Shown here piece by piece: positions 1 to 64,000 of a stretch of DNA of 64,000 nt (the stretch's first letter is position 1; every line of letters begins with the position of its first letter). A program made the position numbers and the translations under genes. Source of the DNA: Amycolatopsis bartoniae (GTDB lineage: Bacteria > Actinomycetota > Actinomycetes > Mycobacteriales > Pseudonocardiaceae); the NCBI RefSeq assembly GCF_014191255.1, contig NZ_JACHWH010000001.1, positions 2,418,001 through 2,482,000 on the forward strand, read 5' to 3'. The notes beneath the pieces were generated by a model that made no database searches, was not told where the DNA came from, and saw only the letters and a list, made by a program, of their open reading frames with translations.

Positions 1-416
1 GCCGCCACCACCGTCTCCCGCCGGTCGATCAGCAACCGCAGGTCCAACGCGACCTGATCCAACCTCGCCGCAGGCAAACGCGGTTCACGCAGCGCGGCCC
101 GGGCGATCGCGAGCGCGTCGATCGGGTCGGACTTGCCCCGGGTGCGGGCACTGGCCCGGCACGCGACCATCAGCTTGGGCGGTACCCACACCACCGCCGA
201 CCCCATCCCGATCAGCGTGCGCACCAGACGACCCGCCACCGCACGCCCGTCTTCCACCGCCCACCGCCGCTGCCCGAACCGCCCGGCCCACACCCACAAC
301 CGCAACACCCCGGCCTCGTCAGCCGCCACCGTCACCTGACCGAGCTTGCGACCCACCTCGTCCACCGCGACCGCGGTATGGGTGTGCTTGTGCGGATCAA
401 TCCCAATGACCACCAT
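1..416 (-). CDS. IS110-family transposase, N-terminal part, cut by the window edge
   Basis: The frame opens with ATG at 416 and runs off the left edge after about 138 codons. It starts MVVIGIDPHKHTH, the usual opening of the RuvC-like DEDD catalytic domain of IS110 transposases. The first catalytic Asp is in IGIDPHK, a Glu-Asp lies in AVEDGR, and the acidic pair is in SDPIDALAIARA. The C-terminal Tnp_20 domain would lie beyond the edge. IS110 elements normally lack clear terminal inverted repeats, so no element end can be placed. The 223 bp between this gene and the IclR gene (417-639) show nothing gene-like. Whether the copy is intact cannot be judged from this window. Confidence 0.85.
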   Translation of the reverse strand, partial: MVVIGIDPHKHTHTAVAVDEVGRKLGQVTVAADEAGVLRLWVWAGRFGQRRWAVEDGRAVAGRLVRTLIGMGSAVVWVPPKLMVACRASARTRGKSDPIDALAIARAALREPRLPAARLDQVALDLRLLIDRRETVVA

Positions 417-639
417 GGTTCTCGCGTGTCCTTCCACTCCAGGGCAGGCATGCACCCCGGGCCAGGCTGGACGGACACACCTCAGTCGAGTTGATGGATG
501 GCGTCTCGTCCACGCTTCTATCAAGTCACGCCCAGCCGGCCCGGGACCCCGGCCACGCTGGACAATTCTTCGCCAAGCCAACCACCAACACGCAGGTGAC
601 AGCGCCCTTGAGAGTCACCACGCAACCGAGGACCAGACC

Positions 640-1437
640 CTAACCGCCACACGACGGCACCAACACCCCACCACTGAGCGCCCTTGGTGCTCCGAGGTTC
701 CGCGAGATCCCCCGTGCCGCCGCGCGGACGGCCGGGACCAGGGTGCGCGGCTCGACTCCGCGGACCGGGACCACGATCGAAATCGCCGCCACCACGCTGT
801 CCTCCGGGCCGTACACCGGGGCCGCGACGGAGAGGGACACCATCTCCACTTGGCGGTCGCTCACCACGAAACCGTCGCGCCGGACGTCGGCCAGTACGCG
901 GCGCAGCTCGTCCGCCGTGTCGATCGTCTTCGGCGTGTACGTCTTGAGCGGGCCGGCCAGCACCTGTTCCTGCACGTCGACCGGGGCGTGGGCCAGCAGC
1001 ACCAGACCCACCCCCGTCGCGTGGGCCGCCAGCCTGCCGCCGGCGCGGGACATGATGCTCACCGCGTTGCGGCCGGAAATCCGTTCCACGTAGACAACTT
1101 CCGGCGCGTCAAGCACCGCCAGCTGCACGTTCTCGTGCGTCGCCTCGTAGAGGTCCTCCAGGAACGGCATCGCGGCCTCCCGCAGGCCCATGCCGCGCGG
1201 CGACAGCGACGCCACCTCCCACAGCCACAGGCCGACCCGGTACCGCCCGTCCTCCTGCCGCTCCAGCGCCCCGCGCCGGGCCAGCTCGCCGACGATCCGG
1301 TGCGTCGTCGACAGCGGCAGCCCGGCCCGGCGGCTGAGGTCCGAAAGGCTCAGCGCGGGCCGGTCCGGGCTGAACGCGCCGAGGACGGCCAGCACCCGGT
1401 CGACCACCGAAGGCGCCTGTGCCGAGGTGTGCCGCAT
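640..1437 (-). CDS. IclR-family transcriptional regulator
   Basis: 265 aa, the normal IclR length. An N-terminal winged helix (about residues 8-65) carries SLSDLSRRAGLPLSTTHRIV as its recognition region. The C-terminal IclR effector domain (about 85-250) contains NVQLAVLDAPEVVYVERI and a conserved Ser/Val stretch near residue 200. It lies 9 bp downstream of a MetE-like gene on the same strand, so it may regulate that gene and the permease upstream. Its ATG is preceded at exactly six bases by TAGCCT, a TANNNT -10 box that overlaps the stop codon of the MetE-like gene. It may therefore also be transcribed alone as a leaderless mRNA. The effector is unknown. Confidence 0.9.
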   Translation of the reverse strand: MRHTSAQAPSVVDRVLAVLGAFSPDRPALSLSDLSRRAGLPLSTTHRIVGELARRGALERQEDGRYRVGLWLWEVASLSPRGMGLREAAMPFLEDLYEATHENVQLAVLDAPEVVYVERISGRNAVSIMSRAGGRLAAHATGVGLVLLAHAPVDVQEQVLAGPLKTYTPKTIDTADELRRVLADVRRDGFVVSDRQVEMVSLSVAAPVYGPEDSVVAAISIVVPVRGVEPRTLVPAVRAAARGISRNLGAPRALSGGVLVPSCGG

Positions 1438-1443
1438 CGGAAA

Positions 1444-1449
1444 AGGCTA
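1444..1449 (-). promoter_or_regulatory. Putative -10 box (TAGCCT) of a leaderless iclR transcript
   Basis: On the minus strand TAGCCT is followed by six bases and then the ATG at 1437. This TANNNT-N6-ATG layout places the transcription start on the A of ATG. The box includes the TAG stop of the upstream gene. No convincing -35 was identified. Confidence 0.45.
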
Positions 1450-2568
1450 ACCCCAGACCGACGCGGCGGTCTCCACGATCCGCTCCAGCTTCGCCTTCTG
1501 CTGGTCCTGCGTCAGGTCGTTGCCCTCCTCCGTCGACGAGAACCCGCACTGCGGCGACAGGCACAGCTGCTCCACGTCGACGTACTGCGACGCGCCTTCG
1601 ATGCGCCGCCGCAACGAGTCCACGCTCTCCAGCTCCCCGCGTTTGGTCGTGACGAGCCCCAGCACGACGTACTTGCCCTTCGGCACGAACCGCAGCGGCT
1701 CGAACCCGCCGGAGCGCTCGTCGTCGAACTCCAGGAAGTACCCGTCCACGTTCAGCTCGTTGAACAGCGCGTCCGCCACGAAGTCGTACCCGCCCTGCGC
1801 GACCCACGACGAACGGAAGTTCCCTCGGCACAGGTGGGTGGTGACGGTCAGCCCCTCCGGGCGCCCGGCGAGCGCGGCGTTCATCGTCTTGATGTTGCGC
1901 ACGTGCTGCTTGTCCGGGTCCCCGCCCATCTTCGCGACGAGCGCGCGCTGCTCGGGGTCGTTGAGGTACGCGAGGCTCGTGTCGTCGAGCTGGAGGTACG
2001 TGCAGCCCAGCGCCGCCATGCCGGCGATCTCCTTGGCGTACGCGGCGGCGAGGTCCTCGTAGAACTCTTCGAGGTCCGGGTACACCGACTCGCTCACGGC
2101 CGCCCGGCCGCCGCGGTAGTACACCATGCTCGGCGAGGGAATGGTCTGCTTCGGCGTGATCCGTCCATCCACAATGGACTTGAGGAACTCGAAGTGCTGC
2201 CCGAAGATCACGCCGTCGAGCCGGACCTTGTCGTGCACCTTCAGCCCGGCGGGGTTGAACTCGATGTCCCCGGCGGCGTTGTGGAACTTGACGTGCAGCT
2301 GTTCTTCGCTCTTGCCGATGCCGCCCAGCTGGTAGATGAAGTCCATGTGCCAGGACGCGCGGCGGAACTCGCCGTCGGTGGCGGACTGCAGCCCGGCGGC
2401 GCGCTGCAGCTCGACCACCCCGCGGATGGCCTCGTCCTCGACGGCGCGGAGCTGGTCGGCGGTGATGCTTCCTTCGGCGAACTTCGTCCGTGCCTCGTGC
2501 AGCTCGGCGGGACGGAGCAGGCTGCCGACGTGATCGGCGCGGAACGGCGGTGTCGTGCGCGGAGTCAT
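1447..2568 (-). CDS. Cobalamin-independent methionine synthase-like methyltransferase (single catalytic domain)
   Basis: 373 aa, about half the length of MetE. It corresponds to the C-terminal catalytic barrel only, as in archaeal-type and paralogous MetE-like proteins. The zinc site of the family is complete: His and Cys in THLCRGN, Glu in YFLEFDDE and Cys in LSPQCGFSS. The N-terminal half of MetE, which helps bind polyglutamylated folate, is absent, so the methyl donor need not be methyltetrahydrofolate. The ATG at 2568 has GAAGGA about eight bases upstream. The gene lies 38 bp after the permease and 9 bp before the IclR gene on the same strand. A role in using a methylated thiol or amino-acid derivative imported by the permease is inference. 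Confidence 0.8.
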   Translation of the reverse strand: MTPRTTPPFRADHVGSLLRPAELHEARTKFAEGSITADQLRAVEDEAIRGVVELQRAAGLQSATDGEFRRASWHMDFIYQLGGIGKSEEQLHVKFHNAAGDIEFNPAGLKVHDKVRLDGVIFGQHFEFLKSIVDGRITPKQTIPSPSMVYYRGGRAAVSESVYPDLEEFYEDLAAAYAKEIAGMAALGCTYLQLDDTSLAYLNDPEQRALVAKMGGDPDKQHVRNIKTMNAALAGRPEGLTVTTHLCRGNFRSSWVAQGGYDFVADALFNELNVDGYFLEFDDERSGGFEPLRFVPKGKYVVLGLVTTKRGELESVDSLRRRIEGASQYVDVEQLCLSPQCGFSSTEEGNDLTQDQQKAKLERIVETAASVWG

Positions 2569-2606
2569 GCCCCGATCCTTCGCCCAACCCGGGGCCGGGG
2601 CAACCC

Positions 2607-4517
2607 TCAGCCGACGTGCACGAGCGGGCGCCGCTCCGGATCCCGCTCCGCCCGGCGCAGCACCTCGCGCGTCACCGGCGGCACGTCGCCGTCGCCGGAG
2701 AACAGGTAGCGCACGAGGAACTTGAACGGGTTGCCCTCGGTCCAGCCGAAGTACACGTGCGGCCGGATGCCCGTCTCGTCGCGGATCTTCAGCAGGATCG
2801 CGGCGATGGCGTTGGCGATCGACGGGCTCTGCACGCGCAGGATCCGGTAGCCGTAGCGCTTCTCGCCGTGGACGTGCAGCGTCGACTCGAACTCCGACGC
2901 GTCCGAAATGGTGACTTCGAGGAACACCGGCGGGCAGTCGTGCGGGAGGTGGCTGTTCTCGCGCGCCTCCTGCTCCTTGTCGCGGTACTCTTCCTCGTTC
3001 CGCGCGTCCGGTTCGTTCGCGATGATCCGGACGTGTCCGCTGCGGACTGCCTTGTCGAGGATGCGCCGGGCAGCGGCGTCGAACTCGACGTCCACCGCAC
3101 GAAGTTCCAGCGAACGGGTGGCGCGCGAGACCAGTGAGGTCGCGATGATCGCGAGGATGAAGAACGCGGCGATCTTCACGCCGTCCGGGCGCTCCACGAT
3201 GTTCGCGACGGTGGTGTAGACGAAGACGACAGTGATCAGCGCGTAGGCCGCGAAGGCCACGCGCCGGCCGCGGCGCCACGCCGACAGGGTCACCGCGAGC
3301 GCCGCCGACGAGATCAGCACCAGCACGCCCGTCGCGTAGGCGCCACCCTGCGCGTCCACGCTCGCGTCGAAGATCCAGGTGATCACGAACGCGATCACCG
3401 CGATCACGATCACCAACGGCCGGGTGGCGGCCGCCCAGCTGGGCGCCATGCCGTAACGCGGCAGGTACCGCGGGACCAGGTTGAGCAGCCCGGCCATCGC
3501 CGACGCACCGGCGAACCACAGGATCGCGATCGTGCTCGCGTCGTAGACGGTGCCGAACGCGTTGCCGAGGTACTCGTGCGCCACGTAGGCCAAGGCACGG
3601 CCACTCGCGCTGCCGCCCTCCTCGAACTCCCGCTGCGGGATCAGGACCGTGGTGGCGAAGCTGCTGGTGATCAGGAACGCGCTCATGACCAGCGCGGCGG
3701 TGGTGAGCAGGCGGCGCGTGTTGCGGATGCGGCCGCGCAGCGGGTCGTCCCCACCGCCCTGGACCAGCGGCATCACGGACACGCCGGTCTCGAACCCGGA
3801 CAGGCCCAGCGCGAGCTTCGGGAACACCAGCAGCGACACGCCGACCATCGCCCACACGCTGCCGTGTTGCGTGACCAGCAGGTTCTTCCAGTCGACGACG
3901 AGGTGCGGGCTGGTGAAGACGTGGACGAGCGCGTCCACCACCACGACGACGTTCAGCGCGAGGTAGATCCCGACGAGCGTGACGGCGACCCCGATGGCCT
4001 CGGCGAACCCCTTGAGGAACACCGCGCCGAGCAGGGCGATCAGCAGGAGCGTGAGCAGCATGTTCTCGCCGTGCAGCCAGCTGGGCACGTACGGGTTCTG
4101 CACCGCGTGCTCGGCGGCGTCCGCGGCCGACAGCGTGATGGTGATGACGAAGTCCGTCGCGGCGAACCCGAGCAGCGCCAGCACCAGCAGCTTGCCCTTC
4201 CACCGCGCCAGCAGCTTCTCCAGCATCGCGAGCGAGCCCTGCCCGTGCGGGCTCTCCGCGGCCACGCGGCGGTAGATCGGCAGCGCGCCGGCCAGCGTCA
4301 GCACGATGAGCACGACCGTCGCGAGCGGCGACAGCAGCCCGGCCGCGACCGCGGCGATGCCCGGCTGGTAGCCGAGCGTGGAGAAGTAGTCCACCCCGGT
4401 GAGGCACATGACCTTCCACCACGGGTGGCTCCGCTCGGCGGCCTGTTCCCGCCCGTCGCCGGACAGCTGGCGGCCCCGCTTGTGCTCCCCTTCGAGCAGC
4501 CACTCCCTGACCGTCAC
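2607..4517 (-). CDS. APC-superfamily amino acid permease with C-terminal soluble domain
   Basis: 636 aa from the GTG at 4517, chosen because GGAAGGGG sits just upstream. A longer in-frame ATG at 4610 would lie inside a terminator hairpin. About twelve hydrophobic segments span residues 30-480. The first contains [15 protein letters not shown], typical of the APC fold substrate site. The last 140 residues or so are soluble and contain [20 protein letters not shown] and a conserved stretch ending [11 protein letters not shown], as in actinobacterial APC permeases with a cytoplasmic tail. It is the first gene of a likely unit with the MetE-like enzyme and the IclR regulator. The substrate is not evident. 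Confidence 0.8.
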
Positions 4518-4574
4518 CCGGACCCCTTCCCCAACCGTGCGTCGGGGCCATGATCCCGGATCGCGGGCAGCGGC

Positions 4575-4613
4575 GCCGTGAAGGGCATCCGGGGGGCGGA
4601 CGCCCTTCACGGC
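4575..4613 (-). terminator. Hairpin terminator after the ketosynthase gene
   Basis: A perfect 12-bp stem, GCCGTGAAGGGC at 4575-4586 with GCCCTTCACGGC at 4602-4613, encloses a 15-base loop. It starts 7 bases past the ketosynthase stop on the minus strand and separates that gene from the permease. No U-run follows, as is common in high-GC actinobacteria. Confidence 0.6.
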
Positions 4614-4619
4614 CCGTGC

Positions 4620-5777
4620 TCACGCGGGCGGGGCAAGGACGACGACCGAGTTGTGGCCACCCATGCCGAGCGAGGACTTCACGGTCAGCCCGTCCTCGAC
4701 CGGCGTCTTCCCGTTGAGCAGCTGCGGGTGCCCGGGAGCCACCGCCGGCGGCGCCGGGATGCACCCGCGGTCGTACCCGAGCGCGGCCACCGCCGTCTCG
4801 ACCGCCGAGGCCGCGCCCTGGCAGTGCCCGACGAGCGGCTTGACCGAGTAGATCCGGGTCTCCGGCTCGAACAGCTCCTCCAGGATGGTCGCCTCCGCCC
4901 GGTCGCACTGCGCCGTGCCGGGGCCGTGCGCGTTGAGGTACCGGACGGCCGCGGCGGGCACCCCGGCGTTGGCCAGCGCGTCGCGGAAGCACCCGCGGAT
5001 CTCCTGGAGGCTCGGGTCGATCGACGTCACGTGGTGGGCGTCGTGCGACATCGCGCCGCCGAGGGCCAGCGCGTACGGCCGCTCCGCGTTCTTCGACAGG
5101 ACGAACGAGACGGACGCTTCACCCATGCTGAACCCGCGGCTGCCCTCCTGGAACGGGCGGCACGCGTCGAGCGGTTCGGCGTCGGTGATCGCGACCCCGA
5201 GCCGTTCGAAGTGCAGCACGTTCTCCGGTACCAGCGAGAGGTCGGTCGCGACGAACACCACGTCGTCGACGATTCCGCCGTCCAGCCAGGCCTTGGCGGT
5301 GAGCAGTCCGGCGTTGCCGGAGGCGCACATCGCCGAGACGTTCATCGCGGGCCCGTGGAAGCCGTACTCCTGCATGAAGGTCGACATCGGGGTGGACGGC
5401 ATCAACGCGAGGTAGTCCCTCGATTTGAGGGTCTGGCGCTGGAGGTAGAACTCGCGCCAGAGGTCCACCTCGCCGAGGACCACGGCGTGCAGGAGGCCGA
5501 CCCGGCGTCCCGGGTGCCAGCCGCGCTGCTCGGCGTCGGCGATGGCTTCCCTGGCGGCGGCCCGCATGGCCCTGGCGAACCGGCTGGTCCCGTCGGCCGG
5601 GTTCCCGCCGTCCGGCACCTTCGCCACCAAGGCCGTTTCGTTCTCACCGGCCCCGTAACCGCCGTGCAGGCCGGCCGCCGCCTTCCCGGAGATCAGCCCC
5701 TCCCACAGCACCTCACGACCCCAGCCGTAGCCGGTGACCGCTCCGATTCCGCAGATTCCCGTTGCTCGCGCGCTCAT
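4620..5777 (-). CDS. Stand-alone beta-ketoacyl synthase (KAS I/II type)
   Basis: 385 aa, slightly short for a FabF-like synthase (about 410). The Cys-His-His triad is complete: nucleophile in SAMCASGNAG (near residue 152), then LNAHGPGTAQ (near 284) and PLVGHCQGA (near 318). The C-terminal glycine loop is SSLGMGGHNS. It would catalyse decarboxylative condensation of acyl units in the cytoplasm. No acyl carrier protein, malonyltransferase or reductase is adjacent. It sits alone between a terminator and the divergent GGDEF/EAL gene, so the substrate and carrier cannot be deduced. GAAGGGG precedes the ATG by about nine bases. It could be a diverged fatty-acid KAS or an orphan secondary-metabolism synthase. 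Confidence 0.8.
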   Translation of the reverse strand: MSARATGICGIGAVTGYGWGREVLWEGLISGKAAAGLHGGYGAGENETALVAKVPDGGNPADGTSRFARAMRAAAREAIADAEQRGWHPGRRVGLLHAVVLGEVDLWREFYLQRQTLKSRDYLALMPSTPMSTFMQEYGFHGPAMNVSAMCASGNAGLLTAKAWLDGGIVDDVVFVATDLSLVPENVLHFERLGVAITDAEPLDACRPFQEGSRGFSMGEASVSFVLSKNAERPYALALGGAMSHDAHHVTSIDPSLQEIRGCFRDALANAGVPAAAVRYLNAHGPGTAQCDRAEATILEELFEPETRIYSVKPLVGHCQGAASAVETAVAALGYDRGCIPAPPAVAPGHPQLLNGKTPVEDGLTVKSSLGMGGHNSVVVLAPPA

Positions 5778-5967
5778 CGCACTCGCCCCTTCTCGTGATT
5801 GGCTCTACGATCCGTTCGGAAGAAACGGACCCAAAGGGGCCAACGACCGCCGACTCCGGTCACTTGCACGTGGCAAGCTGGCAGCGGCAGGAAGGTGCTT
5901 TTGCCCCACTGACCTCCGCCGAACGGAGTAACGACGGCGGTGGGGTGAATCGGCGGATCGGACGATC

Positions 5968-8697
5968 ATGGACGCAAACGCCAACAGCGCGGAGGGTCGC
6001 AGCGGCGTGTCACTGGAGAACGAGGTCATCGACCTGGCGCTGTCCGCGGGCCGCGGCATCGTCTGGTCGCTGGACTTCGCCTCCGACCGGCTGTCGTGGG
6101 GGCCGGGTTTGGACACCCTGCTCGGCGTGTCCGGCGGGGACGACGCCGAGATCCGGGCGCGGCTGGCGGAGCTGATCAAACCACTCGTGCTCGCCTCCCG
6201 CACCACGGAGCTGTGGAAGGACCTCGACCTGGAGCAGCCCTACGAGACGCCGGACGGTGACCTGCGCTGGCTGCGGTTCACGGCCCGCCGGAACGAGGAG
6301 CACCTGCTGGGGATCGCCCACAACGTCACCGACCGGCACGAGGACAGGCGTGAGCTGGCCGACCTCGCCGACCGCTACCGGCTGCTGGTCGAGCTGAGCC
6401 CCGACATGATCGCCGTGCACCAGGACGGCGCGCTCGTCTACGCCAACCCGGCGGCCGTGCGGTTCGCCGGCGGGGAGTCGCCCGCGGCGTTGCTGGGGCG
6501 GCCCATCACGGACTTCGTGGACACGCGGTCGAAGACGGAGATGCTCGGCAGGCTCAAGCGCCTGTCCGAACCGGGCGCCACCACCGAACCCGCCGAGGCG
6601 GTGTTCGTGCGACCCGACGGCACCAGCTGCCCGATGGAGGTCGTGTCCGTCCGCACGACGTGGGCGGGCCGCCCCGCCTACCAGGTGATCATGCGCGACG
6701 TCAGCGCGCAGAAGGCCGCGGAGGCGGCGCTGCGCTACCAGGCGGCGCTCGTCCAGCACGTCAGCGACGCGATCATCGCCACCGACGCGAAGGGCCGCGT
6801 GACCAGCTGGAACCCGGCCGCGGAGACCATCTACGGCCTGCCGTCGGGTGGGGCACTGGGGCGACGGGTGAGCGAGCTGGTCGGCGCGCAGCTGGACCCG
6901 GGGGCGGTGATCCGGGCGGGCGGGGTGAGCCAGCAGACGCACCGGGCGGCCGACGGCGCGGCGCTCACGGTCCGCGTCTCGGCGGCCGAGATGGACGACG
7001 GCTACGTGCTGGTGTGCGCGGACGAGACCGCCCGCCGCCGCGCGGAGCGGCAGTACAGCACCGTGGTGGCCTCGCTCGACGAGGGCGTGCTGGTGATCAG
7101 CCCCGGTGGCACCGTGCTGTCGGCGAACCCGGCGGCGGAGCGGATCCTGGGCGTGCCGGAGTCGGCGATGCTCGGCTCGTCGCCGCACGAGTGGCCGATC
7201 TACGACGAGTCCGGCAAGCGCATGTCGCCGAGTGAGTACCCGTCGGCGCAGGTCCGCCGGACGGGGATCGCGCAGCAGGGCCGCGTGATGCGCGTGCTGC
7301 GCCGCGACGGCCACAACGTGTGGCTGTCGGCGTCCTGCCGCGCGATGAACCCGGAGGACACCGACTACAGCGCGTACGTGCTGTCGTTCACCGACATCAC
7401 CGAGCGCCGCGCGATCGGCGAGCGCCTGGAGCACGACGCGACGCACGACCCGCTGACGGGGCTCGCGAACCGGACGCTGGTGCTGGACGAGCTGAGCGCG
7501 CGGCTGCACGGGCCGCGCCGGGCGTCCACCGCGGTGCTGTTCATCGACCTCGACAAGTTCAAGGTCATCAACGACTCGCTCGGGCACTCGGTGGGCGACC
7601 GCGTGCTGCGGATCGCCGGCGAGCGGCTGCGCCGCACGGTGCGCCGCGACGACGTCGTGGGCAGGCTCGGCGGCGACGAGTTCGTGGTGATCGCGTCGGG
7701 CGTGCACGGTGATCCCGAGGTGCGCGCGCTGACCGAGCACCTGCGGGACTCGCTCAGCAGGCCCATCTCCGTCGACGGCCGGAAGTTGCATGTGGACGCC
7801 AGCATCGGCATCGTGCTCGCGGCGGGCGGCGACCCGCGAGCGGCGGACGAGCTGCTGCGTGACGCCGATGTCGCGATGTACCAGGCGAAGACGCTCGGCC
7901 GCGGCCGGTACGAGTTCTTCGACGTCGAGCTGCGGCGCCGGATGCAGCGGCGGCTGCGGCTGGAGCAGGACCTGCGCGACGCGGTGCGGCTCGGCAAGCT
8001 GTGGGCGGCCTACCAGCCGGTGGTCGACCTGCGCAGCGGCAAGATGGTCGCGGTCGAGGGGCTGCTGCGCTGGACGCATCCGGTGCACGGCGCCGTGCCG
8101 CCCGCCGAGTTCATTCCGCTGGCCGAGGAGAGCGACCTGATCCGCCAGCTGGGCTCGCACGTGCTGCGGATGACCACGCACGAGCTCGCCGCCCGCCGCA
8201 GGAGCGGGCTCGACGTCGAGCTCAAGATCAACCTGTCCACGCGGCAGCTCGACGACCCCGGGCTGGTGCCCGAGGTGGAGGAGGCGCTGCGCACCACGGG
8301 CCTGCCCGCGAAGGCGCTGTGCCTGGAGATCACCGAAAGCGCGCTGATGCGGGACTCCGCGCTGGCCGGGGAGACACTGGCGGCGCTGCGCGAGATCGGG
8401 GTGCGGCTGGCGATCGACGACTTCGGCACCGGCTACTCGTCGCTCGCACAGCTGCAACGGCTCACTTTGGACACATTGAAGATCGACCGCTCCTTCGTCA
8501 TGCGCCTCGGCGAATCCGCCGACGCGGAGGCGATCGTGCGGAGCATCATCGCGATGGCCCACGCCGTGAAACTGACCGTGGTGGCCGAGGGCGTGGAGCA
8601 CCAGGGGCAGCTGGACCTGTTGCGGGAGCTGGACTGCGACCAGGCTCAGGGTTACTACCTCGGCAAGCCGATGCCCGCTCGGGAGCTCTGGGGCTGA
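5968..8697 (+). CDS. PAS-GGDEF-EAL cyclic-di-GMP signalling protein
   Basis: 909 aa with no membrane segment. A PAS-like N-terminus is followed by further PAS domains (about 130-250, 255-360 and 365-480). The diguanylate cyclase domain has LGGDEFVVI near residue 568. An RxxD inhibitory site (RRDD) lies five residues before the motif. The phosphodiesterase domain begins with EGLLRW in place of EAL and keeps INLSTRQL, EITESAL, DDFGTGYSS, KIDRSF and AEGVE, so both activities look possible. PAS domains probably supply sensing. It is transcribed divergently from the ketosynthase across a 190-bp gap. A strong hairpin follows the stop, so it appears monocistronic. Confidence 0.92.
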   Translation: MDANANSAEGRSGVSLENEVIDLALSAGRGIVWSLDFASDRLSWGPGLDTLLGVSGGDDAEIRARLAELIKPLVLASRTTELWKDLDLEQPYETPDGDLRWLRFTARRNEEHLLGIAHNVTDRHEDRRELADLADRYRLLVELSPDMIAVHQDGALVYANPAAVRFAGGESPAALLGRPITDFVDTRSKTEMLGRLKRLSEPGATTEPAEAVFVRPDGTSCPMEVVSVRTTWAGRPAYQVIMRDVSAQKAAEAALRYQAALVQHVSDAIIATDAKGRVTSWNPAAETIYGLPSGGALGRRVSELVGAQLDPGAVIRAGGVSQQTHRAADGAALTVRVSAAEMDDGYVLVCADETARRRAERQYSTVVASLDEGVLVISPGGTVLSANPAAERILGVPESAMLGSSPHEWPIYDESGKRMSPSEYPSAQVRRTGIAQQGRVMRVLRRDGHNVWLSASCRAMNPEDTDYSAYVLSFTDITERRAIGERLEHDATHDPLTGLANRTLVLDELSARLHGPRRASTAVLFIDLDKFKVINDSLGHSVGDRVLRIAGERLRRTVRRDDVVGRLGGDEFVVIASGVHGDPEVRALTEHLRDSLSRPISVDGRKLHVDASIGIVLAAGGDPRAADELLRDADVAMYQAKTLGRGRYEFFDVELRRRMQRRLRLEQDLRDAVRLGKLWAAYQPVVDLRSGKMVAVEGLLRWTHPVHGAVPPAEFIPLAEESDLIRQLGSHVLRMTTHELAARRRSGLDVELKINLSTRQLDDPGLVPEVEEALRTTGLPAKALCLEITESALMRDSALAGETLAALREIGVRLAIDDFGTGYSSLAQLQRLTLDTLKIDRSFVMRLGESADAEAIVRSIIAMAHAVKLTVVAEGVEHQGQLDLLRELDCDQAQGYYLGKPMPARELWG

Positions 8698-8700
8698 GCA

Positions 8701-8741
8701 CTGCGTGACCGGAACGCCCCCTGCGCGCTCCGGTCACGCAG
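8701..8741. terminator. Terminator between the GGDEF/EAL and tetR genes
   Basis: A perfect 13-bp stem (CTGCGTGACCGGA at 8701-8713, TCCGGTCACGCAG at 8729-8741) with a 15-base loop starts three bases after the GGDEF/EAL stop. It lies between two convergent genes and could serve both. Confidence 0.75.
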
Positions 8742-8793
8742 AACTGCGCAGAAATATACCGGCGCGCACGTATGTACTGTCCACTCGGGAGGG

Positions 8794-9408
8794 TCAGGAC
8801 CGCCCGATCGCGTCAGCCACCGCCTGTTCGACCTCACCGCGGGTGACCGTCCACAAAGTCCCCGTCGTCCGGCCGCTCGACACGAAGCTCATCAGCAGCA
8901 CCCCGCGGATGGCCGCGAGCGCGGTGAGCAGCACCGCCGTACCCCGCGGCCTGCTGAGGAAATCGGGCACGACCTCGTTGACGATCTCGCCGATTCCCGT
9001 GGTGAGGAGCCGGTTGAAGCGCGTGACGTGCCGGCGCAGCTCGGGATCGGTGCGGCTGCCCAGCCACAGCTCCAGCACCGCGAGGAACGGCTTGCTGTCG
9101 TGCATCGCCCACAGCCGGTCCACCAGTGCCATCACGGTTTCCGCCTCGGTGGGCCGGTGCGGCGGCTCGGCGCGGAACTCCGTCAGGACGCGGCCGGTGG
9201 CGTGCTCCAGCCCGGCGACCACGAGCTCCGCCTTGGTGGCGAAGTAGTGCGCCTGGGCGCCCCGTGTCACACCGGCGCGCGCGGCGATCTGCGCGGCGGT
9301 GACGTTGGAATAGCCGTACTCGACGAGGCACTCGACGGTCGCCTCCAGCAGCGCGGTGCGGGTGGCCGCCCGCCGCTCCGCCTGGGTGCGCCGCTTAACG
9401 CCAGCCAT
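8794..9408 (-). CDS. TetR-family transcriptional regulator
   Basis: 204 aa. The N-terminal helix-turn-helix (about residues 12-60) contains TAAQIAARAGVTRGAQAHYF, the TetR recognition helix region. The C-terminal ligand domain includes FLAVLELWLGSRTDPELR, as in TetR_C subgroups. On its strand TAAAGT stands six bases before the ATG, suggesting a leaderless mRNA. No divergent partner starts within 400 bp, so the target is unclear. The nearest gene upstream is the small membrane-protein pair at 9820. Confidence 0.88.
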   Translation of the reverse strand: MAGVKRRTQAERRAATRTALLEATVECLVEYGYSNVTAAQIAARAGVTRGAQAHYFATKAELVVAGLEHATGRVLTEFRAEPPHRPTEAETVMALVDRLWAMHDSKPFLAVLELWLGSRTDPELRRHVTRFNRLLTTGIGEIVNEVVPDFLSRPRGTAVLLTALAAIRGVLLMSFVSSGRTTGTLWTVTRGEVEQAVADAIGRS

Positions 9409-9414
9409 CAGGCC

Positions 9415-9420
9415 ACTTTA
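9415..9420 (-). promoter_or_regulatory. Putative -10 box (TAAAGT) of leaderless tetR
   Basis: TAAAGT is followed by GGCCTG and then the ATG at 9408 on the minus strand, the TANNNT-N6-ATG layout. Confidence 0.5.
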
Positions 9421-9696
9421 TCGGTAGCGCGCAAATCGGGCCTGTCCACTGTGCCGGAAAGATCGACAACTCGGCCCCTTCGCTTCCCGCCGTTCCGGCG
9501 AGTCGAGAAAGCGCTTTCCGAAGACAGTCCACTGGAGACTCAGCGTGCACACCACCCCCGGAGTCAGCGCGCAGGTGGTCACCTCGTACTGCGGTTCGCC
9601 CGCGGCCGAGCGCGCCTGCCCGAACAGCCGGTGCACGATGCCCAGCTCGATCGGCTCTGGGTGCACCCGCGGGAGTGACTCGGCCGAACGGCTCAA
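9418..9696 (-). CDS. Possible small hypothetical protein
   Basis: A 92-codon frame occupies most of the 411-bp space between tetR and the gene at 9820. It starts with TTG at 9696, preceded by AGGAG at four bases. The middle part (PIELGIVHRLFGQARSAAG) reads like protein, but the C-terminus is basic and low in complexity, and the frame overlaps the presumed tetR promoter. No family is recognised. A perfect palindrome, GAAAGCGCTTTC (9507-9518), lies inside it. If the frame is not real, this stretch is simply intergenic DNA with that palindrome. Confidence 0.25.
   Translation of the reverse strand: MSRSAESLPRVHPEPIELGIVHRLFGQARSAAGEPQYEVTTCALTPGVVCTLSLQWTVFGKRFLDSPERREAKGPSCRSFRHSGQARFARYR
9507..9518. 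promoter_or_regulatory. Palindrome GAAAGCGCTTTC, LacI-operator-like
   Basis: A perfect 12-bp palindrome with a central CG, the layout of many LacI-family operators. A related half (GGAAAGCGCTCCC) lies about 200 bp downstream near 9708. No LacI gene is adjacent here; the only one in the window is at 51.3-52.3 kb. Confidence 0.25.
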
Positions 9697-9819
9697 CCCG
9701 CTCCTGCGGAAAGCGCTCCCTTGATCGATTCACCTCAGGCGCGGGGTTTCCCGTTCCCGGCCCGGGCCGATCCGTCCTAGCGTCCGGGGGGACCACGTTT
9801 CACACAAGGAGAAATTGCG

Positions 9820-10386
9820 ATGTCCCCAACGATGATCATCGTCATCGTGGTCGTCGTGGTCGTGGTGCTGGGCCTGGTCGCGTTCCTGGTGCAGTCGCAG
9901 AAGCGGCGGCACCTGCGCGAGCGGTTCGGGCCGGAGTACGACCGCGCGGTGGAGGACAGTTCGAGCCGGCGTGAGGCCGAGCGCGAGCTGGCGAACCGCG
10001 AGCGGCGGCACCAGAAGCTCGACATCCGCCCGCTGTCCGACGAAGCGCGCGAGCAGTACCGGGCGCGGTGGTCGAGGATCCAGGAGCAGTTCGTCGACCA
10101 GCCCGGCGAGGCGATCGCCGAGGCCGACCGGCTGCTGACGCAGGTGATGGCCGACCGCGGCTATCCGGCCGACGGCGACCCCGCGCAGCAGGAGAGCGAC
10201 CTGTCCGTGGAGCACGCCCGCACGCTCGAGCACTACCGCACCGCTCGGCAGACCCTGCACGGGCACGAGGAGAGCACCGCGGACACCGAGGAGCTGCGGC
10301 AGGCGCTGGTCAACTACCGCACCGTGTTCGACGACCTGCTCGGCAAGCCGGAGCACGCCCACCGTTCGGAAGGGGAGCGCCGATGA
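9820..10386 (+). CDS. Small membrane-anchored helical protein, duplicated family
   Basis: 188 aa. Residues 3-23 form one very hydrophobic helix rich in Ile and Val. A charged, probably helical region follows (24-188) with EQYRARWSRIQEQFVDQP near residue 75 and RQALVNYRTVFDDLL near 155. These two segments recur in the next protein (EQFRGRWQSLQTAFVDDP and RLALQRYRTFFNELL), so the genes are a tandem duplication in which only this copy is anchored. AAGGAG precedes the ATG by about nine bases. The stop overlaps the next start as ATGA. No function can be assigned. Confidence 0.75.
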   Translation: MSPTMIIVIVVVVVVVLGLVAFLVQSQKRRHLRERFGPEYDRAVEDSSSRREAERELANRERRHQKLDIRPLSDEAREQYRARWSRIQEQFVDQPGEAIAEADRLLTQVMADRGYPADGDPAQQESDLSVEHARTLEHYRTARQTLHGHEESTADTEELRQALVNYRTVFDDLLGKPEHAHRSEGERR

Positions 10387-10769
10387 CCACGGAAGAACGC
10401 CTGAGCACGGAAGACCTCGTAGCGCCGAAGCAGACCGACGAGCAGCCGGCCGAGGAACAGCCTTCCCGGGCGGAGGAGTCTTCGCGGGCCGTGGAAGACC
10501 GGGTGCAGCTGTTCGGCCAGGACGAGGTGGAGCAGTTCCGCGGCCGGTGGCAGTCGCTGCAGACCGCGTTCGTCGACGACCCGCGTTCGACGGTGCAGGA
10601 GGCCGACCAGCTGGTGGCCGAGGTGATGCAGGCACTGGCCGCCACGTTCGCCGAGCACAAGCGCGAGCTGGAAACCCAGTGGCAGCAAGGAGAAGAGGTG
10701 GCGACGGAGGACCTGCGGCTGGCGCTGCAACGCTACCGCACGTTCTTCAACGAACTCCTCCGCGACTGA
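10383..10769 (+). CDS. Small soluble helical protein, paralogue of the preceding gene
   Basis: 128 aa, starting at the ATG that overlaps the previous stop (ATGA), so the two are translationally coupled. The first 45 residues are acidic and disordered. The rest repeats the helical core of its neighbour without the membrane helix. A strong intrinsic terminator follows, so the two-gene operon ends here. The cytosolic and anchored copies may form a complex at the membrane (inference). Confidence 0.75.
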   Translation: MTTEERLSTEDLVAPKQTDEQPAEEQPSRAEESSRAVEDRVQLFGQDEVEQFRGRWQSLQTAFVDDPRSTVQEADQLVAEVMQALAATFAEHKRELETQWQQGEEVATEDLRLALQRYRTFFNELLRD

Positions 10770-10785
10770 GTGAATTGTCCACAGT

Positions 10786-10821
10786 GGACCCCCGGCTACT
10801 CGGCCGGGGGTCCGCTTTTTT
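10786..10821 (+). terminator. Intrinsic terminator with U-run
   Basis: An 11-bp perfect stem (GGACCCCCGGC at 10786-10796, GCCGGGGGTCC at 10803-10813) with a 6-base loop is followed by GC and six T residues. This is the clearest classical terminator in the window. The left arm overlaps the palindrome GTCCACAGTGGAC (10777-10789). Confidence 0.9.
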
Positions 10822-10837
10822 CGGGCACACTCGTGAG

Positions 10838-12145
10838 GTGAACGTTCGAGACCACGGTGCCGTCGGTGACGGCTACGCCGATGACACCGCCGCTCTGCAG
10901 GCGGCGATCGACGCCTGCGCCGCGGCGGGCGGCGGGCGCGTCGTCGTGCCCGGCCCGCGCACGTACCGCCTCGGCACGATCTACTTGCGCAGCAACGTCG
11001 AGCTGCACCTGGAGGAGACCGCGGTCCTCCAGGCGAGCCTCGACCGCGCGCACTACGCCGAAGCGGCGCTGATCGCCGCCGACGGTGCCCGGAACGTGAC
11101 GGTCAGCGGCGGTGGCCGGATCGACGGGCGCTCGCACGACTTCATGACGGCGTGGAACGACCCGTCCGGCCTCGGCCCGTGGATCTACACCCCCGCGTCG
11201 TGGCGGCCGAAGATCTTTGAACTGCGTGCCTGCACCGGCGTCACCGTCCGGGACATCACCTTCGGCGACGCGCCGCACTGGGGCCTGCACCTGTGGGGTT
11301 GCGAGCACGTGCTGGTCGATCACCTGACCGTCGCGAACGACCTGCAGGTGCCCAACTGCGACGGCGTCGACATCGACCGCTCACGGGACGTCGAGGTGCG
11401 CGGCTGCGTCCTGCGGACTGGCGACGACTCGGTGGTGGTGAAGGCGTCGGCGAACCCGGCCGGCCGTGACTTCGGCGTCACCCGCGGGGTCCACGTGCAC
11501 GACTGCGAGCTGACCACGCAGGACTCGGCGCTCAAGATCGGCACCGAGACCACGGCTGACGTGCTCGACGTGCTGTTCGAGCGCTGTGTGGTGCGCAGCA
11601 GCAACCGCGCGTGCAGCATCATGCTCCGCGACGCGGGCGACGTCCGGAACGTGGTGTTCCGGGACATCCTGTTTGAAAGCCGCCTGTTCAGCGATCCGTG
11701 GTGGGGGCACGGGGAGGCGGTGTCGGTGACGGCGTTCCCACGCGCGGACGGCGGCGCGATCGGCGTGGTGAGCGGAATCCGGTTGGAACGGCTGACGGGC
11801 ACGAGCGAGAACAGCCTGCGCGTCGACGGGAGCGCGCAGAGCAGGCCGCGCGACATCACGCTGCGGGACGTGCACCTGACGCTCACGAAGTGGACGACCT
11901 TCCCGGGCGGCGTCTACGACAACCGCCCGACGACTGTGCGGCCCGCCCTGCAACCACACGACACGCCGGGCTTCCACCTCTCCGCGGCGGACGACGTGCT
12001 GGTGCGCGACTGCAGTGTGGCGTGGGGCCCGAACCCACCGGACTACTACTCGAACGCCCTGGTGGCGGAGGACGTGACCGGCCTGCGACTCGAAGGTTTC
12101 CGCGGGCAGGCCGCCCATCCCGGCGGGGTGGCGGTGCGCACCTGA
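10838..12145 (+). CDS. Glycoside hydrolase family 28 (polygalacturonase-like)
   Basis: 435 aa from the GTG at 10838. The protein opens VNVRDHGAVGDGYADDTAAL, the usual start of bacterial GH28 and pectate-lyase-like beta-helix enzymes. Residues equivalent to the GH28 active site are visible as NCDGVDID, TGDDSVVVK and SALKIGTE. The canonical GHG His is not obvious between them, so specificity may differ from endopolygalacturonase. There is no signal peptide, so it is probably intracellular and acts on an imported oligosaccharide. The GTG lies six bases after CACACT, consistent with a leaderless start. No transporter is linked. Confidence 0.8.
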   Translation: MNVRDHGAVGDGYADDTAALQAAIDACAAAGGGRVVVPGPRTYRLGTIYLRSNVELHLEETAVLQASLDRAHYAEAALIAADGARNVTVSGGGRIDGRSHDFMTAWNDPSGLGPWIYTPASWRPKIFELRACTGVTVRDITFGDAPHWGLHLWGCEHVLVDHLTVANDLQVPNCDGVDIDRSRDVEVRGCVLRTGDDSVVVKASANPAGRDFGVTRGVHVHDCELTTQDSALKIGTETTADVLDVLFERCVVRSSNRACSIMLRDAGDVRNVVFRDILFESRLFSDPWWGHGEAVSVTAFPRADGGAIGVVSGIRLERLTGTSENSLRVDGSAQSRPRDITLRDVHLTLTKWTTFPGGVYDNRPTTVRPALQPHDTPGFHLSAADDVLVRDCSVAWGPNPPDYYSNALVAEDVTGLRLEGFRGQAAHPGGVAVRT

Positions 12146-12168
12146 CAGGACTGGATGAGCAGGTGCGC
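12136..12168 (+). terminator. Hairpin overlapping the GH28 stop codon
   Basis: GCGCACCTG (12136-12144) pairs with CAGGTGCGC (12160-12168) around a 15-base loop. It covers the stop codon of the glycosidase and lies between convergent genes. Confidence 0.5.
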
Positions 12169-12194
12169 GAGAAGCTCGCCGACCTGGGGCTTGG

Positions 12195-12755
12195 CTAGAG
12201 CGAGTCTTCCGTCCAGCCCGCGTGGGCGAGGATCTCGAAGATCAACGGGCGTTTCGCCTCGGCGTAGTAGTTGACGTCGCGCCACTCGCGCTGCGCCAGC
12301 TCGCGTTTGAGCGCCGCGTAGCGGTCGCGGTCCTCGTCGCTTGCGCGCAGCCGGTCCCGGAACGCGAGGTATCTGCGCACCTCGACGTCGTCCGGCGGGT
12401 AGCAGTGCAGGTTCACCGGCTCGTCGGGTTCGCCGGCACGGAGGCAGCGGTGCCCGGGCTCGCGGACCCGCACGTCGTAACCCACCGCTTCGAGGTCCGG
12501 CAGGTAGGCGGGTTCGTCATCCGGATCGTCGATCCCCAGGACGATGTCGATGATCGGCTTCGCGGCCAGCCCGGGCACGGAGGTGGAGCCGATGTGCTCG
12601 ACGAGCCGGGCGCGCTCACCCAACACGGCACGAAGCTCCGCCGCGCGACGCTCGTACCGCCCCGGCCACGCCGGGTCGTAGTCGGCGATGGTGACCTTCC
12701 CGGGCCGCAACCCGTGCACCAGCTTGACGGAGAGCTGGTCGTCGTCGAGTGGCAT
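12195..12755 (-). CDS. GrpB (UPF0157) nucleotidyltransferase-like protein
   Basis: 186 aa. The GrpB core is visible: IADYDPAWPGRYERRAAELR, then VEHIGSTSVPGLAAKPIIDI, which carries the GS and paired acidic residues of the nucleotidyltransferase superfamily, then VNLHCYPPDD. A CAGAGT box stands six bases before the ATG, again leaderless in style. GrpB proteins are poorly characterised. Some are fused to dephospho-CoA kinase, but this one is free-standing. The neighbouring pseudogene belongs to another nucleotidyltransferase family. Confidence 0.85.
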   Translation of the reverse strand: MPLDDDQLSVKLVHGLRPGKVTIADYDPAWPGRYERRAAELRAVLGERARLVEHIGSTSVPGLAAKPIIDIVLGIDDPDDEPAYLPDLEAVGYDVRVREPGHRCLRAGEPDEPVNLHCYPPDDVEVRRYLAFRDRLRASDEDRDRYAALKRELAQREWRDVNYYAEAKRPLIFEILAHAGWTEDSL

Positions 12756-12761
12756 GCCTCG

Positions 12762-12767
12762 ACTCTG
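12762..12767 (-). promoter_or_regulatory. Putative -10 box (CAGAGT) of leaderless grpB-like gene
   Basis: On the minus strand CAGAGT is followed by CGAGGC and the ATG at 12755. It matches the spacing but lacks the first T of TANNNT. Confidence 0.3.
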
Positions 12768-12797
12768 GCGCGCGGACGGCTGGTACGCAAAGGCATT

Positions 12798-13302
12798 TCA
12801 GGGCCACGGCAGCACGGTGAGCTCCGGCCACTGCGCTCGCCACCGCCGGGTCTTGGTCTCATACACACTGCGCGGGCTCCAGGCGGACGCCGAGGCAGCA
12901 GGTGGTGGCGGCGAACGAGTCGATCGCCGCCTCCGAGGAGGGGTACGGCGGGCACGGCACGCCGAAGTGGTCCTCGTACCACAGGTGGACCCGGGCTTCG
13001 TTGCGGATCTCCACCGGCAGGTCACCGAACAGCGTGCGACCCCTGCGAATGACCTCGTCCTCGGCGGCCCACCCCAGGTCGGAGCCGTCGTAGTAGAAGA
13101 CGTCGTAGTCCCTGATGCCCTGCGCCGACGCCCGGCCGGTGACCACGTTCCAGACCGTCTGGAACAGGCACCCCGCTGTCAAGTACCAGCCCGGCAGGCC
13201 GAGCGCGGCCGCACGGTTCAGCACCTCGACCAAGGTCTCGTTGCGACCGAGAACCTCCCGGAACGCGGCGAGCTGCTGCTCCACCGGAAGCCGCGCCACC
13301 AC
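12798..13302 (-). pseudogene. NTP_transf_6 (DUF925) nucleotidyltransferase, frameshifted and internally deleted
   Basis: The first 140 residues or so read as a normal member of the family: LPGWYLTAGCLFQTVWNVV, then IRDYDVFYYDGSDLGW with the metal-binding acids, then TTCCLGVRLEP. The frame then stops at once (AQCV, stop near 12859). The expected C-terminus, RSVYETKTRRWRAQWPEL followed by TVLPWP, continues in another frame to 12798. About 25 residues usually found between these parts (including the YAPYGL-DLF region) are missing, so an out-of-frame deletion near 12860 is likely. At the 5' end a good GGGAGG-ATG is also out of frame by what looks like an extra TG, so the start may be damaged too. 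Confidence 0.6.
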
Positions 13303-13358
13303 ACGCTCATCGGACCTCCCCAGCCGGTCGAGCGACAGCGTAACGGGGGGTACCGACA

Positions 13359-13390
13359 GAAAAACCGCCCTGAACTGTGTCAGAGCGGTT
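13359..13390 (-). terminator. Intrinsic terminator of the tRNA operon
   Basis: An 11-bp stem with one G-U pair (13363-13373 with 13380-13390) and a 6-base loop is followed on the minus strand by TTTTTC. It starts 11 bases after tRNA-Phe. Confidence 0.85.
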
Positions 13391-13400
13391 CTCGTGAAAG

Positions 13401-13474
13401 TGGCCAGGGCCGGGGTCGAACCGGCGACCTTCCGCTTTTCAGGCGGACGCTCGTACCAACTGAGCTACCTGGCC
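13401..13474 (-). tRNA. tRNA-Phe (GAA)
   Basis: A 74-base cloverleaf with 7-bp acceptor stem GGCCAGG/CCTGGCC, discriminator A and a GTTCGAC T-loop. The anticodon loop is CTGAAAA, so the anticodon is GAA. CCA is not encoded. Last gene of the Glu-Asp-Phe operon. Confidence 0.97.
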
Positions 13475-13505
13475 GGAAACGCCGGCGACGTGCCAGACGC
13501 TATTG

Positions 13506-13579
13506 CGACCCTGACGGGACTCGAACCCGCGACCTTCGCCGTGACAGGGCGACGCGCTAACCAACTGCGCCACAGGGCC
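13506..13579 (-). tRNA. tRNA-Asp (GTC)
   Basis: A 74-base cloverleaf with acceptor GGCCCTG/CAGGGTC (one G-U pair), discriminator G and anticodon loop CTGTCAC, giving anticodon GTC. It lies 31 bases upstream of tRNA-Phe on the same strand. Confidence 0.97.
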
Positions 13580-13592
13580 TTGCTGTACTGCG

Positions 13593-13665
13593 TACTCCCA
13601 ACGGGATTCGAACCCGCGTTGCCGCCTTGAAAGGGCGGAGTCCTAGGCCGCTGGACGATGGGAGC
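13593..13665 (-). tRNA. tRNA-Glu (TTC)
   Basis: A 73-base cloverleaf with acceptor GCTCCCA/TGGGAGT (G-U at the first pair), discriminator A and anticodon loop CTTTCAA, giving anticodon TTC. First gene of the operon. The Glu-Asp-Phe order is widely conserved in Actinobacteria. Confidence 0.96.
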
Positions 13666-13724
13666 TCGGCCGGTTTCGGCTGACCGACCGACCGCGCTTC
13701 CAGGTCCCCCCGGGAGCGATTACA

Positions 13725-13754
13725 AGCATAGGGTACGCCCGAACCCGCCTCCAA
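13725..13754 (-). promoter_or_regulatory. Putative promoter of the tRNA-Glu-Asp-Phe operon
   Basis: On the minus strand TTGGAG (13754-13749) and TATGCT (13730-13725) are separated by 18 bases, a good sigma-70-like spacing. They end 59 bases before tRNA-Glu. Confidence 0.5.
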
Positions 13755-13869
13755 CCCGGTATCCCTTAACGCCTAAAACCGGCCTTCACCTGCGAAAACA
13801 GTAGCCGCTGAGACCTCGTGACCGGCGATATCCACCCTCGCAGCAAGAAGTGGCGCCGGTCACTTTCGG

Positions 13870-14109
13870 CTACCGCTGGGCCGGGATCTGGCCGTCCTCG
13901 TCCGGGATCAGGCCGAGCATGTCCAACAACTGCGCGCAGTCCTCGGCGTCGAGCGCGCCCGCCGCCACCGCCAACCGCGCCCGCCGGACCTGGTCGTCGG
14001 AAACCCTCGGTGCGTCGGCCTGACCGCCCCGCTGCGAAGGGACCCCGCCGGCCGCGTCACCGCCTTCGTACCGAAGGAGGAACTGTCGCACTTCCACAGA
14101 CCCGCTCAT
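13870..14109 (-). CDS. Small conserved-looking hypothetical protein
   Basis: 79 aa. GGAGGAG stands directly before the ATG, which overlaps the stop of the preceding small gene as ATGA. An N-terminal EVRQFLLRYEGGDAAGG is followed by a Gly/Gln-rich linker and an acidic C-terminus (DDQVRRARLAVAAGALDAED). No transmembrane segment or known motif is seen. No family is recognised. Confidence 0.6.
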   Translation of the reverse strand: MSGSVEVRQFLLRYEGGDAAGGVPSQRGGQADAPRVSDDQVRRARLAVAAGALDAEDCAQLLDMLGLIPDEDGQIPAQR

Positions 14110-14312
14110 AGCTCCTCCAAAACGCTTGCCACTAGCAACTTGGCCGCGAGGCTAGCCAGAGAGATCAGGGCGCCACAGCCCCCCGCAGAGTGAACCTCGC
14201 CGTCGGAAACGCCCACGCAGAGCCACGAAGCCAGGTGAACGGGCAGCAACGGCCGGATGACGTTCCACCCGACTTTTTCGGCCTCAGCACTCGCGAACGC
14301 GGCCCCACTCAT
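14106..14312 (-). CDS. Small hypothetical protein, coupled to the next gene
   Basis: 68 aa from the ATG at 14312 (an in-frame GTG at 14336 is possible). It contains WNVIRPLLPVHLASWLCVGV and an alanine/leucine-rich C-terminal helix ending VLEEL. Its last codons contain the ribosome-binding site of the 79-aa gene and the stops and starts overlap, so the two form one unit. No family is recognised. Confidence 0.5.
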   Translation of the reverse strand: MSGAAFASAEAEKVGWNVIRPLLPVHLASWLCVGVSDGEVHSAGGCGALISLASLAAKLLVASVLEEL

Positions 14313-14641
14313 GCAACAATTGACTTGCTGACACACCCCCGGTCAGCGCCTGTGGAGATCCCCTCCGGCCCCCGCGTTCCTCCCCCTGGCGCGGGGGCCA
14401 CTCCATTCCTGCTCACCGCGAAGCGGTTTCGCCGTGTCCCTTTTCCCGCCGCCCAGGTGAGACCAGCAGGAGCGCGGAGCAGTGGGAAAATTGCTGACGA
14501 GTCCCCGGTGAGCTGCGGGGATTACGCATGGCTTCACTGCGGTTGCGGCGTGTGGGTGGACGCACCCCCTGGTTGGAGTAGCGGAGCCCAAAGAACCGTG
14601 TGTCTTGGGTCACAGTCGCTAGGGTTGCGTGATCTAAACGT
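14313..14641. other. Intergenic region without a recognisable gene
   Basis: About 330 bp between divergent small genes. It holds short hairpin-forming stretches (for example ACCGCGAAGCGGTTTCGC near 14419) and a relatively AT-rich right end (14590-14647) that supplies the promoter of the gene at 14654. No RNA gene or repeat was recognised. Confidence 0.5.
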
Positions 14642-14647
14642 TATTGT
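14642..14647 (+). promoter_or_regulatory. Putative -10 box (TATTGT) of a leaderless gene
   Basis: TATTGT, then six bases, then the GTG at 14654. It is the best match to TATAAT among the leaderless candidates in this part of the window. Confidence 0.5.
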
Positions 14648-14653
14648 GGCCGG

Positions 14654-15073
14654 GTGCCTCTTCCATCGTTAGGACGCCGCGGCAACACGCGGACCGATCT
14701 GAAGGCCGTCGTCCCCGGACGGCACCGGAACTCGCCGACCAAGGAGGCCGAAGGCGCGGTCGAGGACCACGAGCTCACCAGCTACCTCGCCGCCCTGGCC
14801 CCCGAGACAGCGGGCCCGGAAAGCACCGGGACCGGCAAGCGCTTCGGCGAAGCCCAGGTGTACCAGCTCCGCATGAACCTGGTCGCCAGCTCCCAGCTGC
14901 GCGACCTCGCCGAGGAGCGCGGCACCTCGCCGCAGGCGCTGGCCCGCGAATGGGTCCTCGAACGCCTGTCCTGGGAAGCCCAGTCGGCCTCCAGCCAGCG
15001 GCGCCAGTTCGCCGACCACACCGGAACCGCCAACACCGACCAGCACTTCTTCGACAAGCAGCCCTGGGCCTGA
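14654..15073 (+). CDS. Hypothetical protein with ribbon-helix-helix-like segment
   Basis: 139 aa from a GTG placed six bases after a TATTGT box, so the start is probably leaderless. The N-terminal 60 residues are basic and unstructured. Residues about 75-115 (VYQLRMNLVASSQLRDLAEE and ALAREWVLERL) look like a ribbon-helix-helix DNA-binding fold, with a short strand followed by two helices. The C-terminus is polar. A DNA-binding role is inference. It faces the cold-shock gene across a shared hairpin. Confidence 0.6.
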   Translation: MPLPSLGRRGNTRTDLKAVVPGRHRNSPTKEAEGAVEDHELTSYLAALAPETAGPESTGTGKRFGEAQVYQLRMNLVASSQLRDLAEERGTSPQALAREWVLERLSWEAQSASSQRRQFADHTGTANTDQHFFDKQPWA

Positions 15074-15133
15074 TCCCCGCCCCCGGCGCCGGAACCCCCG
15101 ACCGGCTACGGAAAAACCCGACCCACACAGAAC

Positions 15134-15163
15134 AAGCCCCCGGCGGAAGACCGCCGGGGGCTT
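15134..15163. terminator. Terminator downstream of the first cold-shock gene
   Basis: A perfect 13-bp stem (AAGCCCCCGGCGG at 15134-15146, its complement at 15151-15163) with an AAGA tetraloop. On the minus strand it is followed by GTTCT. It lies between convergent genes. Confidence 0.8.
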
Positions 15164-15184
15164 GGCACGTTCATGCAGGAAGCG

Positions 15185-15388
15185 TCAGATGACGCGCACC
15201 TTCTGGGCCTGCGGGCCCTTCTGGCCCTGCCCGACCTCGAACTCAACCCGCTGGTTCTCTTCGAGCGTGCGGAAACCGCGCCCATCGATCTCCGAGTAGT
15301 GCACGAACACATCGCCCTCGCCGCCGTCCTGGGCGATGAAGCCGAAGCCCTTCTCAGCGTTGAACCACTTCACAGTGCCTTGCGCCAC
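15185..15388 (-). CDS. cspA: CspA-family cold-shock protein
   Basis: 67 aa, the normal size. The OB-fold RNA-binding motifs are intact: [15 protein letters not shown] (RNP1 region) and DVFVHYSEI (RNP2). It binds single-stranded RNA and acts as an RNA chaperone in the cytoplasm. AAGGAG is seven bases before the GTG start. A second, very similar gene lies at 24408. Both are followed by G+C-rich hairpins and both leaders carry a CACC/CGCWGCGG hairpin close to the start, suggesting shared post-transcriptional control. Confidence 0.95.
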
Positions 15389-15771
15389 CGCTTTACTCCT
15401 TGTTACTTCGCATCGAGCACCACCGCAGCGGCACCCGGGCCGCCCCGGGCGGTTCCAACGAGACGAGCGAAGAGCGTGTTCGGCTCATGGCTCGCGTCAG
15501 AAGTTCCGCGAGTGTGAAGCCACTAACACGCAAAACGACGGCCTAGAGGGAAGGGTACCGGGATCTGGCGAAAGCGAAAGCCCCTTCCACAGCGTTCCCG
15601 GATGTCACCGGAACGTCGCAACGGTGTGATCCGGGCAAGCCCCGGAAACCCGTTAGGCTGATCATCTGCCCGAAAGATCATCCCGCGTGACCGTGATCAC
15701 CCGATCGGACGTCAACGCTGGTCGCCCGAGCGGCGTCTGTTCAGGCAAAAGGGGAGAAGGGGCAACCACCG
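15389..15771. other. Divergent intergenic region: cold-shock leader and L,D-transpeptidase upstream region
   Basis: 383 bp without a gene. The left part is the cspA leader on the minus strand. The centre can form CGTTCCCGG/CCGGAACG (about 15591-15617). On the right GATCATC occurs at about 15661 and 15677. The layout suggests a structured leader ahead of the transpeptidase gene, but it does not match a riboswitch class that I can recognise. Confidence 0.4.
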
Positions 15772-16971
15772 GTGAAAGCACTCAGGAACGCACGTCGTCT
15801 GCCCGCCACACTCGTGGCGCTCGGCTTGGCCGCCACGCTCGGGCTCAGCGCCTGCACGGGGGATCCGGCGCCCAGCGCGCCGGCTCCGGCCGCCGGGGGC
15901 AGCGGGAGCGCATCCGAGGTCTCGCCGGCGAAACTCACCACCCAGCCCGCCGCGGGTGCGCAGAACGTCGCGCCCGGCGACCCGGCGAAGGTGACCGTCG
16001 CCGACGGGCAGCTGCAGTCGGTGGCCCTCACCAATCCCGACGGAAAGCAGGTGGCGGGCCAGCTCGCCGCGGACAAGCGGAGCTGGACCAGCACCGAGGC
16101 GCTCGGCTACGGCAAGACCTACACCTGGTCCGGCACCGCGACCGGAGCCGATGGCAAGACCGTTCCGCTGTCCGGGCAGTTCACCACCGTCACGCCGAAG
16201 CGGCAGGTCTCGGGCACCCTCAACGTCGGGGACGCGAAGACCTACGGCATCGCGATGCCGATCGCGCTCACGTTCAGCAGCAAGGTGACCGACAAGGCCG
16301 CCGCGGAGAAAGCGCTTACCGTCGAGACCACGCCGAAGACCGAGGGCTCGTGGGCGTGGCTGTCGGACACGCAGGTGCACTGGCGCCCCAAGGAGTACTA
16401 CCAGCCGGGCACGAAGGTGACCGTCACCGCGAAGATCTACGGCGTCAAGATCGGCGACGGCGTCTACGGCAAGCAGGACGTCTCCGCGTCGTTCACGATC
16501 GGCCGCTCGCAGATCGTCAAGGGCGACACCCGGACCCACCGCATGCAGGTGATCCGCGACGGCAAGCAGATCGCCGACTACCCGGTGAGCTACGGCCTCG
16601 ACTCCGACCCCGGCCGCGTCACGCACAGCGGGACGCACGTGGTGATGGAGAAGTACCCGACGTACTCGATGAGCAACCCGCGCTACAACTACACCGACGT
16701 GAACGTGCCGTGGGCGGTGCGGATCTCCAACAACGGCGAGTTCATCCACGGCCTGGCGGCATCGGTTTGGGCGCAGGGCAAGAAGAACATCTCGCACGGC
16801 TGTCTGAACCTCTCGCCGGCCCGCGCGAAGGAGTACTACGACGGCGTGCTGACGGGCGACCCCGTGGAGATCACCGGCAGCACGCAACAGCTGTCCCCGA
16901 AGGACGGCGACTACTCGGACTGGACCTACTCCTGGGCCGACTGGTCCAAGCTGTCCGCGCTGAGCGCTTGA
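15772..16971 (+). CDS. L,D-transpeptidase lipoprotein (LdtMt2-like)
   Basis: 399 aa from a GTG with AAGGGG upstream. A lipoprotein signal peptide ends at the lipobox LSAC (Cys about 28). Two immunoglobulin-like domains (about 60-150 and 150-245) precede the YkuD catalytic domain (about 250-370). Its motif HGLAAS...SHGCLNLSP holds the catalytic His and Cys (Cys about 344). A short C-terminal tail is rich in Trp, Asp and Ser. The enzyme forms 3-3 cross-links in peptidoglycan outside the membrane. Monocistronic, with a hairpin 11 bases after the stop. Confidence 0.93.
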   Translation: MKALRNARRLPATLVALGLAATLGLSACTGDPAPSAPAPAAGGSGSASEVSPAKLTTQPAAGAQNVAPGDPAKVTVADGQLQSVALTNPDGKQVAGQLAADKRSWTSTEALGYGKTYTWSGTATGADGKTVPLSGQFTTVTPKRQVSGTLNVGDAKTYGIAMPIALTFSSKVTDKAAAEKALTVETTPKTEGSWAWLSDTQVHWRPKEYYQPGTKVTVTAKIYGVKIGDGVYGKQDVSASFTIGRSQIVKGDTRTHRMQVIRDGKQIADYPVSYGLDSDPGRVTHSGTHVVMEKYPTYSMSNPRYNYTDVNVPWAVRISNNGEFIHGLAASVWAQGKKNISHGCLNLSPARAKEYYDGVLTGDPVEITGSTQQLSPKDGDYSDWTYSWADWSKLSALSA

Positions 16972-16982
16972 CCGGTGTTCTA

Positions 16983-17001
16983 CGAGCGGCAGGGCCGCTC
17001 G
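16983..17001 (+). terminator. Hairpin after the L,D-transpeptidase gene
   Basis: CGAGCGGC (16983-16990) pairs with GCCGCTCG (16994-17001) around a 3-base loop. No U-run. Confidence 0.5.
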
Positions 17002-17034
17002 CCGGAGGTCGTCGACCGCACCGGCGGCCGACGC

Positions 17035-17202
17035 CTAGAGCACGTGGCCGTCGAGGTTGTCCTCGGCAGCCTGGGGGTGCCCGATGCGTTCGGTGCGCGT
17101 CTCCTCGTCGAGGAGTGCGGGCACCGGGGTCAGCTGCTGGGTCATGTCGTCCAGCAGCCTCGCGGCCTCCGCCACGCCGGACGGGTCCCTCGGGTCGATC
17201 AT
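17035..17202 (-). CDS. Small hypothetical protein
   Basis: 55 aa from the ATG at 17202, preceded by AGGAGAGGG. The protein is acidic and polar: it begins MIDPRDPSGVAEAARLLDDM and ends DNLDGHVL. There is no membrane segment. A longer in-frame start at 17256 lacks a good ribosome-binding site. No family is recognised. Confidence 0.45.
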   Translation of the reverse strand: MIDPRDPSGVAEAARLLDDMTQQLTPVPALLDEETRTERIGHPQAAEDNLDGHVL

Positions 17203-17310
17203 GTGCCGCCCTCTCCTGCTTCTGCGGTGCCACCATCTTGCCGTGGTCGAGATCACGACTCAACGCCAGGTTGCCCTGAGATACCGGGTAGTCGGTGAAC
17301 GAGGAACGAA

Positions 17311-17343
17311 AGGGCCGCGCCCCCACGAGGAGAGCGCGGCCCT
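17311..17343 (-). terminator. Terminator of the MHS transporter gene
   Basis: AGGGCCGCGC (17311-17320) pairs with GCGCGGCCCT (17334-17343). On the minus strand TTTCGTTCC follows. Confidence 0.75.
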
Positions 17344-17355
17344 GTTCCGGAACCC

Positions 17356-18711
17356 TCAGGCGGTGCGCAGCCCGTCCGCCGGAGCGGACTGCACCTCGAT
17401 GCGGGCCATCGGCACGCGGGCGGTCTCCGGGATCCGCATGATCGGCACGAGCGCGATCGCGGCGGCGATCATCAGGTAGAACGCCGGCCAGTCCTCGTTG
17501 CCGGTGCCGTGGATCAGCGCCGTGACGATGACACCGCACGTGCCGCCGAAGAGCGACGTGGACACGTTGTAACCGATGGCGAACGAACCGTAGCGAACGC
17601 GCGTCGGGAACATCGCCGGGAACGTCGAGCCGATCACCGCGAGCATCAGCACCAGCAGCAGCGCGACGATGCCGAAGCCGACCACCAGCAGCGCCGTGCT
17701 GCCGCTCTGCATCAGCTTGATCGACGGGTAGCTCAGCACGATGTACCCGATGGCCGCGGTGAGCAGCAGCGGTTTCCGGCCGATCCGGTCGGACAACGCG
17801 CCCAGCGGGGCGATCAGCGCCATCTGCACCAGCTCCACGCAGATGATGATCACCGTCGACGTGTTGTCGTTGATCTTCAACGTGTCGGTGAAGTACGTCG
17901 GCATCGTGGTCAGCAGCATGTAGTCCGCGATGTTCAGCAGCAGCACGATGCCGATGAGGTTGAGGATCATCCGCCAGTTGCGGGTCAGGGTCTCCCTCAG
18001 CGGCGCCTTCTCGGCCTTCTCGCCCGCCTTCTCCAGCCGGCGGAACTCCGGCGTGTCCTCCAGCTTCGTGCGCAGGTAGAGCCCCACCAGGCCGAGCGGC
18101 AGCGCGACGAAGAACGGGATTCGCCACGCCCAGCTCGACACCTGTTCCGAGGTGAACGACAGCGTCACGGCGAGCACCACGATGTTGCCGAGCACGTACC
18201 CGGACAGCGTGCCGAACTCCAGGAAGCTGCCGAAGAAACCCCGGCGCCTGGTGGGCGCGTACTCGGCGATGAACGTCGCCGCGCCGCCGTACTCACCGCC
18301 CGTCGAGAAGCCCTGGATCAGGCGGAGCAGCAGCACCAGGATCGGGGCCCCGATGCCGATCGCGTAACCGCCCGCGTAGGTGGGCAGGCAGCCGACCAGG
18401 AAGGTGCAGCCGGACATCAGCAGGATCGTGATGGCCAGCACCTTCTGGCGGCCGATCTTGTCTCCCAGTGGGCCGAAGAACGCGCCACCGAAAGGTCGCA
18501 CCACGAAGCCGATCGCGACCAGTGCGAGCGACTTCAGTACCGCGTTGCCCTCGCCGGGAAAGAAAACGGTGCCGATGGCCGTGGCAATGGCGCCCGACGT
18601 GAACACACCGTAGTCGTACCATTCCGTGGCGTTACCCATCGCGGACGCGATTACGGCCCGTCTGACGGTTCTCTGGTCGATTTCCGATTGCTGAGTCGCC
18701 GTTTCCGCCAT
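17356..18711 (-). CDS. MFS metabolite:H+ symporter (MHS/ProP-like)
   Basis: 451 aa from the ATG at 18711, chosen because GAGGAGG lies just upstream; an upstream in-frame start exists at 18753. The N-terminus has MGNATEWYDYGVF, diagnostic of the metabolite:H+ symporter family. Twelve hydrophobic segments follow, with the loop 2-3 motif GPLGDKIGRQK and the repeat-half motif GALSDRIGRKP. Members import proline, betaine, dicarboxylates or similar solutes. No catabolic genes are linked, so the substrate is open. It ends at a hairpin terminator and appears monocistronic. Confidence 0.9.
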   Translation of the reverse strand: MAETATQQSEIDQRTVRRAVIASAMGNATEWYDYGVFTSGAIATAIGTVFFPGEGNAVLKSLALVAIGFVVRPFGGAFFGPLGDKIGRQKVLAITILLMSGCTFLVGCLPTYAGGYAIGIGAPILVLLLRLIQGFSTGGEYGGAATFIAEYAPTRRRGFFGSFLEFGTLSGYVLGNIVVLAVTLSFTSEQVSSWAWRIPFFVALPLGLVGLYLRTKLEDTPEFRRLEKAGEKAEKAPLRETLTRNWRMILNLIGIVLLLNIADYMLLTTMPTYFTDTLKINDNTSTVIIICVELVQMALIAPLGALSDRIGRKPLLLTAAIGYIVLSYPSIKLMQSGSTALLVVGFGIVALLLVLMLAVIGSTFPAMFPTRVRYGSFAIGYNVSTSLFGGTCGVIVTALIHGTGNEDWPAFYLMIAAAIALVPIMRIPETARVPMARIEVQSAPADGLRTA

Positions 18712-18860
18712 GCGCCCCGACCTCCTCATCAGCAGTTCCGTACCAGCGGTCAAGGTTGCGACCTTAGTGGCATCCTCGTGTCAGGTAGTGATTTTCGCGC
18801 GTCTCGTGGTCCTTGTCTCTTCGAGCGCGGGTTCGCGGGGAAAATCCCGGTGCGGCGAGC

Positions 18861-18866
18861 TACTTT
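18861..18866 (+). promoter_or_regulatory. Putative -10 box (TACTTT) of leaderless thioesterase gene
   Basis: TACTTT, six bases, then the ATG at 18873. No clear ribosome-binding site is present, which fits a leaderless start. Confidence 0.5.
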
Positions 18867-18872
18867 GGTCGG

Positions 18873-19436
18873 ATGAGCGAGGCACGCAGGTCCACCCCCT
18901 GGCCGCCCGTCGAGACCGAGGCGCCGGCCCCGCACCCCGACGCGCCCCCGCCCGGCACGAAGCTCGACATGCACTACGACCAGTGCTTCGGCTGCGGCGA
19001 GGTGGAAGGCGGGCTGCACATGCGGTCCACCATGGGCGAGCACGCGTTGGTCCACTCGCAGTTCACGGTGACCGAGGCGCACCAGGGCGCGCCCGGCCTC
19101 GCCCACGGCGGGCTGCTGGCGTGCGCTTTCGACGAGGCGCTCGGCTCGACGGTCGGCAACCTGCTGCGCCGGCCCGCGGTGACGGGCAAACTGGAGACCG
19201 ACTTCCTGCGCCCGGTGCCGGTCGGCTCCACGCTGTTCATCACGGCCAAGGTGGACGGTGTGGCCGGACGCAAGCTGTACGCGAGCGCCGAAGGGCGGCT
19301 GGACGCCGAGGACGGGCCGGTGGCGTTGCGGGCCCGGGCGTTGTTCGTCGAGGTGGGGTTCGAGCACTTCACGAAGCACGGGGATCCGGACGCGATGGCG
19401 AAGTTCCGGGAGACCCAGGGGCGGATCAATCCGTAG
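18873..19436 (+). CDS. Hotdog-fold (PaaI-like) acyl-CoA thioesterase
   Basis: 187 aa from the ATG at 18873. A Pro-rich N-terminus (about 35 residues) precedes a hotdog domain with DQCFGCGEVEGGLHM and the catalytic-helix motif AHGGLLACAFDEALG, as in the 4HBT/PaaI superfamily. GKLETDFLRPVPVGSTL is the usual following strand. It would hydrolyse an acyl-CoA in the cytoplasm. It is convergent with pknG and has no metabolic neighbour, so the substrate is unknown. Confidence 0.85.
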   Translation: MSEARRSTPWPPVETEAPAPHPDAPPPGTKLDMHYDQCFGCGEVEGGLHMRSTMGEHALVHSQFTVTEAHQGAPGLAHGGLLACAFDEALGSTVGNLLRRPAVTGKLETDFLRPVPVGSTLFITAKVDGVAGRKLYASAEGRLDAEDGPVALRARALFVEVGFEHFTKHGDPDAMAKFRETQGRINP

Positions 19437-19441
19437 GAGAA

Positions 19442-19462
19442 CCCGGCGCATCGCCGGGCTTT
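19442..19462. terminator. Bidirectional terminator between thioesterase and pknG
   Basis: CCCGGCG (19442-19448) pairs with CGCCGGG (19452-19458) around a 3-base loop, followed by CTTT. It sits in the 30-bp gap between two convergent genes. Confidence 0.7.
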
Positions 19463-19466
19463 CCCG

Positions 19467-21842
19467 CTACGTCAACGTTCTCGGCCTGATGGCGTTCGCC
19501 TTGTCCACCAAGGCGATCCTGTCCTCCTGGGTGTGGGCCAGCCTTGCCAGGGCGCGGTAGCACCGTTCCAGCCCCAGCCGGATGTCGCGTTCGGACAGTG
19601 GGTGGCCCAGGATCCTTGCGCTGCTGCGGTGTTCCGGCGGGGCATTGCGCACCCACTCGAACGCCGCCTCCAGGACCTCCGCCGAGAGGCTCGTGCGGCG
19701 TTCCGCGTCCAGGGTCAGGCGTTCCAGCCTCGCACCCGCGTCGGCCAGGTCCGCCTCCGACACCGTGCTGTTGCCCGCCGCCCTGGTCTTGATCTTTATG
19801 GCCGCCACCTGGGCCGCCACGTAGTGCGTCGACGACGACGGCACCGACTCCAGCACCTCGATCGCGCTCGCCCGTGCGCCCTGCGCCAGGTACACGCGGG
19901 CCAGGCCGAAGGCCGCGCTCACGTAACTGCGGTCCGTGCGCCACACCAGCTCGTACAGCCTCGACGCCGCGAAATAGTCCCCGACGCCCTCGGCGCTCAC
20001 CGCGAGCGCCAGCTTCGGGGCGATCTCGCCGGGCAGGTCGTCGTACACGGCCTCGAAGGCGACCTGCGCGACCCGCTGACGCCCGCCCGCCAGCTCGATC
20101 AGCCCGCGATGCCAGTCGATGCGCCAGTCGTGCGGATAACCCGCCCGGATCGCCAGGTACTGCGCGGCCTGCAGCTGCCTGTTCGCCTCCGCCAGCTCGC
20201 CCAGCTCGATGCGCGCCCGGACGATCCGCAGCCGCACCTCGATCGACTCCCTCGGCGCGCCGATCAGGGCGTCGATCGCGCCCTTCGGGTCCACCGCCGT
20301 GGTCGTGGCCAGCACACCCGCCGCCGGGTCGCTGGTGTCGACCTGCGGGATCGGCAACCCGCCCACGACGTCCTCGCCCTTCGGCAGCGCCACCGGCTGC
20401 CCCGGCTCCGGCACCACGATGTCCACGCCGAACGTGTTGGTCTCCGGACCGAACACAGTGGACACTCCGGGCCGGGCTTTTCCGGTGCCTAGCGCCATGA
20501 TCTCGCGCAGCACGCCCGCCAGCTGGTCGGCCATGTCCTCGGCCGTGATGAACCGCCGGTCCGGGTCGCGGTGCGTCGCGCGCTTGAGGAACCGGTAGTA
20601 CGACCCGAAGAGCTTGAACAGCGGCACCTCGTCCGGACTCGGCAGGGTGTCCTTGTACTTCGTGGTGTACCCGTTGAACTCGAAGCTCAGCACGGCGAGC
20701 GTGCGGCCCACCGTGTACAGGTCCGACGCCACCGACGCGCCGTACGTGGCCAGCTCCGGCGCGCTGTACCCGGTGGTGAAGAACAGCGGGCTGGAGTAGT
20801 CGTCGGTGCGCCGCACCGCGCCCAGGTCGATCAGCTTGAGCTGCTCGTGCGTCTGGATCACGTTGTCGGGCTTGAGGTCGCAGTACAGCAGGTTCTGGCT
20901 GTGCAGGTAGCCGAGCGCGGGCAGGATCTCCAGGCCGTACGCGATGACCTGCGCGATCGGCAGCGGCTCCGGCCGCCCCACCCTGCGGTAGTGCGCGAGC
21001 GCGAGCTGCCGCAGCGACTGGCCGCCCACGTACTCCATCACGATGTAGCCGACGGAGTGCCCGGTCTGCGGATCCGGGTGCTGCACGAAGTTGTAGATCT
21101 TGACGATGTTCGGGTGCTCGACCTCGGCCAGGAACCGCGTCTCGTTGACCGCCGCGGCCGTCGCCGTGGCGTCGCCGGCGTCGATCAGTCCTTTGAGGAC
21201 GACCCAGCGGTCGTTGACGTTGTGGTCCTGCGCCAGGTAGATCCAGCCCAGACCGCCGTACGCCAGCGCGCCGAGCACCTCGTACTGCCCGCCGACGAGG
21301 TCGCCGTGGCGCAGCTTCGGCACGAACGAGTAGGGCGTGCCGCAGTTCGGGCACACGCCTTCGGGGCCGGCGTCACCGCGCCCGACCTTCGCCGAGCAGT
21401 TGCCGCAGTAGCGCTTCTCCTCCGACACCACCGGGTTGGTGAGCACGGCGGACGTCGGGTCGCGGTACGGCACCGGCGGCACCTCGACCAGGCCGAGACC
21501 GAGCCGGCCCCGCCGCGAGGAACGCCGTCCGGTGCGCCGCGACGTGCCGGGGAACGCACCCGAGCCCGTGCCGGGGCCGGTGCCCGGGCCGGAACCGGAA
21601 CCGGTGTGCCTGCCGCTGGACGTCTCGGGCAGCACGCTCTCGGTGCCCGGGTCCGGCAACTGCGGGCCGGTGCCGCCGGACTCCTCCACCGGCGCCGGCG
21701 GGCGGATGCTGGTGGTCGGCGCCGGCGAGGCCAGCACGCTCGTCAGCTGCGGCTGCTGCTGCGGCTGGACCGGGCGGATGAACTGGGTCGACTCGGCCGG
21801 GGATTCGTCGAGCCGGCCGGAGATGGGCTCGTGGTCGGGCAT
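19467..21842 (-). CDS. pknG: Serine/threonine-protein kinase PknG
   Basis: 791 aa, the usual PknG size. A disordered Pro/Ser/Gly-rich N-terminus (about 1-135) leads into a rubredoxin-like domain with paired CxxC motifs (YCGNCSAK, then VCPNCGTPY, about 145-171). The kinase domain (about 185-460) has LAYGGLGWIYLA, Lys in WVVLKGL, a catalytic loop YCDLKPDN that lacks the HRD Arg as in PknG, and a DLG metal motif. A C-terminal TPR domain covers about 530-780. PknG phosphorylates GarA/OdhI-type FHA proteins to set 2-oxoglutarate dehydrogenase flux. Last gene of a conserved operon with glnX and glnH, 7 bp after glnH. Confidence 0.97.
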   Translation of the reverse strand: MPDHEPISGRLDESPAESTQFIRPVQPQQQPQLTSVLASPAPTTSIRPPAPVEESGGTGPQLPDPGTESVLPETSSGRHTGSGSGPGTGPGTGSGAFPGTSRRTGRRSSRRGRLGLGLVEVPPVPYRDPTSAVLTNPVVSEEKRYCGNCSAKVGRGDAGPEGVCPNCGTPYSFVPKLRHGDLVGGQYEVLGALAYGGLGWIYLAQDHNVNDRWVVLKGLIDAGDATATAAAVNETRFLAEVEHPNIVKIYNFVQHPDPQTGHSVGYIVMEYVGGQSLRQLALAHYRRVGRPEPLPIAQVIAYGLEILPALGYLHSQNLLYCDLKPDNVIQTHEQLKLIDLGAVRRTDDYSSPLFFTTGYSAPELATYGASVASDLYTVGRTLAVLSFEFNGYTTKYKDTLPSPDEVPLFKLFGSYYRFLKRATHRDPDRRFITAEDMADQLAGVLREIMALGTGKARPGVSTVFGPETNTFGVDIVVPEPGQPVALPKGEDVVGGLPIPQVDTSDPAAGVLATTTAVDPKGAIDALIGAPRESIEVRLRIVRARIELGELAEANRQLQAAQYLAIRAGYPHDWRIDWHRGLIELAGGRQRVAQVAFEAVYDDLPGEIAPKLALAVSAEGVGDYFAASRLYELVWRTDRSYVSAAFGLARVYLAQGARASAIEVLESVPSSSTHYVAAQVAAIKIKTRAAGNSTVSEADLADAGARLERLTLDAERRTSLSAEVLEAAFEWVRNAPPEHRSSARILGHPLSERDIRLGLERCYRALARLAHTQEDRIALVDKANAIRPRTLT

Positions 21843-21849
21843 GATCCCC

Positions 21850-22809
21850 TCACTGGTACGAAACGGACGGCGGGCCGGCTGGTCCGAGCACGGGCGCGAT
21901 CCACGTGTCGTAGGTCTGCTGCCAGACCCCGTTGTGGCGGACGTTCTCCAGCACCGAGTTGACGAACCTGACCATGTCGTCCTCGCCCTTCGGGATGCCG
22001 ACGCCGTAGTTCTCCGTGGTGAACCGGTCGCCGACGACCTCCAGGTTCGGGTCCTGCTTGGCCATGCCGGCGAGGATCACGTCGTCGGTGGAGATCGCGT
22101 CGACCTGGCCCTGCTGCAACAGCACCAGGCAGTCGGACCAGTTGTTCACCGACACCGGGGTCGGTTTCGCCGGCGCGTCCTGGATCGCGGCCAGCGAGGT
22201 GGAGCTGCGGGTGGCACACACCTTCCTGCCGCCGAGGTCGGACATGCCCGTGATGCCGGAGTTGCGGGCGGCGAGCACGCGCTGGCCCGCCTGGTAGTAG
22301 GTGGCCGAGAAGTCGACGTCCTTCAGCCGCGCGCACGTGATGCTGTAGGTGCGCACGACGATGTCGACCTTGTGGTCGCGCAGCACGCTCTCCCGCTGGG
22401 ACGACGGGATCGCCGTCCACTGCACGTGCCCCTCCCACGAGCCGAAGATCGCCGACGCGATCTGCTTGACCATGTCGATGTCGAAGCCCTCTAGGTTGCC
22501 GTTGGCGGGGTTGAGGAACCCGAACAGGAACGTGGTCTGGTCCACACCGGCGATCAGCCTGCCGCGCGAGCGGATGGCGGCCATCGTCGAGCCGGACGGG
22601 ATGCCCGAGCTCGGCGAGAGGCTGCGCGTGTCGCAGTTGGCCGCGCTGGACCCCGCGGCCGCCGGGTCCGCGCCGCCGACGTTCGCCGGCAGCGGTGGCT
22701 GCACGGCACCCACCGGGGCGGGGTCGACGGGCGTGCCCGCGCTGCCGCAGCCCGCGGCCAGCAACGCGACCGCCGCGCACAGGGCGGCGAGCGTCTTCCT
22801 CTTGGTCAC
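21850..22809 (-). CDS. glnH: Amino-acid-binding lipoprotein GlnH
   Basis: 319 aa. A signal peptide ends in a lipobox near LLAAGC (Cys about 21). A type III solute-binding domain follows with IRSRGRLIAGVDQTTFLFGF and GFDIDMVKQIASAIFG. In mycobacteria the homologous protein binds Asp/Glu/Gln outside the membrane and signals through GlnX to PknG. There is no ABC permease or ATPase in the operon, which supports a sensing role. Its GTG start overlaps the glnX stop by four bases. Confidence 0.93.
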   Translation of the reverse strand: MTKRKTLAALCAAVALLAAGCGSAGTPVDPAPVGAVQPPLPANVGGADPAAAGSSAANCDTRSLSPSSGIPSGSTMAAIRSRGRLIAGVDQTTFLFGFLNPANGNLEGFDIDMVKQIASAIFGSWEGHVQWTAIPSSQRESVLRDHKVDIVVRTYSITCARLKDVDFSATYYQAGQRVLAARNSGITGMSDLGGRKVCATRSSTSLAAIQDAPAKPTPVSVNNWSDCLVLLQQGQVDAISTDDVILAGMAKQDPNLEVVGDRFTTENYGVGIPKGEDDMVRFVNSVLENVRHNGVWQQTYDTWIAPVLGPAGPPSVSYQ

Positions 22810-24194
22810 CGGTACTCCCTCAGCCGATCGCGGATCCCGATCGTCACACCCGCGGCCGCGACCACGGACAGCACCGCCACGCCGGGCGCCAGCAGGGTCA
22901 GCGCCCGGTCGGCGCCCCGCGTGTCGTCCAGGAAGTTCTGGCGGGCCGCGTCGATGGCCGTGACCAGTGCCTGGTCGAGCTTGCCGAACGCGGTGGCGGC
23001 GCTGTCCGCCGCGCTCGTGTCGACGGCCTTGCGCACCGCGTCGGTGTAGTCGCCGCTGTCGTCCTGCGCGCGGATGTCCTTGTGCGCGGTCAGCCAGGTG
23101 TTCGCACTGGTCAGCGCGGTGTTCACCTGCTGGGCGGCCGGGCCGGTCAACAGGCCCTGCGCCTCCTTGAGCATTCCGGTGAACATGGGGGCGAGGTGCT
23201 CGTAGTCCTGCTGGTAGGCGGTGCCGTCACCGCGCGCGACGAGCGTCATCATCTCGTCCGCGCGGGCCTGCACCGCGGCGGTGCGCGCGTGGACCAGGAC
23301 GTCGGCGGGGTGGCTGCCGTCCTCGCGGCCGCTGCCGACGAGCACGCTCTGCACGATCAGCGCGACCAGCCCCCACAGCAGGACGAGCACCATCGCGCCG
23401 GACGCGACGACCAGCCCGATGTTGAGCAGCCGGTTGGTCCGCCGCGTGAGGTACACCTGGGTGGCGACGAGCGCGCCGAGCACCGCGAGCAGCAGGATCG
23501 TGCTGAACCACGGGAAGCCGGCGGCGTCGTCCTGCTCCGCGTTCAGCCGGGCGGTGTCGATGTTGTAGAGGTCCGCGGCGGCGGGCAGGATCGTCGTGCG
23601 CATGAGGTTCGACGCCTCACGTAGGTAGGACGCGCCGACCGGGAAGCCCTGCAGGTTGTTCGCCCGCGCCCGCTCGATGACTCCGGTGTAGACGGGCAGG
23701 TTGCGGCTGATCACGTCCACCTTGCCGGTGGCGTCCGCGACGCCCTCGGCGTCCGAAGCGGCCTTGGCGAGCGCGGCTCCGGCGCGGGCGATGTCCAGGT
23801 CGTACCTGTTGCGCAGCTCGGCCGGTTCGGCGCCGATCACGAGGAACGCGTTGGCCGACGTGGCGTCCGCGTCGGACAGCGAGCGGTACACCTCCTGCGA
23901 CGCGGCCGTCAGCGGCTCGCGGTGGTCGATCAGGTCATTGATCGTGTCCTTCTTGCCCAGCGCGGCGAACGTGCCGACGAGCCCGAAGACCAGGACCAGC
24001 ACCACCAGCCCCACGCCGATCACGGTGAGCCGCCCCGGGCTGGTGCGCACGGAGCGCATCAGCCCGCGCGCGGCGGCGACGGGCAGGTCGAGCAGTCCGG
24101 CGAAGCCGCCGCGTTCGGCCGACGGCGATCCGGGCGCGGGAGGTTCCGGTACGGGCCCGCTCGGCGCCCCCGGCCGCACCGCGGTACTCGTCAT
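22806..24194 (-). CDS. glnX: Membrane sensor GlnX of the GlnH-GlnX-PknG pathway
   Basis: 462 aa from the ATG at 24194, with GAGGGG upstream. A Pro-rich cytoplasmic N-terminus, a membrane helix near residue 70 (VIGVGLVVLVLVFGLVG), an extracytoplasmic helical sensor region, two central helices (about 245-310), a second helical sensor region and a last membrane helix near 435-455 ending in a short basic tail. The topology matches mycobacterial GlnX, which passes GlnH ligand occupancy to PknG. It is the first gene of the glnX-glnH-pknG operon, and all junctions are overlapping or tight. Confidence 0.93.
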   Translation of the reverse strand: MTSTAVRPGAPSGPVPEPPAPGSPSAERGGFAGLLDLPVAAARGLMRSVRTSPGRLTVIGVGLVVLVLVFGLVGTFAALGKKDTINDLIDHREPLTAASQEVYRSLSDADATSANAFLVIGAEPAELRNRYDLDIARAGAALAKAASDAEGVADATGKVDVISRNLPVYTGVIERARANNLQGFPVGASYLREASNLMRTTILPAAADLYNIDTARLNAEQDDAAGFPWFSTILLLAVLGALVATQVYLTRRTNRLLNIGLVVASGAMVLVLLWGLVALIVQSVLVGSGREDGSHPADVLVHARTAAVQARADEMMTLVARGDGTAYQQDYEHLAPMFTGMLKEAQGLLTGPAAQQVNTALTSANTWLTAHKDIRAQDDSGDYTDAVRKAVDTSAADSAATAFGKLDQALVTAIDAARQNFLDDTRGADRALTLLAPGVAVLSVVAAAGVTIGIRDRLREYR

Positions 24195-24362
24195 CAAAAT
24201 CCACCCCTCGCCCGGTGACCCACGCGCATGAAGGTATCCGAGTGGCCGAAGCGTCCACCATCGAGTCCGGGCGGCGCCCGGGATTTCCGCCGACGTTATG
24301 GGAACGTGTCTTGGCGTTGGCCTCGGCGAGCCGGAAGCACCCGGATGACACGGGCACAAAGA

Positions 24363-24391
24363 AGCCCCCGCCTCGCGAGGAGGCGGGGGCT
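24363..24391 (-). terminator. Terminator of the second cold-shock gene
   Basis: A perfect 12-bp stem (AGCCCCCGCCTC at 24363-24374 with 24380-24391) and a 5-base loop. On the minus strand TCTTTGT follows. It also separates the gene from glnX. Confidence 0.85.
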
Positions 24392-24407
24392 CACTTCGAA
24401 GCCTGTG

Positions 24408-24611
24408 TCAGATGAGGCTGACCGAGGTGGCCTGCGGGCCCTTCTGGCCCTGGCCGATCTCGAACTCGACGCGCGCGTTCTCCTCGAGGCTACGGAAACC
24501 GTTGCCCTGGATCTCCGAGTAGTGCACGAACACGTCGCCGCCACCGTTGTCGGGGGTGATGAAGCCGAACCCCTTCTCGGAGTTGAACCACTTCACAGTG
24601 CCCTGAACCAT
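24408..24611 (-). CDS. cspA: CspA-family cold-shock protein (second copy)
   Basis: 67 aa from the ATG at 24611, which has GGAG about eight bases upstream and an unusual A/T-rich spacer (AAATTTTTT). RNP1 ([15 protein letters not shown]) and RNP2 (DVFVHYSEI) are intact. It differs from the copy at 15185 mainly in the middle and C-terminus. The leader region contains a perfect hairpin, AGCACCG-CTG-CGGTGCT (24644-24660). The gene lies 160 bp downstream of a fatty-acid desaturase on the same strand, which suggests a cold-response neighbourhood. Confidence 0.95.
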
Positions 24612-24643
24612 AAAAAATTTCTCCAAATACAGCAAACAAGCGA

Positions 24644-24660
24644 AGCACCGCTGCGGTGCT
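24644..24660. promoter_or_regulatory. Leader hairpin of the second cold-shock gene
   Basis: A 7-bp perfect stem with a CTG loop, 33 bases before the start codon, in a comparatively AT-rich leader (24612-24771). The first cold-shock gene has a related CACC/CGCAGCGGCACC element at about 15418-15435. Confidence 0.4.
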
Positions 24661-24771
24661 CCGGGTCAATGCGAGGCGGTTTGCTCTCCCGAGAGGGAAA
24701 CCACTACGCCCGCTAAGTCTTGCGAGCGTGGGCTAACACGAACACAAAAGCTTGAGACCACGACCAGTTAA

Positions 24772-25710
24772 TCACAGATCTGGCTCGAGCGCCAGTCTGT
24801 GTAGCCGCTGGGGCGTCGGCCAGCGGACCTGCGAGGCCCAGCCGAGCTTCTCGAAGATCCAAATCAGCCGTGCCGTGATGTCGATCTGCCCACGTTGGAC
24901 GCCGTGCCGGGCGCACGTCGGGTCGGCGTGGTGCAGGTTGTGCCACGCCTCCCCGAAGGAGAAGATCGCCAGCGGCCAGAAGTTCGCCGCCTTGTCGCGA
25001 CTGGCGAACGGTCGTTCGCCGATCATGTGGCAGATCGAGTTGACCGACCACGTCACGTGGTGCAGCAGCGCGACCCGGACGAAACCGGCCCAGAAGAAGG
25101 CAGTGAACCCACCCCACACCGACCAGGTGATGAGGCCGCCCGCGATCGCCGGCAGCAGGAACGTCGCGGCCACCCAGACGGGGAACAGCCGATCGACCGT
25201 TCGGATGTCGCGGTCGGCGAGCAGGTCGGGAGCGAACCGCTCGGCGTTGGTCACGTCCCGCTTGAACAGCCACCCCATGTGCGCGTGCCAGAAGCCCTTC
25301 GCCAGCGCGCTCGCTCCGGTGCCGAACAGCCAAGGTGAGTGCGGGTCGCCCGCCCGGTCGGAGAACGCGTGGTGCCGCCGGTGGTCGGCGACCCACGTGA
25401 TGGCGGGGCCCTGCGCGGACAGGTTGCCCGCGATGGCCAGAGCGATCCGCAGTGGACGCCGCGCCTTGAACGAGCCGTGCGTGAAGTGGCGGTGGTACCC
25501 GGCGGTCACGCCGAGCCCGGACACCACGAAGAAGAACGCCCCGAGGCCGATGTCGAGCCAGCTCAGCCCCCAGCCCCAGGCGAACGGCACCGCCGCGGCC
25601 AGTGCGACCAGCGGCAGCAGGACGAACACCGTCACCAGGACGTGCTCGGGCATCGAGCGCAAGCCGGAAAGGATGGGTTTCGGTTTACGGACAGGGGTTT
25701 CCGTCACCAT
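24772..25710 (-). CDS. Acyl-CoA delta-9 (stearoyl-CoA-type) fatty acid desaturase
   Basis: 312 aa. The three His boxes of the membrane di-iron desaturases are intact: HRHFTH (about 73-78), HRRHH (about 111-115) and HNLHH (about 256-260), plus the extra His in NSICH. Four hydrophobic segments are arranged in two pairs. It introduces a cis double bond into membrane acyl chains using O2 and an electron donor, and so controls membrane fluidity. No ferredoxin or reductase is linked. The sequence around the start (25690-25790) is clearly lower in G+C than its surroundings. The location beside a cold-shock gene fits low-temperature adaptation (inference). Confidence 0.92.
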   Translation of the reverse strand: MVTETPVRKPKPILSGLRSMPEHVLVTVFVLLPLVALAAAVPFAWGWGLSWLDIGLGAFFFVVSGLGVTAGYHRHFTHGSFKARRPLRIALAIAGNLSAQGPAITWVADHRRHHAFSDRAGDPHSPWLFGTGASALAKGFWHAHMGWLFKRDVTNAERFAPDLLADRDIRTVDRLFPVWVAATFLLPAIAGGLITWSVWGGFTAFFWAGFVRVALLHHVTWSVNSICHMIGERPFASRDKAANFWPLAIFSFGEAWHNLHHADPTCARHGVQRGQIDITARLIWIFEKLGWASQVRWPTPQRLHRLALEPDL

Positions 25711-25824
25711 ACAGCAATACCAATTTCAGAATTCGAGGAATACCAAGGAATTCCGACGGTACGCGAGTTCACGGCAAAACGCGAGGGAGCGGCGGGGCCG
25801 GCACACACGGATCCCACAACCGGG

Positions 25825-27450
25825 TCAGGTGGAACGGTCGGCCCGGAACAGCGCGCTGAGCCGGACGTCGGGGTCGATGACATCGGGATCGGTGCGCACG
25901 TCCAGCAGGCTCGGCCGCTGGTGCCGCAACGCCCGCGCGAGCGTCGGTTCCAGCTGTTCGGGTGACTCGATGGTGTAGCCGACAGCACCGAGTGACCGGG
26001 CCCAGGCCGCGAAGTCCACGTGCTCCAGCGCGACGCCGGACAGCCTGCCGTGCGCCCGGGCCTGGTGCATCGCCAGCTCGCCGTACAGCCCGTTCTGGCT
26101 CACCACGATGATCACCGCCGCCCGGTAGCGCACCGCGGTCTCCAGCTCCTGCCCCGTGCTCAGCAGGCCGCCGTCCCCGGTCATCGCGACCACGCACCGC
26201 TTCGGCTCGGTGAGCTTCGCGGCCACCGCCGCGGGCACGGCGTAGCCCGTTCCCCGGTCGGCCGGGCCGAGCTGCGTGTGCGGCGCGGTGAAGCACCAGT
26301 AGCGGTGCACGAACCCGGCGAACTTGCTGGAGTCGCTGGTCACGATCGTGTCCTCGGGCACGGTCTTGCGCACCGCCCGCACCACCTCGGCCGGGTGCAC
26401 GTACGCGCTGTCACGCGTGTCCGGCGGGGTCATGAACGTGTGCGTGGCCGCGTTGGCGGCCGAGCTGCGGCGCGTCCGCGGGATGGCGACGGCGCTCAGC
26501 TCCCGCAGGAACGGGCCGATCTCGCACTCGATCCGGAAGGTCAGCCCACGCCGGCGCGTCGGCGTCAGCCCGGTGCCGATCACCACGAGGGTCTGGCCCG
26601 GCAAGGGGTAGCGGAAGTTCTGCGTGGTGACCTCGTCCAGCCGCGTGCCGATCGCGAGCACCAGGTCGGCGCGGTCGAGCGCGTCGAGCTGGCGGGCGGG
26701 GATGCCGAGCCCGAGATGCCCGGCGTAACGCGCGTGGTTCTCCGGGAACGCGTCCTGCCTGCGGAACGCGTTGTAGACCGACAGGCCCAGCTGCTCGGCC
26801 ACGGCGACCAGCTCGTCCCGCGCCGCGCGGACGCCGGCTCCGGCGATCACCACCGGATACCGGGCGTCGGCGACCAACCCGGCGACCTCGTCCGCGGAGC
26901 GCAACAGCGCACCCGTGCGGTCGGGTTGTACGGGGATCTGGGGCACCGGGCCGCCGTAGGGCGCGATCCAGAAGTCGTCCGGCACCGCGAGCACGGCGGG
27001 CCCCCGGCGACCGCGCTGGACCTCGCCCAGCGCCTCCGCGAGCAACCCGGGCACCTCGGCGGCGACCTCGGCGCGGGCGCTCCACTTCACGAACGGGCGG
27101 AACAGTTCGAGCGGGTCGAAGTCGTCGGCGTCGTCACCGGTCAGGTTCACCGACGGCCGGTCGGCCAGCAGCACGACCAGCGGGGACTCGTCCTGCGCGG
27201 CGTTCCGCACGCCGGAGAGCAGGTGCACCACGCCCGCGCCCCGCGCGCCGAGCAGCACCGCGGGTATCTCGCGGAGCTTGCCCTCGGCCTCGGCCATGAA
27301 CGCGGCCGCGGTCTCCTGCCTGGCGTTGACCAGGGTCAGCGGGGACTCGAACTGCAGTACGTCGAGCAGGTCGAGGAACGAGTCGGCGGGCACGGTGTAC
27401 GCGCGCTGTACCCCCGCGTCGCTCAGCACCCGGACCGCCATCCGCGCCAC
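25825..27450 (-). CDS. Thiamine-pyrophosphate-dependent enzyme, acetolactate synthase-like
   Basis: 541 aa with the three domains of the family. The N-terminal PYR domain contains the catalytic Glu in VNARQETAAAFMAEAEG. The central domain (about 190-320) has PVVIAGAGVRAARDELVAVA. The C-terminal PP domain has the metal motif GDGGLLSTGQELET followed by the Asn in VVSQNGLYGE. It would decarboxylate a 2-oxoacid and transfer the aldehyde unit. No regulatory small subunit is nearby, so a true biosynthetic IlvB is unlikely; a sulfo-, phospho- or benzoyl-type decarboxylase or ligase is possible. GTG start at 27450 with AAGGGTGG upstream. It is divergent from the transhydrogenase gene. Confidence 0.85.
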   Translation of the reverse strand: MARMAVRVLSDAGVQRAYTVPADSFLDLLDVLQFESPLTLVNARQETAAAFMAEAEGKLREIPAVLLGARGAGVVHLLSGVRNAAQDESPLVVLLADRPSVNLTGDDADDFDPLELFRPFVKWSARAEVAAEVPGLLAEALGEVQRGRRGPAVLAVPDDFWIAPYGGPVPQIPVQPDRTGALLRSADEVAGLVADARYPVVIAGAGVRAARDELVAVAEQLGLSVYNAFRRQDAFPENHARYAGHLGLGIPARQLDALDRADLVLAIGTRLDEVTTQNFRYPLPGQTLVVIGTGLTPTRRRGLTFRIECEIGPFLRELSAVAIPRTRRSSAANAATHTFMTPPDTRDSAYVHPAEVVRAVRKTVPEDTIVTSDSSKFAGFVHRYWCFTAPHTQLGPADRGTGYAVPAAVAAKLTEPKRCVVAMTGDGGLLSTGQELETAVRYRAAVIIVVSQNGLYGELAMHQARAHGRLSGVALEHVDFAAWARSLGAVGYTIESPEQLEPTLARALRHQRPSLLDVRTDPDVIDPDVRLSALFRADRST

Positions 27451-27536
27451 GGTCCACCCTTGTTGATACGTGATGGATCAAGGTAATCAGCGTTCATTAA
27501 CCCGGTCAAGTGAGGGCAAGGGCGTTCCGATCACCT

Positions 27537-27565
27537 CTGAGTAGAACCCCAGCAGGGCTTAGAGT
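27537..27565 (+). promoter_or_regulatory. Putative leaderless promoter of the transhydrogenase gene
   Basis: CTGAGT (27537-27542), a 17-base spacer, TAGAGT (27560-27565), then six bases to the GTG at 27572. Both boxes and the spacing fit a leaderless transcript. Confidence 0.5.
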
Positions 27566-27571
27566 CGTGCT

Positions 27572-28843
27572 GTGCCGAACGAGACCGTCTTCACCTACGG
27601 GGCACCCGCGCTGAAGTACGGCGCCGGTGCCTGCGAAGAGATCGGGTACGACCTCACCCAGGCCGGCGCGCGCCGGGTCCTCGTGCTCACCGACCCGGGG
27701 GTCGCCGCCACCGGCTGGCCCGCCCGCATCGCCGAGGGCCTCCAGGGGTACGGCCTGCACGCGGAGGTCTTCGACGGGGTGCACGTCGAGCCCACCGACG
27801 TCAGCATGGCCAAGGCCGTCGACCACGCGCGCGGCACGGGGCCGTGGGACGCGTTCGTCGCCGTCGGCGGCGGGTCGACCATCGACACCGCGAAGGCGGT
27901 CAACCTGCTGACCAGCAACGAGGGCGAGTTGATGGACTACGTCAACCCGCCCGTCGGCGGCGGCCGCGCCCCGAGCGCGCCGCTGAAGCCACTGGTCGCG
28001 GTGCCCACCACCACCGGCACCGGTTCGGAGAGCACCACGGTGTGCGTGCTCGACGTGCTGTCGCTCAAGGTCAAGACCGGCATCAGCCACCTGCGGCTGC
28101 GCCCGACGCTCGCGGTCGTCGACCCGCGGCTGACCGCGAGCCAGCCGTCGCTGGTCACCGCGGCCAGCGGGATGGACATCCTGTGCCACGCCGCGGAGAG
28201 CTACACGGCCAAGGCGTACACCGACTTCGAGCGCAAGAAGCCCGAGGAGCGCGTGCCGTACTGCGGCGCGAACCCGATCGCCGACATGTTCGCCGAGCGC
28301 GCGCTCGTGCTGCTGCGCGACTCGCTGCCCGCGGCCGTGGCGAACGGCGAGGACCTGCACGCACGGGAGAACCTGTCGCTCGCGGCGACCTTCGCCGGGA
28401 TGGGGTTCGGCAACGCCGGCGTGCACATCCCGCACGCCAACGCGTACCCGATCGCCGGGCAGGTGCGCGACTTCGTGCCCGACGGCTACCCGCCGGAGGA
28501 GCCGCTGGTGCCGCACGGCATGGCGGTGTCGCTCACCGCGCCCGAGGCGTTCCGGTTCACGTTCGACGCCGCCCCGGAGCGGCACCTGAAGGTCGCGCAG
28601 CTGCTCGGACCCGAGGTCGAGCGCCCGCACGACGACGCGGACTACCTGCCCACCGTGTTGCGGCGGCTGATGGAGCGCATCGGCATTCCGAACGGGATCG
28701 GCGCCGTCGGGTACTCGGAGTCCGATGTGGACTCCCTCGTCGAGGGCACGGTCAAGCAGCAACGGCTGCTCGCCACCGCGCCGCGCACGCCCACCGAGGA
28801 CGACCTCGCCGGCATCCTGCGCCGCTCGGTGAGCCTGTGGTGA
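27572..28843 (+). CDS. Iron-containing alcohol dehydrogenase, hydroxyacid-oxoacid transhydrogenase type
   Basis: 423 aa. Group III ADH fold: nucleotide-binding GGGSTIDTAKAVNLL, TTTGTGSE, then metal ligands in GMDILCHAAESY, GVHIPHANAYPIAGQV and PLVPHGMAVSL. Length and the long loop after the second ligand resemble ADHFE1-type hydroxyacid-oxoacid transhydrogenases, which pass hydride between 4-hydroxybutyrate and 2-oxoglutarate without free NAD. Substrate is inferred only from overall similarity. The stop overlaps the start of a hotdog thioesterase (GTGA), so the pair is one operon. The start appears leaderless. Confidence 0.85.
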   Translation: MPNETVFTYGAPALKYGAGACEEIGYDLTQAGARRVLVLTDPGVAATGWPARIAEGLQGYGLHAEVFDGVHVEPTDVSMAKAVDHARGTGPWDAFVAVGGGSTIDTAKAVNLLTSNEGELMDYVNPPVGGGRAPSAPLKPLVAVPTTTGTGSESTTVCVLDVLSLKVKTGISHLRLRPTLAVVDPRLTASQPSLVTAASGMDILCHAAESYTAKAYTDFERKKPEERVPYCGANPIADMFAERALVLLRDSLPAAVANGEDLHARENLSLAATFAGMGFGNAGVHIPHANAYPIAGQVRDFVPDGYPPEEPLVPHGMAVSLTAPEAFRFTFDAAPERHLKVAQLLGPEVERPHDDADYLPTVLRRLMERIGIPNGIGAVGYSESDVDSLVEGTVKQQRLLATAPRTPTEDDLAGILRRSVSLW

Positions 28844-29268
28844 ACGAGTACGCGCACTGGCAGCGGGTGCCGACCCGCTGGAAGGACAACGACGTCTACG
28901 GGCACGTCAACAACGTCGTGCACTACTCGCTGATGGACACGGTGATCAACACGTGGCTCATCGAGCGCGGCGGGCTGGACGTCGAGACGAGCCCGGTGAT
29001 CGGCCTGTGCGTCGAGTCGCACTGCAACTACCACGCGTCGGTCGCGTTCCCCGACGTCCTGTCGGTGGGCCTGCGCGTCGGGCACCTGGGCACGTCGAGC
29101 GTGCGGTACGAGATCGGCATCCGCCACGGGGAAACGCTCGTCGCGGAGGGGCACTTCGTGCACGTGTTCGTCGACCGGGAGACCCGGCGTCCGGTGCCGG
29201 TCGAGGGGAAGCTGCGGGACTGCCTGGAAGCGCTCAGGCCGCCACCGGATCCGTCCACGCCCGCATGA
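28840..29268 (+). CDS. 4-hydroxybenzoyl-CoA thioesterase-family hotdog protein
   Basis: 142 aa from the GTG that overlaps the transhydrogenase stop. The YbgC/4HBT motif RWKDNDVYGHVNNVVHYSLM contains the catalytic Asp. ESHCNYHASVAFPD and GTSSVRYEIGI complete the hotdog fold. It hydrolyses acyl-CoA esters, and coupling to the dehydrogenase suggests release of a hydroxyacid as that enzyme's substrate (inference). Its 3' end overlaps the convergent lanT2 gene by 35 bp. Confidence 0.88.
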   Translation: MNEYAHWQRVPTRWKDNDVYGHVNNVVHYSLMDTVINTWLIERGGLDVETSPVIGLCVESHCNYHASVAFPDVLSVGLRVGHLGTSSVRYEIGIRHGETLVAEGHFVHVFVDRETRRPVPVEGKLRDCLEALRPPPDPSTPA

Positions 29269-30919
29269 GCGCGGCGTAGCGGGGCGAGGCGGCGAGCAGG
29301 TCGTCGTGGCGGCCCAGCAGGGTCGCCTGGCCGTCCATGACCAGCACCCGGTCGGCGCGCAGGGCCGACGAGAGCCGATGCGCGATCACCACCAGCACGC
29401 CGCCCCGCTCGGCGAAGGCGCGTTCCGCGCGGGCCTCGGCCGCGGCGTCGAGGCTCGACGCCGCCTCGTCGAGGATCACCACCCGCGCGGGGCTCGCGTA
29501 CACGCGGGCCAGCGCGAGGAGCTGCGCCTCACCCGCGGACGTGGCACCGAGTTCGGCGTCCAGACCGCCGAGTCGCGTCACCACGTCCTCCGCGCCCACG
29601 GCGGACACCGCGGCGAGCAGCTCGTCGTCGGTGCTGCCGGGCGCGAACAGGGCCAGGTTCTCCCGCACGGTGCCGGCGAACAGGTACGTCTCCTGCGGTA
29701 CCAGGGCCACCAGCCGGTGCAGCGCCGCGGGCCGCAGTTCGCCGACCGGGACACCGCCGACCAGGACCTCGCCCGACTGCGGCCGCACCATCCCGGTCAG
29801 CAACGCCGCGAGTGTCGACTTGCCGATACCGCTCGGGCCGACGACCGCGAGGTGGTCGCCGGGCACCAGTCGCAGGTCCAGGTCCCGCACGATCGGCTCG
29901 GCGTTCGCGCCCCAGCCGAAGGTCAGGGCGCGGGCTTCCACGGTCGCGTCGACGGGTTCCCGCTCACCACCGCGCGGCGGCGGCAGCACCGTCGTCTCGG
30001 CGACCCGGCGCAGGGCCACGAGCAGCCGCAACATGACGCTGCTCGACGTGGCGCCGAGGTTGTGCACGGCGGGCTGCAGGCTGGTGGCGAGGTACACCAG
30101 CGAGCCCAGGGCCGCACCGGCGCTGAGCCGGCCGGACGCGACGAGCCCTGGCCCGGCGGCGAGGGCGAACAGCAGCGGGAGGAAGCCGCCGAGCGCGATC
30201 ACCGCGGTGCGGGCGGCGCTCATCCTGGCCAGCCGCATCGCAGAGCGGGCTTGGTGGCCGATCGCGTCGTGCAGGTCCCGCCCGACCTCGGCCTCCGCCC
30301 CGCACGCGACCACGTCCCGCATGCCGGCCAGCGCGGTGCCTGCCCGCTCGGCGGTGGTCTCGTCGGCGAGGGTCACCGCGCGCTGGCGGCGGGCGAGCGC
30401 GGGCAGCAGGCAGGCGAACAGGAGCAGCGAGCCGCCGACCGGCGCGGCGACGACCCACGCGAGCGGCCCGGCGACCGTGAACAGGCCGATCAACGCGCCG
30501 CCCGTGGTCACCAGCATCGCGCGTGCCTGCACCAGCAGGCCCGCGGTCGCGTCCCGGATCACCTCGATGTGCTGGGTGATGCGGGCGACCGCCCCGGCGT
30601 CGAAACCGTTGCGGCGCGGCGGGTTGTGCAGCACCCCGCGCACGACGGCGGTGACCAGCGCGTCGCGCACGGGTTCGACGAGCGTGCCCAGCTGCCGCCA
30701 CACCACGCGCGAACCCAGCGCGCCGAACAGGGCCAGCGCACCGAAGACGAGCAGCCACACGACGCCGCGCGCCGGGCGTCCCGCACCGAACCCGTCGTCC
30801 ATCGCCTGTTGCACCAGCCGTCCGGAGCTGAACGCGGGCAGCCCCTCGGCGACCGAGCACACAGCGAGCACCAGGCCGCCCCGCCACTGCGCGCCCAGCG
30901 CACGCCAGTACAGCTTCAC
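29234..30919 (-). CDS. lanT2: Lanthipeptide ABC exporter half-transporter 2 (permease-ATPase)
   Basis: 561 aa from the GTG that overlaps the lanT1 stop (GTGA). Six membrane helices (about 15-300) precede an ATPase domain with Walker A GPSGIGKST, Walker B RVVILDEA with the catalytic Glu, and H-loop VIAHRLS. Its signature motif is degraded (TSAGEAQ in place of LSGGQ). The damage is complementary to that of lanT1, so the two should form a heterodimer with one working site. It resembles the RamA/RamB (AmfA/AmfB) pair of SapB-type clusters, which exports the modified peptide. There is no peptidase domain. Confidence 0.88.
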   Translation of the reverse strand: MKLYWRALGAQWRGGLVLAVCSVAEGLPAFSSGRLVQQAMDDGFGAGRPARGVVWLLVFGALALFGALGSRVVWRQLGTLVEPVRDALVTAVVRGVLHNPPRRNGFDAGAVARITQHIEVIRDATAGLLVQARAMLVTTGGALIGLFTVAGPLAWVVAAPVGGSLLLFACLLPALARRQRAVTLADETTAERAGTALAGMRDVVACGAEAEVGRDLHDAIGHQARSAMRLARMSAARTAVIALGGFLPLLFALAAGPGLVASGRLSAGAALGSLVYLATSLQPAVHNLGATSSSVMLRLLVALRRVAETTVLPPPRGGEREPVDATVEARALTFGWGANAEPIVRDLDLRLVPGDHLAVVGPSGIGKSTLAALLTGMVRPQSGEVLVGGVPVGELRPAALHRLVALVPQETYLFAGTVRENLALFAPGSTDDELLAAVSAVGAEDVVTRLGGLDAELGATSAGEAQLLALARVYASPARVVILDEAASSLDAAAEARAERAFAERGGVLVVIAHRLSSALRADRVLVMDGQATLLGRHDDLLAASPRYAALMRAWTDPVAA

Positions 30920-32523
30920 GCCGCCTCCTCGGTGAACACGGCGCGGTACGCGGGCTCCCGCCACAGCACGTCGTGCCGGTCCGCCTCCCGGATCCGGCCG
31001 TTTTCCAGCCAGAGCACCAGATCCGCCCGCGCCGCGGTCGCCGCGCGACGGGTCACCACGATCCTCGTGCTGCCGGACTCCTGGACCGCACTGTCCACAA
31101 GCGACTCCGTGACGGTGTCCAGGCTCGCGGTGGCGTCGTCGAGCACCAGCACGCGCGGGCGGCGGACGAACGCGCGGGCGAGCCCGAGCCGCTGCGCCTC
31201 CCCACCGGACAGCGGCGCCTCGGCGAGCGGGGTCTCGTACCCGTCGGGCAGACGGACGACGAGGTCGTGCACCTGCGCCTGCCGGCAAGCGGCCCGCACG
31301 GCGCGCCGGGGCGCCGACGTGCCGAACGCGACGGCGTCGGCGACGGTGGCACCGATCAGAGCCGGACGTTCGAACGCGTAACCGACCAGTGCCCGCGCGT
31401 TCGAGATCTCCCCGACCGGACGGCCGTCGAGGCGGACGTCGCCGGGCGCCAGTCCGCCGAGCCGGGCGGCCAAAGTGGACTTTCCCGCCCCCGAGCGGCC
31501 GACGACGGCGACCAGGCTCCCGCCGGGGATGCGCAGTCCGTCGAATTCGAGCACGCCGTCCCCCTCCGGCGCGTCGAGGACACCGGGCTCCGGCGCGGGC
31601 GCGTCGAGCACCTCGGCGATCCGCCGCGCGCAGGAGCGCGCGCGGGAAAGCGTGGTCAGCAACGGAATCTGGCGCACGAGGCTCATGCCCAGCGTGACGT
31701 AACCGAGCGCGGCGAGCACCTGTCCGATCGTCAGCCGCCCGGCGAGGACGCCGAACCCGGCGGCGATCAGCACGGCCAGCTCCACCGCGGGCAGCAGCAG
31801 GGCCGCGCGCCACACCATCCGGGCCTGCGTCCGCCACATCCCGCGCCCGGCCGCGGCCAGCTCCGGCAGCGGCCGCAGCACGCGGTCGGCCTCCCGGTCG
31901 GCGGTGCCCGACGCGGCGATCGTGCGCAGCCCGCGGACGGCGTCCAGCAGCCGCGCCGACAGCCTGCCGGAGACCTGCTGGTAGGTGAGGACGTCGTCGG
32001 CGGTGTGCCGCAGGTGTGCGCGGGCGGTGAGCAGCGCCAGCGGCACGCTGCCGAGGAACACGAGCGCGAGCCGCCAGTCCAGCAGCCCGAGCAGCACCAC
32101 CGCGCCGGTGCTGAGCACGACCGAGGAGCCCAGCTGCACGACGATCGAGACGATCGCGCCGGCGCTGTAGCAGTCGCCGGTGAGCCGGCTCAGCGCGTCG
32201 CCCTCGTCGAACGGCGAGCGCAGGCCCAGCGCGAGCAGCCGGTCCGCGAGCTTCCGACGCAGCCACGCCGTCGACGTGCTGGTCACGCTGGTGGTCAGGA
32301 CCCCGCCGAGCACCTCGGCGAGGATTCCGGTCACGCCCAGAGCCAGCACGGCGACGACCGGCAGCAGGCTCGCGCGGCCCGAGACGGCGGCGTCCACCGC
32401 CTGCGCCAGTGCCGACGGCAGCAGGAGCCCGGCCGCGGTGGCCACGGCGGTGACGACCACGATGAACAGGGCGCGGACCCACACGAGCCGGGTCGCCGTG
32501 ACCAGCAGCGGATCGCCCGTCAT
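30916..32523 (-). CDS. lanT1: Lanthipeptide ABC exporter half-transporter 1 (permease-ATPase)
   Basis: 535 aa from the ATG at 32523, which has GGAGG at five bases. Six membrane helices (about 12-290) precede an ATPase domain with Walker A GRSGAGKST and a good signature LSGGEAQRLGLARA. Walker B reads VLVLDDATASLD, with Asp in place of the catalytic Glu, and the H-loop His is replaced (IVVTRRAA). This subunit therefore contributes the signature to the active site but has a non-hydrolytic site of its own. It lies between the precursor gene, with a hairpin in the gap, and lanT2. Confidence 0.88.
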   Translation of the reverse strand: MTGDPLLVTATRLVWVRALFIVVVTAVATAAGLLLPSALAQAVDAAVSGRASLLPVVAVLALGVTGILAEVLGGVLTTSVTSTSTAWLRRKLADRLLALGLRSPFDEGDALSRLTGDCYSAGAIVSIVVQLGSSVVLSTGAVVLLGLLDWRLALVFLGSVPLALLTARAHLRHTADDVLTYQQVSGRLSARLLDAVRGLRTIAASGTADREADRVLRPLPELAAAGRGMWRTQARMVWRAALLLPAVELAVLIAAGFGVLAGRLTIGQVLAALGYVTLGMSLVRQIPLLTTLSRARSCARRIAEVLDAPAPEPGVLDAPEGDGVLEFDGLRIPGGSLVAVVGRSGAGKSTLAARLGGLAPGDVRLDGRPVGEISNARALVGYAFERPALIGATVADAVAFGTSAPRRAVRAACRQAQVHDLVVRLPDGYETPLAEAPLSGGEAQRLGLARAFVRRPRVLVLDDATASLDTVTESLVDSAVQESGSTRIVVTRRAATAARADLVLWLENGRIREADRHDVLWREPAYRAVFTEEAA

Positions 32524-32567
32524 GTGGAACCTCCTTGCCCTACCCGGGCCGGACGCGGTAGGCACGA

Positions 32568-32602
32568 GTGGGAGCGGCGCACTTGGCCTGCGCCGCTCCC
32601 AC
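32568..32602 (-). terminator. Attenuator-like hairpin between lanA and the transporter genes
   Basis: A perfect 14-bp stem (32568-32581 with 32589-32602) and a 7-base loop start 19 bases after the lanA stop. On the operon strand no U-run follows, so partial read-through or mRNA stabilisation is more likely than full termination. Such a structure would make much more precursor than transporter. Confidence 0.65.
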
Positions 32603-32620
32603 CGTTTTCCTGCGGGTGTG

Positions 32621-32773
32621 TCAGATGGTGCTGCAGCCCAGCAGGCTCAGCGTGCTGTTGGCGCAGCCGGCCAGCAGGCTGAGGTTGCTGATCGGGTGGC
32701 CCGCGCCGCCGTCGCCGCCGCCGTTGAGGGCTTCGGGGGTCTCCATCGCCTGCAGGTCGAGAACCATTTCCAT
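32621..32773 (-). CDS. lanA: Class III lanthipeptide precursor (SapB/AmfS-like)
   Basis: 50 codons from the ATG at 32773 (AAGGGC eight bases upstream) to TGA at 32621. The leader contains VLDLQAMETPEALNGG, close to the DLQ-M-TP leader of RamS/AmfS. The core, probably from around residue 24-28, has two Ser/Cys sets: S29-x2-S32-x4-C37 and S40-x2-S43-x3-C47. These are the patterns that class III synthetases turn into labionin or lanthionine rings, so a two-ring product of about 22-27 residues is expected. It sits between lanKC and lanT1 on the same strand. A surfactant or morphogen role as for SapB is inference. Confidence 0.92.
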   Translation of the reverse strand: MEMVLDLQAMETPEALNGGGDGGAGHPISNLSLLAGCANSTLSLLGCSTI

Positions 32774-32790
32774 GGTCGTGCCCTTCTCTT

Positions 32791-35331
32791 CTACTTTCCC
32801 CGGTCCGGTCGGACCGAAGTTCTGGGGCCGCCGAGGAACGGCAGCACGGGCGTGCCGTCGAGGACGGCGGCGAGCGCGAGCAGGACGCCCGCTCCGCCGG
32901 TCGCGACGTCCATCGACAGCCGCAGCAGCTGGTTGCCGGGGAACGCGATGCCACCCCGGAAGGGGATCGCGTACCAGGCGAACCGGGACAGGTGCAGTGC
33001 GATCGCCCGCTCGGCGACCGGGTCGTCGCCGCGGTGCCTGCCCGCGGCCAGCGCGGTCATCAGCCCGGCCCGCCCGTACAGTAGGCTGGGGTGGATGACG
33101 AACTCGCCGCGGCAGGACTCGCGCAGGCCGGGCAGCTGCGCGACGCTCTCGGCGCCGGGCCGGTGGGCGGCGAGGTGCTCGGCGACCACCGCGACTCCCG
33201 CGCTGCCAACCGCGAGGTAGGGCAGAGTGCGCGCCTCACCGTCGCGGACCTGCAGCGAGCCGTCGTCGGTGGCCACGCACTCTTCGAGCTCGCGGAGCAG
33301 CGCGCGATCGGCCGCGTCGAGCCAGGCGCCGTCACCGGTCTCCTCGAACAGCCGCACGAACAGCAGCGCGGGCCCGGACCAGCCGCTGAGCAGGCCCGCC
33401 GTGGCGAACTTGCGGGGCGGCTGCGGCGTGGTCTCGGCCAGCCGCGCGCCGATCCGGATCGCCTGCTCGCGGAAGCCGCGGTCGTCCCGCGTCGCGGCGA
33501 AGTGCAGCAGGTTCAGCCCGACGCCGGAGAGCCCGGACTGCAACCCGTGCTCGGTGGTCTGCTCGACGAGCGCGGCGGAGCTCTCCAGCAGCCGGTCGGC
33601 CTCGGCCCGGTAGCCGAAGTTCTCCAGCACGTGGGCGATGCCGTGCGTCCCGTCGAGGAACCCGGGGCGGCCAGGCGGGTCGCGGCGCACCGAGTCGAGC
33701 AGCCACTGCTCGTGCTCGGGATACCGCCCCGCGCCGGTGACGTCGAGCGCGTGCAGCACGCCCGCGGCGCCGACGCCGAAGCACGCGCCGCCGACCTGGA
33801 ACTGCTCGATGTCGCCGGGGAAGAGCCGGTCGGTGCGCTCGGGCGTGGCGGAGGCGAGGATCCCGGCGGCGACCGACTTGCGCACCAGTGCCCAGTCCGG
33901 CTCCGGGGCGTCCAGCTCCGTCCGAGCTGGTTCGAGGCCGGGCAGGGCCAGCTCGGCGGCGTGGTCCTCGGGCAGGCCGAACCGGTTCCGGACGAACCCG
34001 AGCAGGCTCGGCAGCTTGCCGGGAGCAAGTTCGAGCAACGCGTTGAGCGGCAGGAAGATCCACAGTTTCAGCGCGGCGAGAGCGTGGTCGTCGATCGCGA
34101 CACCGGACAGTCCTGGCGGCGCCTTGAAACCGGGGGCGCCCAGCGCGGGGCGGCCGGGATCGTCGGCCTCGAAGGTGAGCTCGAAGTCGACCAGCGAGAC
34201 CTGGTCGTCCTCGTCGACGAGGACGTTCATCGGGTGCAGGTCGCCGAAGACGAGACCGCGCTCGTGGATCGCGTCCAGCAGCGCCCCGAGCCGTCCGAGG
34301 ATCGCCCGGACGCGCTCGGCGTACGCCGGCAGGTCCCGCTCGTCCGGGTCGCGGCGGGTGAGCGGGTAGTGGTGGGCGAGCCACGAGCCGAGGGACAGGC
34401 CGGGCGCGCGGTCCATCGCGAGGAAGTGGTGCTCCCACACCGTGAAGAGGCGGTGCACGGCCGGTACGCCGGGGATGCCGGCGAGGCGCCGCAGCACGTC
34501 GTGCTCGCGGTGCAGGCGGGCGACGGCGTCGACGTGGTCGCGGTCGAGCCCGGCGTGCGGACGCGCCTCCTTGAGGACGACCTCGCGGCCGTCGGCCTTG
34601 TCCTCGGCCAGGTACACGCCGCCGCCGTTGGAGAAGTGCAGCGAGGAGGTCACCCGGTACGGGAACTGGGCCGGGTCACCACCACGCCGGGCGGCGAGGT
34701 GCGGTTCGAGGCATTCGGGCAGGGGTACCCAGTCCGGGAGCTGGAAGGTGGGGGTGCGGCGGTCGGGCACGAGTGTCCCGTCGGGCTTGCTCACGGCGAG
34801 CACTCTGCGACCGTCTGCTTCCACCCAGCGCTCCGCGAAGCCGCCGTAGCGGACGTGGAGCGGGCCAGCGCCGTAGCGCAGATCACTCAGAATGTACGGC
34901 CCCGGCTCGCCGGAAAGGATCTCCGAGAGCTCCTGAAGCGTGCGTTTCAATTCCTTGTTGTCACGCGGATAAATAGTGGCCAACTTGCCACTACCCTCAC
35001 GTGCGGCATACTTGGAGTTATTTGCGAGAACCATCTCGACGGTGCGCAGGTGCTTGCAGGAAATAGACCGTTCGATGCAGTAGTCCCACACCTTCCGGAG
35101 CACGCGAGCAGCGTTCGCCGGTGTGCCGGAGACATGAATTTTCCAACCCTGGGAAGGAAGATCTCCACTTTCACGACGGAGGTAGCGCCAGACGCCGCGC
35201 TCGGCGCTCACCCAGCCACGTGAAGGAACGGGCAGCAGTTTCGCAAATTCTTCACGGCTTTCTCCGGATCCGCGTTGTTCATCGAAAAAGAGCGGATCCG
35301 CGAAGCAGAAAGCCTCGTATCGAAGATCCAT
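32791..35331 (-). CDS. lanKC: Class III lanthipeptide synthetase LanKC (RamC/AmfT-like)
   Basis: 846 aa. An N-terminal lyase region (about 1-215) is followed by a Ser/Thr-kinase domain (about 225-480) with VVLKEARPHAG, the catalytic loop GLVFGDLHPMNVLV and DFE in place of DFG. The C-terminal cyclase domain (about 490-840) is LanC-like (VGGACFGVGAAGVLHAL, LDGTHGIAHVLENFGY) but lacks the zinc ligands, as in class III. It phosphorylates Ser/Thr of LanA, eliminates phosphate and closes rings. AGGAG lies eight bases before the ATG. The first 150 codons are noticeably lower in G+C than the rest, which hints at a mosaic origin. First gene of the operon. Confidence 0.95.
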   Translation of the reverse strand: MDLRYEAFCFADPLFFDEQRGSGESREEFAKLLPVPSRGWVSAERGVWRYLRRESGDLPSQGWKIHVSGTPANAARVLRKVWDYCIERSISCKHLRTVEMVLANNSKYAAREGSGKLATIYPRDNKELKRTLQELSEILSGEPGPYILSDLRYGAGPLHVRYGGFAERWVEADGRRVLAVSKPDGTLVPDRRTPTFQLPDWVPLPECLEPHLAARRGGDPAQFPYRVTSSLHFSNGGGVYLAEDKADGREVVLKEARPHAGLDRDHVDAVARLHREHDVLRRLAGIPGVPAVHRLFTVWEHHFLAMDRAPGLSLGSWLAHHYPLTRRDPDERDLPAYAERVRAILGRLGALLDAIHERGLVFGDLHPMNVLVDEDDQVSLVDFELTFEADDPGRPALGAPGFKAPPGLSGVAIDDHALAALKLWIFLPLNALLELAPGKLPSLLGFVRNRFGLPEDHAAELALPGLEPARTELDAPEPDWALVRKSVAAGILASATPERTDRLFPGDIEQFQVGGACFGVGAAGVLHALDVTGAGRYPEHEQWLLDSVRRDPPGRPGFLDGTHGIAHVLENFGYRAEADRLLESSAALVEQTTEHGLQSGLSGVGLNLLHFAATRDDRGFREQAIRIGARLAETTPQPPRKFATAGLLSGWSGPALLFVRLFEETGDGAWLDAADRALLRELEECVATDDGSLQVRDGEARTLPYLAVGSAGVAVVAEHLAAHRPGAESVAQLPGLRESCRGEFVIHPSLLYGRAGLMTALAAGRHRGDDPVAERAIALHLSRFAWYAIPFRGGIAFPGNQLLRLSMDVATGGAGVLLALAAVLDGTPVLPFLGGPRTSVRPDRGK

Positions 35332-35559
35332 TTCCTGGACTCCTACCCACTTAATTGGCGGTGCCTAATCTTGCACCCCGCAACCCCGGTAATGCCAATA
35401 CGCCGTTTCGGCGTTTGTGATGGTTGAAACGGCCGCGTTACCACCAGGTAACCAGACGCGCTGTGACGACTTCGCCACCCAAACGGACGAGTAACGCTTT
35501 GAGTGCCGGTTCTTTTGCCGTCTTGCTTCACCCCCGAGTAGGGAGTAGGACGCGCGGGT

Positions 35560-35565
35560 TAAGCT
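35560..35565 (+). promoter_or_regulatory. Putative -10 box (TAAGCT) of leaderless membrane-protein gene
   Basis: TAAGCT, six bases, then GTG at 35572. The 240 bp between lanKC and this gene must also hold the lan promoter on the other strand, but no clear box was found for it. Confidence 0.45.
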
Positions 35566-35571
35566 CTACAG

Positions 35572-35937
35572 GTGATCTCGGGCTTCGCGGTGGCGGTGGC
35601 GGTGACCTCGCTTTTCGTCGCCGCCTGGGCCTTTGTGGCCGCAGCGCGGAACCGGGAGCCGGGGCGTGCACTGCTGGCGGCACTGGGCGTGGTCGAGGTG
35701 TTGCTGGTGGTGCAGCTGGGAATCGGCGTGGTGCTGCTCGCCGGCGGCGGCCACCCGGGGAACTTGGCGACGTACCTGGCGTACCTGATCGGCGCACTGG
35801 TGATCATTCCCGGCGCGACGGTGTGGGCGCTGGCCGAGCGCAGCCGGTCGAGCACGGTCATCCTGGGGATCGCGTGCGTGGCGATCCCGGTGATGGTGCT
35901 GCGGCTGCACGAGATCTGGGGAGGCGCGAGTGCCTGA
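35572..35937 (+). CDS. Small integral membrane protein (four helices)
   Basis: 121 aa from a GTG in leaderless context. Four hydrophobic segments cover almost the whole length: about 3-25, 32-58, 66-90 and 95-110. Short charged loops (RNREPGR, AERSRSS) separate some of them. It overlaps the next membrane-protein gene by eight bases. No family is recognised. It could be transported or anchored alongside its partner, but no function is implied by sequence. Confidence 0.7.
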   Translation: MISGFAVAVAVTSLFVAAWAFVAAARNREPGRALLAALGVVEVLLVVQLGIGVVLLAGGGHPGNLATYLAYLIGALVIIPGATVWALAERSRSSTVILGIACVAIPVMVLRLHEIWGGASA

Positions 35938-36340
35938 GGCTGCGAAGAAGACGGCGACGGGCCCTGGCCGCATCCTGGTGGCGGTGTACGCGATCTTCGC
36001 GCTGGCCGCGACGTCCCGGGCGGCGGTGCAGATCTCGACGAAGTTCGCGGAGGCCCCGCTGGCGTACGTGCTGTCGGCGGTCGCCGCGGTGATCTACATC
36101 GTGGCGACGGTGGCGCTGGCCCGCTCGGGCGCGACGTCGTTCCGGGTGGCGCTGGCGTCGTGCACGGTGGAGCTGCTGGGGGTGCTGACGGTCGGCACGT
36201 TGAGCGTCTTCGACCGCTCGGCCTTCCCGGACGCGACGGTCTGGTCGGGCTACGGGGAGGGGTACCTGTTCGTCCCGCTGGTCCTGCCGGTGATCGGCCT
36301 GCTGTGGCTCCGCCGGACGGCCCGCGTACCGCAGACCTGA
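35930..36340 (+). CDS. Small integral membrane protein (four helices), partner of the preceding gene
   Basis: 136 aa from the GTG at 35930, with GGGGAGG upstream, overlapping the preceding gene. Hydrophobic segments at about 15-35, 42-62, 70-92 and 110-128. It contains SRAAVQISTKFAEAPLAYVL and WSGYGEGYLFVPLVLPVIGL, a pattern common to a family of actinobacterial membrane proteins of unknown role. The coupled pair lies upstream of tRNA-Lys. Confidence 0.75.
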   Translation: MPEAAKKTATGPGRILVAVYAIFALAATSRAAVQISTKFAEAPLAYVLSAVAAVIYIVATVALARSGATSFRVALASCTVELLGVLTVGTLSVFDRSAFPDATVWSGYGEGYLFVPLVLPVIGLLWLRRTARVPQT

Positions 36341-36390
36341 CCTGAGCGGCTAGGCTTCTCCGTGGTGACCCGCGCGGTGCCGGGTCTCCG

Positions 36391-36463
36391 GGGGCGTTAG
36401 CTCAATTGGTAGAGCTGCGGACTTTTAATCCGTAGGTTCTGGGTTCGAGCCCCAGGCGCCCCA
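36391..36463 (+). tRNA. tRNA-Lys (TTT)
   Basis: A 73-base cloverleaf: acceptor GGGGCGT/GCGCCCC (one U-G pair), anticodon loop CTTTTAA giving anticodon TTT, T-loop TTCGAGC, discriminator A, no encoded CCA. Its last 34 bases plus 17 flanking bases recur at 37059-37109. Confidence 0.97.
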
Positions 36464-36480
36464 CTCCTTCCGCAGGTCAG
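36430..36480 (+). repeat. Putative attL: 3' half of tRNA-Lys plus flank
   Basis: These 51 bases match 37059-37109 at 47 of 51 positions with no gaps. The repeat starts in the 3' anticodon stem and includes the whole T-arm, the typical crossover region for tyrosine-recombinase elements. The intact tRNA lies on this side. Confidence 0.75.
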
Positions 36481-36668
36481 CGACTCGTGAAGCACCTGAG
36501 GTGTGGTCGTCTCCCCGGTTTGTCCCCATCGATCGGGACGGGCACGGGCGAGCACCGGGGCACGAACAGCTCAGCGTGAGCGGGTCCTCGCAACAACATG
36601 TTCCTGGAGGCGTCCGCCATGTGTTGGCTGGAATCGTCACCGGCAGCACCGCATGCGAAGCGACGCCG

Positions 36669-37049
36669 GTGAAAGTTCGCGGCGGGACGTCTATCCCCTT
36701 CTCGTTCGGATACCTCAACCTCAGCTGGCCGATGGGCGTGCTTGTCACCAACCACCTCGGGGTAGGAATCCGCGTCGAGCCGGTGTGGATACAGACGCTA
36801 CTCAGCCGGTCGGTTGTCGGTCCGGCGCGACTGTGGCCCGGATACTTGTGGCTCACCACCTGGCAGGACCTGGTCACCGTCGAGCACTCGCTGCGGTCGG
36901 TCTACCTGCACAGCGCGAGCAACTACCGCGGCGCTCGATTCGTCACTTTGGTCCCCGACTCGATAGATCCCTTCCTCGCCGAAGTGCGCCGCCGGGGAGT
37001 TGCGGTCAGCAAGACAGTCAGCACCACGAACCGACTCCGGGACACTTAG
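36669..37049 (+). CDS. Hypothetical protein inside the tRNA-Lys remnant island
   Basis: 126 aa from the GTG at 36669. The frame is open upstream to 36501, so the true start is uncertain. Alternating hydrophobic and aromatic stretches (IPFSFGYLNLSWPMGVLV, LWPGYLWLTTWQDLVTVEHS, FVTLVPDSIDPFLAEVRRRG) suggest a beta-rich PH-like domain ending in a helix, as in bacterial PH-domain proteins. It is the only plausible gene between the two tRNA-derived repeats. Codon use is less GC-extreme than in neighbouring genes. Cargo origin is inference. Confidence 0.5.
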   Translation: MKVRGGTSIPFSFGYLNLSWPMGVLVTNHLGVGIRVEPVWIQTLLSRSVVGPARLWPGYLWLTTWQDLVTVEHSLRSVYLHSASNYRGARFVTLVPDSIDPFLAEVRRRGVAVSKTVSTTNRLRDT

Positions 37050-37058
37050 CCGAACAAG

Positions 37059-37109
37059 CCGTAAGTTCTGGGTTCGAGCCCCAGGCGGCCCACTCTTCCC
37101 GCAGGTCAG
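37059..37109 (+). repeat. Putative attR: degenerate copy of the tRNA-Lys 3' end
   Basis: A 51-base copy of 36430-36480 with four substitutions. One converts the acceptor sequence CGCCCC to CGGCCC and another alters the base after CCGTA. No 5' half of a tRNA precedes it, so it is not a functional tRNA. With the upstream copy it delimits about 630 bp. Confidence 0.75.
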
Positions 37110-37477
37110 GCGGGTAAGGCCACTCCCAGCGAATGCCAGCGTTCCAAGATTCCTGGTGACGAGCAGGAGTCCGATCTCGAACCCCTGCGGAATCACCACG
37201 AGCGCCCGCACGTCGACGATCTCGCGGCCGACCAGGTCGGCGAGTGGCGGCGGTGCCACGTCCTCCACCGTGACACGGCCACCCAGCTCGGGCATGGCGT
37301 ACGGCTCAGGTGGCGGCAGCGAGTCGAGGTGAAGCCCGGAACAGGCGTGGCAGCGCACCAGCCCCAGCCGGTCGAGGTGGAGCCACGCATGGAGCAGTGT
37401 CGGCGGCTCTCCGTCGGTGAGGTACCAGGTCGAACAGACCCGGTGACGGTCTGGCCGACCAGCATCGATGCGGCCAT
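37110..37477 (-). pseudogene. Frameshifted gene remnant truncated at the attR copy
   Basis: Read from an ATG at 37477 the protein begins MAASMLVGQTVTGSVR. A one-base loss near 37447 then moves a convincing continuation into another frame (TWYLTDGEPPTLLHAWLHLD, then VRCHACSGLHLDSLPPPEP and VDVRALVVIPQGFEIGLLLV). That frame runs without a stop into the repeated tRNA sequence at 37109, so the natural C-terminus seems to be lost where the element integrated. The family is not recognised. The reconstruction rests on reading quality only. Confidence 0.4.
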
Positions 37478-37509
37478 CTCACTCACTTCGACATCCTCGC
37501 GCAGGCGCG

Positions 37510-37719
37510 TCAGGAGTCGTCCGCCCGGTTGCGGATGCGGCGACGTAGTGCCCTCGCCCCCTCCTGTCCCAGGACCATGAGGACGCCGAAGAGTCCCCAG
37601 GCCCACGGCTCGTCCCAGTGGAACAGGTACGCGATGCCGACAACCCCGAAGTAGGGGACGGCCAACTCGACCACCCAGCTCGCGACGTGGACGAGCAGCC
37701 GCCGCTTCGATCGTTCCAC
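37510..37719 (-). CDS. Small membrane protein
   Basis: 69 aa from the GTG at 37719, with GGAGG about eight bases upstream. Two hydrophobic helices: about 8-30 (LLVHVASWVVELAVPYFGVV) and 33-50. A basic C-terminus (RALRRRIRNRADDS). It lies 32 bp upstream of the frameshifted remnant on the same strand. No family is recognised. Confidence 0.6.
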   Translation of the reverse strand: MERSKRRLLVHVASWVVELAVPYFGVVGIAYLFHWDEPWAWGLFGVLMVLGQEGARALRRRIRNRADDS

Positions 37720-37777
37720 CGCGCCCACCTCCGGTTTGCGATCTTGCCGAAACCAGCGGTCCCAACGAGACCGGCCC

Positions 37778-38845
37778 TCAGGTGATCGGCTTCGCGGCGG
37801 TGAGACTGGGGGCGCCGGGCGAGGAGAGCGCCAGTCGGCCGCCGGGAGTGCCGAGGATCCGGACCGGCGCGCCGGACTGGAGATGCGCGACCAGATCCAG
37901 GCCGGGGTGCGGCACTGCGATCGCGAGAACCTGGCCACCGGGTAACTGGACCCGGCCGGTGAGGGGCCTGCCCGGGGACCACGAGTGCACCTCGAACCGC
38001 GCGGCGGCGGTCAGTTCCGGCAGCGCGGCCAGCCTGGCTCGGCGGGAGACCCGGACGAGCGCCCGAGACACCGCGAAACCCCTCAGCAACCCAGCCACCG
38101 CCAGGATCTCACCGACAGCCATTGCCGCCAAGGAATCCTGCCGCCAGCCGGACACCGTGAGGACGGCGCCGAAGGCGAGCAGGCCGACCGGGATGAGGAC
38201 CGGGAAGAGGAAGGCCGCAGAACCCGCGATCGCGCGAGGAGCCCGCGTCGCAGGTCGCCCCGCGACCGCGCGAGGAGCCTGCGTCGCAGGTCGCGGTGGC
38301 GGGTTGTCGGACAGCGTCACGCGCCAGGTGACGGTGAAGCCCGCGACCCGCAGTGCTGCTCTGCCCTTCTCGTCCGGGCCGCAGAGCCACACCCGCCCGT
38401 CTTCCCGGATCACCCGCAGCGCCCGGCGCCTGGTCGCCCTGGCGGAGAGCAGCAGCAGCTTCGGCTTGCCCTCCAGGGTGACGGCGATCTGCGCGGGTTC
38501 GTCCTGACGCCCTACCCGGAGCACTTCGCCGGCCGTCAGCTGCCACGGGAAACGTCCCAGCAGGTGAACCAGCCGACGGAACGACACTGCCCTCCGCACC
38601 AACACGAATGCGAACACGACGAAGAGCAGCCCGATGGGCACTGCGGGTGCGATTGCCCGAGCGGTCTTTCCCAGCTCGGCGACGACCACCGACAGTCCGA
38701 ACACGACAGCGAGCGCTCCCGCCACGAACGTCCGTCGCCGCAGGATGCGCCTGGTCATGTCCACGCGAACCCGGATGTTCGGGTCATCAAGGGCGAAACC
38801 ACCGCTGCGCGGCAGCACACCTGCGGGAACAGCAGTGGAATCCAC
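37778..38845 (-). CDS. Membrane protein of unknown function
   Basis: 355 aa from the GTG at 38845, chosen for the GGGAGG five bases upstream. Two hydrophobic hairpins: about 38-58 with 65-85, and 215-235 with 245-262. Soluble segments between and after contain LLLLSARATRRRALRVIRED and a final beta-rich part (LTGRVQLPGGQVLAIAVPHP) that could be a small OB- or NfeD-like fold. Just before the second hairpin a 12-residue motif (PATQAPRAVAGR) is repeated, encoded by a 36-bp tandem duplication (38226-38297). No family is recognised. Confidence 0.6.
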   Translation of the reverse strand: MDSTAVPAGVLPRSGGFALDDPNIRVRVDMTRRILRRRTFVAGALAVVFGLSVVVAELGKTARAIAPAVPIGLLFVVFAFVLVRRAVSFRRLVHLLGRFPWQLTAGEVLRVGRQDEPAQIAVTLEGKPKLLLLSARATRRRALRVIREDGRVWLCGPDEKGRAALRVAGFTVTWRVTLSDNPPPRPATQAPRAVAGRPATRAPRAIAGSAAFLFPVLIPVGLLAFGAVLTVSGWRQDSLAAMAVGEILAVAGLLRGFAVSRALVRVSRRARLAALPELTAAARFEVHSWSPGRPLTGRVQLPGGQVLAIAVPHPGLDLVAHLQSGAPVRILGTPGGRLALSSPGAPSLTAAKPIT

Positions 38846-38939
38846 AACACCTCCCTGAACTGCTTCATTAAACCCGGTTGACGCCAACCCTTGAAGGCAC
38901 CCTCTCGTCGTCCGGCGAAAATCGTTTTCCCGCGCCCTC

Positions 38940-39254
38940 ATGATCAGACGCATGGAGGACACCGAGACGGAGTTGCGCTGCGCCTTGTGCGAGCGCACGC
39001 CCGAGAAGGAAGACGAGAACTGGCTGGACGTCGACGTGCGCGTTGGCGAGGACGACTACTACCTCTGGTTCTGCTCGCAGGATCACGCCGCCGAGTGGTT
39101 CAGTCGGCCGTTGCCGCCGGTCGAGGGCGCCGAGTCCGCCGCCGTGGACTCGGGGGACGGCGTCCTGTTCGGGATCGTCTTCACCACCATGTTGCTCGCT
39201 GTCCTCGGGCTGATCGGGATCGGCATTTGCACCGTCGTCGGCTGGCTGTTCTGA
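38940..39254 (+). CDS. Small zinc-ribbon-like membrane protein
   Basis: 104 aa from the ATG at 38940, or 100 aa from a second ATG at 38952; neither has a strong ribosome-binding site. A CALC motif near residue 14 and FCSQDHA near 44 (Cys and His) could bind a metal. One membrane helix (about 76-100, VLFGIVFTTMLLAVLGLIGI) ends the protein. It precedes the Y RNA-like locus. No family is recognised. Confidence 0.6.
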   Translation: MIRRMEDTETELRCALCERTPEKEDENWLDVDVRVGEDDYYLWFCSQDHAAEWFSRPLPPVEGAESAAVDSGDGVLFGIVFTTMLLAVLGLIGIGICTVVGWLF

Positions 39255-39262
39255 AAAATGAG

Positions 39263-39292
39263 TTGATCCCTCCCGTCCACATTCCTTAGTTT
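39263..39292 (+). promoter_or_regulatory. Promoter of the Y RNA-like transcript and Ro60 gene
   Basis: TTGATC (39263-39268), an 18-base spacer and TAGTTT (39287-39292). Six bases later is A39299, one base before the start of the long terminal stem. Box quality, spacing and start point agree well. Confidence 0.65.
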
Positions 39293-39298
39293 GGTACA

Positions 39299-39427
39299 AC
39301 CGCGGCTCGCCGGAGACCGGTGCGCAGGCGAGGGTTACTTCTGGCTCCCAGGTTCGATTCCTGCCCGTGCGGGTCCGCCCGCACGGAGACCTTCGCCGTC
39401 CTGATCTCGGTCTTCGGCGAGCCGCGG
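39299..39427 (+). ncRNA. Candidate bacterial Y RNA (tRNA-like) in the Ro60 leader
   Basis: The ends 39300-39320 and 39407-39427 form a 21-bp stem with only two G-U pairs and no mismatch. Inside lie a tRNA T-arm mimic, CAGG-TTCGATT-CCTG (39349-39363), and directly after it a 9-bp hairpin CCGTGCGGG-TCCG-CCCGCACGG (39365-39386). A terminal stem for Ro binding plus a tRNA-like module is the described architecture of bacterial Y RNAs such as YrlA, which are encoded next to Ro60 orthologues. Here the Ro60 start codon is only 22 bases downstream with no terminator between. The RNA would therefore be either the mRNA leader or processed from it. Confidence 0.75.
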
Positions 39428-39449
39428 CCCAACTTCGAGGAGGCGAGAG

Positions 39450-40982
39450 ATGGCCAGGTTCAACGTCCGGGGACTGCGCGAGGCGCTCTCCTCTCCGTTG
39501 CGCACCAACAATTCCTCCCGTAACCACGAAAACGGCCACGCGTACGGGTTCGACGCCAAGACAGCGCTGTTCGTGCTCGCCGTGTCGGGGTTCGCCGGGG
39601 AGGACGCCTTCTACGAGTCCGCCGAGACACGTGACCACCGGTTCGTCGAGCTGGTACGGGAAACGACCACCGACGATCCCGAGTGGACAGTGCGCTTCCT
39701 GCGCTGGCTGCGATCGGAGGCGAACCTGCGCACAGCCGCGCTCGTCGGCGCCGCCGAGTTCGTCCACACGCGACTCGAGAACGGCGCGCACGGGTTGTCC
39801 CGAAGCGTGATCTCGTCGGTGCTGCAACGCGCCGACGAGCCCGGCGAGCTGCTCGGCTACTGGTTCTCCACCCACGGCCGCGCCGTTCCGAAGCCCCTCA
39901 AGCGAGGTGTCGCGGACGCGGTCACGCGCCTGTACACCGAGCGCGCGTACCTCAAGTGGGACTCCGACTCCCGCGCGATCCGGTTCGCCGACGTCGTGGA
40001 ACTGGTGCACCCCAAGCCGAAGGCACGCTGGCAGGCCGCCCTGTTCGAGCACATCCTCGACGCGCGCCACGACCGCGGGGACGACGTTCCCGCCTCGCTC
40101 GGCACGCTGCGCGCCCGGCGACGGCTCACGGCACTGCCCGCCGAGGAACGGCGCGTCGAACCGGTCGCGCTGGCCGAGGCGGGCATGACGTGGGAGTCCG
40201 TCGCCGGGTGGCTGCAGGGGCCGATGACGGCCGCGGTGTGGGAGGCGCTACTGCCGTCCATGGGTTACATGGCGAAGCTGCGGAACCTGCGCAACTTCGA
40301 CGAGGCCGGGCTGAGCGACGAGGTCGCCGCGCGGGTGGCGGCCGAGCTGTCCGACCCCGAAGCGGTGCGGGCGAGCCGCCAGCTGCCGTTGCGGTTCCTC
40401 TCCGCCTACCGGGCCGTGGCGCACGACCGCTGGCAGGCGCCGCTCGACCAGGCGTTGCAGCACTCCCTGCGCGGGGTGCCGCGGCTGGCCGGGCGCACGC
40501 TGATCCTGGTCGACACCAGCAGCAGCATGACGGCCCCGTTCTCGCGGGACGGCATGCTGCAGCGGTGGGACGCGGCGACGTTGTTCGGGCTCGCGCTGGC
40601 CAAGGCCTGCGCGGGTGCGGACGTCGTCTCCTACTCCCACCTCAGCAAGGAATTCCGCCTGCGCCGCGGGGAGAACCTGCTGCGGGCGGCGGAGCGGTGG
40701 CGCTCGTCGGGGTACTTCCTCGGCGGGGGCACGCGCACCGCGACGATGGTGGAGCGCCACTTCCGCCGCCACGACCGGGTCGTCGTCCTGACCGACGAGC
40801 AGACCGCCGACGGCGTGGTGCGGGCGCCGGTCCCGCTGTACACGTGGAACCTCGCCGGCTACCGGTTCGGCCACGCGCCGAGCGGCACCGGCCGGAGCCA
40901 CACCTTCGCCGGGCTGAACGACGCGTCCTTCGGGATGATCGCGCTGCTCGAAGCCGGCCGGAACGCCGACTGGCCGTTCTGA
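39450..40982 (+). CDS. rsr: Ro60 orthologue (TROVE domain RNA-binding protein)
   Basis: 510 aa. The N-terminal TROVE domain (about 10-330) is an alpha-helical HEAT-like ring, with YGFDAKTALFVLAVSGFAGE, DPEWTVRFLRWLRSEANLRT and PSMGYMAKLRNLRNFDEAGL typical of bacterial Ro proteins. The C-terminal von Willebrand A domain (about 345-510) has the MIDAS motif VDTSSSM, with a later Asp in VVVLTDEQT. Bacterial Ro binds Y RNA and directs exoribonucleases to structured RNA in stress. GAGGAGG lies just upstream of the ATG. The gene follows the Y RNA-like element and ends at a strong hairpin. Confidence 0.95.
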   Translation: MARFNVRGLREALSSPLRTNNSSRNHENGHAYGFDAKTALFVLAVSGFAGEDAFYESAETRDHRFVELVRETTTDDPEWTVRFLRWLRSEANLRTAALVGAAEFVHTRLENGAHGLSRSVISSVLQRADEPGELLGYWFSTHGRAVPKPLKRGVADAVTRLYTERAYLKWDSDSRAIRFADVVELVHPKPKARWQAALFEHILDARHDRGDDVPASLGTLRARRRLTALPAEERRVEPVALAEAGMTWESVAGWLQGPMTAAVWEALLPSMGYMAKLRNLRNFDEAGLSDEVAARVAAELSDPEAVRASRQLPLRFLSAYRAVAHDRWQAPLDQALQHSLRGVPRLAGRTLILVDTSSSMTAPFSRDGMLQRWDAATLFGLALAKACAGADVVSYSHLSKEFRLRRGENLLRAAERWRSSGYFLGGGTRTATMVERHFRRHDRVVVLTDEQTADGVVRAPVPLYTWNLAGYRFGHAPSGTGRSHTFAGLNDASFGMIALLEAGRNADWPF

Positions 40983-40987
40983 CCGGC

Positions 40988-41023
40988 GCCGGTGCCGCCT
41001 CCGTGAAGTGGGGCGGCACCGGC
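40988..41023 (+). terminator. Terminator of the Ro60 gene
   Basis: A perfect 12-bp stem (GCCGGTGCCGCC at 40988-40999 with 41012-41023) and a 12-base loop, five bases after the stop. Confidence 0.75.
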
Positions 41024-41033
41024 TCCAGGGCCC

Positions 41034-41039
41034 TAAAAT
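41034..41039 (+). promoter_or_regulatory. Putative -10 box (TAAAAT) of leaderless PASTA gene
   Basis: TAAAAT, six bases, then the ATG at 41046. The closest match to a consensus -10 among the leaderless starts. Confidence 0.55.
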
Positions 41040-41045
41040 CGAGGT

Positions 41046-41318
41046 ATGCGCGGACGTCGTCCGGTGACCGAGGTGCCCGATGTGGTGGGGTTGGGCGCCC
41101 AGGACGCCTGCGACATCGTCCGCCGGGCCGGTCTCGTGCCGCGCGGGCCCGAAGGCGAACCCGAACCGGCGTCCGGCATCGTGGTGGCGCAGGCGCCCAT
41201 CCCCACCGCCGGCGCCGAGGAGGGCGACGAGGTCGTCCTGTGGACCCAGCTCGGCCCCGGCAAGGGATCCGACATCGCGCCCACGCCGCCCACCGAGTCG
41301 GCGCTGCTGCCCGCCTGA
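41046..41318 (+). CDS. Single PASTA-domain protein
   Basis: 90 aa. After a short basic N-terminus, residues about 10-70 form one PASTA domain: VPDVVGLGAQDACDIVRRAG, then SGIVVAQAPIPTAGAEEGDE. There is no signal peptide or membrane helix, so it appears cytoplasmic, unlike the PASTA repeats of PknB-type kinases and PBPs. Small free-standing PASTA proteins of this kind occur in actinomycetes with unknown roles. Leaderless start. Convergent with the DUF6295 gene. Confidence 0.8.
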   Translation: MRGRRPVTEVPDVVGLGAQDACDIVRRAGLVPRGPEGEPEPASGIVVAQAPIPTAGAEEGDEVVLWTQLGPGKGSDIAPTPPTESALLPA

Positions 41319-41335
41319 TCAGTCCACTGTAGACA

Positions 41336-41611
41336 TCAGGGCTGGTTCACCGAAGCCAGCCCCTGTGGCGCGGACGCGATCGCCCGCTGGATCGCGTCGG
41401 CCAGCGCGAGGGCGGCTTCTTCGGTCAGCTCCACCGGAACGCGCGCCGACGGGCCCTCAGCCGGGTTGATGAAGTCGATGTTCACCGTGTGTGCGAACGG
41501 CGCGTGCACGGGGTGGTCGACGTAGACCGTCGCGTGCGACAGCGAGAACCAGCCCTTCGCCGCCTTGCCGCTGCCGGTGACCTCGATCTTCTCGGTCTGG
41601 TAGGTGCACAT
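41336..41611 (-). CDS. DUF6295-family protein
   Basis: 91 aa. The family opening MCTYQTEKIEVTGSGKAAKG is followed by WFSLSHATVYVDHPVHAPF and NIDFINPAEGPSARVPVELT, then an alanine-rich helix. No catalytic motif is known. It starts 12 bp downstream of the dienelactone-hydrolase stop on the same strand, with GGGAG upstream, so the two are probably co-transcribed. The family name is from memory of the sequence pattern. Confidence 0.8.
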   Translation of the reverse strand: MCTYQTEKIEVTGSGKAAKGWFSLSHATVYVDHPVHAPFAHTVNIDFINPAEGPSARVPVELTEEAALALADAIQRAIASAPQGLASVNQP

Positions 41612-41623
41612 GGAGAAACTCCC

Positions 41624-42364
41624 TTACGCGGAGAGGTGCTTGCCGAAGAACTCGAACACGCGCTGCCAGCCCGCCACCGCCGCCTGCGGGCGGTAGCTGG
41701 GCCGGTCCACCGCGAAGAACGCGTGCCCGGCGCCCTCGTAGGAGTGGAACTCGTGGTCCTTCCCGAGCCGCGTGAGCTCGGCGTCCAGCGTCGCGACCTC
41801 TTCCGGCCCCGGGAACTTGTCCTCGGCGCCGAACAGGCCCAGCAACGGGCACGACAGCTGCGAGGCCAGCCCGAGCAGGGGCTTCATGTTCGCCATCTCG
41901 GGCGGCGGCTCGTTGACGACGAACGCGCCATAGCAGTCGACGGCGGCGTCGATCTGCAGGCTGCACGCGGACAGGAAGGTCTGCCTGCCACCCGAGCAGT
42001 AGCCGATCACGCCGATCCTGCCGTTCGCGCCGTCGAGCTCCTTGAGGTACTTCGCGGCGCCGTCGACGTCACCGACCAGCCGGTCGTCCGGCACCCCGCC
42101 CGCGGCCCGCACGGTGGCCGCGGCGTCGTCGGGATCGGCTCCCGGCGCCTCGCGGGAGTACAGGTTCGGGCACAGCGCGTTGTAGCCGTGCGCGGCGAAC
42201 TTGCGCACGATCTCCTTGGTGGCCGCGTCGTAGCCGGGCAGGTGGTGGATCACCACGACCCCGCCGTGCGGCTTCTCGTCCAGGGGCCTGGCCAGGTACG
42301 CCTCGATCTCGGCACCACCGGCACCGGTGATCGTGATCGTCTCGGCCCGCATCGCATCGGTCAT
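41624..42364 (-). CDS. Dienelactone hydrolase family protein
   Basis: 246 aa alpha/beta hydrolase. The Cys-Asp-His triad is complete: nucleophile Cys in IGYCSGGRQ, Asp in FGAEDKFPG and His in EGAGHAFF. GGVVVIHHLPGYDAATKEI carries the oxyanion strand. It would hydrolyse a lactone or ester in the cytoplasm. A CAAGCT box six bases before the ATG suggests an internal leaderless start. A 41-codon gene lies 46 bp upstream and a DUF6295 gene 12 bp downstream, all on one strand. No aromatic catabolic genes are linked. Confidence 0.9.
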   Translation of the reverse strand: MTDAMRAETITITGAGGAEIEAYLARPLDEKPHGGVVVIHHLPGYDAATKEIVRKFAAHGYNALCPNLYSREAPGADPDDAAATVRAAGGVPDDRLVGDVDGAAKYLKELDGANGRIGVIGYCSGGRQTFLSACSLQIDAAVDCYGAFVVNEPPPEMANMKPLLGLASQLSCPLLGLFGAEDKFPGPEEVATLDAELTRLGKDHEFHSYEGAGHAFFAVDRPSYRPQAAVAGWQRVFEFFGKHLSA

Positions 42365-42370
42365 GCCGCC

Positions 42371-42376
42371 AGCTTG
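42371..42376 (-). promoter_or_regulatory. Putative -10 box (CAAGCT) before the dienelactone hydrolase gene
   Basis: On the minus strand CAAGCT is followed by GGCGGC and the ATG at 42364. Spacing fits the leaderless pattern; the first base does not. Confidence 0.3.
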
Positions 42377-42410
42377 GCACGATCATGAACCCGGCGGCGC
42401 CGGATCCGGG

Positions 42411-42536
42411 TCACTCGCCCTGAACAGCACCTTTTTCCGGTTCGGCGGTCTCGCCCAGTAGCCGGTCGAGGTCGAACTCGGCGGTCAGCTCGGCGAAGAT
42501 CGGCGTGGTCTCCAGCTCGTCCTGGCTCACGCTCAT
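42411..42536 (-). CDS. 41-residue acidic small protein
   Basis: 41 aa from the ATG at 42536, preceded by an excellent GGGAGG site about seven bases upstream. The peptide is acidic: MSVSQDELETTPIFAELTAE, then a helix-like FDLDRLLG and a polar tail. It has no Cys, no signal peptide and no membrane segment. About 110 bases upstream the DNA turns AT-rich (TAACATAACC on its strand), suggesting its own promoter. It is first in line with the dienelactone hydrolase and DUF6295 genes. It could be a small regulatory protein or an unmodified RiPP-like peptide. No family is recognised. Confidence 0.6.
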   Translation of the reverse strand: MSVSQDELETTPIFAELTAEFDLDRLLGETAEPEKGAVQGE

Positions 42537-42757
42537 CTGCTTACCTCCCTCTCCCGCGGCCACTGACGTGTCCGCGGTCCGTCCTCGTGGGGCAGCTGTC
42601 TCCCCCTCGCTGCGATTCCCACGAGAGTGTTAACGGCAGGTTATGTTACCTACTCACCGTGAGCAACTTGAGGAGCGTCGGAAAAATTTCACACTGATCG
42701 CCGCGATGACAAGCACCGGTGGCGGGATCATAATGTGGAGTGCGAAGGCGGTGCGGC

Positions 42758-43042
42758 ATGGCACTTCACGACGAAGAGCAGCGGAGGCTCGCCGAGATCG
42801 AACGGCAGCTGGCCGAGGAGAACCCGCGCCTTGCCCAGCGGCTGTCCGAACTGCGGCCGATGCGGATTCCCGGCGTGGTCGTCGCGCTGCTCGGTGCCCT
42901 CTGCTCGATCGTCGCCGGCCTGTTCGTGATGACCGCGGGCGCGCAGTCGCACGCCGCGTTCCTGATCGTCTTCGGCGCGGTCCTGACCAGCGGCGTTCCC
43001 ACCGCGATCATCTGGCGCACCTGGCTGCACCGGCTGCGCTGA
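42758..43042 (+). CDS. DUF3040 membrane protein
   Basis: 94 aa from the ATG at 42758. The family hallmark is the N-terminal helix MALHDEEQRRLAEIERQLAE followed by RIPGVVVALLGALCSIVAGL and a second hydrophobic segment (HAAFLIVFGAVLTSGVP). DUF3040 proteins are small two-helix membrane proteins of Actinobacteria with no assigned role. Convergent with the RyR gene, which ends 2 bp beyond. Confidence 0.85.
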   Translation: MALHDEEQRRLAEIERQLAEENPRLAQRLSELRPMRIPGVVVALLGALCSIVAGLFVMTAGAQSHAAFLIVFGAVLTSGVPTAIIWRTWLHRLR

Positions 43043-43044
43043 CC

Positions 43045-44577
43045 TCAGCGCCGCACGATGCGGTAGCCCGCGTCGGCGAGGATCTCCGGCAGCGCCAGCA
43101 CCACGTTGCGGTCCTTCTGCCGCTCCGCCTCACCCAGGTCGCTCCACGGCCGCAGGTCGGGGTGCAGCTTGCGCTCGTTGTCGCGCCGCGACCCATATCG
43201 CCAGCCGTCCGCGCGGCGCTCGGCGACCCACCGCTCGTGCTCGGCGACCGCCAGCCGCTCGACCTCCTCGGGCTCGAACGTGAACGCGGCGGCCTCCAGA
43301 CTCGGCACGAGCCGGCAGCCGACGAGCTCCAGCTTCCGCTCGATGTCACCCGCTGAGGCGCGGTTGGCGTCACGCAGCGTGTCCGGCAGGTCGTCCCAGT
43401 CGACGAGCGACGGGTTGCTCCGCACGTCCTGTCCCAGTGCCCGCTGGGCCCGCACGTAGCGCCGGTGGACGGCACGCGCGAGGGAGTCGGTGATGCGCTC
43501 GGATAGGTACACGCTCGCCATGTCCAGCACTCCCACGAATCGCAGCCGGTCCTCCTGACCGTGCTGCACCATCATCTCACCGACCCCGGCGAGCTCCGCC
43601 ATCCGCACGATCACGGTGCCCCGGGTCGCGTCGACGGTCGCCGCCGCGTTGAGGCCGTCCCTGAGCGCTCGCTCCTCGTCATCGTGGCAGACGAAGACCA
43701 AATGCACACCTGGTTCCGGCTGGTAGACGGGTACCACGCTGACGTGGCACGCAACTGCGAAGAACGGGTGACGTGCGGCGAGTTCCGCCACGACGGCTTC
43801 CCCGTCCGGGTCGACCACCGTCACCTCGACGGGTTCCGTGCGGCGGCGGGCCAGCTCCAGCAGCAACGCGCGGCCGAACGCGCTGAGCCCGATCACCACA
43901 AGCCGCTCGCCGTCCGGCTGCTCCGCCGCGATCACCTGCTTGGCCGCCACTCCGTCGAGGGAGAAGAAGTCGACCTCCAGGCCCTCCCGCCACCCGCGGT
44001 CACGCAACGCATCGCCGAGTTCCGGGTCGGACACGTGGGCGTGGATCTCCAGCGGGGCGTGCACCTTGCGCTCGACCTGGCTGGCGGCGAGGACGGTGGC
44101 GATGTTCGCGGCCGTCTCGTCCGCGCAGGCGTAGAGGCGCGCGGCGCGGGGCAGCCCGGCGGCGATCAGCGGGGCGGGACTGCGGGCGCTCTCGACGCGG
44201 ACGACCCTGTGCTCGGCGTCCAGGTGGGAAGCGAGTGTGCGGGCAGCGAGCGAGTCGCCGCACACGATGATGTGCCGTGCTCGGCGCCGGGCGCGCAGGC
44301 GCGCGATCTCCGAGGCGAACAGCAGGCGCGCGGCCTCGACGACGGCGTACGCCGTGACGGCGGGCGTGAGGAAGCGGCTGACCTCCAGCGGCCACGGATA
44401 GGGCCCGCCGTTCGACACCGGCGCGGAGTTGATGACGAACAGCTGGAGGTCGTAGTAGAGCAGGTCGAGCGGGCGGTGGGCGTACTGCGCGCTGGTGGCC
44501 AGGTACTCGGCCAGCCCGACGTACCCGAGCACCAGGGACACCACGACGAGCACGGCGAACAGCACGCGGATGAGCAC
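43045..44577 (-). CDS. Membrane protein with TrkA-like nucleotide-binding and C-terminal RyR domains
   Basis: 510 aa from a GTG with CGAGG upstream. A first membrane helix (about 4-25) and a possible second near 70-90 are followed by a TrkA_N-like Rossmann domain (about 98-215, starting ARHIIVCGDSLAARTLASHL) and a second one (about 218-330, RLVVIGLSAFGRALLLELAR). The last 90 residues are a ryanodine-receptor (RyR) domain, recognised by HERWVAERRADGWRYG and HPDLRPWSDL. In bacteria RyR domains are suspected to bind ADP-ribose-type or nucleotide ligands. It may couple such a ligand to a membrane response. Same strand as the STAND and methyltransferase genes upstream. Confidence 0.85.
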   Translation of the reverse strand: MLIRVLFAVLVVVSLVLGYVGLAEYLATSAQYAHRPLDLLYYDLQLFVINSAPVSNGGPYPWPLEVSRFLTPAVTAYAVVEAARLLFASEIARLRARRRARHIIVCGDSLAARTLASHLDAEHRVVRVESARSPAPLIAAGLPRAARLYACADETAANIATVLAASQVERKVHAPLEIHAHVSDPELGDALRDRGWREGLEVDFFSLDGVAAKQVIAAEQPDGERLVVIGLSAFGRALLLELARRRTEPVEVTVVDPDGEAVVAELAARHPFFAVACHVSVVPVYQPEPGVHLVFVCHDDEERALRDGLNAAATVDATRGTVIVRMAELAGVGEMMVQHGQEDRLRFVGVLDMASVYLSERITDSLARAVHRRYVRAQRALGQDVRSNPSLVDWDDLPDTLRDANRASAGDIERKLELVGCRLVPSLEAAAFTFEPEEVERLAVAEHERWVAERRADGWRYGSRRDNERKLHPDLRPWSDLGEAERQKDRNVVLALPEILADAGYRIVRR

Positions 44578-44667
44578 CGCGGGCCTCGAGGTCAGTGCGG
44601 TAACGGTGGCCTCCCGTCCGACCGGGCAGGGATCCAGTGTGGAGCAGGTTCGCCTGCTCGTCGACCC

Positions 44668-46737
44668 TCAGAGATCGCCCGGCGGGCGGGGCGCCAACTC
44701 GAGCCACGCCAGGGCCATCCTGACCCACCCCGCGCGCCGGTGATCGTGGAGGTCCTCGAAGATTTCGAGCGATTCGGTGAGCGCGGCTGCGGCGTTCCGA
44801 TGGTCACCCAGCGCCGCGAAAGCCTGCCCCTGGCGGTAGCGGGTCTCCGCTACCCCCCATCGTTCCCCCGACCTGCGCCGGAACGGCAGAGCCGAATCGA
44901 ACTCGTCCACGGCGCCGCGGTAGTCCCTGTTCCGGTAACGCAGGTGACCGAGCTGGTGCCGAACCAGGCCCCGCAACGGGATGTTCTCCAGCTCGTCGCC
45001 GATGTACGACGCCTCCTGGCCGGCCCGCAGTGCGGCGTCGTGCCGACCCGCCTTGTCGAGAGTGATCGCCCTCGTCGCCTGCACGATGGCCACGCCGAAA
45101 GGCAGGCCGGTAGCGCGGAAATGGTCGAGCGCCCTGCGGAACGCCCTCTCCGAGTCCGCGAACCTGCCCTCCTCCGCAAGGCTCTGACCGTACCCGAAAT
45201 CCGTCCACGCCAGACCGCGATAGTCCTTGTTCTTCACCTGGAGCAGCCGGGCTTCCTCCAGGTCGTGGGCAGCCTGCTCGTCCTGCTGCACTTCGTGCTC
45301 GACCCAGGCGAACATGTGCAGGCACCGGCCTTCACCCAACTCGTCCCGGGCGCTACGGGCGATCCCGAGGCCGAGTTGTGCGAGTTCGAGGCATTCTGCC
45401 TGTGGCTTGCGCAGGTACAGGAACGGTGTGAAGAACAGGGCTAGCCGCCAGGACCCGGGTTCGTCGCGCCCGAAGTCGCGCAGGAGTGCGACGGCGGTCG
45501 GTAGTTCCTGCTCGAACCAGTTCAGGACCCGGTCGGGACGGTCGGCGCTGAACGTCAGCGGGTGGATGCCCTCCTTGTCCGCCTCGACTTCCCCCGCCCA
45601 GTCGGCCGCGAGCGCGTTCCCACCTGCCTCGGCCGAAGCCTCGTACCAGCGGAGCAACCTGTTCCGGGCTCCTTCCCGATCCTGGCCGAGGGTCGCCGCG
45701 TAGGAGCGCAGCAAGTGGTGCAGGTCCACGCGGCCAAAGCGATCGGTCCTGATCAACTGCAGCTCCCGGAGCGCGTCGATGGCGCCCTGCACGGCGTCGG
45801 GGTGCAGATCCGCGAGAGCTGCCACCGCCCCGGGCGGCAGCGGCGGCAGGCGCCAGGCACCCAGGGAACGGAACACCTGCCTGGCGTTCGCGTCGAGCCT
45901 CCCGTAACACAGGTCGATCACCGGGCCGAGCGCCTCGTCGACACCGTTCGGGCTGCCTTTCCCCCGCCCGGCCAGCGCACCGGTCAGATCGTGGAGGAGC
46001 AGGCCGGCGTCGGCCTTGAGCAGACTGCCGACGAGCAACAACGCCAGTGGCCGCCCCGCACACTGCCGCACGAGGGCTTCGGTTTCCTCGGCCCTCTCGC
46101 AAACACGACTCCCGCCTGCCACCTCGGCGAGCAGGCGCTTCGCGTCGGCGAACACCAGCGGTTCGAGCTCGATCACGTCCGAGCACAGGTCGGCCAGGCC
46201 GGGCAGGGGGACGCGACTGGTCACCACCAGGACACTGCCCGCGCCAGGCAGCAGCTTCAGGACGTGCTCGACCGTCTTCGCGTTCTCCACGATCAGCACC
46301 CAGTGCCTGCCACGGCTCTCGTTCCTGAAGAGCTTCTCGAGTCCGGCAGGCCCGGCTGCCTCGATCAGGGCGGGCGGAACTCCGGCTTTCCGGAGGATTT
46401 CGGTCAAGAGGCCCTCGATCGGCTCCTTGCTCGAGGTCGCGTTCAGATCCAGGTACAGGAACCGGCCCGTGAAAGGGCGTTCCGCCACCGCCGCCCAATG
46501 CGCGATCAGCGTGGTCTTCCCCATCCCCGAACCGCCGACCACCGCACACAGGCGCGTCTCGAATGACGGTTCGAGGAGCCGGTCGAGCTGAGCGACGAAC
46601 CTCTCCAGTCCGACCACAGGTCCTCTGTGCACCGGAACGTCCAGCGGCCACGGAACGTGGATCTCCGGAAGCGACGCCCGCTCCCCGAGATCCACATGCC
46701 GCAGGCGCTGCCAGAGAGTCACCAACCAGTTCGACAC
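44668..46737 (-). CDS. STAND (NB-ARC-like) ATPase with C-terminal TPR repeats
   Basis: 689 aa from a GTG with GGGAG upstream. Walker A GGSGMGKTT is at residues 68-76, a Walker B-like VLIVENAK near 147-154, a sensor-1-type VLVVTSRVPLPG near 180 and a winged-helix region up to about 370. From about 430 to 680 the sequence is a run of TPR-like helical pairs, for example AWTDFGYGQSLAEEGRFADS. STAND ATPases are switches that oligomerise on ligand binding, many of them in transcription control or phage defence. There is no N-terminal effector domain, so the effector may be a neighbouring gene product. It lies 90 bp upstream of the RyR gene. Confidence 0.88.
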   Translation of the reverse strand: MSNWLVTLWQRLRHVDLGERASLPEIHVPWPLDVPVHRGPVVGLERFVAQLDRLLEPSFETRLCAVVGGSGMGKTTLIAHWAAVAERPFTGRFLYLDLNATSSKEPIEGLLTEILRKAGVPPALIEAAGPAGLEKLFRNESRGRHWVLIVENAKTVEHVLKLLPGAGSVLVVTSRVPLPGLADLCSDVIELEPLVFADAKRLLAEVAGGSRVCERAEETEALVRQCAGRPLALLLVGSLLKADAGLLLHDLTGALAGRGKGSPNGVDEALGPVIDLCYGRLDANARQVFRSLGAWRLPPLPPGAVAALADLHPDAVQGAIDALRELQLIRTDRFGRVDLHHLLRSYAATLGQDREGARNRLLRWYEASAEAGGNALAADWAGEVEADKEGIHPLTFSADRPDRVLNWFEQELPTAVALLRDFGRDEPGSWRLALFFTPFLYLRKPQAECLELAQLGLGIARSARDELGEGRCLHMFAWVEHEVQQDEQAAHDLEEARLLQVKNKDYRGLAWTDFGYGQSLAEEGRFADSERAFRRALDHFRATGLPFGVAIVQATRAITLDKAGRHDAALRAGQEASYIGDELENIPLRGLVRHQLGHLRYRNRDYRGAVDEFDSALPFRRRSGERWGVAETRYRQGQAFAALGDHRNAAAALTESLEIFEDLHDHRRAGWVRMALAWLELAPRPPGDL

Positions 46738-46813
46738 CGATTTCTCCCTTGCGTACCGGGCCGCGAGTCACGCGCTACCCCCAGCCGACTACCCCAGTCG
46801 AGTTGCCCCACAG

Positions 46814-46833
46814 AGTGAAACTCGTAATTCACT
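46814..46833. promoter_or_regulatory. Inverted repeat AGTGAA-N8-TTCACT upstream of the STAND gene
   Basis: A perfect 6-bp inverted repeat in the 154-bp gap between the STAND gene and the methyltransferase gene. The gap is the most AT-rich part of this island, and the repeat lies about 80 bp before the STAND start. Possible operator. Confidence 0.35.
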
Positions 46834-46891
46834 GAGCAAGATACACCCTAAAGAGCGGTGGGGTGCGCCTGGCCGCGGCCATTGGAGTGGC

Positions 46892-48826
46892 TCAGCTCGC
46901 CCGTTCCTTCTGGAACACCACGATGCGGAAGGGCAGGGTGGGCGCGCCGACGACCTTCACGCGTGTCTTGAAGCCGTGGGCTTCCGCGACCTTGCGCAGC
47001 TGGGAAACCGGCGCCGCGCTGGTCATGTCGGTGTTGCCGGCCATGTAGGCGTCCACTTCGGACTCGCCGAGGCCGTAGCGGATCATCCACTCGCGCCACT
47101 TCTCCATCGCCGACGCGCCCTTGCGGTCGCCGTTCACGCCGAACACGTCGGCGAACACCAGGGTGCCGTCCTCGGTGGTGTGCTCGGCGCTGTTGGCGAA
47201 GAACTCGTCCAGCACCTCGTCGCTCGGGTCGGGGCCGATCAGGAAGTGCATGACCAGCGAGCCGAACACGACGTCGTACCGCCCGTCGACGTCCTCCCAC
47301 GCCGTGCCGCGCACGAGCCGCATGTCGAGGCCCGTCTGCTGCTCGGGGTGCAGCAGCTCCCGCGCGTACCGGGTCATCTGCTCCGCCCTGTCGACGCCGC
47401 GGTACAGGCGCACCGGGCCGTGGTGTTCGAGGTCGTAGAACGGCCTGTTGATGTTGCGGATCCACGGCACGATCTGCCGCGTCAACCGGCCCGTCCCGTA
47501 CCCGATCTCCAGCACGTCGACCGAACGCATCTTGTCGGCGTAGATCCGCAGGATCTCGCGGAAGACCGTGGCCGCGCAGTCGTTGATCAGCTGGGCGTAG
47601 CGCGGGATCCAGCAGCGGATGTGCCGGTCGTAGGAGTCGAAGTAGTCCGGCGAGCGGAACTCCGTCTCGCTCGTCCAGTCCTCGTCCCAGCGGCCGACCC
47701 CGTTGCGCGCCACCCACGCGCGCCGCAGGTCCACCGCCTTCATCGTCGGTTCGAAGCGGACCGCGCGGGCCTTGATGGAGTCGTAGAACTGGCTCGCACC
47801 GGCGTAGCGCAGCGAGTTGCGTTCGATGACGAGCTGGCGCCCGTCGACGCGCCCGGGGTTCGGGCGGTAGCCGCCGATCAGGTCCGGGTCGAGCAGCAGC
47901 AGGTGGTGCCCGACCGCCGTGGGACCCATCGGATGCACCTCGCCGACGCGCAGCTCCTCCTTCGCGGCGATGTAGATGTCGTACGGCCCTTCGCGGTGGC
48001 GGGCCTGGTGCCGCTTCCACAGCTCGATCTGCCGGGCGAGGCGGTCCTCGTTCTCGAAGAACCACGACCAGTCGATGAGGAAGATGCGCTCGCTGACGTT
48101 CGCGGTCATCTCCTCCGGGTGGTCCGGCGTCCAGAACTGCTCGGTCTCGTCGGTGAGGTCGGCGATCGCGCGGATGTCACCGCCGTTCCATTCGCGCAGG
48201 CTGGAGAAGCTCGGCAGGTAGTAGTCGGCGTCCACGACCAGCTGCGAGGCGCCACCCGAGTCGAGCTCGTGCGCCAGCGCGCCCGCCCAACCACCGAGCA
48301 GGTGCAGGCTCGCGTGCTCCTCCGGATAGCCGTCGATGAACTTGTTGATCTGCTCGGTCAGCCTGTTGCGACCCTGGCGCGCCGAACGCTGACCGGGCGA
48401 GAGCGTGGTCTGGCAGAGCTTGCGGAGCCAGTCGGCGAAGCGGGTCTCGAAGGTGCGGAACCCGGTCTCGTCGCCGACGTCCGACGGGTACGACAGGTAG
48501 TCGGGCTCGCCGAAGTTCTCCGGCAGGCGCTCGGAGTCGACCTGCTTGACCACCACGAGCGGCAGGTGCAGCGCGTGCGCGAACCCGACCTCGTAGGCCA
48601 GGTTCGGGCGCTGCTTGCTGCCTTCGAGGATCACGAGGTCGGACTTGAGCAGCTCGTCGCTGACCTTCGCGCCGATGTCCTTGTTGACGCTCTGGTTCTC
48701 GTTCCAGTCGTAGTAGTCGAAACCGTGCTCGCCGAGCTTGTTCTTCATCACCGACAGCGCCTTCTTGACGGCGTCCGGGGAACCGGCCTGGGTGGACCAG
48801 GCGAGGAAGGCGGCGAGGCGGGTCAA
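46892..48826 (-). CDS. Deoxyribosyltransferase/TIR-like N-terminus fused to a SAM methyltransferase (copy A)
   Basis: 644 aa from a TTG at 48826. GGAGG lies five bases upstream and the start aligns with the GTG of copy B. Residues 1-130 resemble nucleoside 2-deoxyribosyltransferase or TIR-like folds: LAAFLAWSTQ, SDLVILEGSKQRPNLAYEVG with the candidate catalytic Glu, then LPLVVVKQ. A middle region of about 280 residues (DLTDETEQFWTPDHPEEM, IDWSWFFENEDRLARQIELW) matches nothing I know. The C-terminus (about 430-640) is a class I methyltransferase with an intact motif I, VLEIGYGTGRL, and VFGSLVMHFLIGPD. It could modify or cleave a nucleotide. It follows copy B by 80 bp. Confidence 0.75.
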   Translation of the reverse strand: MTRLAAFLAWSTQAGSPDAVKKALSVMKNKLGEHGFDYYDWNENQSVNKDIGAKVSDELLKSDLVILEGSKQRPNLAYEVGFAHALHLPLVVVKQVDSERLPENFGEPDYLSYPSDVGDETGFRTFETRFADWLRKLCQTTLSPGQRSARQGRNRLTEQINKFIDGYPEEHASLHLLGGWAGALAHELDSGGASQLVVDADYYLPSFSSLREWNGGDIRAIADLTDETEQFWTPDHPEEMTANVSERIFLIDWSWFFENEDRLARQIELWKRHQARHREGPYDIYIAAKEELRVGEVHPMGPTAVGHHLLLLDPDLIGGYRPNPGRVDGRQLVIERNSLRYAGASQFYDSIKARAVRFEPTMKAVDLRRAWVARNGVGRWDEDWTSETEFRSPDYFDSYDRHIRCWIPRYAQLINDCAATVFREILRIYADKMRSVDVLEIGYGTGRLTRQIVPWIRNINRPFYDLEHHGPVRLYRGVDRAEQMTRYARELLHPEQQTGLDMRLVRGTAWEDVDGRYDVVFGSLVMHFLIGPDPSDEVLDEFFANSAEHTTEDGTLVFADVFGVNGDRKGASAMEKWREWMIRYGLGESEVDAYMAGNTDMTSAAPVSQLRKVAEAHGFKTRVKVVGAPTLPFRIVVFQKERAS

Positions 48827-48906
48827 GGAAGCCTCCGTGGGGTGACGGGCCGGATCAGCAGTGTAACCAGCGAAACGGGGCGGACAGGCCGGTTTCGGGG
48901 AGACGG

Positions 48907-50814
48907 TCACTCCTCGCTGCGGAACACGACCGTGCGGAACGGAAGATCGCGGTCGCCGACCACGCGCACCAGCGTGCCGAAGCCGTGCCGGGTCGCGGCC
49001 TCCCGCAGCCGCGTCACCGGAACCGCGGTGGTCATGGCTTCGTTCGCGGCGAGGTAGGCGTCCACCGCGTCCTTCGCGAGCCCGTTGCGGACCATCCACT
49101 CCTGCCACAGCTCGACGGCGGCCTGCCCGTTCTCCCTGCCGAAGACGTCGGTGAAGACCAGCGCACCGCCTGCCGCGACGTGCTCGCCGGCCGCGGTGAA
49201 GAACGCGTCGAGCGCGTCCACGGCCGGCTCCGGTCCGATGAGGAAGTGCAGCACCAGCGCCCCGAAGACCACGTCGTAACGGCCTTCGACCTCTTCCCAA
49301 GGGGTGCTGCGCGCGAGGCGCAGGTCCAGCCCCGTCTGCTGCTCCGGCCGCAGCAGCTCACGCACGTACCGGGCGCTCTGCTCGGTCCGCTCGATCGCGC
49401 GGTAACGCCGGATCGGGCCCTCCTGCTCCAGGTCGTAGAACGGCCGGTTGAGGTGCACCGCCCACGGCACGACCTCCCTGGTCAGCCTGCCCGCCCAGAA
49501 ACCGAGCTCCAGCAGCTCCACCGGCCGCATCCGCGCGCGGTAGGTCCGCAGCACCTCGCGGAACACCGCTGTCGCGCAGTCCTGGACCAGCTCCGCGTAG
49601 TGCGGGATCCAGCAGCGGATGTGCCGGTCGTAGTGCTCGAAGTAGCCGCGGGGGAAACCGTTGGTGCTCCACTCCGGGTCCCACCGCCCGGTGCCGGTGC
49701 GCGCGAGCCACTCACGACGCAGGTCCGCGGCGGTCATCCCCGGCTCGAACCGCGACGAGCGGTTGAGGACGCCGTCGTAGAACTCGGCCGCGCTGCCGTA
49801 ACGGTGCGGATCGCGTTCGATCACCAGGCGCCGCCCGTCGGCGCGTGCCGGGTGCACCTGGTAGCCGCCGACGACGTCCGGCTCGGCCAGCAGCAGGTGG
49901 TGCCCCACCGCCGTCTGCCCGAGCGGGTGCACCTCGCCCGGCCCCAGGTCCTCCTTCGTCGCGACGTAGATATCGTACCCCTCGGCGTGCCGGGCCTTGT
50001 GCCGTTCCCACAGCTCGATCTGCTGCTCCAGCCTGTCCTCGTCCTCGAAGAACCAGGTCCAGTCGACGAGGAAGATGCGCTCGCTGACGTTGAACGTCAT
50101 CTCCTCGGGATGCCGCCGCGTCCAGAACTGCTCCGTCTCGTCGGTCAGGTCGGCGATGGCGCGGATCCGGCCACCCTCCCAGCCGCGCAGGCTCGCGAAG
50201 CTGTGCTGGTAGTAGTCCGCGTCGACGCCGAACTGGGCGGCGCCGCCCGAATCCAACTGCCCCGCGAGCGTGGCGGCCCAGCCGCTGATGAGGTGCAGGC
50301 CCGCGTGCTCGGTGGGGTAGCCGTCGATGAGGCGGGAAAGGCGGTCCCCGAGCGCGTTACGGCTCCGGCGCGCCGCCCGCTGTCCGGCGCCGAGGGTGGA
50401 ACCCGCGAGTTCCGTCAACAACGCGTCGAAACGGTTCGCGAAGGAGGTGAATCCCTCTTCGTCATCGGCTTCGGGCGGGTAGACGAGGAAATTGGGCTCC
50501 CCGAAATTCTCCGGCAGCCGTTCGGAACCGTTCTGTTTCACCACGATCAGCGGCAGCCGCAACGCGTGGGCGAAACCGGCTTCGTACGCGAGGTTCGCCC
50601 GGTGGGTGGTGCCGTCGAGCACGACCAGGTCCGAGTCGGTGATTTCGTCACCCACCTTGTCGTGCACGTTCTTCAGGCTCTGCCGCTCGAACCAGTCGTA
50701 GGTCTCGTAGCCGTGCTCGCCCAGAACGCGTTTGACCACTGCCACCGCCCGGTCGACCGCCACCCGGTTGGGCGCTTGACTCGACCAGGCGAGAAAAGCG
50801 GCGAGCCGGGCCAC
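48907..50814 (-). CDS. Deoxyribosyltransferase/TIR-like N-terminus fused to a degenerate methyltransferase (copy B)
   Basis: 635 aa from the GTG at 50814, with GGAGG four bases upstream. It is collinear with copy A along its whole length and shares long identical stretches (SERLPENFGEP, RAIADLTDETEQFW, HYDRHIRCWIP versus SYDRHIRCWIP). The N-terminal motif is intact (SDLVVLDGTTHRANLAYEAG). In the methyltransferase part motif I reads LELGFWAGRL, so the GxGxG-type turn is lost, while FGALVLHFLIGPE is kept. It probably cannot bind SAM normally and may act as a partner of copy A. The two arose by tandem duplication. Confidence 0.75.
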   Translation of the reverse strand: MARLAAFLAWSSQAPNRVAVDRAVAVVKRVLGEHGYETYDWFERQSLKNVHDKVGDEITDSDLVVLDGTTHRANLAYEAGFAHALRLPLIVVKQNGSERLPENFGEPNFLVYPPEADDEEGFTSFANRFDALLTELAGSTLGAGQRAARRSRNALGDRLSRLIDGYPTEHAGLHLISGWAATLAGQLDSGGAAQFGVDADYYQHSFASLRGWEGGRIRAIADLTDETEQFWTRRHPEEMTFNVSERIFLVDWTWFFEDEDRLEQQIELWERHKARHAEGYDIYVATKEDLGPGEVHPLGQTAVGHHLLLAEPDVVGGYQVHPARADGRRLVIERDPHRYGSAAEFYDGVLNRSSRFEPGMTAADLRREWLARTGTGRWDPEWSTNGFPRGYFEHYDRHIRCWIPHYAELVQDCATAVFREVLRTYRARMRPVELLELGFWAGRLTREVVPWAVHLNRPFYDLEQEGPIRRYRAIERTEQSARYVRELLRPEQQTGLDLRLARSTPWEEVEGRYDVVFGALVLHFLIGPEPAVDALDAFFTAAGEHVAAGGALVFTDVFGRENGQAAVELWQEWMVRNGLAKDAVDAYLAANEAMTTAVPVTRLREAATRHGFGTLVRVVGDRDLPFRTVVFRSEE

Positions 50815-50882
50815 GAGACCTCCGGACACGAAGTTGATTTTCTCCCCGAGAACGCAATTCAGTTTATCGGGGCAGGCAAGGC

Positions 50883-51338
50883 TCAGCGCCTTCTCAGCAG
50901 TGCCGGGATCACGAACCACAGCACGCAGAACGCCGCGGCGACCAGACCACCCACCACGGCCATCGCGATGGGGCCGTACACCACCTTCGCGATGAGGGCG
51001 ACCACGTCGGACACCGCGGCCGCCAGGCAGACCAGGCCCGCCAGCACGGTCCTGTTGCCCACTCGCAGGATGTCCTCGCGGCGGCGCTCGCGGAACAGGA
51101 TCCGGTGCCACGCCGCCGGTGCCGCGAGCAGGGCCGTCGCCAGTGCCGCGAGCAGCACCGCCACCAGGTGCATCGACTTCTCGACCCCGCTGGCCTGGCG
51201 GAACTGCGCCGTGAACACCACCGACAACAGGAAACCGAACAGGATCTGCACGCCCGCCTGCGCCACCCGCAGCTCGCTCAGCAGCTCACTGACGTTGCGG
51301 CTGAGGCGCTGGTTCGGGGTCTCGTCGGGCTCGGGCAC
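50883..51338 (-). CDS. DUF6328 membrane protein
   Basis: 151 aa from the GTG at 51338, seven bases after TACGCT, so possibly leaderless. An N-terminal helix NVSELLSELRVAQAGVQILF leads into four membrane segments (about 30-50, 58-80, 95-115 and 122-145). The pattern VQILFGFLLSVVFTAQF and APAAWHRILFRERRRED is typical of actinobacterial DUF6328 proteins. Its role is unknown. It lies 68 bp upstream of copy B on the same strand and 5 bp downstream of the LacI gene, so operon membership is ambiguous. Confidence 0.8.
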   Translation of the reverse strand: MPEPDETPNQRLSRNVSELLSELRVAQAGVQILFGFLLSVVFTAQFRQASGVEKSMHLVAVLLAALATALLAAPAAWHRILFRERRREDILRVGNRTVLAGLVCLAAAVSDVVALIAKVVYGPIAMAVVGGLVAAAFCVLWFVIPALLRRR

Positions 51339-51343
51339 GCCGG

Positions 51344-52348
51344 TCAGCGTACGTGGTGCCGCGTCGAATCGCGGACCACGAGCTCCGGCGTGAACACCAC
51401 CTGCCGGTGCTCCACCTGCTCACCGTCGCCTTTGGTCTCCGCGATGAGCAGCTCCGCGGCGGTGCGCCCGAGCCGTTTCGCGGGCTGGCGCACCGAAGTC
51501 AGCGGCACCGCGGCGGCCGCGGCGAACTCGATGTCGTCGTAGCCCACGATCGCCATCTCGTCCGGCACCCGCACCCCCGCCGACACCATCGCCTGCAACA
51601 CGCCCAGCGCGAGCAGGTCGTTGGCGCAGAACACGGCCGTCGGCCGCGGGCTCATGCCCAGCAGCCGCGCGCCCGCGTCCCGGCCCGACGCCACGTCCAG
51701 CGCGCTGGTCTCCAGCACCGACAGCCGCGCGCCCGAACCGTCGAGCGCGGAACGCACGCCCTGCTCCCGGTCCCGGCACTGCTCCAGCACATGCGGCCCG
51801 TTGACGAACGCCACGTGCCGGTGCCCCGCCTCCAGCAGGTGCCCGCCCGCGAGCGCGCCGCCCGCGACGTCGTCCACCGACACGGAACTCGCCTTGGCCG
51901 CGGGCACCTTGCGGTCGACCAGAACGTACGGAATGGAGCGACGGCGGAAAGTTTCCAACGCCTCGCCCGTGGTGTCGACCGGGCTCAGCAGCACGCCGCG
52001 AACGCGTTGCTCGGCGAGCATCGACAGGTACGACGCCTCCAGGTCGACGCGCTGGCCGCTGTTGCACGTGATCACGTTGAGGCCCTCGTCGTGCGCCGCC
52101 TCCTCGGCGCCGCGCGCGAGGTCCACGAAGAACGGGTTGCCGAGGTCGAGCACCAGCAACGCCATGATGCGGCTGCGGCCGGCGCGCAGCTGCCGCGCGG
52201 ACTCGTCCCGGACGTACCCCAGCCGCTCGATGACCGACAGCACGCGGGTGCGGGTCGACGCCGACACCACGTGCGGCCGGTTGACCACATTGGACACCGT
52301 GCCGATGGAGACCCCGGCCTCCCTGGCCACGTCCTTGATGCCGACCAT
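51344..52348 (-). CDS. LacI-family transcriptional regulator of rhamnose genes
   Basis: 334 aa from the ATG at 52348, with AAGGGGGG upstream. The N-terminal helix-turn-helix (IKDVAREAGVSIGTVSNVVN) and hinge helix precede a periplasmic-binding-protein-like effector domain (LLVLDLGNPFFVDLARGAEE, FCANDLLALGVLQAM, VGYDDIEFAAAAAVPLTSVR). It is divergent from rhaI, and a perfect 12-bp palindrome lies between them. Repression relieved by a rhamnose pathway intermediate is the likely logic (inference from position). Confidence 0.92.
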   Translation of the reverse strand: MVGIKDVAREAGVSIGTVSNVVNRPHVVSASTRTRVLSVIERLGYVRDESARQLRAGRSRIMALLVLDLGNPFFVDLARGAEEAAHDEGLNVITCNSGQRVDLEASYLSMLAEQRVRGVLLSPVDTTGEALETFRRRSIPYVLVDRKVPAAKASSVSVDDVAGGALAGGHLLEAGHRHVAFVNGPHVLEQCRDREQGVRSALDGSGARLSVLETSALDVASGRDAGARLLGMSPRPTAVFCANDLLALGVLQAMVSAGVRVPDEMAIVGYDDIEFAAAAAVPLTSVRQPAKRLGRTAAELLIAETKGDGEQVEHRQVVFTPELVVRDSTRHHVR

Positions 52349-52390
52349 GGCCCCCCTTGCTCTGACTGGCTGCACACCCTATCATGCACA

Positions 52391-52402
52391 TGAAACGTTT
52401 CA
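52391..52402. promoter_or_regulatory. LacI-type operator TGAAACGTTTCA
   Basis: A perfect palindrome with the central CG typical of LacI-family operators, 43 bp upstream of the regulator start and 39 bp upstream of rhaI. It is placed to control both divergent units. Confidence 0.8.
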
Positions 52403-52441
52403 GGCTAAAGTGGCGGCCCACTCCCCCTTTGGGAGAACTTC

Positions 52442-53608
52442 ATGCCCACGCCTTCCGCGGTCAAATCCCGCCTCCGTTCCCAGCAGATCGAAACGCCCTC
52501 CTGGGCCTATGGAAACTCCGGTACCCGATTCAAGGTCTTCGCCCAGCCCGGAGTTCCGCGCACGGTCGAGGAGAAGATCGACGACGCCGCCCGGGTGCAC
52601 GCACTCACGGGCATCGCGCCGTCGATCGCGCTGCACATCCCGTGGGACCGCGTGGACGATTACGGAAGGCTCGCGAAATACGCGGAGGCCGCCGGAATCC
52701 GGCTCGGCACGGTCAACTCGAACGTGTTCCAGGACGACGACTACAAGCTCGGCAGCGTCACGAACCCCGATCCGCGCATCCGCCGGAAAGCGCTTGCTCA
52801 CCTGCTCGAATGCGTCGACGTCATGGACGAGACGGGTTCGCGCGACCTCAAACTGTGGTTCTCCGACGGCACGAACTACCCGGGCCAAGACGACATCCGC
52901 GCCCGCCAGGACAGGCTCGCCGAAGCGCTCGCCGCGGTGTACGACCGGCTGGGCGAGCACCAGCGGATGGTGCTGGAGTACAAGCTGTTCGAGCCCGCGT
53001 TCTACACAATGGACGTGCCGGACTGGGGCACGTCGTACGCGCACTGCCTGCAGCTGGGCGAAAAGGCCGTGGTGTGTGTCGACACCGGGCACCACGCGCC
53101 GGGCACCAACATCGAGTTCATCGTCGCCTTCCTGCTGCGGGCCGGAAAGCTCGGCGCGTTCGACTTCAACTCCCGTTTCTACGCCGACGACGACCTGATG
53201 GCAGGCGCGGCGGACCCGTTCGGGCTGTTCCGGATCATGTACGAGGTGGTGCGCGGCGGCGGGTACGAGCCCGAGACCGGCGTCGCGTTCATGCTCGACC
53301 AGTGCCACAACATCGAGGCCAAGATCCCCGCGATCATCCGGTCGGTGCTCAACGTGCAGGAGGCCACCGCCAAGGCGCTGCTGGTGGACCGCGATGAGCT
53401 GGCCAGGGCGCAGAACGCGGGTGACGTGCTGGCCGCCAACGAGGTCCTGATGGACGCCTACCGAACCGACGTCCGCCCGCTGCTCGCCGAACTGCGCGAG
53501 GAACAGGGACTCGACCCGGACCCGCTCGCCGCGTACCGGCGGTCCGGCTACGGCGAGCGCATCGTGGCCGAGCGCGTCGGCGGCGAGCAGGCGGGGTGGG
53601 GCGCGTGA
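52442..53608 (+). CDS. rhaI: L-rhamnose isomerase
   Basis: 388 aa, the Pseudomonas stutzeri-like RhaI type (TIM barrel related to xylose isomerase), not the enteric RhaA type. Conserved parts include SWAYGNSGTRFKVF near the N-terminus, metal-binding Glu in MVLEYKLFEP, His/Asp in VCVDTGHHAPGTN and FDFNSRFYADDDL. It converts L-rhamnose to L-rhamnulose in the cytoplasm. GGGAG precedes the ATG. The stop overlaps the next start as GTGA. First gene of the catabolic operon, directly after the LacI operator. Confidence 0.95.
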   Translation: MPTPSAVKSRLRSQQIETPSWAYGNSGTRFKVFAQPGVPRTVEEKIDDAARVHALTGIAPSIALHIPWDRVDDYGRLAKYAEAAGIRLGTVNSNVFQDDDYKLGSVTNPDPRIRRKALAHLLECVDVMDETGSRDLKLWFSDGTNYPGQDDIRARQDRLAEALAAVYDRLGEHQRMVLEYKLFEPAFYTMDVPDWGTSYAHCLQLGEKAVVCVDTGHHAPGTNIEFIVAFLLRAGKLGAFDFNSRFYADDDLMAGAADPFGLFRIMYEVVRGGGYEPETGVAFMLDQCHNIEAKIPAIIRSVLNVQEATAKALLVDRDELARAQNAGDVLAANEVLMDAYRTDVRPLLAELREEQGLDPDPLAAYRRSGYGERIVAERVGGEQAGWGA

Positions 53609-55617
53609 TCGAGGACCTCGTCGCGCGCGCCAACCGGCTCGGCTCCGATCCGGCCAACACGAACTACGCCGGCGGCAACACCTCCGCGAAGGGCGAGGCC
53701 GTCGATCCGGTGACCGGGCGGCCGGTGGAACTGTTGTGGGTCAAGGGTTCCGGCGGTGATCTCGGCACCTTGACCGAGGCCGGGCTGGCCGTGCTGCGGT
53801 TGGACCGGTTGCGCGCCTTGGTGGACGTGTACCCCGGTGTCGAGCGCGAGGACGAGATGGTCGCCGCGTTCGACTACTGCCTGCACGGCCACGGCGGTGC
53901 CGCGCCCTCGATCGACACCGCGATGCACGGGCTGGTCGACGCCGCGCACGTGGACCACCTCCACCCGGACTCCGGCATCGCGCTGGCCACCGCCGCGGAC
54001 GGGCAGAAGCTGACCGAGCAGTGCTTCGGCGACCGCGTGGTGTGGGTGCCGTGGCGGCGGCCGGGTTTCCAGCTGGGGCTGGACATCGCAGCGATCAAGG
54101 CGGAGAACCCGCAGGCGATCGGCTGCATCCTGGGCGGGCACGGGATCACGGCGTGGGGCGACACCTCGGATGAGGCCGAGGCGCACTCGCTCGAAATCAT
54201 CCGCACGGCGGCGCGGTTCCTCACCGAACACGGCCGGGCCGAGCCGTTCGGTGCAGTGGTGCACGAGCCGCTGCCCGAGGCCGCCCGCCGGGAACGCGCG
54301 GCCGCGCTGGCGCCGGTGATCCGCGGTCTCGCGTCCACGGACAAGCGGCAGGTCGGGCACTTCACCGACTCGGACGTGGTGCTGGACTTCCTGGCACGCA
54401 AGGAACATCCGCGGCTCGCGGCGCTCGGCACGTCGTGCCCGGACCACTTCCTGCGCACGAAGGTCCGCCCGCTCGTCCTCGACCTCCCGCCGACGGCTCC
54501 GCTCGACGCGGTGATCGCGCGGCTGAAGGAGCTGCACGCGGAGTACCGCGAGGAGTACCGCGCCTACTACACGCGGCACGCCCTCCCGGACTCGCCGACG
54601 ATGCGCGGCGCGGACCCGGCGATCGTGCTCGTGCCGGGCGTCGGCATGTTCTCGTTCGGCGCCGACGCGCAGACCGCGCGCGTCGCCGGGGAGTTCTACG
54701 TCAACGCGATCAACGTCATGCGTGGCGCCGAGGCCGTGTCCACCTACGCGCCGATCGACGAGGGCGAGAAGTTCCGCATCGAGTACTGGTCGCTGGAGGA
54801 GGCGAAGCTGCGTCGCCGCCCGAAGCCGAAACCGCTGGCAACCCGGGTTGCCCTCGTGACCGGCGGTGGTTCGGGCATCGGCAAGGCCATCGCGCGGCGG
54901 CTCGTCGCCGAAGGCGCATGCGTGGTGATCGCGGACCTGGCCGACGCGAGCGAGGTCGCCGAGGAGCTGGGCGGGCCGGACAAGGCGGTCTCGGTGGTCG
55001 CAGACGTGACCGACGAGGAGCAGGTCGCGGCCGCGTTCCGTGCTGCCGCACTGGCTTTCGGTGGCGTGGACCTGGTGGTGAACAACGCGGGGCTGTCGAT
55101 CTCCAAGCCGTTGCTGGAGACGTCGGCGCGCGACTGGGACGTGCAGCACGACGTGATGGCCCGCGGCTCGTTCCTGATGTCGCGCGAGGCGGCGCGGGTG
55201 ATGACAGCGCAGGGCTTCGGCGGCGACCTCGTGTACATCGCCAGCAAGAACGGCGTGTTCGCGGGCCCGAACAACATCGCGTACGGCGCCGCGAAGGCCG
55301 ACCAGGCGCACCAGGTGCGGTTGCTCGCGGCGGAACTGGGCGAGCACGGCATCCGCGTCAACGGCATCAACCCCGACGGGGTGGTGCAGGGGTCCGGCAT
55401 CTTCGCGGGCGGCTGGGGCGCGCAGCGGGCGGCGGTCTACGGCGTGCCGGAGGAGGAGCTGGGCGCGTTCTACGCCAAGCGGACCCTGCTCAACCGCGAG
55501 GTGCTGCCCGAGCACGTGGCGAACGCGGTGTTCGCGCTGACCGGCGGCGAGCTGTCCCACACCACCGGCCTGCACGTGCCGGTGGACGCCGGGGTGGCCG
55601 CGGCGTTCCTGCGGTGA
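53605..55617 (+). CDS. rhaEW: Bifunctional rhamnulose-1-phosphate aldolase / lactaldehyde dehydrogenase
   Basis: 670 aa from the GTG that overlaps the rhaI stop. The N-terminal class II aldolase domain (about 1-400) has zinc-ligand His residues in HVDHLHPDSG and GGHGITAWG and the opening DPANTNYAGGNTSAKG. The C-terminal short-chain dehydrogenase domain (about 415-670) has TGGGSGIGKAIA, NNAG and the YGAAK active site. Such fusions split L-rhamnulose-1-phosphate to dihydroxyacetone phosphate and L-lactaldehyde and oxidise the latter. Translationally coupled to both neighbours. Confidence 0.93.
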   Translation: MIEDLVARANRLGSDPANTNYAGGNTSAKGEAVDPVTGRPVELLWVKGSGGDLGTLTEAGLAVLRLDRLRALVDVYPGVEREDEMVAAFDYCLHGHGGAAPSIDTAMHGLVDAAHVDHLHPDSGIALATAADGQKLTEQCFGDRVVWVPWRRPGFQLGLDIAAIKAENPQAIGCILGGHGITAWGDTSDEAEAHSLEIIRTAARFLTEHGRAEPFGAVVHEPLPEAARRERAAALAPVIRGLASTDKRQVGHFTDSDVVLDFLARKEHPRLAALGTSCPDHFLRTKVRPLVLDLPPTAPLDAVIARLKELHAEYREEYRAYYTRHALPDSPTMRGADPAIVLVPGVGMFSFGADAQTARVAGEFYVNAINVMRGAEAVSTYAPIDEGEKFRIEYWSLEEAKLRRRPKPKPLATRVALVTGGGSGIGKAIARRLVAEGACVVIADLADASEVAEELGGPDKAVSVVADVTDEEQVAAAFRAAALAFGGVDLVVNNAGLSISKPLLETSARDWDVQHDVMARGSFLMSREAARVMTAQGFGGDLVYIASKNGVFAGPNNIAYGAAKADQAHQVRLLAAELGEHGIRVNGINPDGVVQGSGIFAGGWGAQRAAVYGVPEEELGAFYAKRTLLNREVLPEHVANAVFALTGGELSHTTGLHVPVDAGVAAAFLR

Positions 55618-56951
55618 GCGCCTTCGCGGCGGTGGACCTCGGCGCGTCGAGCGGACGGGTGATGGTCGGCGACCTGTCACGCGGGCTCGAACTCACCGAG
55701 GTGCACCGCTTCCCGAACCGCCCCGTGCGCGCGGGCGCGCGGCTGCACTGGGACATCCTCGCGCTGTACCAGGAGGTGCTGACCGGGCTGCGCGCGGCGG
55801 GACCGGTGGACGCGATCGGCATCGACTCGTGGGCCGTGGACTACGGCCTCCTCGACGACGAGGGCGAACTGGTCGGCACGCCGGTGCACTACCGGGACGA
55901 CCGGACCGAGCGGGTGCTGGAGGAGGTGCTGGCGAAGGTCCCGAACCTCTACGCCGAGACCGGAATCCAGTTCCTGCCGTTCAACACGGTGTTCCAGCTG
56001 GCCGCCGACTCACGGCTGCGGTGGGCGGACAGCGTGCTGCTGGTGCCGGACCTGCTGTCGTACTGGCTGACCGGCGTCGCGGGCACGGAGCTGACGAACG
56101 CGTCGACGACAGCGCTGCTCGACCCGCGGACCGGCCGCTGGTCGACGGAGGTGGCGAAACGGGTCGGGCTGGACGTCGACATGTTTCCGCCCCTGCGGCG
56201 TCCCGGTGACTTCGCCGGCACGTACGAGGGGACGCCGGTGCACGCGGTGGGTTCGCACGACACGGCGTCGGCGGTGGCGGCGGTCCCGGCGGGCGGGGCG
56301 AACTTCGCGTACATCTCGTCGGGCACGTGGTCGCTCGTCGGGTTGGAGCTGGACGAGCCGGTGCTGACCGAGGCCGGGCGCGCGGCGAACTTCACCAACG
56401 AGGTCGGGGTCGACGGCACGATCCGGTACCTGCGGAACGTGACGGGCCTGTGGTTGCTGCAGGAGTGCCTGCGGACGTGGGAGATCGAGGGCCTGACGCC
56501 GCTGCTGGCCGAGGCGTCCCGGCTCCCGCGGCGGTCGGTGGTGGACGTGGACGACCCGCGGTTCCTGCCGCCGGGCGACATGCCGTCGCGGATCGCGGCC
56601 GTGTGTGCGGAGACGGGCCAGCCGGTGCCACGGACGCCGCCGGAGTTCACGCGGTGCGTGCTGGACAGCCTGGCGGACGCGTACCGCCGGGCGATCGCCG
56701 ACGCGGTGCGGCTGTCGGGCCGGCGGGTGGACGTGGTGCACATCGTCGGCGGCGGGGCGCGGAACGAGCTGTTGTGCCGCCTGACGGCGGAGGCGTGCGG
56801 CCTGCCGGTGGTGGCGGGCCCGGTCGAGGCGACGGCGCTGGGAAACGTCCTGGTGCAGGCCCGCGCGGCAGGGGTGTTCGACGGCGGGCTGGCGGAGATG
56901 CGGGAGCTGCTCGCGCGGACCCAGGTGTTGCGGGAGTACCAGCCGGGGTGA
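55614..56951 (+). CDS. rhaB: Rhamnulokinase
   Basis: 445 aa from the GTG that overlaps the aldolase stop. FGGY carbohydrate kinase: N-terminal DLGASSGRVMVGD, substrate loop IDSWAVDYGLLDD, the phosphate-binding SSGTWSLVGLE and C-terminal IVGGGARNELLCRL. It phosphorylates L-rhamnulose at O1 with ATP. Pathway order (RhaI, RhaB, aldolase) is complete within the operon; a transporter is not. A 14-bp hairpin follows the stop. Confidence 0.95.
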   Translation: MSAFAAVDLGASSGRVMVGDLSRGLELTEVHRFPNRPVRAGARLHWDILALYQEVLTGLRAAGPVDAIGIDSWAVDYGLLDDEGELVGTPVHYRDDRTERVLEEVLAKVPNLYAETGIQFLPFNTVFQLAADSRLRWADSVLLVPDLLSYWLTGVAGTELTNASTTALLDPRTGRWSTEVAKRVGLDVDMFPPLRRPGDFAGTYEGTPVHAVGSHDTASAVAAVPAGGANFAYISSGTWSLVGLELDEPVLTEAGRAANFTNEVGVDGTIRYLRNVTGLWLLQECLRTWEIEGLTPLLAEASRLPRRSVVDVDDPRFLPPGDMPSRIAAVCAETGQPVPRTPPEFTRCVLDSLADAYRRAIADAVRLSGRRVDVVHIVGGGARNELLCRLTAEACGLPVVAGPVEATALGNVLVQARAAGVFDGGLAEMRELLARTQVLREYQPG

Positions 56952-56952
56952 G

Positions 56953-56998
56953 GTGCGTCCGCCCTGCTCAGCGAGGTGTACGACCAGGGCGGATGCAC
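56953..56998 (+). terminator. Terminator of the rhamnose operon
   Basis: A 14-bp stem with one G-U pair (56953-56966 with 56985-56998) and an 18-base loop begins immediately after the rhaB stop. Confidence 0.75.
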
Positions 56999-57029
56999 GT
57001 GGGCTCGGGCACGGGCGACAATGGAGGGC

Positions 57030-58166
57030 GTGACCCAGACCCTGACCAAGCCCGCACTGAGGATCGGTCCCTACGACGTCGATCCGCCGGTCGTGCTCGC
57101 GCCCATGGCCGGGATCACCAACGTCGCGTTCCGGCAGCTGTGCCAGGAGTACGGCGCCGGCATCTACGTCTGCGAGATGATCACCGCCCGGGCCGTTGTC
57201 GAGCGGCATCCCGGGACCATGCACATGATGACGTTCGGCGAGCACGAGAAGCCCCGGTCGATGCAGCTCTACGGGGTGGACCCGAAGACGATGGCCGAGG
57301 CTGTCCGCATCATCGTGGGCGAGGGGCTCGCCGACCACATCGACTCCAACTTCGGCTGCCCCGTCGCGAAGGTCACCCGCAAGGGCGGCGGCGCGGCGCT
57401 GCCGTTCAAGCGGCGGCTGTTCGGGCAGATCGTCGCCGCGTCCGTCAAGGCCGCCGAGTCCGCCGGGGTGCCGTTCACCGTCAAATTCCGCGTCGGCATC
57501 GACGACGACCACCACACGTTCCTCGACGCCGGGCGCATCGCCGAGGCCGAGGGCGCCGCCGCCGTCAGCCTGCACGCCCGCACCGCCGCGCAGCGCTACT
57601 CCGGCCAGGCCGACTGGACCAAGATCGCCGCGCTCAAGGATGCCGTCACCACCATTCCGGTGCTGGGCAACGGTGACATCTTCACCGCCGACGACGCGCT
57701 GCGCATGATGGCCCAGACCGGCTGTGACGGCGTGGTCGTCGGCCGCGGGTGCCTCGGCAGGCCCTGGCTGTTCGGCGAGCTGGAGGCCGCGTTCGCCGGC
57801 CGCCCCCAGCCGACCCCGCCGACGCTGGGCGAGGTCGCGCGGGTGCTGCGCCGCCACACGGAACTGCTGGTCCAGCACGACGGGCACGACAAGGCGATGC
57901 GTGACATCCGCAAGCACATGGCCTGGTACTTCATGGGCTTCCCGGTGGGCTCGGAACTGCGCCGCGGTTTCGCGATGGTGTCGAGCATGGCGCAGCTGGA
58001 CGACCTGATCGCCCAGCTGGACCACGACGCCCCCTTCCCGGAGGCGGCAACCGGCCCGCGCGGCCGCCAGGGTTCACCCGGCAAGGTCACGCTGCCGCAC
58101 GGCTGGCTCGACAACCCCGACGACGACCTCGTTCCCGAGGCCGAGGACATGCACTCCGGCGGTTAG
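57030..58166 (+). CDS. dusB: tRNA-dihydrouridine synthase (DusB type)
   Basis: 378 aa from the GTG at 57030, giving the usual family start VTQTLTKPALRIGPYDVDPP. A nearby ATG at 57021 overlaps the presumed -10 (GACAAT) and is less likely. FMN barrel with VVLAPMAGITNVAFRQLC, the catalytic Cys in SNFGCPVAKVTRKGGG, and KFRVGIDDDHHTFLDAGRIA, then LGNGDIF and GVVVGRGCLGRPWLF. It reduces specific uridines in tRNA D-loops with NADPH. Its last codon overlaps the convergent aldo/keto reductase gene by four bases. Confidence 0.93.
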   Translation: MTQTLTKPALRIGPYDVDPPVVLAPMAGITNVAFRQLCQEYGAGIYVCEMITARAVVERHPGTMHMMTFGEHEKPRSMQLYGVDPKTMAEAVRIIVGEGLADHIDSNFGCPVAKVTRKGGGAALPFKRRLFGQIVAASVKAAESAGVPFTVKFRVGIDDDHHTFLDAGRIAEAEGAAAVSLHARTAAQRYSGQADWTKIAALKDAVTTIPVLGNGDIFTADDALRMMAQTGCDGVVVGRGCLGRPWLFGELEAAFAGRPQPTPPTLGEVARVLRRHTELLVQHDGHDKAMRDIRKHMAWYFMGFPVGSELRRGFAMVSSMAQLDDLIAQLDHDAPFPEAATGPRGRQGSPGKVTLPHGWLDNPDDDLVPEAEDMHSGG

Positions 58167-59203
58167 CGGTTTCGGCGGTTGTTCGCGCGGACCAGCGGCA
58201 CCGACAGGTATCCGGCGTCGTCCGGGTTGACGGTCGTGCCGGGCGGGACGATCTCGTCGATGCGGTCGAGGAGGTCGTCCTCCAGTTCGAGGTCCGCCGC
58301 GCCGAGCTGACCGGTCAGGTGCGCCATCGTGCGCGGCCCGATCACCGCTGCGGTGACCGCGGGGTGGCGCAGCACGAACGCCAGCGCGAGGTGCACCAGC
58401 GGAACACCGGCGTCGTCGGCGAGCTGCGCCAGCGCGGTCGCGGCGTCGAGCTTCGCCTGGTTCGCGGGAATCCCCAGGTCGTAGTGCGCGTGCGTGGCCG
58501 CATGCGGCATGTGGATTGTTCGGCGGCTCGACAGTCCGTCCCGGTCGCGCCGCCACTGCCCGCTGAGCCAGCCACCCGCCAGGGGACTCCACGTCAGCAC
58601 ACCCATCCGGTGCCGCTCGCACGTGGGCAGCACCTCCGCCTCGATCCCGCGGACCAGCAGCGAGTACGGCGGCTGCTCGGTGACGAACCGCTCGTGCCCG
58701 CGGCGCTGCGCACTCCACTGCGCCTCGACGATCGCCGACGGCGAGAACGTCGACGAGCCCACGTAGCGAACCTTGCCCTGGCGCACGAGATCGGTGAGCG
58801 CACCGAGCGTCTCGTCGATCGCGGTGTCGGGATCGGGCCGATGGACCTGGTAGAGGTCGAGATGGTCGGTGCCGAGCCGGCGCAGGCTGTCCTCGCAGGC
58901 CCGCACGATCCAGCGGCGGGAGCTGCCGCGCCGGTTCGGGTCCGCACCCATCGGGGAGTTCACTTTGGACGCGAGCACGACGTCGTCCCTGCGTTTCGCC
59001 AGCGCCTTGCCCACGATCCGCTCGGATTCCCCGGCGGAGTAGACGTCCGCGGTGTCGACGAAGTTGACCCCGGCGTCCAGTGCGGCGTGGACGACGCGCA
59101 CGGCGTCGTCGTGGTCGGCGTTGCCCCAGGCGCCGAACATCATGGTGCCGAGGCAGAGCGGGCTCACCTTCACCCCGGTCGAGCCCAACGTGCGGTAGCG
59201 CAT
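58163..59203 (-). CDS. Aldo/keto reductase
   Basis: 346 aa from the ATG at 59203, with AGGAGG six bases upstream. The (beta/alpha)8 AKR fold is evident: MRYRTLGSTGVKVSPLCLGT, catalytic Asp/Tyr in FVDTADVYSAGESE, Lys in VVLASKVNSP and His in DLYQVHRPDPD. The NADPH site has PLAGGWLSGQ. It reduces aldehydes or ketones in the cytoplasm; the substrate is unknown. It is divergent from an AraC-type regulator that probably controls it, an arrangement common for AKR genes. Confidence 0.92.
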   Translation of the reverse strand: MRYRTLGSTGVKVSPLCLGTMMFGAWGNADHDDAVRVVHAALDAGVNFVDTADVYSAGESERIVGKALAKRRDDVVLASKVNSPMGADPNRRGSSRRWIVRACEDSLRRLGTDHLDLYQVHRPDPDTAIDETLGALTDLVRQGKVRYVGSSTFSPSAIVEAQWSAQRRGHERFVTEQPPYSLLVRGIEAEVLPTCERHRMGVLTWSPLAGGWLSGQWRRDRDGLSSRRTIHMPHAATHAHYDLGIPANQAKLDAATALAQLADDAGVPLVHLALAFVLRHPAVTAAVIGPRTMAHLTGQLGAADLELEDDLLDRIDEIVPPGTTVNPDDAGYLSVPLVRANNRRNR

Positions 59204-59337
59204 GGTCCTCCTGTCGCTGATCGTGACGAGGTCCATTCGACCAGCTATTCGGGGCCTCGGTGTGCGTGATCCTGCCGCCGCCGTGCCGGATCCTGCTCGC
59301 CGCGGCGCGATCGCGACCGGCGTGCTTGGCTGGGACC

Positions 59338-60225
59338 GTGGACCTCCGTGACGAACTGCGCGCACTGATCCTGCGCCACGCCGGCACCTCCGGGCACAAA
59401 CGGAGGTTGCCTGGCGGCGCCGCGATCACCGGCGTCGCGCGCCCGACCCGGCCGGTGGCGGTGATGGCGGAGCCGTCCGTCGCGATCGTGGCGCAGGGGG
59501 TGAAACGCACTGTGGTGAACGGAAAGGCGTACGACTACCACGCCGGGCAGTACGCGGTCGTGTCCGTCGACCTGCCGGTGACCGGGCAGGCGTTGCGTGC
59601 CGCCCCGGCCGAGCCGCTCGCGGTGTTCAGCATGAACCTCAAACCCGAGGTGCTGGCGCCGCTGCTGCTCGAAGCGCCGTCCCCGGCCGCCCCCGCGCTG
59701 ACCGGTCTGGTGGTGACCGACGCACCGGCCGCTTTGCTCGATCCTGTCGTGCGGTTGCTGCGGACGCTGGACGACCCCGCCGATCTGCGGGTGCTCGGGC
59801 CGGCGCTGGAGCGGGAGATCCACTGGCGGCTGCTGACGGGAGAGCAGGGCGGGCTGGTGCGGCAGATCGGGCTGCCCGGCAGCCACCTCGCGCACGTCGG
59901 GCGGGCTGTGCGGTGGTTGCGCGAGCACTTCCGCGAGCCGGTGCGGGTGGCGGAGCTGGCGGCGATCGCGGGCATGAGCCCGTCGGCGTTCCACCGGCAC
60001 TTCCGAGCGGCGACGTCGATGACGCCGATCCAGTTCCAGAAGCAGATCCGGCTCCAGGAGGCCCGTTCGCTGCTGCTCACCCAGCGGGTCGAGGCCGGGG
60101 AAGCCGGTTTCCTCGTCGGGTACGAGAGCCGGTCGCAGTTCAGCCGGGAGTACCGGCGTGCGTTCGGGCTGCCGCCGGGACGTGATCTGGCGCGCACGGG
60201 AAGCGCCGACGAGGTGCGGATCTGA
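59338..60225 (+). CDS. AraC-family transcriptional regulator
   Basis: 295 aa from the GTG at 59338. The open frame extends upstream to 59260, but the added residues look random. N-terminal AraC_N-type cupin domain (about 25-160, with HAGQYAVVSVDLPVTGQAL). C-terminal pair of helix-turn-helix motifs (about 190-290): VAELAAIAGMSPSAFHRHFR and EAGFLVGYESRSQFSREYRR. Divergent from the aldo/keto reductase gene, its likely target. Confidence 0.9.
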   Translation: MDLRDELRALILRHAGTSGHKRRLPGGAAITGVARPTRPVAVMAEPSVAIVAQGVKRTVVNGKAYDYHAGQYAVVSVDLPVTGQALRAAPAEPLAVFSMNLKPEVLAPLLLEAPSPAAPALTGLVVTDAPAALLDPVVRLLRTLDDPADLRVLGPALEREIHWRLLTGEQGGLVRQIGLPGSHLAHVGRAVRWLREHFREPVRVAELAAIAGMSPSAFHRHFRAATSMTPIQFQKQIRLQEARSLLLTQRVEAGEAGFLVGYESRSQFSREYRRAFGLPPGRDLARTGSADEVRI

Positions 60226-60422
60226 CCGGGGTCCGTGCGCGTATCGGACGAAACCCTTCGGATCACGGATGGTTGCCTGCGCTACGGATTCAATAACGTC
60301 GATGTCCGGGCGGGAGTCACGGCCGACTCCTGGAACTGCTCGCCCGCAATCCCTGGAAGTCAGCGAGGGCCGCACGCTGCCCTTTTCCGGGGAAAGACAC
60401 CGACTACCGAACTGGAGTAACC

Positions 60423-61232
60423 GTGTTCTGGAGTCCCCTCACACAGGCACGCTCGCTGCTCTTCGTCCCCGGGCACCGGCCCGACCGTTTCGCCAAGGCC
60501 GCCAACAGCGGTGCCGACGACATCGTGCTCGACATCGAAGACGCCGTGGCACCACAGGAAAAGCCGCTGGCGCGCGAGAACATCGGCCGCTGGTTCGCCT
60601 CCGGCGGCACGGGTGTCGTCCGCATCAACGGTTACGGCACGCCCTGGTACGACGACGACGTGGCCATGCTGAGCGATCACCGTTGCGCCGTGATGCTGCC
60701 GAAAACCAGTGGTGCGGCCGAAATCGCCGACCTGCTCGACCGGTTGCCCGCCGGGTCCGGGGTGCTCCCGCTGCTGGAGACGTCGGCGGGCGTCCTCAAC
60801 GCCCGCGAGGTGTGCGCCGCGCCCGGTGTCGTGCGGGCGGTGTTCGGAAACGCCGACCTGGCCAGGGAAATCGGCATCGACCTCGCCGACCAGCCCGCGC
60901 TCGCGTTCGCCCGCTCGCAGGTCGTGCTGGCCTCGGCCGCAGCCGGCGCGCCCGCGCCGATCGACGGCGTCACCGTCGCGCTGGAGGACCTCGACCTGCT
61001 CCGGTCGGACGCGGCTCACGCGGTGGAGTTCGGCTTCACCGGCAAGCTGTGCCTGCACCCGCGACAGGTTCCGGTGGTGAACGCCGCCTTCTCGCCGTCG
61101 GCGGAGGAAGTGCAGTGGGCACGGGAAATCGTTGCCGCGTCAGGGAACGGTTCCGTCACCGCGCGCGACGGGCACGTCGTGGGCAAGCCCATCGTCGACC
61201 GCGCCCGCCGGGTGCTCGCGGTGGCCCGGTGA
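60423..61232 (+). CDS. HpcH/HpaI-type (CitE-like) aldolase/lyase
   Basis: 269 aa from a GTG with GGAG five bases upstream. CitE-like barrel: RSLLFVPGHRPDRFAKAANS, the metal/acid motif DIVLDIEDAVAP, the substrate Arg in VVRINGYGTPWYDDD, LPLLETSAGVLNARE and the C-terminal GFTGKLCLHPRQ. It would cleave or hydrolyse a malyl-CoA- or citramalyl-CoA-like substrate. It is coupled by overlap to a condensation-superfamily acyltransferase and an exporter, unlike citrate lyase operons, so the substrate may be an intermediate of that pathway. Confidence 0.9.
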   Translation: MFWSPLTQARSLLFVPGHRPDRFAKAANSGADDIVLDIEDAVAPQEKPLARENIGRWFASGGTGVVRINGYGTPWYDDDVAMLSDHRCAVMLPKTSGAAEIADLLDRLPAGSGVLPLLETSAGVLNAREVCAAPGVVRAVFGNADLAREIGIDLADQPALAFARSQVVLASAAAGAPAPIDGVTVALEDLDLLRSDAAHAVEFGFTGKLCLHPRQVPVVNAAFSPSAEEVQWAREIVAASGNGSVTARDGHVVGKPIVDRARRVLAVAR

Positions 61233-62398
61233 AGCGCTACCTGGACGACCTGGAGATCCGAAGCCTGGACAACGCTCCCTCCTACGTCGTCGAATACCGT
61301 GGGGAACTCGACGAAACCGCGCTGGACCGGTCGTTCGAGCTGGTGTGCCTGCGGCATCCCGTGCTCCGCGGCCTGATCCACCACGACGGAACCGGTTACC
61401 TGCTGCACGTTCCGCCCGAGCACCAGCCGAAGCTGGAAGCGCACGACGGCGGCGAGGAGACCCTCCTGCGGATCGTCCGCAGCCCATGGGACTCCGGGAA
61501 GACGCTGGCCCAGCTCGTCCTCGTCCGCGGCGATCAGGGCGGGTTCGTCGCCTTCCGGCTGGACCACGCCATCGCCGACGGGGGCAACCGGATGGCGATG
61601 TTCTCCGAGCTGTGGCAGCACTATCGCGAGCTCAAGACCACCGGTATGTCCACTGTGGAACCGGGGAACACGCTACCTCGATCTCCGGAACACCTGCTGC
61701 ACGAGCGGCTGCACGGCACGGAGCTGACACAGGAGCCCGGGCAGGCCAAACCACCGAAACCGGCACACGACCTGCTCGAAGGCCGAATTCATCTGTCTAC
61801 AGTAGACACCAAGATGATCGTTCGGCGAGCGAAGAAGGCCGGAATCTCCGTGCACGCACTGGTCTCCGGCGCGATACTGGCCGCGCACCGCGACCACGGC
61901 ACGGCCGACGGCCCGGTGGCGATGATGTACTGGTCCCCGGTCAACGTGCGCCACCGGCTCACCCCGCCGGTCGGCCCGACGGAGACGACGAACCTGTCGC
62001 TGATCCACGAGGCGCTCGCCGTCGTCGAGCCCGAGGCCAGCCCCGTCGCGATCGGGCGGACGCTGAAAGCCTCGCTGGACGAGGCGATCGCGAACCACGA
62101 GCTGCCGACCGGGCCGCCGACGACGGTGTTCGACACGTCGCTCGACCGGCACCTGGCGATCGTGCTGGTGTCCAACTACGGCGTCATGCCGCCGTTCGCC
62201 GAGGCGCCGGGCCTCGAGATCGTCGACTTCCGCACGCTCTCGCCCGCGAAGGTCGGGATCTACCCGAGCTACCCCGTCTACACCTACGGCGGCAGGCTCA
62301 CGATTCTCAGCCGCTATCCGGGTGACCTGTACTCCGCGGACGACGCGTCACAGCTGCACAAGCGCATCACGGCGAACCTGCTGCAGGAGGTCCCGTGA
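61229..62398 (+). CDS. Condensation-superfamily acyltransferase (PapA/alcohol-acetyltransferase-like)
   Basis: 389 aa from the GTG overlapping the lyase stop (GTGA). It belongs to the chloramphenicol-acetyltransferase-like superfamily. The catalytic motif is VAFRLDHAIADGGNRMAMF, a HxxxD motif in which the first of two His is Asp, as in PapA-type enzymes. A second conserved block is near VLVSNYGVMPPF, equivalent to the DFGWG region. There is no carrier domain or other NRPS part. It probably esterifies or amidates a small acceptor with an acyl-CoA or acyl carrier protein. The stop overlaps the MFS start (GTGA). Substrates unknown. Confidence 0.8.
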   Translation: MKRYLDDLEIRSLDNAPSYVVEYRGELDETALDRSFELVCLRHPVLRGLIHHDGTGYLLHVPPEHQPKLEAHDGGEETLLRIVRSPWDSGKTLAQLVLVRGDQGGFVAFRLDHAIADGGNRMAMFSELWQHYRELKTTGMSTVEPGNTLPRSPEHLLHERLHGTELTQEPGQAKPPKPAHDLLEGRIHLSTVDTKMIVRRAKKAGISVHALVSGAILAAHRDHGTADGPVAMMYWSPVNVRHRLTPPVGPTETTNLSLIHEALAVVEPEASPVAIGRTLKASLDEAIANHELPTGPPTTVFDTSLDRHLAIVLVSNYGVMPPFAEAPGLEIVDFRTLSPAKVGIYPSYPVYTYGGRLTILSRYPGDLYSADDASQLHKRITANLLQEVP

Positions 62399-63981
62399 CG
62401 GCGAAGCTCGATCCGAAGGTGCTCGTGGTGCTGCCCGGCTTCATGCTGGCCACGCTGCTCGCCGCGCTGGACCAGACGGTGGTGGCGACGTCGCTGCCGA
62501 CGATCGCGACCGACCTGGGGGAGCTGACGCACCTGTCCTGGGTGGTCACCGCCTACGCGCTGACCGTGGCGATTTCCATGCCGGTGCACGGAAAGCTCGC
62601 CGACCTCTTCGACCGGAAGCGGCTGTTCCAGACGTCGCTCGTGTTGTTCCTGGCCGGTTCCGCGCTGTGCGGGCTCGCCGGGAGCTTCACGCAGCTCGTC
62701 GTGTTCCGCGCCGTGCAGGGCCTGGGCGCGGGCGGGCTCGTGGTCGGTTCACAGGCGATCCTCGCCGAGCTGATCCCGCCCGCGGAACGCGGCCGCTACC
62801 TGGGTTTCATGCAGTCCGTCCACGCGCTGGGCACCGTGACGGGGCCCCTGCTCGGCGGCCTGCTGACGCAGGGCGTGGGCTGGCGCTGGGTGTTCTACGT
62901 GAACGTGCCGATCGGCGTGGCCGCGCTGGTCGTCGTGGCGCTCAAGCTGAAGCTGCCCGCGCGGCCGCCGGGGAAGCCGCGTATCGACTGGTGGGGCCCG
63001 GTGACGCTCTCGATCGGCGCGGCGGCGCTGCTGTCGGTGGCGAGCTGGGGTGGCAACACGCTGCCGTGGTCGTCCCCGGCGGTGCTCGCGCTGGTGACGG
63101 TCGGGGTGGTGTTCCTCGGCGTGTTCGTCGCCGTCGAGCGCAGGGCGCCGGAACCGATGCTGCCGCTACGGCTGTTCGGCAACCGCGTGGTGCGCGTGCT
63201 CGTTCCGCTGGTGTTCTGCCTCGGCGTCGCGACCCTCGGTGCGACGATCTTCGTACCGCTGTTCCTGCAGGTCGTCGACGGGGTTTCGCCCGCCGCGTCC
63301 GGGTTGCGGCTGGCTCCGCTGTGGTTGTGCTGGGCGGTGACGGCGACGACTTCGGGCCACCTGGTCGCGAAGTTCGGGCGGTACCGGATCTTCCCGCTCG
63401 CGGGCACGAGCCTGCTCACGGCGGGCATGTTCGGGCTGGCGGCGCTCGGGGTGTCGGCGCCCTACTGGACGCAGGCGCTCGCGCTGGGCGCGCTCGGCGT
63501 CGGGCTCGGGATGGTCAACTCCGTGATGCTCGTGGTCGCGCAGAGTGCCGTGGGTCAGCGGGACGTCGGCGTGGCGACCTCGACGACGACCTTCAGCCAG
63601 ACGCTCGGGGCGTCGTTCGGGGTCGCGGTGCTGGGTGCCGTCTTCGCCGGACGGCTGGGCTCGGCGCTGTCCGCCACGGTGCCCGCACCGGTCGTGGAGC
63701 GGTTCTCCGCGCGGGGGATCAACATCGACCGGGCGCAGATCGACGCGTTGTCCCCGGACCTGCGGGCCGGGTTCCTCACCGCGTTCGCCGACGCGCTCCG
63801 AGCGGTGTTCCTGACCGCAGCCGGGGTCGCGGTGCTCGCGGTGGTCCTCGCGTGGGTGCTGCCCGAGATCCGGCTGCGGAGGCGCGGTGAAGCTTCCAAA
63901 CCTCCGAGTTTTACGGGTACAGTCTTCGTATCGACGAGGAGGAGCACCATGACCGCCGAGCAAGCCGGCCCCGACCAGTAG
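62395..63981 (+). CDS. DHA2-family (EmrB/QacA) MFS exporter
   Basis: 528 aa from the GTG overlapping the acyltransferase stop. Fourteen hydrophobic segments. DHA2 motifs: LDQTVVATSLPTIATDLG in helix 1, GKLADLFDRKRLF between helices 2 and 3, and motif C (GPLLGGLLTQGVGWRWVF). It most likely exports the product of the two upstream enzymes. The normal family end is near VLPEIRLRRRGE. The last 29 residues are extra and AT-richer, and contain GAGGAGG followed by an in-frame ATG at 63950 that is ten codons from the stop. The exporter could end earlier in evolutionary terms, or this could be a small leader frame for a gene beyond the window. Confidence 0.88.
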   Translation: MTAKLDPKVLVVLPGFMLATLLAALDQTVVATSLPTIATDLGELTHLSWVVTAYALTVAISMPVHGKLADLFDRKRLFQTSLVLFLAGSALCGLAGSFTQLVVFRAVQGLGAGGLVVGSQAILAELIPPAERGRYLGFMQSVHALGTVTGPLLGGLLTQGVGWRWVFYVNVPIGVAALVVVALKLKLPARPPGKPRIDWWGPVTLSIGAAALLSVASWGGNTLPWSSPAVLALVTVGVVFLGVFVAVERRAPEPMLPLRLFGNRVVRVLVPLVFCLGVATLGATIFVPLFLQVVDGVSPAASGLRLAPLWLCWAVTATTSGHLVAKFGRYRIFPLAGTSLLTAGMFGLAALGVSAPYWTQALALGALGVGLGMVNSVMLVVAQSAVGQRDVGVATSTTTFSQTLGASFGVAVLGAVFAGRLGSALSATVPAPVVERFSARGINIDRAQIDALSPDLRAGFLTAFADALRAVFLTAAGVAVLAVVLAWVLPEIRLRRRGEASKPPSFTGTVFVSTRRSTMTAEQAGPDQ

Positions 63982-64000
63982 CGTGCTCTCCATGGCTGGC

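Follow-up and report, generated by a model that had tools for sequence, protein, structure and literature searches.

A putative reduced YrlA-type Y RNA directly upstream of the Ro60 gene of Amycolatopsis bartoniae

The roles of bacterial Ro60 (Rsr) and its Y RNAs are known from very few species. Propionibacterium propionicum is an actinobacterium. Ro60 RNPs containing Y RNAs have been precipitated from it (PMC11277228). YrlA RNAs are described as 90–150 nt long, with D, T and acceptor arms (PMC8394870), and a bacterial Y RNA has been reported to superpose, circularly permuted, on tRNA (PMC11472068). In Deinococcus radiodurans, the Y RNA is described as having two hairpins, one of them T-arm-like and bound by PNPase (PMC6181284), and as tethering Ro60/Rsr to PNPase (PMC4726728, PMC3997798, PMC6181284). 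The gene order given for Salmonella is rsr–yrlBA–rtcBA, with the Y RNAs after Ro60 (PMC7790460), unlike the locus described here.

We analyzed a 64,000-nt stretch of the Amycolatopsis bartoniae chromosome, referred to in the following as the window, in which a preliminary description made from the sequence had pointed to a Y RNA-like element in front of the Ro60 gene. The locus is a minimal case: a single Ro60 gene, a single Y RNA detected in the genome and, apparently, a single transcript.

Fold and identity of the element

Segment 39299–39449 folds at −89.3 kcal/mol (z = −4.95), and none of 200 dinucleotide shuffles folded as well. The structure is the one put forward in the preliminary description: a terminal stem of 21 pairs between 39300–39320 and 39407–39427, with two G–U pairs and no mismatch, encloses a T-arm mimic and a 9-bp hairpin with a TCCG loop, both found where that description had placed them (Table 1). 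The minimum-energy fold differs at the inner end of the stem, where U39407 bulges out and G39320 pairs with C39406. Among uninterrupted stems with a 60–120-nt loop, this one is the longest in the window, the next distinct site having 16 pairs; among ten shuffled windows, no such stem reached 20 pairs and one window reached 18.

Table 1. Features of the Ro60 locus in the window (positions are those of the window).
Feature	Position	Strand	Basis
−35 element TTGATC	39263..39268	+	sequence; conserved in aligned leaders
−10 element TAGTTT, 18-base spacer, predicted start A39299	39287..39292	+	A39288 and T39292 invariant in 10 rows; start predicted
Y RNA element, reduced YrlA type (putative)	39300..39427	+	fold, z −4.95; covariance model R1 match 39304–39424
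Terminal stem, 5' arm	39300..39320	+	fold, sequence, stem survey of the window
Presumed Ro60-binding region, 5' side, CCGGTGCGCAG	39317..39327	+	invariant columns in alignment A1 of relatives; binding putative
TACTTC motif, 5' side of inner loop	39336..39341	+	family-wide conservation
T-arm-like hairpin CAGG-TTCGATT-CCTG, 4 bp	39349..39363	+	fold; aligns with T arm of R1
Acceptor-like hairpin, 9 bp, TCCG loop	39365..39386	+	fold; aligns with acceptor-like hairpin of R1
Site of the D arm of relatives; none in window element	39387..39387	+	deletion in R1 alignment; 0/4 D-arm pairs
Presumed Ro60-binding region, 3' side, CTGATCTCGG neighbourhood	39401..39409	+	conserved columns in alignment A1
Terminal stem, 3' arm, with bulged U39407	39406..39427	+	fold, sequence
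Shine-Dalgarno GAGGAGG, 9 nt past stem	39437..39443	+	sequence
Ro60/Rsr (TROVE) gene, 510 aa	39450..40982	+	Pfam PF05731, E 6.7e-16

An alignment of 23 diverse Ro60 leaders (A1), all from other genera, so that training excluded the window and its whole genus, yielded 40 pairs by RNAalifold. Two-sided changes occurred in 26 of these 40 pairs, the kind of compensatory change among TROVE leaders that the preliminary description had proposed looking for. In the A1 consensus, the terminal stem carries a conserved bulge and is joined by an inner stem, the T and D arms and an acceptor-like hairpin. The covariance model R1, derived from A1 with a short calibration that makes its E-values rough, matched the window at 39304–39424 with 67.9 bits (E 7e-15); the second-best match in the window, at 23.3 bits, fell in tRNA genes. 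In the whole genome, the window element was the only strong R1 match among the 150 candidates scored out of 9399.

Ro60 loci were taken from the contigs of 71 named genomes and from further genomes. Seven of the 19 Amycolatopsis genomes had Ro60 and the other 12 gave no match; in samples of the family and of the order, it was present in 71 of 297 and 43 of 397 genomes, respectively. R1 elements were found upstream of Ro60 in 147 of the 153 loci searched, a count that includes the 23 training loci; the six without one were L001, L081, L055, L068, L130 and L155, and three further loci were omitted as copies of searched ones. All six phage and plasmid loci fetched (four phage, two plasmid) also had R1 elements upstream of Ro60. 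These counts come from covariance-model searches, used in place of a first regular-expression survey that missed many elements and misjudged D arms. An apparent orphan Y RNA copy in genome G002 (L079) was rejected as a chance match (14.9 bits, E 0.096), its flanks lacking Y RNA features. A Y RNA leader before Ro60 is thus the general pattern among the actinobacterial Ro60 loci examined.

Taken together, the R1 match, the covariation and the recurring position upheld the proposed Y RNA-like identity, and the comparison supports 39300–39427 as a reduced YrlA-type bacterial Y RNA, made up of a putative Ro60-binding stem, an inner stem, the T arm and the acceptor-like hairpin. The leader is GC-rich and the T stem is short, at 4 bp, which would suit a plain GC-rich hairpin or RNA attenuator whose T-arm likeness is accidental; given the strength of the R1 match, the two-sided changes and the consistent position before Ro60 across loci, we regard such an accident as extremely improbable.

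The other search that the preliminary description had proposed, with a YrlA covariance model, went against it: the window element was absent among the matches of Rfam YrlA (RF02553) up to E 10. At a low threshold, the same model matched two full-size relatives at E 9.2e-10 (47.3 bits) and E 7.3e-7 (38.0 and 37.6 bits), below its cutoff of 69. At its own cutoff, it reported none of these elements in the 13 related loci tested, so Y RNAs of this kind are easily missed. The window element is filed as a Y RNA, though not as a full YrlA, since the two-hairpin Y RNAs of D. radiodurans have been described, in the accounts cited above, with no mention of a D arm.

The Rfam tRNA model scored the Y RNA of one relative (L066, 2830–2897) above its cutoff, at 33.3 bits, and automatic annotation may list Y RNAs such as this one as tRNAs. 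ARAGORN calls in several leaders were likewise rejected as separate tRNA genes; here the program took Y RNA modules for odd tRNAs.

Many full-size actinobacterial Y RNAs (L088, L062, L066, L106, L139 and others) have an anticodon-arm-like hairpin with a 7-nt CTNNNAA loop in the linker between TACTTC and the T arm. The hairpin occurred in 29 of 89 distinct linkers, against a shuffled mean of 0.6, and the loop alone in 32 of 89; the three flanking pairs formed in 91 of 96 cells, compared with 5 to 54 of 96 for slid partners. Together with the T, acceptor and D arms, this predicted anticodon-like arm makes up almost a whole permuted tRNA. The window element has no such hairpin. The passages describing YrlA in PMC8394870 mention only D, T and acceptor arms, and no anticodon-like arm.

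Promoter, spacing and transcript

The promoter that the preliminary description had read as TTGATC-N18-TAGTTT is present, with hexamers at 39263–39268 and 39287–39292 and an 18-base spacer. Ten leaders were aligned over this region: the window, its closest relative G011 and eight chosen by eye, all from another genus. TTGA was found in 10/10 and TTGATC in 8/10 (8/8 and 7/8, respectively, among the eight chosen by eye). The G011 promoter, TTGAAC-N18-TACATT, lies at the same offset and has the same spacer length as that of the window; upstream sequences differ in other lineages. Downstream, ATG39450 lies 22 nt beyond the Y RNA stem, and no T run occurs in those 22 nt (39428–39449), in agreement with the claim that no terminator intervenes.

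The spacing of relatives was surveyed by regular expression, which found the element in 123 of 143 representative loci. The distance from stem to ATG was at most 60 nt in 102 of these 123 leaders (median 41, range 10–262), and neighboring Y RNA elements were at most 18 nt apart in 71 of 75 pairs, with nine overlaps arising from greedy stem extension. Such short gaps leave little room for separate promoters. A second element of about 60 nt was observed in other leaders (L007, L088–L091, L118–L144 and others), about 260 nt before Ro60 and a few nucleotides upstream of the tRNA-like one; it has a stem like the presumed Ro60-binding one and no tRNA-like part. Two elements lay within 420 nt in 75 of 123 leaders.

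These features make it likely that the Y RNA is the 5' leader of the Ro60 transcript. That part of the preliminary description is supported on sequence grounds: the promoter lies at the foot of the stem, TTGA is conserved in all ten rows, no terminator follows and the elements of relatives are tightly packed. The arrangement is not, however, peculiar to this locus, the same order being general in the actinobacterial loci sampled.

The most likely arrangement appears to be co-production, a single transcript yielding both Y RNA and Ro60. In full, we consider it probable that a reduced YrlA-type Y RNA is made from one promoter on a transcript shared with Ro60 and is then cut or trimmed out. The fold, homology, genomic position, promoter conservation and D-arm loss are direct observations. 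For the transcription start, co-transcription, processing, Ro60 binding and partner, we infer the following. The promoter at 39263–39292 would start the transcript at the foot of the Y RNA stem, and transcription would continue from the Y RNA into Ro60. The Y RNA might be released by, for example, a double-strand-specific RNase acting on the 21-bp stem or, alternatively, be trimmed by nucleases that halt at the stem and its bound Ro60. Ro60 and its RNA partner would thereby be made together, in cis. Ro60 would be occupied by the stem of the Y RNA, whose T-arm region might tether a partner such as PNPase, by analogy with D. radiodurans. In-step production of Ro60 and RNA from one message could be tested at this locus.

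Some relatives give a different picture. TTTTT was found within 22 nt of the Y stem in 7 of 123 leaders, compared with a fraction of 0.0017 of random places; these include L108, L109, L115 and, from the window's own genus, L083. The Deinococcus gobiensis element also has a T run after its stem. Because the T runs directly follow the stem, the Y RNA in some lineages may arise by termination rather than by cutting from an mRNA. By extension, the window element could be an independent small RNA with its own promoter, ending before Ro60, which would be expressed by readthrough or from another promoter. We think this unlikely for the window, where the 22 nt after the stem have no T run and no room for a promoter.

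It is also possible that Ro60 controls its own message: the stem lies only 22 nt before the start codon, which makes it a real possibility that Ro60 binds the leader of its own mRNA. The Y RNA would then stay on the mRNA, and free Ro60 would bind the stem, 9 nt before the Shine-Dalgarno sequence, blocking translation or guiding decay of its own message until sufficient other ligand RNA drew it away. The lack of a terminator and the tight spacing in relatives fit such a leader, and so do the predicted Shine-Dalgarno hairpins of the other leaders, where mean pairing was 0.75, compared with 0.60 in shuffles, and 26 of 102 ranked in the top 3 of 60. In the window, however, predicted pairing of the Shine-Dalgarno sequence was 0.23, against 0.22 in shuffles; the site is predicted to be open, not hidden. 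The spacing to the start codon varies from 10 to 262 nt, and co-production already explains the position without any control. We therefore hold an autoregulatory leader to be conceivable at this locus but rather unlikely. A Shine-Dalgarno hairpin, considered as a general mechanism, was enriched in relatives and absent in the window, and was dropped from the explanation of this locus. In leaders from Streptomyces and others (among them L020, L045 and L107), a C-rich stretch between the Y RNA and the start codon is the predicted Shine-Dalgarno partner; the window lacks it.

A more specific proposal, which we consider doubtful, is that the intact Y RNA leader limits Ro60 synthesis and that two Amycolatopsis-like lineages separately lost the D arm, the minimal Y RNA that remained still recruiting its partner through the T arm. 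If true, Ro60 output would be set by the free Ro60 left over from its RNA substrates. No report of Ro60 controlling its own message was found in the literature searched, a scope that excluded the main Y RNA papers, so that publication elsewhere is possible.

The missing D arm

The tRNA-like part of the window element is incomplete, a point missing from the preliminary description. Of the model's pairs, it has 4/5 of the T arm, 7/7 of the acceptor-like hairpin and 0/4 of the D arm, which in the R1 alignment is cleanly deleted between 39386 and 39388. Its tRNA mimicry is at best partial. What is special at this locus is the reduced tRNA-like part, not the leader position.

Scored by the same pairs, 146 distinct leaders comprised 135 with both T and D arms, five with neither and six with a T arm and no D arm. 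The last six come from the window and from the five congeners whose Ro60 is intact; elements with only a T arm also occur as extra copies in three loci (L003, L094 and L095). A tree of 67 Ro60 proteins did not place the six owners of the reduced form in one group, implying two changes, and none of 200 bootstrap trees united them. A single origin was rejected on the Ro60 tree (p 0.004), which suggests that the D arm was lost twice or that leaders were exchanged, with the caution that the window Ro60 sits on a long branch. Exchange is kept as an alternative because the congeneric Y RNAs are 88–92% alike at 39317–39366.

In G011 (L078, 1300–1750), the closest relative, and in Amycolatopsis sacchari (L001), the Y RNA breaks off after its 5' half and continues directly as Ro60 sequence from near codon 48: one deletion removed the rest of the Y RNA together with the start of Ro60. 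With parts of both gone from the closest relative, the Ro60/Y RNA system is dispensable. The window element might then be a decaying relic, a reduced Y RNA on its way out together with Ro60. Besides the broken locus of the closest relative, the restriction of D-arm loss to the window genus (6 of 146 distinct leaders), the presence of Ro60 in just 7 of the 19 genomes of the genus and the long branch of the window Ro60 point this way. On the other hand, the Y RNA has kept a long, unbroken stem, the 510-aa frame of Ro60 is open, and in the five congeners, which retain the reduced RNA, the stem differs from that of the window by five changes, each compensated or two-sided. These differences favor selection on the reduced RNA, and we judge decay very unlikely.

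With members that have and lack the D arm, the family makes the need for this arm in Y RNA function directly testable.

Comparison with known Y RNAs

The window element shares with YrlA (RF02553; Salmonella, Mycobacterium smegmatis and others) the terminal stem formed by the 5' and 3' ends, the T arm, the acceptor-like hairpin and adjacency to Ro60. It is matched by a model of full-size relatives that themselves match RF02553 below cutoff; it differs from YrlA in having no D arm and no direct RF02553 match. With the Y RNA of the Deinococcus RYPER complex (Ro60/Rsr, Y RNA and PNPase), as that RNA is described, it shares two inner-loop hairpins, one of them T-arm-like. A D. gobiensis leader in the plasmid and phage set matched R1 at E 5e-16 and stands directly before Ro60, as in the window; unlike the window element, it carries a D arm and its stem is followed by a T run, and the likeness to D. 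radiodurans is by description only. The reduced form is thus a variant and not a new kind, since both the two-hairpin Y RNA of D. radiodurans and the permuted tRNA likeness of bacterial Y RNA have been described.

In the four phage loci, R1 found one or two elements upstream of Ro60. The phage Y RNAs in the alignments shown (BRock, Quantum) carry a D arm and lie on phage genomes, whereas the window element is chromosomal and lacks one. In L171–L174 (Streptomyces and Gordonia phages), Ro60 lies among tRNA genes, and the one or two Y RNA elements before it are unannotated. Chen et al. in 2014 reportedly identified likely Y RNAs close to Ro60 in more than 250 species and phages, each of which had one or more tRNA-like Y RNAs. 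If that account is right, a genome with a single Y RNA that has no D arm would be an exception.
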